From assembly GCF_017302275.1 (NCBI RefSeq), contig NZ_JAFLDR010000040.1, forward strand, positions 1 through 34,467: a DNA stretch of 34,467 bases. The letters run 5' to 3'. The notes beneath the pieces are model-generated. The model searched no databases and was not told the origin of the DNA. It was given only the letters and a program-made list of their open reading frames with translations. Each line of letters opens with the position of its first letter. Within the stretch, counting starts at the first letter, position 1. Shown here one piece after another: positions 1 to 34,467 of the stretch. The position numbers and the translations under genes are program-made. Origin of the DNA: Sulfuritalea sp. (lineage in GTDB: Bacteria > Pseudomonadota > Gammaproteobacteria > Burkholderiales > Rhodocyclaceae).

Positions 1-45
1 CTTCAATCGCTTCTTTGTCGCTTCGCTCAACCGCTTTTGTGCCAT
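1..45 (-). CDS. possible 5' end of a leftward gene, cut by the window edge
   Basis: On the minus strand an ATG at 45-43 opens a frame of 15 codons that stays open to the window edge and reads MAQKRLSEATKKRLK. A GGAGA sequence about nine bases upstream could serve as ribosome binding site. The visible part is lysine- and arginine-rich, but far too short to assign a family. A 9-bp inverted repeat (CATGACAAC at 43-51, GTTGTCATG at 99-107) surrounds its leader. The call rests only on start, Shine-Dalgarno and open frame, so it may be chance. Confidence 0.3.
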   Translation of the reverse strand, partial: MAQKRLSEATKKRLK

Positions 46-167
46 GACAACATTCTCCAATATCACTCTTGGAGACACAACGTTTCAGATGCTCAAGAGT
101 TGTCATGCTTTACGGAAATATCAATAGTTCAGCCGCGAACTCTGGCGAGCCGCCCAATGCCGTTCGC

Positions 168-230
168 CCTGAGCCTGTCTTTCCGATCATCCTGAGCCTG
201 TCGAAGGAAGGGCCCTTCGACAGGCTCAGG
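168..230. repeat. palindromic intergenic repeat (REP-like)
   Basis: Perfect 17-bp arms at 191-207 and 214-230 (beginning CCTGAGCCTG and ending CAGGCTCAGG) are separated by 6 bp. A partial third copy, CCTGAGCCTGTC, lies at 168-179. The motif is familiar as a dispersed palindromic repeat in many proteobacterial genomes. It lies just past the stop codon of the leftward truncated hemoglobin gene and could form a strong hairpin at the 3' end of that mRNA. I see no associated transposase. Confidence 0.8.
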
Positions 231-273
231 GCGGGCGTTTTCATCATCGACGCACCTATTGTTGCCTGGACAC

Positions 274-675
274 TCAGTTGTCCACCGGGTCATTTCGGTT
301 GCGCATGTGCAGGGCCAGGTCGGTCAGGGCCTTGTCCAGGCCTTTTCGCAGATCTTCGTCGGCGATGGTTTCGGCCATGGCCTGGCGCATGCACAGCATC
401 CACTGCGCGGCCCCGTCGCTGGCGATGGCGAAGGGCAGGTGGCGCGCGCGCAATCGTGGGTGGCCGTATTTCTCGACATAGAGCTGCGGCCCGCCGAGCC
501 AGCCGCAGAGATACATGAAGAGCTTTTCCTCGGCACTCGACAGGTCGGGCTGGTGCAGCTTGCGGATGCCGTAGGCCTCGGGCAGCGTATCCATCAGTTC
601 GTAGAAGCGCTTGACCAGGGTGCGCAGGCCGGCTTCGCCGCCGATGCGGGCAAAAGGTGTTGTCGTTTCGTTCAT
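274..675 (-). CDS. group II truncated hemoglobin
   Basis: A 133-residue heme protein of the truncated (2-over-2) globin family, which binds O2 or NO and is usually tied to nitrosative or oxidative stress or oxygen handling. Family landmarks are visible: Tyr25 at the B10 position, a GGP motif at 61-63, YGHPRLR at 70-76, the proximal His79 in RARHLPFAI, and Trp92 at G8. The G8 tryptophan and HLPFAI favour group II. The ATG at 675 overlaps the envZ stop in an ATGA arrangement, which fixes the start and implies translational coupling to the sensor kinase. An in-frame upstream extension to 726 would lie inside envZ and is not needed. It is the last gene of the ompR-envZ-globin operon. Confidence 0.9.
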   Translation of the reverse strand: MNETTTPFARIGGEAGLRTLVKRFYELMDTLPEAYGIRKLHQPDLSSAEEKLFMYLCGWLGGPQLYVEKYGHPRLRARHLPFAIASDGAAQWMLCMRQAMAETIADEDLRKGLDKALTDLALHMRNRNDPVDN

Positions 676-2138
676 GGCGTGGGGACGGATTGCGGATCGA
701 TGGGACGCACGGCCAGGCGCGCGCACAGGCCACCGCCGGCGCGCGGCAGCAGTTCCAGGCGGCCGTTGTGGGAGCGCGCGATGCGTTCGACGATGGCCAG
801 CCCGAGGCCGGCGCCGACGGCATTGCTGCGCGCCGCGTCGAGCCGGGCGAAGGGCCGCTTGATGCGTTCGACATCCTGCGGCGGGATGCCTGGACCGCGG
901 TCGCAGACCTCGATCACCAGTTCGTCGCCAGCGGCGCCCAGCGCCAGTTCCACCGGCTGGTCGTTGCCGGCATAACGCAGCGCGTTGTCGACCAGGTTAT
1001 TCACCGCGCGGCGCAGGGCCTGCGGCCGGAGCTTGGCGGCCATCACGCCGGGGCTTGCGCCGGCGGCCAGTTCGACCTTGAAGCCGCGGCGCCGGTACTG
1101 CGTGGCGATTTCAGCCAGCAGCGCGGCGACATCGAGTTCGAGCGGCGCTTCGCCGCCCTCCGAGCGGGCGAAATCGAGGAACTGGCCGATGGTCTTGTCC
1201 ATTTCCTCCACGTCGGCGCTCATGCCTTCGTGCAGGTCCGCGTCGGCCGACATCTCGATGCCCATGCGCAGCCGTGTCAGCGGGGTGCGCAGGTCGTGCG
1301 AAATGCCGGCCAGGATCAGGGCGCGGTCCTGGTCGATCTGCGCCAGGTCGGCGCCCATCTGGTTGAAGGCATGTGCTACGGTCGCCAGTTCGGTCGGGCC
1401 GGACTCGTCGAGCCGCGTCGCCGTCTCGCCGGCGCCGACTTTTCGCGCGGCCTGTTCCAGGGCCTTGAGCGGCCGCGTGATGCGGAACACGATGAGCCAG
1501 GCCCCGAACAGCGAAATCAGCAGCGCCGCCACGCCCCAGCCCAGCCAGCTCAGGGGGAACACCCGGTCGATGCGCTCGCGCGGCAGGGCCAGCCAGTAGT
1601 CGCCTTCGTCGCCGTCGTCGATGCGGAAGTTGACGAACAGCGCGCGTTCTCCTTCGCGTTCGAGGCTCAAGCGGGTATGCGGCCCCAGCTGTTCGCGCGC
1701 CAGTTCCTCGACCCTTTGCAGGAAGGGCCGCTCCGGCAGCGGCGCGACGCGGTCCGTTGCATCGGCCGGGTAAATGTGGATGCCTTCGCGGTCCGACAGG
1801 TCGCGCAGCAGTTCACGGCGCGCCTCGGGCCGCGCCGAGATCAGCGCCGCGCGCGTCAGGTTGGCGACACTGACCAGGGTCTGCGCCAGCTGCCGCGCAC
1901 GGGGTTCGCGCTCATAGGCATTGAAGATCGCGAACCAGGCCGCGACCGACAGCAGCATCAGCAGCGCGACGAGGAGGAAGGTGCGCCACAGCAGGCTCTG
2001 CGGCCATGGCCGCAGCCGATCAGTCGCCCCCTTCCTTGGGGCGTAGGCGGGGTTTCGCGAAGCATCGCTTCGCGCCGCCGCAGCCGGCCGGCTGTGCAAA
2101 GCCGGCCGTGGGGGTGGGGGTGGGGGGATGGTCGTCAT
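672..2138 (-). CDS. envZ: EnvZ-like sensor histidine kinase
   Basis: A 488-residue inner-membrane histidine kinase, partner of the OmpR-like regulator just upstream. Order: a Pro/Ala/Arg-rich N-terminus (1-45), TM1 near 50-72, a periplasmic sensor of about 120 residues, TM2 near 196-219, HAMP to about 270, the phosphoacceptor box GISHDLRTPLTRLRM with His281, and an HATPase domain with NNLVDNALRYA, DRGPGIP and GAGLGLAIV. The start ATG at 2138 shares its A with the ompR stop (TGATG), so the genes are coupled. The first 40 residues are encoded by a hairpin-rich, repeat-like stretch (2026-2134) and look unlike an ordinary EnvZ N-terminus. No other ATG lies in frame before TM1. The stop overlaps the globin start. 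The stimulus is unknown. Confidence 0.88.
   Translation of the reverse strand: MTTIPPPPPPRPALHSRPAAAARSDASRNPAYAPRKGATDRLRPWPQSLLWRTFLLVALLMLLSVAAWFAIFNAYEREPRARQLAQTLVSVANLTRAALISARPEARRELLRDLSDREGIHIYPADATDRVAPLPERPFLQRVEELAREQLGPHTRLSLEREGERALFVNFRIDDGDEGDYWLALPRERIDRVFPLSWLGWGVAALLISLFGAWLIVFRITRPLKALEQAARKVGAGETATRLDESGPTELATVAHAFNQMGADLAQIDQDRALILAGISHDLRTPLTRLRMGIEMSADADLHEGMSADVEEMDKTIGQFLDFARSEGGEAPLELDVAALLAEIATQYRRRGFKVELAAGASPGVMAAKLRPQALRRAVNNLVDNALRYAGNDQPVELALGAAGDELVIEVCDRGPGIPPQDVERIKRPFARLDAARSNAVGAGLGLAIVERIARSHNGRLELLPRAGGGLCARLAVRPIDPQSVPTP
2026..2134. repeat. hairpin-rich repeat-like element at the 5' end of envZ
   Basis: About 110 bp made of consecutive palindromes: CCCC-N6-GGGG (2028-2041), CGCGAAGC-ATC-GCTTCGCG (2056-2074) and GGCCGGCT-N6-AGCCGGCC (2086-2107). 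These are followed by a run of G5T units (about 2108-2127). Such stacked hairpins ending in homopolymer tracts are typical of dispersed intergenic repeats, yet here the segment lies wholly inside the envZ frame. I infer an element inserted at the ompR/envZ junction; no second copy of high identity exists in this window. Confidence 0.5.
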
Positions 2139-2869
2139 CAGTTGCTATGTTTCGTTCCGTCAGGAACGTAAACATAGCCGAATCCCCAGACGGTCTGGAT
2201 GTAACGCGGCTTGCCGGGGTCTTCCTCGACCAGCTTGCGCAGCCGCGAGATCTGCACGTCGATGGCGCGATCGAAGACTTCGTATTCGCGGCCGCGCGCA
2301 AGCTCCATCAGCTTGTCGCGGCTCATCGGCTGGCGCGGGTGCTCCAGCAGCACGCGCAGCAGGCCGAACTCGCCCGAGGTGAGCAGCGTCGCCACGGCGT
2401 CGCGCTCCAGTTCGCGCGTCGCCAGGTTGATGGTCACCTTGCCGAAGCTCACGCTTTCCTCGACGATGGCGGGAGCCCCCGGCGGCGGCGGCGCGGCGCG
2501 GCGGCGCAGCACGGCATGGATGCGCGCCACCAGTTCGCGTGGGCTGAATGGCTTGGGCAGGTAGTCGTCGGCGCCGATTTCGAGGCCGACGATGCGGTCG
2601 ACCTCGTCACCCTTTGCCGTCAGCATGATGATGCTCACCGGGTTGGCGTGGCCGCGCAGGCGGCGGCAGATGGCGAGGCCGTCCTCGCCGGGCAGCATCA
2701 GGTCGAGCACGATCAGGTCGTACAACTCGCGTTCCAGGGCGCGGTCCATGCCCTGCGCGTCGGGTACCGCCTTGACCGCGAATCCTTGCTCGGACAGGTA
2801 GCGCTCCAGCAACTGGCGCAGTCGCAGGTCGTCGTCGACAACCAGAATCTTGGCTTTGGCTTCGGTCAT
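2138..2869 (-). CDS. ompR: OmpR-like response regulator
   Basis: A 243-residue two-domain transcription factor. The receiver domain (about 7-120) shows the acidic pocket VVDDD at 10-14, phosphoacceptor Asp56 in LIVLDLMLPG, Thr84 and Lys106 in YLPKPF; these sit one residue beyond the E. coli OmpR positions. After a Pro/Ala linker comes an OmpR/PhoB winged helix ending in TVWGFGYVYVP. The start MTEAKAKILVVDD at 2869 fits the family. An in-frame ATG at 2923 has a better Shine-Dalgarno (GGCAGGA), so an 18-residue extension is not excluded. The gene leads the ompR-envZ-globin operon. A tandem TTTAC/TTACA site about 70 bp upstream suggests autoregulation. Confidence 0.9.
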   Translation of the reverse strand: MTEAKAKILVVDDDLRLRQLLERYLSEQGFAVKAVPDAQGMDRALERELYDLIVLDLMLPGEDGLAICRRLRGHANPVSIIMLTAKGDEVDRIVGLEIGADDYLPKPFSPRELVARIHAVLRRRAAPPPPGAPAIVEESVSFGKVTINLATRELERDAVATLLTSGEFGLLRVLLEHPRQPMSRDKLMELARGREYEVFDRAIDVQISRLRKLVEEDPGKPRYIQTVWGFGYVYVPDGTKHSN

Positions 2870-2939
2870 GGCATGCAGTCTATTCGAGGGGGAATTGGCT
2901 GCGAATCCTAGCCGGATCGCCATGATCCTGCCAGCGGGC

Positions 2940-2957
2940 TTTACAAACGATTACAAA
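2940..2957. promoter_or_regulatory. candidate OmpR-type binding site (tandem repeat)
   Basis: The stretch reads TTTAC-N6-TTACA, or two TTACAAA units ten bases apart (2941-2947 and 2951-2957). This spacing places both half-sites on one face of the helix, and it resembles the tandem arrangement I recall for enterobacterial OmpR boxes. It lies between the divergent ompR start (2869) and the small exported-protein gene at 3052, so it could serve both directions. Binding is inference. Confidence 0.45.
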
Positions 2958-3051
2958 GCCGGCAGGGCGGCAACACTTGCCTTACAGGGCCTGCCGAAAA
3001 TGCAAGCGTGCCGGAAAAGCGGCTGTGCGGGACGAGGATCGGGAGGCGGGC

Positions 3052-3186
3052 ATGAGAGCATTGTTCTTCAGCATGGCGCTTGCGGTGGGCCTGGCGCTGT
3101 GGGGCGCGGAACCGCAGGCCGGCGTCGACCGGTTGATGGCGGCAAGTCGCATCGCCGGCGAGCAGGTCTACAATATCTTCCGTTGA
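3052..3186 (+). CDS. 44-residue exported or membrane small protein
   Basis: ATG at 3052 follows a strong GGGAGG ribosome binding site seven bases upstream. The product begins MRALFFSMALAVGLALWGAE, a classic short basic-hydrophobic export signal. Its tail is only about 24 residues long and ends AGEQVYNIFR. If the signal is cleaved, a peptide of roughly 20 residues remains; otherwise it is a single-span membrane microprotein. It is 19 bp upstream of another small exported-protein gene, in the same direction and before a shared terminator. I do not recognise a family. The signal, ribosome site and context make it more than a chance frame. Confidence 0.55.
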   Translation: MRALFFSMALAVGLALWGAEPQAGVDRLMAASRIAGEQVYNIFR

Positions 3187-3205
3187 TGAGCCGAGAGGGG
3201 CGGAT

Positions 3206-3523
3206 GTGAGCGCAAATCGTGGATTGGTGTGGACCGCACTGGCGGGTGTGCTGTGCTTCAGCATTGCCGGTGCGGCGGCCCAGGGTCCGCAGCGCATGGG
3301 CCCGGGGCGCCATGCCGACGGCGAGGCGCCGCGTCGCATGGTCCCGGGCGAACAGAGTGCGGAAGCGTCGTCGGTCGATTCGGCGGACGCCGGCGACCGG
3401 CGCGGTGGCCGCATGTCGCCCGAAGAGCGGCGGCAGTTGCGCCGCGACGTGCATCAGGCCGGGCGCGACCTCTATCCCGATCGCATGCGAGGCGGCAGGC
3501 GCGGTGACCTGCGGGGCCAGTAG
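3206..3523 (+). CDS. small exported protein of unknown function
   Basis: A 105-residue protein starting at GTG 3206 after GAGAGGGG. The N-terminus (about 5-25, LVWTALAGVLCFSIAGAAAQ) is a signal peptide with a plausible AAA-Q cleavage site. The mature part is Arg/Gly-rich and low-complexity, apart from a conserved-looking helix MSPEERRQLRRDVHQAGRDL near 70-89, which I associate with short periplasmic hypothetical proteins of betaproteobacteria. It shares a transcription unit with the 44-residue gene before it and diverges from ompR-envZ. A rho-independent terminator follows at 3562. No enzymatic motif is visible, and the function is unknown. Confidence 0.65.
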   Translation: MSANRGLVWTALAGVLCFSIAGAAAQGPQRMGPGRHADGEAPRRMVPGEQSAEASSVDSADAGDRRGGRMSPEERRQLRRDVHQAGRDLYPDRMRGGRRGDLRGQ

Positions 3524-3561
3524 GCGCGGTCCTGGTGCCGAACCGTCGGCCTGCAAATCGA

Positions 3562-3591
3562 AACGCCCCGGCGACAACGTCGGGGCGTTTT
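3562..3591 (+). terminator. rho-independent terminator
   Basis: Nine-base arms AACGCCCCG (3562-3570) and CGGGGCGTT (3581-3589) with a 10-base loop, followed by a short T tract. It ends the unit of the two small exported-protein genes. Confidence 0.75.
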
Positions 3592-3867
3592 CACTCCATG
3601 GTGCGGCGTCTTGAAATCCACACAACAGAAGTCGGGGCCCCACAGGGACTTCCTTCAGTCGCTGGCGCCACGTTAAATCGGTCGCGTCGAGGCGCGCATT
3701 CGGCGGCTCGTGGGTGGAAACGGCCGCAACTACCCGCTTCACGGTAGTCGAGATACGGCCACCACGGTATTCCGGGTTTCGCGGCGGCGACTTATCGTGA
3801 CACCTTCGGCGGGTGGGCGGGTTGGCATTGTCGGCGACCGGATGCCGCCGCAGAAACGGGAGATGCC
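3592..3867. other. intergenic, no gene recognised
   Basis: Together with the tail of the preceding unit this makes a gene-free stretch of about 340 bases (3524-3867). After the terminator I see no convincing reading frame or repeat. The only functional signal is a GGGAG ribosome binding site at its right end for the PAS gene starting at 3868. A promoter for that gene must lie here, but no clear -35/-10 pair stands out. Confidence 0.5.
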
Positions 3868-4272
3868 ATGGAACTTGGATCAGGCTCTGGCTTTGTGATT
3901 CCCGCAAGGGCGACAGGTGGTGCGCCCGACGAAAGCGCTGCAATCGAAGTGGTGCATGCCACCCTGATACTCGATATCCGTGGTCGAATCCTGAGCTGCG
4001 GCGAACCGGCGGCCCGGTTGCTGGGCGCAAGCCAGGCGAGACTGATGGGGCGATGGATTTCCGAGTTCATTACGGGCTTGTTCCGGGCCGGAAGCTCGCC
4101 CAGTTTTTGCGCCCGCTACCTCGCACATCTCTGTGCCGATGACGAATGGCGCCGCTTCGAGGCGGTCGATGGCAATGGCCAGCCCTTCCTGGTGGATGCC
4201 AGCCTGGCGCGTATGGCTTCCGGGCGTTCGACGGGCAAGATGTTCCTGCTCAACTTGCGGCGCCTGGAATAG
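3868..4272 (+). CDS. single-PAS-domain protein (paralogue 1)
   Basis: A 134-residue soluble protein with a single PAS-like fold and no output domain. The core runs from TLILDIRGRILSCGEPAARL (about 31-50), through GLFRAGSSPS, to the typical PAS end WRRFEAVDGNGQPFLVD followed by LARM. The start ATG has GGGAG five bases upstream. The gene at 4762 encodes a clear paralogue: by hand, 49 of 89 aligned positions are identical, including GLFxAGSSPS and ISxF. PAS domains bind small ligands or cofactors or mediate protein contacts; none can be named here. Two PAS-rich signalling proteins lie just downstream, so a sensory or adaptor role is a reasonable inference. It may belong to a family-specific PAS variant. 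Confidence 0.75.
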   Translation: MELGSGSGFVIPARATGGAPDESAAIEVVHATLILDIRGRILSCGEPAARLLGASQARLMGRWISEFITGLFRAGSSPSFCARYLAHLCADDEWRRFEAVDGNGQPFLVDASLARMASGRSTGKMFLLNLRRLE

Positions 4273-4761
4273 CCGATCGGCACGACATTCGACCGGGCCC
4301 ACGTCGATGCGCTCCGTATATCAGCAAGCCACTGGATGTCGCTCTCTTGCGCCGGACGGCGATCGAAGGGCGCAGACGCAGGGGGGGGCGGGCTGACAAA
4401 CTCATGGCTGGAGCGCATCGGGACACTTGACCCGCATCGCGAACAGGTGTTGCGGATGGGCCTCCTGGCCGAAAACCTCGCGGCTGGAGGATCGCCGTTG
4501 CCATCGGCGGTCGCGGCGATCGCGGCTATTCGGGGCAGGTACTTGAACGCAGCCGGCTGCTGGCCACAGCGGAGATCGAACGTCGGTGATGAATCCTGCA
4601 ACCGGCGTTCCGGCGTGGAAAAGATGGCCGACCGCGAAATCCGGACGCTGCTGGCTTCGGGTTCGACTGGCGGGCTACGTAGTTGCCGCAAAATTTCGCG
4701 GAATTCACGAATAAACAAGCAGCAGGCATTCTGCGAACCTTCCCGCAATGACATTAGGGTG
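4273..4761. other. gene-poor spacer with decayed coding sequence
   Basis: Nearly 490 bp between the two PAS genes without a convincing intact gene. At 4317-4373 one frame reads YISKPLDVALLRRTAIEGRR, which resembles the C-terminal end of a response-regulator receiver domain (the Lys-Pro after beta-5 and the last helix). No start or phosphoacceptor part precedes it, and a run of eight G bases (4381-4388) follows. A frame from 4336 stays open into the second PAS gene but lacks family features. I read the segment as a relic of a receiver domain or of a longer PAS/receiver protein. Confidence 0.35.
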
Positions 4762-5199
4762 ATGCCGGGAGGATGCGTGGGTGAATCGGGATACACGGAA
4801 TTTCAGCGGGTCGCGCTGGAGCAATGGGCTTCGAGCGTGCCGCCGCGATTCCGCAGTCGCAAGGAATCCAGCACGCTGGTGCTGGACCAGTTCGGCCGGA
4901 TACTGAGTTGCAGCCCCTGCGCGGAGCGGATTTTCGGCACCAGCCAGATGTCCATGCTCGGCTGCGGGATTTCGGATTTCGTGAGCGGGCTTTTTCATGC
5001 AGGCAGTTCGCCCAGTCATAGCGCCCGCCACCTGGTCTACTTATGTGCCGGTGGCGGCTGGTGCCGTTTCGAGGCGCGCGACGCGGCCGGCCAGTCATTT
5101 CCGGTGGAAATCAACCTGACACGGATGGCGTCGATCGATACCGGGCGCGACAGATACCTGATGGACGTTCGCCAACCGGCGCCGGCACCGACATACTGA
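4762..5199 (+). CDS. single-PAS-domain protein (paralogue 2)
   Basis: A 145-residue paralogue of the protein at 3868. The shared core runs from STLVLDQFGRILSC through ISDFVSGLFHAGSSPS to WCRFEARDAAGQSFPVE and LTRMAS. It differs by an unrelated N-terminal helix of about 35 residues and by extra cysteines (CSPCAER). Start choice: ATG 4762, with AGGGTG just upstream. GTG 4777 with GGGAGG is an alternative that removes five residues. The frame stays open further upstream, but that part shows no conservation with paralogue 1. Local duplication followed by divergence is the simplest origin. No output domain is present, so it must act through a partner, perhaps the nearby kinase; that is inference. 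Confidence 0.72.
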   Translation: MPGGCVGESGYTEFQRVALEQWASSVPPRFRSRKESSTLVLDQFGRILSCSPCAERIFGTSQMSMLGCGISDFVSGLFHAGSSPSHSARHLVYLCAGGGWCRFEARDAAGQSFPVEINLTRMASIDTGRDRYLMDVRQPAPAPTY

Positions 5200-5324
5200 T
5201 CGTGGACGGCGCCTCGAAGCGCGTTACGTTCAAATCACCGGGGCAGAACAAAGTGAGGCGGCGAGGATGAAAACCAGGACCGAAGCAACAAAAAATTCTC
5301 GGTAACCGCGAGTCGTCGAGGCCT

Positions 5325-5507
5325 TTGCGAGGAGGGGCTACTGCCGCTGGCGTGGATGATTCCGCACCGGCGTCGTCGTGTGACCAGATGATCGCGGAGG
5401 CGGCCTATTACCGGGCCGAGCAACGCGGTTTCGCAGCCGGCCAAAAAATGGCTGACTGGCTGTTGGCCGAGGCCGATGTCGAAAGGGAATTGGACACCCT
5501 GCACTGA
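5325..5507 (+). CDS. DUF2934-type small protein, start uncertain
   Basis: The C-terminal half reads MIAEAAYYRAEQRGFAAGQK and continues MADWLLAEADVERE. This matches the pattern I know for DUF2934 (helix, Gly, Asp-Trp-Leu-x-Ala-Glu); the function of that family is unknown. The frame has no good start: TTG 5325 and GTG 5352 lack a properly spaced ribosome site. An ATG at 5267 with GAGG just upstream begins MKTRTEATKNSR and stops at 5305 in another frame. Lys/Thr-rich N-termini of this kind are plausible for DUF2934 proteins, so a single frameshift may separate the true start from the domain. The product is about 50-60 residues, soluble, and preceded by two PAS genes. Confidence 0.6.
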   Translation: MRGGATAAGVDDSAPASSCDQMIAEAAYYRAEQRGFAAGQKMADWLLAEADVERELDTLH

Positions 5508-5639
5508 TCCGCAGGTCACCCCGGCGCAGGGACTAACAGAAGCCGGCATCTTGCGGATCGAAGTGCGTCGCCGTTAATATCCAAGGTATTCCGCGTGGCG
5601 AAATGCGCCGCGCCTTCTTTTCGTCACTTGGAGCAGACG

Positions 5640-7541
5640 ATGCCGCCGGCAGTTGGTTCGACAACATCGCGTTCGTTCGTGTTGGACGGAATCGGTGCGT
5701 CGGTTGACCTGTTGGATCTTGCTCCCGTCGGCCATTTCATCCTGGGGCGCGACGGCCAATTCCGCTTCAGTAATGCAGAGGGCGCGCGACTCCTGGGGGA
5801 GGAACCGGTTGCCCTGATCGGAACGGATTTTGCCGGATTCCTCAAGGCGACGGATGCAGCCCGGTTCGAGACCTTTCTGTGCGACGTGTTTGCCGGAGCC
5901 GCGGCTACCAGGCACGAACTGGAACTGTCGCTGAATGGGCAGGCAGCGCGAATCCTCTGGATCTGCGCAACCGGCGACCCGGGACGGCAGGAATGTTCGG
6001 TGGTCGCGTTGGAAATCACCGGGCAGAAGCAGGTGGAACGCGCCCTGCGCGATTCCGAGCGGCGTTTCCGTGACATCGCCGCCATTTCCGCCGACTGGAT
6101 CTGGGAGGTGGATAGCAGTGGCCGATACACCTTTGTGTCGGACAGCGTGCAGACCTTGCTCGGCTATGTTCCGGAAGACATCATCGGCAAGACCGCCTTC
6201 GACCTCATGCCTCCCGACGAGGCGGGCCGTGTCGGCGCGTTGTTCGACACGATCGCCATCCGCGGCGAAGCCTTCCGCGACCTGCAAAACATCGTCCTCG
6301 ATGCACGCGGCGGGCGTCACGACACGCTGACCAACGGCACGCCGATCCGCGATCCGGACGGTACGGTGATCGGCTATCGGGGGGTCGACCGCGACGTCAC
6401 GCAGCAACGCCGGGCGGAAGCCGCCCTGGCCGCATCGCGCCAGCGCTTTCAGGACATCGTCGACACCACGGACGGCATCGTCTGGGAAGCGGATGCGCGG
6501 AGCTTCGACTTCACCTTCGTCAGCAAGCAGGCGGAGCGCCTGGTGGGCTACCCGATCGAAGACTGGCTGCGGCCGGGATTCTGGCTGGAACACCTGCATC
6601 CGGATGACCGGAACTGGGCGCCGGAGTATTGCAGGTCCTGCACCGAACGCCTGGAAAGGCACGAGTTCGAGTACCGCCTCCTCAGCCGCGACGGGCGCGT
6701 GGTCTGGTTGCACGATCTGGTGACGGTGGTGGCGGAGCATGGCGCGCCGCGCTGGCTGCGCGGGATCATGGTCGATATCAGCCGCCGTCGCAACGCGGAG
6801 GAGAGGCTGCGCGGGCTGGCGGACGAACTCGAAACGAAGGTGCAGGAACGGACGGCGCAGCTGCGCAGGATTTCGGCGCAATTGACCATGACCGAGGAAC
6901 GCGAACGCCGCATGCTTGCCGAAAGCCTGCACGATAACCTCTGCCAGATGCTGGCCGTGATCAAGATCAAGCTGACATCCCTGCCCGAGCAGTCGCAGGG
7001 TGCCGTGATAGGGGAGATCGTGGCACTGGTGGAACAGGCCGACCAGGAGGCGCGCCACATCACCCTGCAACTGAGCCCCCCCGTCCTGCGCACGCTCGGC
7101 CTGTTGCCGGCGCTGGAATGGCTGGCCGAGGAAATGAAGCGCGTGCATGGGCTCACGGTGCATGTCGAGATCGATAGCTGCGACAAGCGCCTGGTCGACG
7201 AGGTGCAAGCCGTGCTCTACCGTGCGGCGCGAGAGTTGTTGATCAACGTTACCAAACACGCGGGGGTCGCCGACGCCAGTCTCGCCTGCCTGTGCGACCG
7301 CAACCGCCTGGTGCTGATGGTGAGCGACGCCGGGCGCGGTTTCGATCCCGCGGAGCATTTCGGCGACTGGCCGGGACACAACAGCTTCGGCCTTCGCTCG
7401 ATCTACGAACGGATCGCCAACCTCGGCGGCGAGGTCGATATCGACAGCAGTCCCGGTAACGGCACCACGGTCACGCTGAGCGTGCCGCGTTGCATTGGCG
7501 AAATGGAGATATGCGATGATCCGAATAATGCTTGTCGATGA
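5640..7541 (+). CDS. three-PAS NarX-type sensor histidine kinase
   Basis: A 633-residue cytoplasmic kinase with no membrane segment. Three PAS domains occupy roughly 22-130, 140-265 and 270-390; the second and third end in PAC-like segments (GYRGVDRDVTQQRR, LRGIMVDISRRRN). A short coiled coil (about 392-415) leads to a HisKA_3 dimerization domain with the phosphoacceptor in ESLHDNLCQML (His431). A NarX/DegS-type HATPase follows, with RELLINVTKHAG, SDAGRGFDP and FGLRSIYERI. The start ATG 5640 has GGAG six bases upstream; an in-frame GTG at 5595 is less likely. The stop overlaps the following NarL-type regulator by 26 bp, which identifies its partner. Soluble multi-PAS kinases of this class sense internal redox or small-molecule cues; the cue here is not evident. 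Confidence 0.9.
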   Translation: MPPAVGSTTSRSFVLDGIGASVDLLDLAPVGHFILGRDGQFRFSNAEGARLLGEEPVALIGTDFAGFLKATDAARFETFLCDVFAGAAATRHELELSLNGQAARILWICATGDPGRQECSVVALEITGQKQVERALRDSERRFRDIAAISADWIWEVDSSGRYTFVSDSVQTLLGYVPEDIIGKTAFDLMPPDEAGRVGALFDTIAIRGEAFRDLQNIVLDARGGRHDTLTNGTPIRDPDGTVIGYRGVDRDVTQQRRAEAALAASRQRFQDIVDTTDGIVWEADARSFDFTFVSKQAERLVGYPIEDWLRPGFWLEHLHPDDRNWAPEYCRSCTERLERHEFEYRLLSRDGRVVWLHDLVTVVAEHGAPRWLRGIMVDISRRRNAEERLRGLADELETKVQERTAQLRRISAQLTMTEERERRMLAESLHDNLCQMLAVIKIKLTSLPEQSQGAVIGEIVALVEQADQEARHITLQLSPPVLRTLGLLPALEWLAEEMKRVHGLTVHVEIDSCDKRLVDEVQAVLYRAARELLINVTKHAGVADASLACLCDRNRLVLMVSDAGRGFDPAEHFGDWPGHNSFGLRSIYERIANLGGEVDIDSSPGNGTTVTLSVPRCIGEMEICDDPNNACR

Positions 7542-8160
7542 CCATACGATGGTCCGCGAGGCCCTGCGCGACGTTCTCGAGCAGGACAGCAACATGGAAG
7601 TGGTGGCGGCGGTCGGCGATGGCGAGACGGCGCTGCAGCTGGCTGCGGAACTGTCGCCCGGCGTGGTGGTGATGGACGTCGCCCTGCCGGGCCTGTCCGG
7701 CATCGAAACCACCCGGCGCCTGCGCTTGAAGCATCCCGAAATCAAGGTGCTGGCCCTGTCCACTTGTCTCGACCGCCGCATCATCCAGCAGATGCTCGAT
7801 GTCGGCGCCGCCGGCTACATCGCCAAGTCGGCGGCCGGGTCCGAGCTGAAGCAGGGCATTCGCAATGTGGTCAATGGCCGCAGTTACCTCTGTTCGGAGG
7901 TCGCCGCCCTGGTGGCGGATGGTTTGCGCGACCGTGGATCGGGGCCGGATTCACCGGAGGCGAGTTTGCTGTCGCGGCGCGAAATCCAGGTCGCGACGCT
8001 GCTCGCCGAAGGCAAGACCGCGCCGGACATCGCGGCCGAATTGCACATTGCCGCGAGCACGGTGGATGTCCATCGCCGCAACCTGATGCGCAAACTCGAT
8101 CTGCACAACGTGGTGGAATTGACCCGCTACGCGATCCGCAACGGGCTGGTGATGCCCTGA
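7516..8160 (+). CDS. NarL/FixJ-family response regulator
   Basis: A 214-residue regulator with an N-terminal receiver (Asp8, Asp9, phosphoacceptor Asp54 in VVVMDVALPG, a Ser in LALSTC, Lys in YIAKSAAG). Its C-terminal LuxR-type helix-turn-helix is LSRREIQVATLLAEGKT followed by STVDVHRRNLMRKL. The start ATG 7516 has GGAGA seven bases upstream and lies inside the end of the kinase gene. The 26-bp overlap implies coupled translation and a cognate pair. The target genes are unknown; the hypothetical genes and diguanylate cyclase downstream are candidates by proximity only. The gap to the next gene (218 bp) holds a TTCCGG-GTA-CCGGAA palindrome at 8192-8206 that could be a hairpin or binding site. 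Confidence 0.9.
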   Translation: MIRIMLVDDHTMVREALRDVLEQDSNMEVVAAVGDGETALQLAAELSPGVVVMDVALPGLSGIETTRRLRLKHPEIKVLALSTCLDRRIIQQMLDVGAAGYIAKSAAGSELKQGIRNVVNGRSYLCSEVAALVADGLRDRGSGPDSPEASLLSRREIQVATLLAEGKTAPDIAAELHIAASTVDVHRRNLMRKLDLHNVVELTRYAIRNGLVMP

Positions 8161-8381
8161 TCGGCCCGGCTGCCGTGGTTCGCGGCGCGGGTTCCGGGTA
8201 CCGGAAAGCCGGTAGCGCGAATACTCCTCGACGGGTATTACAAATCGTGCACGTCTGAAAGATACTTTCCAAAGGCGTCCGCCATGGACGAGCCCGGCCG
8301 ACAGCCGCTCGGTCACGTTCCGCGCCTTTGATCGCGGGCAGTTCCGCAGTGCAGGCCGGGCGATGTATACGAGGAAACATG

Positions 8382-8804
8382 ATGGGAGCAGTGAAGGTCG
8401 AGGCGCCCGAAAGGGAGTTGATTCCTGCGAGTGTCGAATCCGGAACTACCACCGCTAGGCGCGTGAGGCTTTCCCAGGCGCTCGCAGCGATGGCGAAGGC
8501 AAAGACGTCCGGCACGACGAGCCCGCCGAAACGGGCAGGAGGGAAGGGAAAGAAGCAGATCAAGCCGGGATTCCGCCGCTGCAAGCTCACGGCCGACGAC
8601 CAGGCGCGGGTTGTCGCACTCAAGCAGCGTCTTGAAATCCTCGGCCGGCGCACCAGGCGCGGCGACCTGGTTGGCGCCGGACTGTTGGCGCTGGCCGCAA
8701 TGAACGACGAACAGTTGCTGCGGACCGTGGCCATGGGCGCGATCGCCGAACTTCCGGGCCGCAACCGCAGGCGGCCTGGCGGCCACTCCGACCGAACCGC
8801 GTGA
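8382..8804 (+). CDS. basic hypothetical protein, possible DNA-binding C-terminus
   Basis: A 140-residue protein starting at one of two adjacent ATG codons (8379, 8382) behind GAGG; spacing favours 8382. The middle is rich in Lys, Ala and Gly (AKAKTSGTT, GGKGKKQIKPG). The C-terminal half, LTADDQARVVALKQRL with LGRRTRRGDLVGAGLLALA, has the strand-helix-helix look of a ribbon-helix-helix-like family that I associate with betaproteobacterial hypothetical proteins carrying a Lys/Ala-rich N-terminus. Nucleic-acid binding is inference from charge and this resemblance. It precedes a 76-residue gene by 8 bp and is probably cotranscribed with it and with the diguanylate cyclase. Confidence 0.7.
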   Translation: MGAVKVEAPERELIPASVESGTTTARRVRLSQALAAMAKAKTSGTTSPPKRAGGKGKKQIKPGFRRCKLTADDQARVVALKQRLEILGRRTRRGDLVGAGLLALAAMNDEQLLRTVAMGAIAELPGRNRRRPGGHSDRTA

Positions 8805-8812
8805 GGACGACC

Positions 8813-9043
8813 ATGGCACACGGAATCCAACCACTCAATGAACCTGTCCGGCTGTCGGCGGCGGGCGCCGCGGTGGAGATCGCCGGTGCCAGCGAAGAAT
8901 GTTTTCAGGCACTGGCGGGACGGGCGTCACACGGCGATCCGGCGGCGCAAAGCGAGTTGATTCGCCTGCGCCTCCCCTATCTCAACTGGACCTGCGCCGG
9001 CGGGTGGTCGCTCGACCGCGCGGCGCAGCCATCGCCATCATGA
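8813..9043 (+). CDS. 76-residue hypothetical protein coupled to a diguanylate cyclase
   Basis: The ATG at 8813 has GAGGA five bases upstream. The stop overlaps the next gene's ATG as ATGA (9040-9043), a standard coupling arrangement that supports the frame. The product contains a helical segment ECFQALAGRASHGDPAAQSE and LIRLRLPYLNW, and a low-complexity tail. No signal peptide, membrane span or catalytic motif is visible, and I do not recognise a family. The overlap suggests a product made together with the c-di-GMP enzyme, or a frame kept mainly for coupling. Confidence 0.55.
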   Translation: MAHGIQPLNEPVRLSAAGAAVEIAGASEECFQALAGRASHGDPAAQSELIRLRLPYLNWTCAGGWSLDRAAQPSPS

Positions 9044-10821
9044 GCCCCAGCGATCGGCACGGGCGGGGGTTCGGCGCGTCGAGCCCGGAGCGAAGCTCGT
9101 CAGCACCAAAGGCGGGAGCCTCGAGGAAACCGGCACGGCGCCAACACGGCGTCGGGCCGGACGCGCCGGAGGCATCAAAGCGGTTCCGCAACAACTACGC
9201 CGACTATTTCGAGTTTGCGCCGAGCGCCACTCTCGTGTTGGCGGAGGATGGAAAGATCGCCGGGGTAAATCGCGCCGCTGCCGCCTTGCTCGGCCTGTCG
9301 CGCGAGGATCTGCTGAACGTTCCGTTCGAGCGCTTCGTGGCGCCCGAGCAGCGGGCGGAGCTGCGCAGCAATCTGGCGGCGACGATGGACGGCAGTCCGC
9401 ATCAGGCCTGGGAACTGAGCCTTTTGCGCGGCGACGGCTCGTGCTTTGCGGGGCAGCTCGACGGAGCCCGCCTGACGCGCCGGGGCCAATCCCGGCTCGC
9501 GCTGGTCCTGTCCGACATCACCGCGCGCAAGCAGTCCGAGGCCGCGCTGCGGGAGCAGGAAGAGTTCTTTCACCTCATCGCCGAACGGCTCGGAGACTTG
9601 GTCGCCGTGCTCGACCTGGAGGGGCGGCGAATCTACAACAGTCCATCCTACCAGCGCCTTTTCGGCGATGGACGGAACCTGCGCGGCACCGATTCCTTTG
9701 CGGAAATCCACGAGGAGGACAGGCCCCGTATCCGCCGGGCATTTGCCGAAACCGTCAGGACCGGCGTCGGCCGCCGCGGCGACTACCGCTTCGTGCTGGC
9801 CGATGGTAGCGTGCGGGAGATGGAATCGATGGGCGATGTGATCACCGATGCCGACGGACGGGTGACGCGGGTGGTGGTGGTGTCCCGCGACGTCACCGAC
9901 CGCAAGCTCGCGGAAACCCAATTGCGAATCGCCGCGACCGCTTTCGAGACGCACGTCGCCATGATCGTGACCGATGATTGCGGCGTGATCCTGAAGGCGA
10001 ACCGGGCCTTTTCCGAACTGACCGGCTATGCGGCCGAGGAGGTGGTCGGGCTGACGCCGAAGTTGTTCCAATCGGGTCGCCACGATGCTGCCTTCTATGG
10101 ACGGATGTGGGACTGCATCCGGCGCAGCGGCTCGTGGCAGGGGGAAATCTGGAACCGGCGCAGGAACGGCGAAGTGTATCCGCAATGGTTGACCATCACG
10201 GCTGTGCCCGACGGCGGCGACGGCACGACGGACCACTACGTGGCGACGATGACCGACATCAGCGAGCGCAAGGCGGCCGAAGAGAGGATCCGGCACCAGG
10301 CACTCTATGATGACCTGACCCAGTTGCCCAACCGCCGCCTGCTGATCGACCGCCTGAAATGGGCGCTCACCGCATGTGCGCGCAACCGTCGATGGGGCGC
10401 ATTGATGCTGATCGACCTCGACCACTTCAAGGATCTCAACGACACGCATGGACACGACCACGGCGACCTTCTTCTGCAGCTGGTCGCGCTGCGTCTGGCC
10501 GGCTGCATCCGCGAGGTGGATACGGCAGCTCGCCTGGGCGGCGACGAGTTCGTGGTGATGCTGAGCGATCTCGGCGAGGACGCAGCGGAAGCCAGGCGCT
10601 GGGCCGCCACGGTGGGCAAAAAGGTCCTCGAGGCGCTGAACGGCAGCTATGACCTGTTCGGCAAGCAGTACCACGGCACACCGAGCATCGGCATCACGAT
10701 GTTCGACCATCAGCGCAAGAGCGTCGACGAACTGCTGAAGCAGGCCGACCTCGCGATGTACCGGGCCAAGGCCGATGGTCGAAATTCCCTGAGCTTCTTC
10801 GACCCCGAGGCCGTCGGCTGA
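9040..10821 (+). CDS. three-PAS diguanylate cyclase (GGDEF)
   Basis: A 593-residue soluble protein predicted to make cyclic di-GMP from two GTP. A basic, low-complexity N-terminus (1-45) precedes three PAS domains (roughly 50-165, 170-295, 296-415), the last with TDDCGVILKANRAFSELTGY and a PAC-like TDISERKAAEERI. The GGDEF domain starts with DDLTQLPNRRLL. It keeps the intact signature GGDEF (500-504), the metal-site ID(L)DHFKDLND, and an RxxD inhibitory site (Arg491-Asp494) at the standard distance, so product feedback is expected. No EAL domain follows. ATG 9040 overlaps the stop of the small gene before it, which decides the start. A terminator follows at 10837. Confidence 0.92.
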   Translation: MSPSDRHGRGFGASSPERSSSAPKAGASRKPARRQHGVGPDAPEASKRFRNNYADYFEFAPSATLVLAEDGKIAGVNRAAAALLGLSREDLLNVPFERFVAPEQRAELRSNLAATMDGSPHQAWELSLLRGDGSCFAGQLDGARLTRRGQSRLALVLSDITARKQSEAALREQEEFFHLIAERLGDLVAVLDLEGRRIYNSPSYQRLFGDGRNLRGTDSFAEIHEEDRPRIRRAFAETVRTGVGRRGDYRFVLADGSVREMESMGDVITDADGRVTRVVVVSRDVTDRKLAETQLRIAATAFETHVAMIVTDDCGVILKANRAFSELTGYAAEEVVGLTPKLFQSGRHDAAFYGRMWDCIRRSGSWQGEIWNRRRNGEVYPQWLTITAVPDGGDGTTDHYVATMTDISERKAAEERIRHQALYDDLTQLPNRRLLIDRLKWALTACARNRRWGALMLIDLDHFKDLNDTHGHDHGDLLLQLVALRLAGCIREVDTAARLGGDEFVVMLSDLGEDAAEARRWAATVGKKVLEALNGSYDLFGKQYHGTPSIGITMFDHQRKSVDELLKQADLAMYRAKADGRNSLSFFDPEAVG

Positions 10822-10836
10822 GGATAGCGCAACGGA

Positions 10837-10869
10837 AACGCCCCCGACGTTTTCCGTCGGTGGCGTTTT
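10837..10869 (+). terminator. rho-independent terminator after the diguanylate cyclase
   Basis: Arms AACGCC-CCCGACG (10837-10849) and CCGTCGG-T-GGCGTT (10854-10867), with one bulged base, flank a four-T loop. A short T tract follows. It lies 16 bp past the diguanylate cyclase stop. Confidence 0.75.
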
Positions 10870-10912
10870 GTCCGGACCTGCAAGAGTCGGCGCTGGTGGC
10901 ACGGCGCCAAAC

Positions 10913-10934
10913 AAAAAACCCCGCCGCAGCGGGG
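10913..10934 (-). terminator. rho-independent terminator after acnB
   Basis: Read leftward, GC-rich six-base arms (10929-10934 and 10919-10924) enclose a four-base loop, followed by a run of T (A6 on the plus strand, 10913-10918). It sits 22 bp beyond the acnB stop and closes the mdh-lyase-acnB unit. With the terminator at 10837 it insulates two convergent units. Confidence 0.82.
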
Positions 10935-10956
10935 CTTCTTGCTGCCTCGAACCGGT

Positions 10957-13575
10957 TCAGGACGTCACGCCATCCGCCACTTCCTTGAACTCGGCGATCT
11001 GGTCGAAGTTCATGTAGCGATAGACGTCGGCGGACTTGGCTTCCAGCGTCTTGACCTGCTCCATGTACTCGGCCACGGTCGGGATCTTGCCCATCAGCGC
11101 GCAGACCGCCGCCAGTTCGGCCGACGACAGATAGACACGGGTGTCGATGCCCAGCCGGTTCGGGAAGTTGCGTGTCGAGGTCGACACCGCCGTGCTGCCC
11201 TTCTTGATCTGCGCCTGGTTGCCCATGCACAGGCTGCAGCCGGGCATCTCCATGCGCGCACCGGACTTGCCGAGCACCGCGTAGTAGCCTTCCTCGTTGA
11301 GGATCATGGCGTCCATCTTGGTCGGCGGCGCGACCCACAGGCGGGTCGGAATGTCGGTCTTGCCGTCGAGGATCTTGCCGGCGGCGCGGAAGTGGCCGAT
11401 GTTGGTCATGCAACTGCCGATGAAAACCTCGTCGATCTTCTCTCCCTGCACGGCGGAAAGCGGCTTGACGTCGTCCGGATCGTTGGGGCAGGCGAGCAGC
11501 GGTTCCTTGACGTCGGCGAGGTCGATTTCGATCACGGCGGCGTACTCGGCGTCGGCGTCAGGCTGCAGCAGCGTGCCCTTGGCGATCCAGTCCTCCATGG
11601 CGGCGATGCGGCGCGCCAGGGTGCGCTTGTCCTCGTAGCCCTCGGCGATCATCCACTTCATCAAGGTGATGTTGGAGCGCATGTACTCGACGATGGGTTC
11701 CTTGTTCAGGCGCACCGCGCAGCCGGCGGCGGAGCGTTCGGCCGAGGCGTCGGTGAGTTCGAAGGCCTGTTCCACCTTGAGCTCGGGCAGGCCCTCGATT
11801 TCGAGGATGCGCCCCGAAAAGATGTTCTTCTTGCCCTGCTTGGCGACGGTCAGCAAGCCCTGCTGGATGGCGTAGTAGGGAATCGCATTGACCAGGTCGC
11901 GCAGGGTGATGCCGGGCTGCAACTTGCCCTTGAAGCGCACCAGCACGGATTCCGGCATGTCCAGCGGCATCACGCCCGTGGCGGCGGCGAAGGCCACCAG
12001 GCCCGAGCCGGCGGGGAAGGAGATGCCGATCGGGAAACGGGTGTGGCTGTCACCGCCGGTGCCGACGGTATCCGGCAGCAGGAAGCGGTTGAGCCAAGAG
12101 TGGATCACGCCGTCGCCCGGCCGCAGGCTGATGCCGCCGCGGGCGGTGATGAAGCTGGGCAGGGTGCGGTGGGTCTTGACGTCGACCAGCTTCGGGTAGG
12201 CGGCGGTGTGGCAGAAGGACTGCATGACGAGATCGGCGGAGAAGCCGAGGCAGGCGAGGTCTTTCAGTTCGTCGCGGGTCATCGGGCCGGTGGTGTCCTG
12301 GCTGCCGACCGAGGTCATGCGCGGCTCGCAGTAGGTGCCCGGGCGGATGCCCGCTTGTTTCCCATTTGCTTCGGGCATGCCGCAGGCACGGCCGACCATC
12401 TTCTGCGCCAGGCTGTAGCCCTTGCCGGTGTCCTTGGGCGCAACCGGCAGGCGGAACAGCGTCGAGGCGGCAAGGCCGAGGAACTCGCGGGCCTTGGCGG
12501 TGAGGGCGCGGCCGATGATCAGGTTGATGCGGCCGCCGGCACGGACTTCGTCGAGCAGGACTTCCGACTTGTAGTCGAAGGTCGAGATCGTCGCGCCGCC
12601 CTTCTCCACCTTTTTGTCATAGGGGAAGATGTCGACCACGTCGCCCATGGCCATCTGCGCGACATCGCACTCGATGGGGAAGGCACCGGCGTCTTCCTGG
12701 GTGTTGAAGAAAATCGGGGCGATCTTGCCGCCGAGGCAGAAGCCGCCGTAGCGCTTGTTGGGGACGAAGGGAATGTCGTCGCCGGTCCACCAGATCACCG
12801 AGTTGGTGGCCGACTTGCGGCTGGAGCCGGTGCCGACCACGTCACCGACGTAGGCGACCGGGTGGCCCTTCTTTTTCAGGTCCTCGATCAGCTTCATCGG
12901 GCCGCGCTCGCCGGGCTTTTCAGGCGTAATGCCGTCGCGTGCATTCTTCAGCATGGCCAGGCCATGCAGCGGGATGTCGGGGCGGCTCCAGGCGTCGGGG
13001 GCGGGCGAGAGGTCGTCGGTGTTGGTTTCGCCGGTGACCTTGAACACGGTGACGGAAATCTTCTTCGGCACTTCAGGGCGCGAGGTGAACCATTCGGCAT
13101 CGGCCCAGGATTGCATCACGGCCTTGGCGTTGCTGCTGCCCGCCTTGGCTTTTTCGGCGACGTCATTGAAGTAGTCGAACATCAGCAGCGTGCCCTTGAG
13201 CGCCTTGGCGGCGGCGGCGCCGCACACGGCGTCGTCGAGCAGGTCGATCAGCGGCTTGACGTTGTAGCCGCCGACCATGGTGCCAAGCAGTTCGGTCGCC
13301 TTTTCGCGGCTGATCAACGGGCACGCCGTCTGGCCGACGCCAGCGCTCTGCGTACCTGCGGCAACTTTCGCCAGGAACTCGGCCTTGACCTTGGCGGCGT
13401 CATCGACGCCGGCCGGCACGCGGTGCGTGATCAAATCGACCAGCGTGGTCTCCTCGCCCTTGGGCGGGCTCTTCAGCAGTTCGACCAGTTCGCTGGTCTG
13501 CTGCTTGGTCAGGGGCAGGGGCGGAATGCCGAGGGCAGCGCGTTCGGCGACGTGTTGGCGATAGGCTTCAAGCAT
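10957..13575 (-). CDS. acnB: aconitate hydratase B
   Basis: An 872-residue [4Fe-4S] enzyme interconverting citrate and isocitrate, close to the usual AcnB length of about 865. The N-terminus [20 protein letters not shown] is typical of AcnB. The iron-sulfur cysteines are Cys722 in GSCMTN and Cys780/Cys783 in [10 protein letters not shown]. The swivel domain contains [10 protein letters not shown] and [12 protein letters not shown]. The start ATG 13575 is preceded by GAGGA at seven bases; a longer in-frame reading upstream would run into the lyase gene. It is the last gene of a leftward unit with mdh and the CitE-like lyase. AcnB apoproteins can bind RNA in other bacteria; nothing here tests that. 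Confidence 0.97.
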
Positions 13576-13618
13576 GGTGGGGTCCTCGCGTTGGAATGGT
13601 GTTTGACAGCGGTCGGGG

Positions 13619-14644
13619 CTAGTGGTTGCGTTCAGCCCCGGAATTGAAAAAACGGGTGCGCGCCTCGGCGGGCAAAGCCGCACCCGTGGCATGGGCTCTG
13701 CGCAGCAGTTCCCAGTAGTAGCGATAGGAGGCGCGGTCGTGAAGTCTGCCTTCCCAGGAAATCGGCCCCCAGTCGGCATTCTGCGCGGCGAGCAGGATGC
13801 CGGCGGCTTCCGTCACTTCGACAAAATCGGGGCGCATGGCTTCGACGATGGGCTGGATCTGGCGCGGATGGATGCTCCACATGCGCAGGAAGCCGAACTC
13901 GCGGCGGGCGCGTCGCGCATCGTCGCGGACGATGTCGGGATCATTGAGTTCCGTGGTGACGTTGTGTGCCGGCACCACGCCGTTGCCCAGCGCCGCGGCG
14001 GCGATTTCGCACTTCGCGCGCACCACCAGCGGATGGGTGAACTGGTCCGGCGAGCGCATCGCACTGCCGGGTATCGCACCGTGGTGCGCGCTGACGAAAT
14101 CCATCAGGCCGAAATCGATGGTTTCGACACGGGGCAGCGCGGCGATCTTCCACGCTTCATGCAGCGCGCCGGGCGTTTCGATCAGCACATGCACCGGTAT
14201 TTCGCGGGCTATGCCGTGACGCGCGCGAAGGTCATCCAGTGCCTCGATCTGCGTCAGCGCGTCGTCGGCGCAGTTCACCTTGGGCAGCACAATGTAGGCG
14301 ACCTGAAGGCCGGCGCGGCCGATGATGATTTCGAGATCGGCGCACCAGTGAGCGTGCGTGATGTCGTGGATGCGCGCGCCGAAGCGGCCGTGGCGATTGG
14401 CCGGGTCGAGGACCAGGCCGGCGATCATGCCCGCATGCTCGGCCTCACGGCCTGCCGGCGCGCCGTCTTCGCAGTCGCCGGTAATGTCAAACACCGAGCG
14501 TTCGTCGATGGCGAGTTCGACTTGCAGTTGCAAGGCCTTGCGCAGGTTCTTTTCCGAGCCGGCGTAGTGTTCGCAGGCGGGAAGGGCGGGGAAGGGCTTT
14601 TCCCCGCGATACAGGACTTCGGCAGGATGCAGCGCCGCGTTCAC
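13619..14644 (-). CDS. HpcH/HpaI aldolase / citrate lyase beta-like protein
   Basis: A 341-residue TIM-barrel protein of the CitE-like CoA-ester lyase superfamily. Visible features: [12 protein letters not shown] (the acidic metal/substrate loop), [17 protein letters not shown], and [13 protein letters not shown] near the C-terminal half. The family includes citryl-, malyl- and methylmalyl-CoA lyases or thioesterases. The substrate is unknown here, and no citrate lyase alpha or gamma subunit gene is nearby. It lies between mdh and acnB, suggesting a role around C4/C6 acids or malyl-CoA. The start is GTG 14644 without an evident ribosome site. A 15-codon frame (14688-14641) with a strong GGAGGG begins in the mdh stop codon and ends overlapping this GTG, so translation may be coupled. 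Confidence 0.85.
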
Positions 14645-14687
14645 CGTGGCTTGAGCCCGGCGCCAGCGTTCATCCCGCCGCCCTCCA

Positions 14688-15677
<990 letters not shown>

Positions 15678-15795
15678 TTGTAGGACTCCTGTATCAGTTT
15701 GAATCGATTGGTCGAGACAGCGGTAAATTAGCGGTTCCGCGGGCAGGGCGTGGTGCCGGAAGCGCCGCGAATGATACGTCAGGTTTCGGGCCCAA

Positions 15796-15824
15796 ATTTT
15801 AGAAGCAATGTTGCGCTGTGTCAA
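15796..15824 (-). promoter_or_regulatory. sigma70 promoter of mdh
   Basis: Read leftward: TTGACA (15824-15819), exactly 17 bp, then TAAAAT (15801-15796). This is a consensus -35 with a one-mismatch -10 at optimal spacing, about 120 bp upstream of the mdh ATG. It implies a leader of roughly 110 nucleotides. Confidence 0.82.
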
Positions 15825-15849
15825 TATCCAATTATTATCTTATATAAGA
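15811..15849 (+). promoter_or_regulatory. candidate gntR promoter with 12-bp palindromic operator
   Basis: A perfect palindrome TCTTATATAAGA (15838-15849) lies in the mdh/gntR divergent region, next to a direct repeat ATAAGAC-ATAAGAC (15845-15858). A possible rightward promoter is TTGCGC (15811-15816), 16 bp, TATTAT (15833-15838), which the palindrome would overlap. It also sits 13 bp upstream of the mdh -35. GntR-family proteins bind short palindromes as dimers, so this is the best local operator candidate. Confidence 0.4.
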
Positions 15850-15988
15850 CATAAGACACACTCTAGACGGGCTCCTGAAAATATGTTCAAATGACGCCAT
15901 GCCGCAATCTGACGCACCCCCAAAGGGCAACTCCACCGGTACACATCGGTCCGGCGCCGCAACGGCGACGTCCCACAAGGGAGGCGCG

Positions 15989-16720
15989 GTGGCCGTGTCG
16001 CCATCACCGACCTTCAGCCCCCTCTACCGGCAGATCAAGAGCCTGCTTCTGCAGCGCCTCGAATCCGGCGAGTGGCGTCCCGGCGAGGCGATCCCAAGCG
16101 AATCCGAACTGGCGATCCGTTTCAACGTCAGCCAGGGAACCGTGCGCAAGGCCATCGATGAAATGGCCGCGGAAAACCTGCTCCTCCGGCGCCAGGGCAA
16201 GGGAACTTTCGTCGCCTCGCACGACGATCCGCGCGCATTCTTCCGCTTCCTTCGCCTGGTGCCGCTGGCGGGTGGCATCGAGCAGGCGCAGAGCGTGCCG
16301 CTCGAATGCTGGCGCGCCAAGGCGGGCCCGGAAGTGGCCCGCATGCTGGAACTGAATATCGGCGATTCGATAAACATCGTCCGTCGCCTGCTCAAGTTTT
16401 CCGGCAAGCCGGTGGTGGTCGACGAGATCTACCTGCCGGGCAGCATTTTCGGCACGGTGACGCTCGACATGCTGCGCGACTACCAGGGATCGCTCTACAG
16501 CTTTTTCGAAAACCAGTTCGGCGTGCGCATGATTCGCGCCGAAGAGCGGCTGCGAGCCGTGCCGGCCGACCGTTCCAGCGCCGAATTACTGAACGTGCCG
16601 GAGGGTAGTCCGCTGCTGTCTGTGGAACGGGTCAGCTTCTCCTATGCCGACAAGCCGGTGGAGTGGCGCAGGGGTTTGTACGCAACCAGCGAACATTGCT
16701 ATTTCAACGAACTCGGCTAA
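15989..16720 (+). CDS. GntR-family (HutC-type) transcriptional regulator
   Basis: About 243 residues: an N-terminal winged helix (SPLYRQIKSLLLQRL, IPSESELAIRFNVSQGTVRK, LLRRQGKGTFV) and a C-terminal UTRA ligand-binding domain (SINIVRRLLKFSGKPVVVDE, LYATSEHCYFNEL). The UTRA fold senses a small molecule, often a metabolite of the controlled pathway. The start is uncertain: GTG 15989 (or 15995) has AAGGGAGG upstream and removes a low-complexity leader, whereas ATG 15899 has no ribosome site but would add 30 residues. It lies between mdh-lyase-acnB and sdhC-lpdA, so control of the TCA genes is a strong contextual inference. The effector is unknown. Confidence 0.88.
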   Translation: MAVSPSPTFSPLYRQIKSLLLQRLESGEWRPGEAIPSESELAIRFNVSQGTVRKAIDEMAAENLLLRRQGKGTFVASHDDPRAFFRFLRLVPLAGGIEQAQSVPLECWRAKAGPEVARMLELNIGDSINIVRRLLKFSGKPVVVDEIYLPGSIFGTVTLDMLRDYQGSLYSFFENQFGVRMIRAEERLRAVPADRSSAELLNVPEGSPLLSVERVSFSYADKPVEWRRGLYATSEHCYFNELG

Positions 16721-16757
16721 TGGGACATCAATTTTTGTTTTCCTGTGATACGGATTG

Positions 16758-16828
16758 TTTTATAGTGCAGCGCATCAAAATGAAACAACGCGAAATTTCA
16801 TTTAAGGGTAATGCCCGCAGTGGGCATT
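16758..16828 (+). promoter_or_regulatory. sdhC leader with two hairpins and possible promoter
   Basis: The 139-bp gap before sdhC is AT-rich compared with its surroundings. It holds TTTATA/TATAGT near 16758-16766 as a possible -10 (TTGTTT 17 bp upstream). A perfect inverted repeat AAATGAAA-N10-TTTCATTT follows (16778-16803), then a perfect hairpin AATGCCC-GCAGT-GGGCATT (16810-16828), 17 bases before the GGAGAG ribosome site. No T tract follows, so it is not a simple terminator. It may be operator DNA or a structured 5' UTR. Confidence 0.45.
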
Positions 16829-16859
16829 GCGCCGGAGCTATCAACGGAGAGATCTACCT

Positions 16860-17255
16860 ATGCCAGAAATGACCAAAGAGCGCCCGAAGCATCTGGCGCT
16901 CCATGAGATTCGACTGCCCCTGGCGGGATTCGCGTCCATCCTGCATCGCGTCAGCGGCGCCGGCCTTTTCCTGATGCTGCCGCTGCTGATCTGGCTGCTG
17001 CAGTTGTCCCTGGGGGCGACCCAGGACAGTGCCGCGATGTTTGCCGCCGTCACCGGGAACTGGCTGGTGAAACTGATCCTGCTCGGCCTGCTCTGGGCCT
17101 TCCTGCACCACTTCTGCATGGGCATCCGCATCCTGTTGATCGACATCCACGTCGGTGTCGAGAAGCAGCAGGCGCACAACTCCGCGATGACGGTGATGGT
17201 GGTAAGCCTCGCGCTGACCGCGATCCTCGGCCTCAAACTGCTCGGAGCCTACTGA
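16860..17255 (+). CDS. sdhC: succinate dehydrogenase cytochrome b556 subunit
   Basis: A 131-residue membrane anchor of complex II, carrying part of the heme b and quinone site. The family signature IRLPLAGFASILHRVSGAGL (about 17-36) contains the conserved HRxSG. Three membrane spans follow (about 32-51, 67-88, 105-125), with the heme-region histidines in LHHFCMGIRILL. The start ATG 16860 has GGAGAG about ten bases upstream; the in-frame ATG three codons later is an alternative. sdhD follows after one base. First gene of the sdhCDAB-sdhE-gltA run. Confidence 0.94.
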   Translation: MPEMTKERPKHLALHEIRLPLAGFASILHRVSGAGLFLMLPLLIWLLQLSLGATQDSAAMFAAVTGNWLVKLILLGLLWAFLHHFCMGIRILLIDIHVGVEKQQAHNSAMTVMVVSLALTAILGLKLLGAY

Positions 17256-17256
17256 C

Positions 17257-17601
17257 ATGCAAAGACTCGTCGTCGGGGCCGGTTACGGCCTCAAGGACTG
17301 GCTGGCCCAGCGCATCACCGGGATCGTCATGGCGGTATTCACGCTGATCATGTTCGCCGCCGCGCTGGGCGGCGCGATGTCCTCGCGCGAAGCCTGGCAG
17401 GCCTTCATGGCCAACGGCTTCATCCGCTTCCTCAGCTTCCTGTTCATCGTCAGCCTGTGCTGGCACGCCTGGGTCGGCATCCGGGACATCTGGATGGACT
17501 ACCTCAATTCGGCGGCGCTGCGTCTGTTCCTGCACGTGATGACGCTGCTCGCCCTGGTCGGCTATGCCGGCTGGGCCATACAGATCATCTGGAGGCTGTG
17601 A
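17257..17601 (+). CDS. sdhD: succinate dehydrogenase membrane anchor subunit
   Basis: A 114-residue second anchor of complex II with three predicted spans (about 18-40, 54-74, 89-112). The opening GYGLKDWLAQRITGIVMAVF and the motif CWHAWVGIRDIWMDY, which contains the heme/quinone-region His and the conserved Asp-Tyr, identify it. It starts one base after the sdhC stop. Its own stop forms TGATG with a 37-codon open frame that bridges to sdhA. Confidence 0.94.
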   Translation: MQRLVVGAGYGLKDWLAQRITGIVMAVFTLIMFAAALGGAMSSREAWQAFMANGFIRFLSFLFIVSLCWHAWVGIRDIWMDYLNSAALRLFLHVMTLLALVGYAGWAIQIIWRL

Positions 17602-17714
17602 TGAAGAACATATCCCCCAGCCCCTTTTCCGCGAAAAGGGGTGACCACGGTTCGCTTCGCTCCATTTTCAACGAACGGCCTTCCTTGGGATGGCCCTGCG
17701 GAAGGCAATCATGA
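17601..17714 (+). repeat. repeat-like element and bridging mini frame between sdhD and sdhA
   Basis: The roughly 110-bp junction contains CCCCTTTT-CCGCG-AAAAGGGG (about 17619-17642), GGTTCGCTTCGCTCC and GGCCTTCCTTGGGATGGCC (about 17680-17698), features of dispersed intergenic elements. A 37-codon frame (MKNISPSPFSAKRGDHGS and on to WPCGRQS) begins at ATG 17601, sharing its base with the sdhD stop, and ends in TGA overlapping the sdhA ATG. I regard it as an element carried in frame rather than a proven protein; it may keep ribosomes moving from sdhD to sdhA. Confidence 0.5.
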
Positions 17715-19498
17715 ATTACACCGTTCGCAAATTCGATGCGGTCATCGTCGGTGCCGGCGGCGCCGGCCTGCGCGCCGCAATCCAGCTTTCCGAAGCCGGC
17801 TACAAGACGGCCGTGCTGACCAAGGTCTTTCCGACCCGCTCGCATACCGTCGCGGCGCAGGGCGGCGTTGCTGCCAGCCTGGGTAACTCAGAGGAGGACC
17901 ACTGGCACTGGCACATGTACGACACCGTCAAGGGATCCGACTGGCTCGGCGACCAGGACGCGATCGAGTTCATGTGCCGCAAGGCCAACGAAGTGGTGGT
18001 CGAGCTCGAACACTACGGCATGCCCTTCGACCGCCTCGACAACGGCAAGATCTACCAGCGGCCCTTCGGCGGCCACATGTCGAACTTCGGCGAGAAGCCG
18101 GTGCGCCGTTCCTGCGCCGCCGCCGACCGCACCGGCCACGCCATGCTGCACGCGATGTACCAGCGCAACGTCAAGGTCAACACCCAGTTCTTCGTCGAAT
18201 GGCAGGCGCTGGACCTGGTGCGCGATGCCGAGGGCGACGTCATGGGCGTCACGGCGATGGACATGGAAACCGGGGAGATCGTGGTCTTCCACGCCAAGGC
18301 CACCATCTTCGCCACCGGCGGAGCGGGGCGCATCTACTATTCCTCGACCAACGCCTTCATCAACACCGGCGATGGCGTCGGCATGGCGGCGCGCGCGGGC
18401 ATACCGTTGGAAGACATGGAGTTCTGGCAATTCCACCCGACCGGCGTGGCCGGCGCCGGCGTGCTGATCACCGAAGGCGTGCGCGGCGAGGGTGGCATCC
18501 TGCGCAACTCGGCCGGCGAACGCTTCATGGAGCGCTACGCGCCCAACGCCAAGGACCTGGCATCGCGCGATGTGGTCTCGCGTGCCATGACCACCGAAAT
18601 CAACGAGGGCCGCGGTTGCGGTCCGAACGAGGATTTCGTGCTGCTCGACATCACCCACCTGCCGCCCGAGACCATCATGAAGCGCCTGCCGGGCATCCAC
18701 GAGATCGGCATCCAGTTCGCCGGTGTCGATTGCCTGAAGGAGCCGCTGCCGGTGGTGCCGACCTGCCATTACCAGATGGGCGGCATTCCGACCAACTATT
18801 CCGGCCAGGTGGTGGTGCCCAGGGGCGGCAATCACAGCGAGCCGGTGCTGGGCTTCTACGCCGCCGGCGAGTGTGCCTGCGCCTCGGTGCATGGCGCCAA
18901 CCGCCTCGGCACCAATTCGCTGCTCGATCTGCTGGTGTTCGGCAAGTCGGCCGGCGAGACGGCGGTCAATGACCTGAAGAACAGCGTCAAGGCGCACAAG
19001 CCGCTGGCGCAGGACGCCATCGATCGCAGCCTGGCCCGCGTCGATCGCCTCAACCATCAGAAGGATGGCGCCGACGTGCATGAGACGCGCCTCGCCATGC
19101 AGCGCACGATGCAGAAGCACGCCGGCGTATTCCGCTTCAAGGACATGCTGGCTGAGGGTGTCAAGCGCATCGACGAGATCGCCGGTCAGGTCGCGCAGAC
19201 CCAGATCAAGGACAAGTCGAAGGTATTCAACACCGCTCGCATCGAGGCGCTGGAACTCGACAACCTGATCGAGGTCGCCAAGGCCACCATCGTTTCCGCC
19301 AATGCCCGCACCGAGTCGCGCGGAGCGCACGTGCGCGACGACGCGACCGATACGCCGGAGACACCGGATGGTCGCGACGACAGGAACTGGCTGAAACATA
19401 CGCTGTGGTACCGCGAAGGCAATCGCCTCGACTACAAGCCGGTGCAGATGAAGCCGATGAGTGTCGATACCATCGAGCTCAAGAAGCGCGCCTACTGA
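17711..19498 (+). CDS. sdhA: succinate dehydrogenase flavoprotein subunit
   Basis: A 595-residue catalytic subunit oxidizing succinate to fumarate. It has the FAD-binding VIVGAGGAGLRAA (12-23), covalent-flavin His45 in TRSHTVAAQGG, substrate-site HPTG, the active-site loop GVRGEGGILRNSAGERFM, HxxNRLGTNSLLD near the C-terminal third, and the LKKRAY terminus typical of SdhA. ATG 17711 follows GGAAGGC at six bases. An upstream in-frame extension would lie in the repeat-like junction and is unlikely. Flavin attachment should depend on the sdhE product encoded downstream. Length matches the family (588-600). Confidence 0.97.
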   Translation: MNYTVRKFDAVIVGAGGAGLRAAIQLSEAGYKTAVLTKVFPTRSHTVAAQGGVAASLGNSEEDHWHWHMYDTVKGSDWLGDQDAIEFMCRKANEVVVELEHYGMPFDRLDNGKIYQRPFGGHMSNFGEKPVRRSCAAADRTGHAMLHAMYQRNVKVNTQFFVEWQALDLVRDAEGDVMGVTAMDMETGEIVVFHAKATIFATGGAGRIYYSSTNAFINTGDGVGMAARAGIPLEDMEFWQFHPTGVAGAGVLITEGVRGEGGILRNSAGERFMERYAPNAKDLASRDVVSRAMTTEINEGRGCGPNEDFVLLDITHLPPETIMKRLPGIHEIGIQFAGVDCLKEPLPVVPTCHYQMGGIPTNYSGQVVVPRGGNHSEPVLGFYAAGECACASVHGANRLGTNSLLDLLVFGKSAGETAVNDLKNSVKAHKPLAQDAIDRSLARVDRLNHQKDGADVHETRLAMQRTMQKHAGVFRFKDMLAEGVKRIDEIAGQVAQTQIKDKSKVFNTARIEALELDNLIEVAKATIVSANARTESRGAHVRDDATDTPETPDGRDDRNWLKHTLWYREGNRLDYKPVQMKPMSVDTIELKKRAY

Positions 19499-19510
19499 CA
19501 AGGAATGACG

Positions 19511-20233
19511 ATGACGAACGCCAACCGTACCGTCCAGTTCAAGATCTATCGCTACGACCCGGACCAGGACGCCAAGCCCTACATGCAGGACATCTCGGTC
19601 GAACTCGAATCGACCGACCGCAAGCTGCTCGACGCCATGGTCAAGCTCAAGGCGCAGGACGATTCCATCTCCTTCCGCCGTTCCTGCCGCGAAGGCGTCT
19701 GCGGTTCCGACGCGATGAACATCAACGGCAAGAACGGCCTCGCCTGCCTGACCGCGATGGACAGCTTCCCGGAGGGCAAACCCATCGTATTGCGCCCGCT
19801 GCCCGGCCTGCCGGTGATCCGCGACCTGATCGTGGACATGACGCAGTTCTTCAAGCAGTACAACTCGATCAAGCCCTACCTGATCAACAACGATCCGCCC
19901 CCGGAGCGCGAGCGCCTGCAGTCGCCGGAGGATCGTGAGGAACTCAACGGTCTCTACGAGTGCATCCTCTGCGCCTGCTGCTCGACGGCCTGTCCGTCGT
20001 TCTGGTGGAATCCGGACAAGTTCGTCGGCCCGGCCGGCCTGCTGGCGGCCTACCGCTTCATCGCCGACACGCGCGACCAGGCCACCAACGAGCGTCTCGA
20101 CAACCTCGAGGACCCCTATCGCCTGTTCCGCTGCCACACCATCATGAACTGTGTCGATGTCTGTCCGAAGGGCCTCAATCCGACCAAGGCGATCGGCAAG
20201 ATAAAAGAGATGATGGTGCGGCGGGCGGTCTGA
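19511..20233 (+). CDS. sdhB: succinate dehydrogenase iron-sulfur subunit
   Basis: A 240-residue electron-transfer subunit of complex II. Three cluster motifs are present in order: [2Fe-2S] SCREGVCGSDAMNINGKNGL plus a further Cys in LACLT, [4Fe-4S] CILCACCSTACPSFWW, and [3Fe-4S] CHTIMNCVDVCPKGLNP. The ATG at 19511 lies six bases from AAGGA. The ATG at 19505 abuts the ribosome site and is the poorer start. The gene begins 12 bp after sdhA and ends two bases before sdhE. Confidence 0.97.
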   Translation: MTNANRTVQFKIYRYDPDQDAKPYMQDISVELESTDRKLLDAMVKLKAQDDSISFRRSCREGVCGSDAMNINGKNGLACLTAMDSFPEGKPIVLRPLPGLPVIRDLIVDMTQFFKQYNSIKPYLINNDPPPERERLQSPEDREELNGLYECILCACCSTACPSFWWNPDKFVGPAGLLAAYRFIADTRDQATNERLDNLEDPYRLFRCHTIMNCVDVCPKGLNPTKAIGKIKEMMVRRAV

Positions 20234-20235
20234 CG

Positions 20236-20505
20236 ATGGACGAAGTCCGCAAGGCGCGCATCAATCGCCTGAAATGGCATTGCCGGCGCGCCTTGCTGGA
20301 GCTGGACCTGGTTTTCGATCGCTTCTGGGAGCGTTACGAGGACAGCCTGGACGCGCAGGGCGAGGCGGCGCTGGAAAGTTTGCTGGAACTGGAAGACCAC
20401 GATTTGTGGGCGTTGGTGAGCGGTCGGGAAGCCACCGACGATTCACAACTGGCGGCAATGATTGAGCGGTTGCGGGAAGTTTCTCCCTTGGCCAATTTCG
20501 AGTAG
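20236..20505 (+). CDS. sdhE: FAD assembly factor SdhE
   Basis: An 89-residue all-helical protein of the SdhE/CptB family that helps attach FAD covalently to SdhA. The position directly after sdhB, the length, and the pattern [20 protein letters not shown] and [17 protein letters not shown] fit the family. The diagnostic RGxxE motif is altered: Arg18-Ala19-Leu-Leu-Glu22, with Ala in place of Gly. Whether this is a lineage-wide variant cannot be told here. The start lies two bases after the sdhB stop, and gltA follows after 37 bp. Confidence 0.9.
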
Positions 20506-20542
20506 CAAAGGCATTTCAACGGACCTGAAAGAGGATCTGAAC

Positions 20543-21835
20543 ATGAGCACAAATCGCACCGCAACACTGACCATCGACGGCAAGACCGTGGAGTTCCCCG
20601 TGATGGTGGGCACCCACGGCCAGGACGTGATCGACATCCGTACGCTCGGCGCCAAGACCGGACTGTTTACCTATGACTCCGGCTTCCTGTCGACCGCCAG
20701 CTGCCAATCGAAGGTCACCTTCATCGACGGCGACAAGGGCGAACTGCTGTACCGCGGCTATCCGATCGAACAACTGGCGGAGAAGTGCAACTTCCTCGAA
20801 GTCGCCTGGCTGCTGAAGAACGGCGAACTGCCGAACGCCAAGCAGAAGGTCGATTTCGAGAACACCATCAAGAACCACACCATGGTGCACGAGCAACTGG
20901 TGAAGTTCTACCAGGGCTTCCGCCGCGACGCGCATCCGATGGCCGTCATGGTTGGCGTGGTCGGTGCGCTGTCGGCCTTCTATCACGATGTTACGGATTT
21001 CTCGGACCCCGAGCATCGCAGTGTTTCCTTCAACCGGTTGATCGCCAAGCTGCCGACGATCGTCGCCATGGCCTACAAATACAACACCGGCCAGCCCTTC
21101 CAGTATCCGCGCAACAACCTCGACTACACCGCGAACTTCATGCACATGATGTTCGGCACTCCCTGCGAGGAGTACAAGCCGAACCCGGTGCTGGTGCGCG
21201 CGCTGGACATCATCTTCACGCTGCACGCGGACCACGAACAGAACGCCTCGACCTCGACCGTGCGCCTCGCCGGATCCTCGGGCGCCAACCCCTTCGCCTG
21301 CATCTCGGCCGGCATCGCCTGCCTCTGGGGCCCGGCCCACGGTGGCGCCAACGAGGCCTGCCTGGAAATGCTGGAGGAGATCGGCGACGTCTCGCGCGTC
21401 GGCGAGTACATCAAGCGGGCCAAGGACAAGAACGACAGCTTCAAGCTGATGGGTTTCGGCCATCGCGTGTACAAGAATTTCGATCCGCGCGCCAAGCTGA
21501 TGGGCAAGGTCTGCGCCGACGTGCTGGGCGAACTGGGGCTGGAAAACGACCGCCTGTTCAAGCTGGCCAAGGAACTGGAAAAAATTGCCCTGGAAGACCC
21601 CTATTTCGTCGAGAAAAAGCTGTATCCAAACGTCGATTTCTACTCGGGCATCGTGCAGAAGGCGCTCGGCATCCCGACTTCGATGTTCACCTGCATCTTC
21701 GCGCTGGCGCGTACCGTCGGCTGGATGACGCAGTGGGAGGAGATGATCACCGATCCGGAATACAAGATCGGCCGCCCGCGCCAGCTTTACACCGGCGCGG
21801 CCAGGCGCGACGTGAAGGCGCTCGATCAGCGCTGA
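20543..21835 (+). CDS. gltA: citrate synthase (type II)
   Basis: A 430-residue enzyme condensing acetyl-CoA and oxaloacetate. Active-site regions are visible: the catalytic His in [32 protein letters not shown], and the catalytic Asp in [10 protein letters not shown]. The N-terminal beta-rich domain ([20 protein letters not shown]) marks the NADH-sensitive hexameric class of Gram-negative bacteria. The start ATG 20543 has GAGGA seven bases upstream. It probably belongs to the sdh transcription unit, and a strong terminator at 21853 separates it from sucA. Confidence 0.97.
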
Positions 21836-21852
21836 TCCGGTTTCGGCCAAGA

Positions 21853-21882
21853 CGGGGGGCGGTTTACGCCCCCCGGTTTTTT
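21853..21882 (+). terminator. rho-independent terminator between gltA and sucA
   Basis: A perfect nine-base stem (21853-21861 with 21867-21875; arms CGGGGGGCG/CGCCCCCCG) with loop GTTTA and a T6 run two bases later. Only 26 bp remain to the sucA start, so sucA transcription must read through it or start within gltA. Confidence 0.88.
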
Positions 21883-21908
21883 CCCCCAATACATGAGCAG
21901 GTGACGCA

Positions 21909-24737
21909 ATGATGAAGCAGATGCTGTCCAACTCGTATCTGTTCGGCACCAATACGCCGTACATCGAGGCCCTGTACGACGCCTACCTCGCCAACCCGGC
22001 CTCCGTCGAACCGGCCTGGCGCGACTACTTCGACAAGCTCGGCACCTTGCCGGGCGCCGGCAACTACACCGGGCCGGACGTGGCCCACTATCCGGTCATC
22101 ACCTCCTTCGCCCAGCGCGCCAAGGATGGCACCCTGCAGGCAGGACGTACCACGGCACAGTCCGACGGCAAGCAGGTCAAGGTATTGCAGATGATCAATG
22201 CCTACCGCTTTCTCGGCAATCGCTGGGCACAGCTGGATCCGCTGAAGCGCAGCGAACGGCCCTCGATCCCCGAACTTGAGCCGTCGCACTACGGCTTCAC
22301 CGAGGCCGACCTCGGCCAGCAGTTCCAGACCGGGTCCTTTGCTGCCGTTCCTGATACCGCCACCCTGCGCGAGATCCTCGAAGCCTGCCGGCAGACCTTC
22401 TGCGGCACCATCGGCGTCGAGTTCATGTACCTTTCCGACGTCGGCCAGAAGCGCTGGCTGCAAGACAAGCTGGAACCGATCCGCGCCACTCCGTCCTGGA
22501 CCGCCGAGGACAAGAAACGTTTCCTGGTACAGCTGACGCATGCCGAAACCCTGGAGCGCTATCTGCATACCAAGTATGTCGGCCAGAAGCGCTTCTCGCT
22601 CGAAGGTGGCGAAGCCCTGATCCTGGCGATGGACCAGCTGATCCGTACCGCAGGCATGGTGGGCGTGCAGGAAATGGTGATCGGCATGGCCCATCGCGGC
22701 CGCCTCAACGTGCTGGTGAATACCCTGGGCAAGCTGCCGTCGATGCTGTTCGACGAGTTCGAGGGCAAGAAGAAGCAGGCGCTTTCCGCCGGCGACGTCA
22801 AGTACCACATGGGCTATTCGTCCGATGTCGGCACGCCGGGCGGTCCGGTGCACCTGACGCTGGCTTTCAACCCGTCGCATCTCGAAATCGTCAATCCCGT
22901 GGTGGCCGGCTCGGTCTATGCGCGCCAGGTGAGGCGCGGCGCCGAAGGCAGGAAGCAGGCACTGCCGGTACTGATCCACGGCGACGCGGCGGTGGCGGGG
23001 CAGGGCGTGAACCAGGAGATGCTGAACTTCTCGAATACGCGCGGCTACGGCACGGGCGGCACGGTGCACATCGTGGTGAACAACCAGATCGGTTTCACCA
23101 CGTCCGACCTGCGCGACTATCGCTCCTCGCTGTATTGCACCGATATCTTCAAGATGATCGAGGCGCCGATTTTCCATGTCAATGGCGACGACCCGGAAGC
23201 GGTGGCGCTGGTGACGCAGATCGCCATGGAATACCGCCAGGAATTCAAGAAGGACGTGGTGATCGACATCGTCTGCTTCCGCAAGCTCGGCCACAATGAG
23301 CAGGACGAACCGATGGTGACCCAGCCGCTGATGTACAAGAAGATCGCCCAGCATCCGGGCACGCGCAAGCTTTATGCCGACAGGCTGCAAGCGCAGGGCG
23401 TGACAGCCGAGGGTGATGCCGAGCGGATGATCAAGGATTACCGTGCCGCGCTGGATGAAGGCCGCCACCTGATCGACCCGGTGATCAGCGATTACCAGAG
23501 CAAGTTCTCGATCGACTGGACACCCCACATCGGCGTGCCCTACACAGAAAAATGCGATACCACGGTGTCGATCAACGAACTGCAGCGTCTGTCGAAGCGC
23601 CTGACCGACGTTCCCGCCAACTTCACCCTGCACTCGCGCGTGCAGAAGATCATCGACGACCGTCGCCAGATGGGCGAGGGCAAGCTGCCGGTCGACTGGG
23701 GCATGGGCGAAAACCTGGCCTACGCCTCGCTGGTGGCGGCGGGCTTCAACATCCGCGTCTCCGGCGAAGACGTCGGCCGCGGCACCTTCTTCCATCGCCA
23801 CGCCGCACTGCACGACCAGAACCGCGAAAAGTGGGACGAGGGTACCTACTGGCCGCTGCAGAACATACAGGACAACCAGGGTCGCTTCATGTGCTTCGAC
23901 TCGGTCCTGTCCGAGGAAGCCGTGCTCGCCTTCGAATACGGCTTCGCCACGGCGGCGCCGAACGAGCTGGTGGTCTGGGAAGCCCAGTTCGGCGACTTTG
24001 CCAACGGCGCCCAGGTGGTGATCGACCAGTTCCTCTCGTCCGGCGAAGCCAAGTGGGGCCGCGGTTGCGGCCTCGTGATGCTGCTGCCGCACGGCTACGA
24101 AGGGCAGGGCCCCGAGCATTCCTCGGCCCGCCTCGAGCGCTACATGCAGCTGTCCGCCGAGTTCAACTGGGAAGTCTGTGTGCCGTCCAACGCGGCACAG
24201 GTCTACCACATGCTGCGCCGGCAGATGCTGAGGAAGCAGCGCAAGCCGCTGATCGTCATGACGCCGAAGTCGCTGCTGCGCCACAAGGACGCCACCAGTA
24301 CGCTGGAGGAACTGGCCAACGGCACCTTCCAGACCATCATCGGCGAAGTCGACAAGCTCGATCCCAAGAAGGTCACGCGCATGGTGGCCTGCGCCGGCAA
24401 GATCTACTTCGACCTGCTGGCTGCGCGCCGCGAGAAGAAGATCGGCAACGTCGCCCTGGTGCGCGTCGAGCAGTTGTATCCCTTCGACGACCGCCGCCTG
24501 TTCGAGGAGATGGAGAAGTATCCCAACCTCAAGGAACTGATCTGGTGCCAGGAAGAGCCGATGAACCAGGGCGCCTGGTATGCCAAGCATCATCGCCTGG
24601 AGCGACTGATCAAGAAGGGCCAGATACTCGACGCGATCGCTCGCAGCTCATCGCCGTCCCCCGCCGTCGGCTATGCCGCCAAACACGCCCAGCAGCAGAA
24701 GGAAGTCGTCAACGCTGCCCTCGGCATCAAGGAATAA
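21909..24737 (+). CDS. sucA: 2-oxoglutarate dehydrogenase E1 component
   Basis: A 942-residue thiamine diphosphate enzyme that decarboxylates 2-oxoglutarate and passes succinyl to E2. The N-terminus [20 protein letters not shown] is the usual E2/E3-contact segment. The ThDP site shows [13 protein letters not shown] and [11 protein letters not shown]. Other conserved blocks are [25 protein letters not shown] and the C-terminal [11 protein letters not shown]. Start: ATG 21909, with a second ATG adjacent. sucB follows after 10 bp. Length fits the family (about 930-960). Confidence 0.97.
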
Positions 24738-24747
24738 CGGAGAAATC

Positions 24748-25995
24748 ATGCTCATCGAAGTCAAAGTCCCGCAACTGTCCGAATCGGTGGCCGAAGCCAC
24801 ACTGTCGGCCTGGCACGTCAAGGAGGGTGACGCCGTCTCCCGCGACCAGAACCTGATCGACATCGAAACCGACAAGGTCGTGCTCGAACTGCCGGCGCCG
24901 GATGCTGGCGTGATCGTCAAGATCATCAAACAGAACGGCGAGTCCGTGGCGTCCGGCGAAGTCATCGCCCAGATCGACACCGAGGCCAAGGCCGCTGCAG
25001 CAGCGCCTGCCGCCGCCAAGCCGGCCGCAGCTCCCGCAGCCGCTCCGCCCGCCGCGCCGGCTACGGCCATGCCGGCGGCGCGCAAGATCATGGAGGAAAA
25101 GGGAATCGCCGCCGCCGACGTGCAAGGCAGCGGTCGCGGCGGCCGCATTCTCAAGGAAGATGTCAGCGGCGCAGTTAAGAGCGCTGCGCCGGCCGTTCCG
25201 GCGGCAAAAGCCGCCGTGTCGCCAGCGCCGACTTCTGCGCCCAAGGCGGCCCTGCCGCAGCCCGGCGTGATCAATGCCGATGCCATCATCGCCGACCGCC
25301 CGGAGCAGCGCGTGCCGATGACCCGCCTGCGGGCCCGGGTTGCCGAACGCCTGGTGCAATCGCAATCCACCAACGCCATCCTGACCACCTTCAACGAGGT
25401 GAACATGGCGCCGGTGATGGAAATGCGTAAGAAGTACCAGGAGAAGTTCGAAAAGGAACATGGCGTCAAGCTCGGCTTCATGTCCTTCTTCGTCAAGGCC
25501 GCCGTCGCCGCGCTGAAGAAGTACCCGGTACTCAACGCCTCCGTGGACGGCAACGACATCGTCTATCACGGTTATTTCGACATCGGTATCGCCGTTGGCA
25601 GTCCGCGCGGCCTGGTGGTGCCGATCCTGCGCGATGCCGACCAGATGTCGCTGGCGCAGATCGAAAAGAAGATCGCCGAGTTCGGCGTCAAGGCGAAGGA
25701 CGGCAAGATCTCGATCGAGGAACTCACCGGCGGCACCTTTTCGATTTCCAACGGCGGCGTGTTCGGCTCGATGCTGTCGACGCCGATCATCAATCCGCCG
25801 CAGTCCGCCATCCTCGGCGTGCATGCGACCAAGGATAGAGCCGTGGTCGAGAACGGCCAGATCGTGATCCGCCCGATCAACTACCTCGCCATGTCCTACG
25901 ACCACCGCATCATCGACGGTCGCGAGGCGGTGCTGGGCCTCGTCACCATGAAGGAAGCGCTGGAAGATCCGGCGCGCCTGCTGCTCGACGTTTGA
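24748..25995 (+). CDS. sucB: dihydrolipoyl succinyltransferase E2 component
   Basis: A 415-residue core of the 2-oxoglutarate dehydrogenase complex. It has one lipoyl domain (1-77) with the lipoylated Lys43 in [10 protein letters not shown], then an Ala/Pro-rich linker. The peripheral subunit-binding domain ([20 protein letters not shown], about 112-145) and a second linker follow. The catalytic domain ends with the acyltransferase motif [13 protein letters not shown] and the terminus LLLDV. The start ATG 24748 has GGAG at seven bases. It lies in tight order between sucA and lpdA. Confidence 0.97.
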
Positions 25996-26005
25996 GGATC
26001 GCGAC

Positions 26006-27433
<1,428 letters not shown>

Positions 27434-27454
27434 AATCGGGCTAACCCCGTAACA

Positions 27455-27484
27455 GGGCGGGCGGGTCTTCCCGGCCGCCCTTTT
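27455..27484 (+). terminator. rho-independent terminator after lpdA
   Basis: Eleven-base arms (27455-27465 and 27470-27480) with one mismatch and a TCTT loop, followed by TTTT. It ends only six bases before the first possible zapE start. Confidence 0.85.
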
Positions 27485-27489
27485 CATTG

Positions 27490-28638
27490 ATGCCGCACAA
27501 AATCCTCAACGTCCCCAAGGACGGCATGATCGAAGGCTTCAATGCCGCGCTGGCCGCGCGCGGCATCGTTGCCGACCCGGCGCAACTGTTCGCCGCGATG
27601 CGCCTGCAGAAGTTCTACGACGAACTGCTGGCGCTGAAGGCGGCGCGCCGCAGCCGGCTGCGCAAGCTGCTGGTGCGCCCGGAACTGCCGCGTGGCGTCT
27701 GGTTCTGGGGCGGGGTGGGGCGCGGCAAGAGCTTCCTGATGGACTGCTTCTTCGCCGCCGTGCCCTATCAGCGCAAGCGCCGCGTACATTTCCACGCCTT
27801 CATGCGCGAGATCCACGAATCCCTGCGAAAACATCGCAACGAGTCCGATCCGCTGGCGAAGGTCGCCGCGCGCATCGCGCGTGAAACGCGGCTCATGTGC
27901 TTCGACGAATTCCATGTCTCGGACATCGCCGACGCCATGATGCTGGGCCGCCTGATGCAGGCCCTGTTCGACGCCGGTGTGGTGTTTTGCATCACCTCGA
28001 ACTATCCGCCCGACGGCCTCTACCCGAATGGCCTGCAGCGCGAACTGTTCCTGCCCACCATCGCCCTGCTGCGACAGCGCCTGGACGTGATCGAGATCGA
28101 TGCCGGCGTCGACTACCGGCTGCGCGCGCTGGAGCAGGCGCAGGTTTTCCTCATCGGAAACGACGCGGCGGCGTCGACCGCCATCGAGCATACGTTTCGC
28201 CGCTTATCGGGTGGTCCCGGGCACACCGAGCCGATCGAAGTGCTGGGCCGGCAACTGGCGGTGGTGCGTCGCGCGCCCGGCGTGATCTGGTTCGATTTCG
28301 CCCAGCTCTGCGAAGGGCGGCGTTCGCAGAACGACTACCTCTGGCTGGCCAATTGCCATCACACCGTGTTCCTTTCCGGCGTGCCGCGCATGGATGCCGG
28401 CATGGCGAGCGCGGCACGGCGCTTCACCTGGCTGGTCGACGTGCTCTACGACCACCGGGTCAAGCTCATCATCAGCGCCGCCTGCCCGGCCGAGGAGCTT
28501 TACACGCAGGGCACGCAGGCCGGCGAATTCAAACGCACGGTGAGCCGCCTGATCGAAATGCGCGCGCTGGAATACCTCGCCAGCCCCCATCGTCGCGAAG
28601 ACGTCATGGCGCTCGAAAGCGGTGACGGCGGGACTTGA
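27490..28638 (+). CDS. zapE: AFG1-family ATPase, ZapE-like
   Basis: A 382-residue AAA-type ATPase of the AFG1/ZapE family, linked in E. coli to the division ring and in mitochondria to quality control of respiratory proteins. Walker A is GGVGRGKSFLMD (about 74-85) and Walker B is LMCFDEFHVSD. FHAFMREIHESL, a family hallmark, lies between them, and CITSNYPPDGLYPNGLQR follows. The start is uncertain: ATG 27490 lies within the terminator's exit and lacks a ribosome site, while the in-frame ATG 27526 has AAGGA four bases upstream and would remove 12 residues. It follows the sdh/suc operon directionally. Confidence 0.88.
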   Translation: MPHKILNVPKDGMIEGFNAALAARGIVADPAQLFAAMRLQKFYDELLALKAARRSRLRKLLVRPELPRGVWFWGGVGRGKSFLMDCFFAAVPYQRKRRVHFHAFMREIHESLRKHRNESDPLAKVAARIARETRLMCFDEFHVSDIADAMMLGRLMQALFDAGVVFCITSNYPPDGLYPNGLQRELFLPTIALLRQRLDVIEIDAGVDYRLRALEQAQVFLIGNDAAASTAIEHTFRRLSGGPGHTEPIEVLGRQLAVVRRAPGVIWFDFAQLCEGRRSQNDYLWLANCHHTVFLSGVPRMDAGMASAARRFTWLVDVLYDHRVKLIISAACPAEELYTQGTQAGEFKRTVSRLIEMRALEYLASPHRREDVMALESGDGGT

Positions 28639-28665
28639 TTTCTTCCCCTCGGACTCGGTTAGAAT
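28635..28665 (+). promoter_or_regulatory. weak candidate promoter before the peroxiredoxin gene
   Basis: TTGATT (28635-28640) and TAGAAT (28660-28665) are separated by 19 bp, longer than ideal. They lie in the short gap between the zapE stop and the peroxiredoxin start at 28696. The hexamers are good but the spacing is poor, so this is tentative. Confidence 0.3.
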
Positions 28666-28695
28666 GAATCGAGTTCGCCGCAGGAGGAGGACCAC

Positions 28696-29190
28696 GTGCT
28701 GCACGAAGGAGAAAAGGCGCCGGAGTTTTCATTGCCCGACGCAGACATGGAGTGGTTCGACTTTGCCTCGCTGCGAGGCCGTCAGAACGCCGTGTTGTTT
28801 TTCTATCCGCGCGACGGCACGCCCTACTGCACCCTCGAGGCCGCCGACTTCTCCGACCACGAAAACGAATTCGCCCGGCACGATTGCGTGATCCTCGGCG
28901 TCTCGCGCGACGACTGCCTGTCGCACGCGGATTTTCGCGACAAGCACGGCCTCTCGGTGCGCCTGCTGTCCGACGAAGAAGGCGAAGTCTGCCGCAAGTT
29001 CGGCGTCTCCCAGTTTCGCGAGAAGGACGGCCACAGGAAGCTCTGCGTAATACGCTCGACGTTCATCGTCGACAAGGAAGGCATTGTTCGTCACGCCCTC
29101 TACGATGTGCAACCGAAAGGGCATGCCGCCGAGGTCTATCAACTAGTAAAAGGCCTCAACGGCAAAGGAAGGCACCATGCTCATCGCTAG
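28696..29190 (+). CDS. bcp: Bcp/PrxQ-type peroxiredoxin, resolving Cys absent
   Basis: A 164-residue thiol peroxidase reducing H2O2 and organic peroxides. The active site is FFYPRDGTPYCTLEAADF with peroxidatic Cys45 and Thr42. The conserved Arg is in RSTFIVDKEG. The usual resolving Cys five residues on (position 50 in E. coli Bcp) is Ala, so the protein should act as a one-Cys enzyme or use another of its cysteines (DDCLSH, EVCRKF, KLCVI). The start GTG 28696 sits behind AGGAGGAGG, a strong ribosome site. It overlaps the next gene by 14 bp. Confidence 0.9.
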   Translation: MLHEGEKAPEFSLPDADMEWFDFASLRGRQNAVLFFYPRDGTPYCTLEAADFSDHENEFARHDCVILGVSRDDCLSHADFRDKHGLSVRLLSDEEGEVCRKFGVSQFREKDGHRKLCVIRSTFIVDKEGIVRHALYDVQPKGHAAEVYQLVKGLNGKGRHHAHR

Positions 29191-29659
29191 GAACACCGTC
29201 GTCACCCTCGACTACAGCGTGGCCGACCTCGACGGCGCGTCGATCGACGAGGGCGCCAATCCGCTGGTTTACCTTCACGGCGGCTACGGCGGCATCTTCG
29301 ACCGCATCGAGGAGGAACTGCAAGGCAAGGCCGTCGGCGACGCGCTGGAAGTCCGGCTGGAACCCGAGGATGCCTTCGGTGAGTACGACGCCGAACTGGT
29401 CGCCGTCGAATCGCGCCAGCTGTTCCCCGACAACATCGAAGTCGGCATGCAGTTCGAGCGCGGCGCCGAGGACGGTGAAAGCGAGGACGGCCTGTTCACC
29501 ATCACCGATATCGCCGAGGACAAGGTGGTGGTCGACGGCAACCATCCGCTGGCCGGCATTGCGCTGGTGTTCTCCTGCACCGTCACCGGAGTGCGCGCCG
29601 CCACCGACGAGGAAGTCACCCACGGCCATGTGCACGGTGAGCACGGCCATCATCACTGA
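29177..29659 (+). CDS. FKBP-type peptidyl-prolyl isomerase, SlyD-like
   Basis: A 160-residue cis-trans prolyl isomerase and chaperone. The SlyD pattern is clear: VTLDYSVADLDG, PLVYLHGGYGGIFDRIEEEL, and EPEDAFGEYDAELV leading into the inserted flap domain. DGNHPLAGIALVF ends the FKBP fold. The C-terminal tail HGHVHGEHGHHH is a metal-binding His-rich segment, as in SlyD, which handles nickel in E. coli. The start ATG 29177 follows AAGGAAGG and overlaps the peroxiredoxin end by 14 bp, so the two are coupled. SlpA or a general SlyD paralogue is possible. Confidence 0.92.
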   Translation: MLIARNTVVTLDYSVADLDGASIDEGANPLVYLHGGYGGIFDRIEEELQGKAVGDALEVRLEPEDAFGEYDAELVAVESRQLFPDNIEVGMQFERGAEDGESEDGLFTITDIAEDKVVVDGNHPLAGIALVFSCTVTGVRAATDEEVTHGHVHGEHGHHH

Positions 29660-29683
29660 GCACGACCGCCGCGCTACAAGAAT

Positions 29684-29707
29684 GGGGGCCGCGCGGCCCC
29701 CGTTTCA
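29684..29707 (+). terminator. probable terminator after the slyD-like gene
   Basis: A seven-base GC stem GGGGGCC-GCGC-GGCCCCC (29684-29701) is followed by GTTTCATTT, an imperfect T-rich tail. It lies 25 bp after the stop. Confidence 0.6.
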
Positions 29708-29728
29708 TTTCGGTGCGGGGTTTCCCCG

Positions 29729-30277
29729 ATGACGTCGCCCGACGCTGCCATCCCGGCCGTAAAGTGGCCCAACGTACCCGCCTGCTATGGCTGGCTTTCG
29801 CTCGACCGGCGCGGCAACTGGCGGCTCAAGGGCGAGGTCGTGCGCCACGCCGGCCTGATCGCCTTCATCAACCGCAACTACGTCGCCGATGAAAGTGGCA
29901 ACCGGGTCTTCCACAACGGGCCGCAGAAGGTCTACGTCGACCTCGATTACGCGCCCCTGGTGCTGCGCCTCGGTATCGATGGAGAGCTGACGGCGCATAC
30001 CGGAATGCCCGCGGGTGAAGCCAGCGCGGCATTCATCGATGAGGAAGGCAATGCCTTGCTGCTGGTGGCGGCCGGCATCGGACTGCTCGACGACCGCGAC
30101 CTGCCGGCCTTCCTCGCCACCTGTCGTGATGCAAACGGAATTACGGCGAGCGACGCCGCCCTGATCGAGTCCATGCAGGGCGGAAGCGGCCTGTGGTGGC
30201 GCGGCCTGCCGCTGCAGCCCATCCGCCGCGACGACCTGCCGCGGCGCTTCGGTTTCCGGCCCGACCCGGCGGCCTGA
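29729..30277 (+). CDS. conserved hypothetical protein (DUF2946/2944-type)
   Basis: A 182-residue soluble protein with the conserved opening VPACYGWLSLDRRGNWRLKG, then HAGLIAFINRNYVADE, VFHNGPQKVYVDLDY and a C-terminal GLWWRGLPLQPI. I remember this pattern from a proteobacterial family of unknown function; the DUF number (2946 or 2944) is from memory and uncertain. No signal peptide, membrane span or catalytic motif is apparent. The start ATG 29729 has a weak GCGGGG upstream. It converges with a leftward lipoprotein gene 12 bp away. Confidence 0.75.
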   Translation: MTSPDAAIPAVKWPNVPACYGWLSLDRRGNWRLKGEVVRHAGLIAFINRNYVADESGNRVFHNGPQKVYVDLDYAPLVLRLGIDGELTAHTGMPAGEASAAFIDEEGNALLLVAAGIGLLDDRDLPAFLATCRDANGITASDAALIESMQGGSGLWWRGLPLQPIRRDDLPRRFGFRPDPAA

Positions 30278-30289
30278 TCGCCCGCGCCC

Positions 30290-30811
30290 TCAGGCGCAGG
30301 AGCCGTCGCGCCGATCGGCCAGGATCGGCCAGAGGTGCACCCAGGCTTCGCCGGTGCACATCTTCTGGCATTGCTGGAACGCGACGGTCACCCGCTCGCC
30401 CTGTTCCCAGACGCGCACCACGCAGCGATTGCTCAGGTGGCTGAGTTCCACATTGGGCAGTTCGCGTGTCTGGCGAAAATTCTTCAGGTCGAAACGGCAA
30501 CTGCCGCGTTGCGGGATATTCACCGTGGCGGCGAAGGCGCTCACCCGGGCCTCCTCGACCGCGAGCTTCAACTCGCCGTTGTAGCCGGTCTCGTCGCGAA
30601 AACGGCATTCGGCGTGCAGGTTGAGCGCTCGCGTGGGAATCGGGGCCGGTTTCTTCGCCTTGGGGGCGGCCGGCGCCCTGGCCGGGCGCGCAGGCCTGGG
30701 TTCGGGCGGCGGCTGCACGGCCTCGACCGCCGGCGCCTCGGCCACGGGAGGCGGCGTGGTGCAGGCACTCAGCACCATCAGCACGGAAACGCTTGCAAGC
30801 CAATGCCACAT
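30290..30811 (-). CDS. lipoprotein of unknown function
   Basis: A 173-residue protein with a lipoprotein signal: MWHWLASVSVLMVLSAC, lipobox LSAC with Cys17. After it comes a Pro/Ala-rich spacer with basic residues (about 18-58). A compact C-terminal domain follows, with five cysteines (AECRFRD, GSCRFDL, NRCVVRV, FQQCQKMC) and a further Cys near the C-terminal end, suggesting disulfides in the periplasm. The frame stays open further upstream, but ATG 30811 gives the signal sequence at the N-terminus. No family is recognised. It is probably anchored to the outer membrane, since position +2 is Thr rather than Asp. Confidence 0.8.
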   Translation of the reverse strand: MWHWLASVSVLMVLSACTTPPPVAEAPAVEAVQPPPEPRPARPARAPAAPKAKKPAPIPTRALNLHAECRFRDETGYNGELKLAVEEARVSAFAATVNIPQRGSCRFDLKNFRQTRELPNVELSHLSNRCVVRVWEQGERVTVAFQQCQKMCTGEAWVHLWPILADRRDGSCA

Positions 30812-31203
30812 ATCCGGTTCGGGGTTGGCGGACGATGCCGGATTATCGCCGATCCACAGCATGCGTTTGGGATGGAACGGCGGGTGGGAATCAAACTGGA
30901 TGGTGAGCCGTGCAACGCAGTGCACCATTGCCGCTTTGCATCCGTCATCGCCAAAATTTCCGCTTACTTCGCAAATTTCATCGAAATTCTTCAAAAACCT
31001 GTCATTTCTGACAGGTGCTTTTCTCGGCACGAACTGTTAGCTTCCAGTCATACGGCATGGCGAAATACGGTTGTCCTGTTTTAGCGCCTCGGCGTTGCCG
31101 GTCATCGAATTTGCCAGAGGCACAAACCCTGGAGGAGATGCCAGATTGACACCCATGCAAACCTAGCCGCCAGGCTGGCCAATCCAGCCGGGCAGGCGCG
31201 TTC
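30812..31203. other. divergent intergenic region, lipoprotein / secretion ABC gene
   Basis: A 392-bp gene-free stretch. The middle is AT-rich, with inverted repeats AATTTC-ATC-GAAATT (30974-30988) and a perfect hairpin at 30997-31016. On the right, GGAGGAG (31131) is followed by only a four-codon frame ATG CCA GAT TGA (31138-31149). A GGCTGG-CCAAT-CCAGCC hairpin (31173-31189) lies just before the secretion ABC start. No convincing -35/-10 pair was found. Confidence 0.5.
30997..31016. promoter_or_regulatory. perfect hairpin / palindrome
   Basis: ACCTGTCA-TTTC-TGACAGGT, eight-base perfect arms, preceded by A5 and followed by GCTTTT. It could be a bidirectional terminator by shape. It lies upstream of both flanking genes, however, so an operator or a transcript-insulating role fits the position better. 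Confidence 0.4.
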
Positions 31204-33405
<2,202 letters not shown>

Positions 33406-33433
33406 GGACCATGAATCTGACCAAACCCCATTG

Positions 33434-33509
33434 CCGTCATTCCGGCGAACGCCGGAATCCAGTGGGTTGCACCGGCGCTTCCTGGATTCCGGCGTGCGCC
33501 GGAATGACA
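33434..33509. repeat. left pair of inverted palindromic repeats
   Basis: Two 27-bp units in opposite orientation: 33436-33462 and 33482-33508, identical when inverted except for one base. Each is itself a palindrome, ATTCCGGCG-N2-CGCCGGAAT, flanked by GTC on one side and CCAG on the other. A 19-bp spacer separates them. This GTCATTCC...GGAATCCAG type is a well-known dispersed repeat in proteobacteria. Confidence 0.88.
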
Positions 33510-33514
33510 AGAAT

Positions 33515-33802
33515 TCAAACGATCTCGCCGTACAAATCCCGCCAAGTCGGGTTGGTCGCCTCGATCAAGTCCAGCTTCCATGTACGACGCCAGCCCTTGA
33601 GCGCTTTCTCACGCGCAATGGCCGATTCCATCGTCTCGTGCGCCTCGTACCAGACCAGCGTATGAACCCCGAATTTCTTGGTGAAGCCTTCCACGAGATC
33701 GTTCTTGTGTTGCCACACGCGCTGCACAAGATTGGACGTCACTCCGACATACAGCGTGCCGTTTCGTTGGCTGGCGAGGATGTAGACGCTGGGTCGTTTC
33801 AT
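33515..33802 (-). CDS. GIY-YIG family endonuclease, YhbQ-like
   Basis: A 95-residue single-domain nuclease. SVYILASQRNGTLYVGVTSN carries the two short strands of the GIY-YIG signature (YIL and YVG). LVQRVWQHKNDL and FTKKFGVHTLVWYE follow with the catalytic Arg/His region. ESAIAREKALKGWRR holds the metal-binding Glu. ATG 33802 starts the domain exactly; the upstream in-frame extension only translates repeat DNA. It runs opposite to the secretion operon and is tightly flanked by palindromic repeats on both sides. Biological roles of solitary GIY-YIG proteins vary (repair, mobile DNA); here the context suggests association with the repeats. Confidence 0.88.
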   Translation of the reverse strand: MKRPSVYILASQRNGTLYVGVTSNLVQRVWQHKNDLVEGFTKKFGVHTLVWYEAHETMESAIAREKALKGWRRTWKLDLIEATNPTWRDLYGEIV

Positions 33803-33814
33803 TGGGGTAGCGTA

Positions 33815-33939
33815 CTGGATTCCTGCGTGCGGCGGAATGACGGCGCCAACCCCGTCATTCCGGGCAAGCGCAGCGCGACCCGGAATCCAGGAGCGGCGCC
33901 GGATATCGCTCTGGATTCCGGCGTTCGCCGGGATGACGG
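33815..33939. repeat. right cluster of three palindromic repeats
   Basis: Three units of the same family as the left pair: 33815-33841 (inverted orientation, two arm mismatches), 33854-33890 (direct orientation, with a longer loop between ATTCCGGG and CCCGGAAT), and 33911-33937 (inverted). A fragment GCGCCGGAATCAC lies at 33952-33964, just before the HlyD gene. Units alternate in orientation, so neighbours can pair as larger hairpins. Confidence 0.85.
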
Positions 33940-33978
33940 CTGGGGACGCCTGCGCCGGAATCACGGGAGAACGTACTC

Positions 33979-34467
33979 ATGACCCACGCCCTCACCCTCC
34001 GCCTGCAAGCCACGCGCGACCTGCTCAAACGCTACGCCGCCGTCTTCAGCCACGTCTGGAAAATCCGCAGGGAGCTCGACCCGCCGCAGCGCCTGCCGCA
34101 CGAGGCGCAATTCCTCCCGGCCGCGCTCGAACTGCAGGAAACCCCGGTCTCGCCCGCGCCACGCATCGTCGCCTGGCTGCTGATGGCGTTTGCATCGATC
34201 GCGGTGTTGTGGGCCATCTTCGGCCACATCGACGTGGTCGCCACGGCGCAAGGGCGCATCGTGCCCAATGCCGGCAGCAAGCTGATCCAGCCGATCGAGA
34301 CCGCCACCGTCAAGGCCATCCACGTCGTGGACGGCCAGGCCGTCAAGGCCGGCCAGGTGCTGGTCGAACTCGACGCCACCATGGCCCGGGCCGACAGCAC
34401 GCGCACCGCCAACGTCCTCACTACCGCCCGGCTGCAGGCCGCCCGCGCCCGGGCGCTGCTCGCCGGG
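33979..34467 (+). CDS. HlyD-family type I secretion membrane fusion protein, 3' truncated by the window
   Basis: The first 163 residues of the periplasmic adaptor that links the ABC exporter to an outer-membrane channel. After a cytoplasmic N-terminus (1-55), one membrane span (about 56-76, IVAWLLMAFASIAVLWAIFG) leads to the family opening IDVVATAQGRIVPNAGSKLI. QPIETATVKAIHVVDGQAVK and VLVELDAT then form the biotinyl-lipoyl-like hairpin. The coiled coil begins at about residue 135. ATG 33979 has GGGAGAAC upstream, supplied by the end of the repeat module. It is the natural partner of the ABC gene. Confidence 0.92.
   Translation, partial: MTHALTLRLQATRDLLKRYAAVFSHVWKIRRELDPPQRLPHEAQFLPAALELQETPVSPAPRIVAWLLMAFASIAVLWAIFGHIDVVATAQGRIVPNAGSKLIQPIETATVKAIHVVDGQAVKAGQVLVELDATMARADSTRTANVLTTARLQAARARALLAG

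Follow-up and report, generated by a model that had tools for sequence, protein, structure and literature searches.

A stand-alone GIY-YIG nuclease gene and the CGTC-type REP hairpins beside it probably form a nuclease-plus-target cassette, a cognate pair of enzyme and repeat that has been mobile over evolutionary time, as judged from sequence comparison. The gene lies in the window, which is the whole stretch of 34,467 nucleotides from Sulfuritalea sp. that was analysed. The original prediction of a GIY-YIG gene with flanking palindromes between the ABC and HlyD genes of a type I secretion operon was confirmed, with a protein of 95 amino acids and five hairpin units (Table 1). The units had been placed 10–15 bp from both gene ends, which is correct on the start side (12 bp); on the stop side the nearest unit is slightly closer (6 bp). 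The nuclease gene sits between two genes and within neither, the same ABC gene precedes the same HlyD-type gene in relatives, and an empty allele exists in the genus. Possible overlapping open reading frames apart, it was the single gene identified between ABC and HlyD, and the module, being shorter than 600 bp, leaves little room for a transposase. Biotin_lipoyl_2 was the only Pfam match of the downstream HlyD-type protein. The ATG shortly after the ABC stop codon is possibly a vestige or a duplication of the hlyD start.

Table 1. Features of the ABC-HlyD region in the window.
Feature	Coordinates	Strand	Basis
ABC transporter with N-terminal C39 peptidase domain (type I secretion)	31204..33405	+	Pfam PF00664, PF00005, PF03412
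ATG 5 nt past the ABC stop codon, where hlyD starts in empty alleles	33411..33413	+	Comparison with empty alleles L027 and L028
CGTC-type REP unit 1	33436..33462	+	
CGTC-type REP unit 2, inverted pair with unit 1	33482..33508	-	
Stand-alone GIY-YIG nuclease gene (type 1), 95 aa	33515..33802	-	PF01541
CGTC-type REP unit 3, 12 bp upstream of the GIY-YIG start codon	33815..33841	-	
Unit 4, long-loop variant, 37 nt	33854..33890	+	
CGTC-type REP unit 5, one mismatch	33911..33937	-	
Degenerate half unit after unit 5	33948-33964		
hlyD-type membrane fusion protein gene, start only (runs off the window)	33979..34467	+	Biotin_lipoyl_2 match

The layout had been likened to that of REP sequences with RAYT transposases, with a different class of enzyme, and this description held: the sole Pfam match of the nuclease gene was the GIY-YIG domain PF01541 (62.2 bits, cut-off 22.6), and not the HUH tyrosine transposase of RAYT/REPtron systems. 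As in the GIY-YIG superfamily, Y7, Y18, G20, R28, E65, and N84 were invariant among 11 aligned sequences, and the conserved tyrosines, arginine, glutamate, and asparagine presumably have catalytic roles. Among solved structures, the sole sensible match was UPF0213 protein BH0048 (E 0.0012); six matches to WD-40 and designed WRAP-T repeat-protein structures (best E 1.7e-9) were discarded as spurious, with no single stretch above the cut-off. A PHROGs search with the nuclease gave no match, and NCBIfam gave nothing beyond a sub-threshold group I intron endonuclease match. A reading as a defence gene was rejected, as PADLOC returned just weak PDC-S14 matches (E 0.0008 and 0.0024). Three further GIY-YIG matches are present in the genome of the window; in a loose scan allowing 1 mismatch, no unit core was found around two of them and one imperfect unit-core match was found at the third (L003). 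The best-placed named relative of the nuclease among the best 80 of 573 was from Propionivibrio (76% identity), and a homologue in N. gonorrhoeae (L128, 65% identity) lies amid the same GTCATTCC..GGAATC units.

The CGTC REPs have been described as having a CGTC or TGTC tag, an 8-bp stem starting with A-T pairs, a 4-nt loop, and a CCA tail (Di Nocera et al., 2013; PMC3733652). The units of the window, laid out as GTCAT-stem-loop-stem-ATCCAG, fit the CGTC-1 description of that paper, and the tag, the 8-bp stem, the 4-nt loop, and a CCA-type tail were found both in them and in the units of the 80 loci considered below. The strict motif occurred 2 times in the window against 0.00 expected from shuffles. 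The many dispersed copies that characterize CGTC REPs are also present, since a looser motif with 1 mismatch had 34 matches in the whole genome and the reversed control pattern had 0; 4 of the 34 fall inside this half-kilobase module. Units 1 and 2, the left pair, fold together as a single long hairpin in DNA (-34.9 kcal/mol, z -8.7). A long-loop unit (GTCATTCCGGGC..GACCCGGAATCCAG) stands beside the nuclease in three genomes (window 33854-33890, L008, and L011), and a longer inverted repeat (GGCGTTGTTGAATAAATAACCATGGAACACC and its partner) was noticed by eye outside the REP units at L153 in genome G185.

Across 76 distinct units of 27 nt, the GTC tag and the CCAG tail were nearly constant, with the last G in 63 of the 76. 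Stem pair 6/21 altered on both arms together (T-A, A-T, C-G), as did stem pair 9/18 (G-C, C-G, T-A, A-T), and sliding one arm of the stem abolished this compensatory pairing. Because a unit needed at least 7 matching stem pairs out of 8 to be selected, the share of paired positions is inflated, and it is the variety of pairs alone that carries information.

The association of nuclease and repeat was examined at the best 80 of 573 confirmed nuclease relatives in named genomes (about 60–76% identity), and the rates therefore hold for close relatives. These 80 loci, three of them with short flanks, span the Gamma-, Beta-, and Alphaproteobacteria and several other phyla, and the control segments were taken from the same loci as the nuclease genes. 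The left and right 200-bp flanks had an exact word of at least 12 letters in common at 65 of 80 loci, whereas such a word was shared in 15 of 542 control segments. The enrichment of the nuclease beside the repeat that had been anticipated proved strong and extends across phyla, with a strict unit within 250 bp at 67/80 loci and 6/453 controls, and strict units on both sides at 49/80 and 1/453; at 13 of the 80 loci no strict unit was found within 250 bp. The nearest units formed an inward-pointing inverted pair in 31 of the 49 two-sided loci, the other arrangements accounting for 8, 6, and 4. Within the genus, type-1 nucleases number 8 copies in 7 of 31 genomes, and the loose scan found units beside 7 of the 8; the eighth, the second copy of G003 (L023), was outside the scanned range and has two units in the looser-motif listing.

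The kind of repeat also follows the kind of enzyme. The inner stem letters 9-10 of the unit nearest the gene were GG or CG in 62 of 67 loci and GA or TG in 5. Mapped on the nuclease tree of these 67 loci, which is short (95 columns, 36 of 64 inner branches open), these letters required 9 changes against 25.2 after shuffling. The same tendency was seen within the Gammaproteobacteria (27 loci; 5 changes against 9.2, with 1 of 500 shuffles as low), within the Betaproteobacteria (19 loci; 3 against 7.7, no shuffle as low), and among the 16 loci unassigned to Pseudomonadota (3 against 6.8, 1 of 500 shuffles as low). Clustering was less sharp for the outer stem letters 6-8 (13 changes against 19.2). 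Organism class required 32 changes on the same tree, the phylum being used as the label where a class was unnamed and rows with neither being excluded. The stem type thus tracks the nuclease tree while that tree crosses bacterial classes, which suggests that enzyme and repeat move together; on the evidence of these trees, the repeat type goes with the enzyme and not with the host.

The number of units in a genome was likewise related to the presence of the enzyme. In a class sample of 185 genomes, 39 had a type-1 relative at E 1e-15, and at least 15 unit matches were found in 12 of these 39 and in 11 of the 146 without the nuclease (p = 4e-4), with a cut-off picked after the counts were seen and counts that include some chance matches. 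A rank test on all counts gave medians of 9 with and 4 without the nuclease (p = 0.023), and in the genus the medians were 23 in 7 genomes with and 2.5 in 24 genomes without it (p = 0.004); all these statistics ignore kinship and genome incompleteness. Unit-rich genomes with no nuclease detected were found as well (G019 with 80 units, G020 with 40, G160 with 101, and G158 with 71), so the repeats can persist or spread without the enzyme, or the gene was lost or went unassembled. The enzyme is not always needed for the persistence of units.

A second pair of nuclease and palindrome was found. The type-2 GIY-YIG clade is about one third identical to type 1, and its flanking palindrome reads, by eye, CCGTTCG..TGAG..TCGA..CGAACGG. 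The word CCGTTCG or CGAACGG was found within 300 bp at 12 of 12 type-2 loci of at least 60% identity, 5 of them from this genus, against 18 of 136 controls, and on both sides at 8 of the 12 against 0 of 136 control segments. At the two type-2 query loci below 46% identity no such word was found within 300 bp. The type-2 word stood on both sides of the type-1 gene at 0 of 80 loci and on one side at 4, and the type-1 unit was within 300 bp of 0 of 14 type-2 query matches; the two kinds of repeat are unmixed beside the genes. Type 2 occurs in 5 of 31 genomes of the genus, with one copy in each and 4 of the 5 copies at the ABC-HlyD junction, and in the class it was found in 5 of 185 genomes at E 1e-20. 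The window itself carries a type-2 palindrome at 160-200 (CCGTTCGCCCTGAGCC..), though its genome is without a type-2 GIY-YIG at E 1e-12. At L033, L034, L135, and L136, the type-2 nuclease frame continues through the repeats, which thereby encode C-terminal tails such as RPEPVEG and VVRQAHHER.

The junction between ABC and HlyD is a slot used by several cassettes. We read 20 such junctions from the close ABC homologues among the 31 genus genomes; homologues of about 33–42% identity were set aside, the close homologues of G023 and G024, ending at or near contig edges, were left out, and the junction of G021, whose ABC gene likewise stops at a contig edge, was read from a separate contig (L009) with the last 66 ABC residues. 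The empty site expected in relatives was found at 5 of the 20. Six held HicBA alone, three type-1 GIY-YIG alone (the window, G008, and G028), and three type-2 GIY-YIG alone; HicBA was combined with type 1 in two (G003, where only HicB was matched, and G021) and with type 2 in one (G022). In four of the empty junctions the gap was at most 11 bp or the genes overlapped; in the fifth (G007) the ABC gene is 66–71% identical and the HlyD start was roughly placed. HicA and HicB were confirmed by Pfam at L031, and the other junctions were assigned by tblastn. An antisense HicBA toxin-antitoxin pair between ABC and HlyD was observed at L026, L030, L031, L038, L040, L049, and L168. Orientation was uniform within each kind of cargo: type 1 ran against the operon in 5/5, type 2 with it in 4/4, and HicBA against it in 9/9.

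Several observations bear on how the slot was filled. The type-1 gene is on the ABC side of HicB in G003 and on the HlyD side of HicBA in G021, which suggests at least two separate entries. Two operon copies with different contents occur in G011 (empty; HicBA) and in G005 (type 2; HicBA), and G030 has HicBA at one copy and nothing beside a more distant copy. The second copy of G005 (L168, 1540-1565) has a lone type-1 REP unit between ABC and hicB with no nuclease, which suggests either a solo unit or a remnant of a cassette. Mapped on a tree of the ABC genes from 19 of the 20 junctions (the second G005 copy was left out), cargo state required 12 changes against 11.97 after shuffling, which is no better than chance; the resolution of this tree is poor (8 of 16 inner branches open), so such turnover counts are rough. 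In 14 of 14 cargo-bearing alleles examined, an ATG stands 3–13 nt past the ABC stop codon, where the empty alleles start hlyD, and this suggests insertion at the hlyD start codon, perhaps with duplication of the target site; it falls short of proof, as finding an ATG within so few nucleotides is not unusual and the alleles share a common ancestry.

Five of the eight type-1 copies of the genus are at this junction, and a tree of the genus type-1 genes did not tell slot and non-slot copies apart. A general preference for type I secretion was not supported, as the other genus copies adjoin different genes: the type-1 copy of G023 lies by MltA-like and ammonium-transporter-like ORFs, that of G011 by a P-type-ATPase-like ORF, and the type-2 copy of G026 near an L21-like ORF, all named by eye. 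A possible exception is the second G003 copy, near the start of a different ABC gene.

Signs of movement were found in two genomes. G185, of the same class, has five type-1 copies, three of which are alike at three loci (95.6, 96.1, and 88.2% in pairwise alignments), and the flanks of these loci otherwise share just further dispersed repeat pieces. Downstream of the stop codon, the likeness of the three copies extends to about 7 nt beyond the next unit. Each of them has an upstream unit 170–240 nt before a common gene marker, and just two of the three are alike between this unit and the gene. The right edge thus fits a REP-bounded cassette, as far as these alignments indicate, and the left edge is ambiguous. 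In G117, three decayed cassettes (L157, L158, and L159) are 99% identical and miss the N-terminal part of the gene; the larger element around them carries terminal inverted repeats of its own (by eye), the right one being absent from one copy. This larger element is likely a miniature transposon, and movement there may be passive, by another element. The proposal that the nuclease travels with its own repeats gains support from the three similar copies in G185 together with the co-variation of stem type and enzyme.

Other explanations must be weighed against this one. If the repeats were mere transcription terminators or RNA stabilizers, their nearness to the gene would be incidental; the units are indeed hairpins, and one follows the stop codon directly in 10 of the 58 loci with a downstream unit. 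The enrichment is two-sided, sequence-specific, and follows the enzyme clade, while control segments from the same loci are mostly without units, and on this two-sided and clade-specific pattern the terminator or RNA-only reading was ruled out, its residual probability being very small. It is also improbable that the module owes its presence simply to a permissive gap at the ABC-HlyD junction, the nuclease itself being immaterial: the same junction does accommodate HicBA and the second GIY-YIG clade, and this would explain the place but not the pairing with repeats that is independent of the genome.

Two further readings assign an active part to the enzyme. As an autonomous REP transposon, the nuclease would cut and paste or copy the units and the cassette, in a role like that of RAYT for GTAG REPs. 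This reading would suit the inverted units that point inward on either side of the gene, the stop in likeness of the G185 copies at the downstream unit, the greater number of units where the enzyme is present, and the report that CGTC REPs apparently have no dedicated transposase (PMC3733652); a target duplication is conjectural, however, the left end in G185 is ambiguous, and unit-rich genomes without the gene exist. We consider such a transposon doubtful and are similarly disinclined to believe that the enzyme itself drives the movement. GIY-YIG enzymes hydrolyse DNA and are not known to rejoin it. A reading with a probability somewhat below even is that of a DNA-uptake modulator of the Ssn type, which would nick incoming single-stranded DNA at the repeats, with recombination during transformation spreading the repeats and not the enzyme. 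The homologue of 65% identity in N. gonorrhoeae amid the same repeats speaks for it, as does the reported work on Ssn in Neisseria, but alone it leaves the joint movement of stem type and enzyme across classes and the copies at three loci in G185 unexplained, unless transformation carries the whole cassette.

Considering the above results, we favor the nuclease-plus-target cassette and propose a model for it. The GIY-YIG enzyme would most likely recognize the CGTC-type REP hairpin as single-stranded DNA, binding and nicking it when the strand is single, as in replication or uptake. Repair or recombination with other copies could then spread the units and, at times, the whole cassette, which might be carried to new places with the outer REP units possibly serving as ends or recombination points. 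In this genus, the cassette would have entered the ABC-hlyD junction of type I secretion, a slot that other cassettes also use, and enzyme and repeat type would be inherited and transferred together. We infer with good support from the comparisons that the nuclease recognizes the repeat as its target; hairpin binding and nicking, a restriction to single strands, the precise limits of the cassette, and the route of insertion are presumed. The binding and nicking step was proposed because of the co-variation and the reported biochemistry of relatives, and the spreading step because of the distribution. A far wider generalization, which we put forward as a rather unlikely but possible one, is that GIY-YIG nucleases serve as the dedicated enzymes so far missing for CGTC REPs and for at least one further family of palindromes (CCGTTCG..CGAACGG), that each makes up with its hairpin a cassette spreading itself and its repeats between phyla without a transposase, by the nicking of exposed hairpins followed by repair or recombination, and that cassettes and toxin-antitoxin pairs are swapped in small gaps within operons, such as ABC-HlyD, that act as exchange slots.

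A companion nuclease that tracks the stem type would be a direct and testable answer for the CGTC REPs left without an enzyme in 2013. The two main stem types (GG and CG) provide a ready specificity-swap comparison, and the genus-wide slot, with its empty, HicBA, type-1, and type-2 alleles, provides natural before-and-after pairs for the entry and exit of cassettes.

CGTC REPs are known across many bacterial phyla, with Neisseria among the carriers (PMC3733652). They apparently have no dedicated transposase (PMC3733652), whereas a GIY-YIG gene is their regular companion here. The present arrangement shares with REP/RAYT systems an enzyme gene flanked by its presumed target palindrome and dispersed genomic copies of the latter, but a tyrosine transposase and a GTAG tag are replaced by a GIY-YIG nuclease and a CGTC tag. 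As with the free-standing GIY-YIG homing endonucleases of phages, a small and mobile GIY-YIG gene is present in some alleles and absent from others; here, in contrast, there is no intron and no known adjacent cut-site allele, and the target is presumably a palindrome that occurs dispersed and also brackets the gene. We take the closest known system of the nuclease to be the Ssn single-strand nuclease family of Neisseria. A paper of 2025 reportedly described the Ssn family as site-specific GIY-YIG enzymes that cleave single strands at the NTS repeats of Neisseria, and many homologues are said to exist, each with its own target sequences, so that the enzyme family probably already has described biochemistry. 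What is shared with Ssn is a GIY-YIG protein that is small and stands alone, together with a cognate palindromic repeat near its gene, a trait found at 67 of the 80 loci (best 80 of 573), whereas here the cassette occupies a slot in a secretion operon that in other alleles is empty or carries different cargo. A literature search of partial coverage found no paper linking GIY-YIG enzymes with REPs, and the pairing of nuclease and repeat may largely be in print already. As far as we can tell, the exchange slot, the test of co-inheritance, the repeated copies, and the second palindrome are additions to what is known of these systems.
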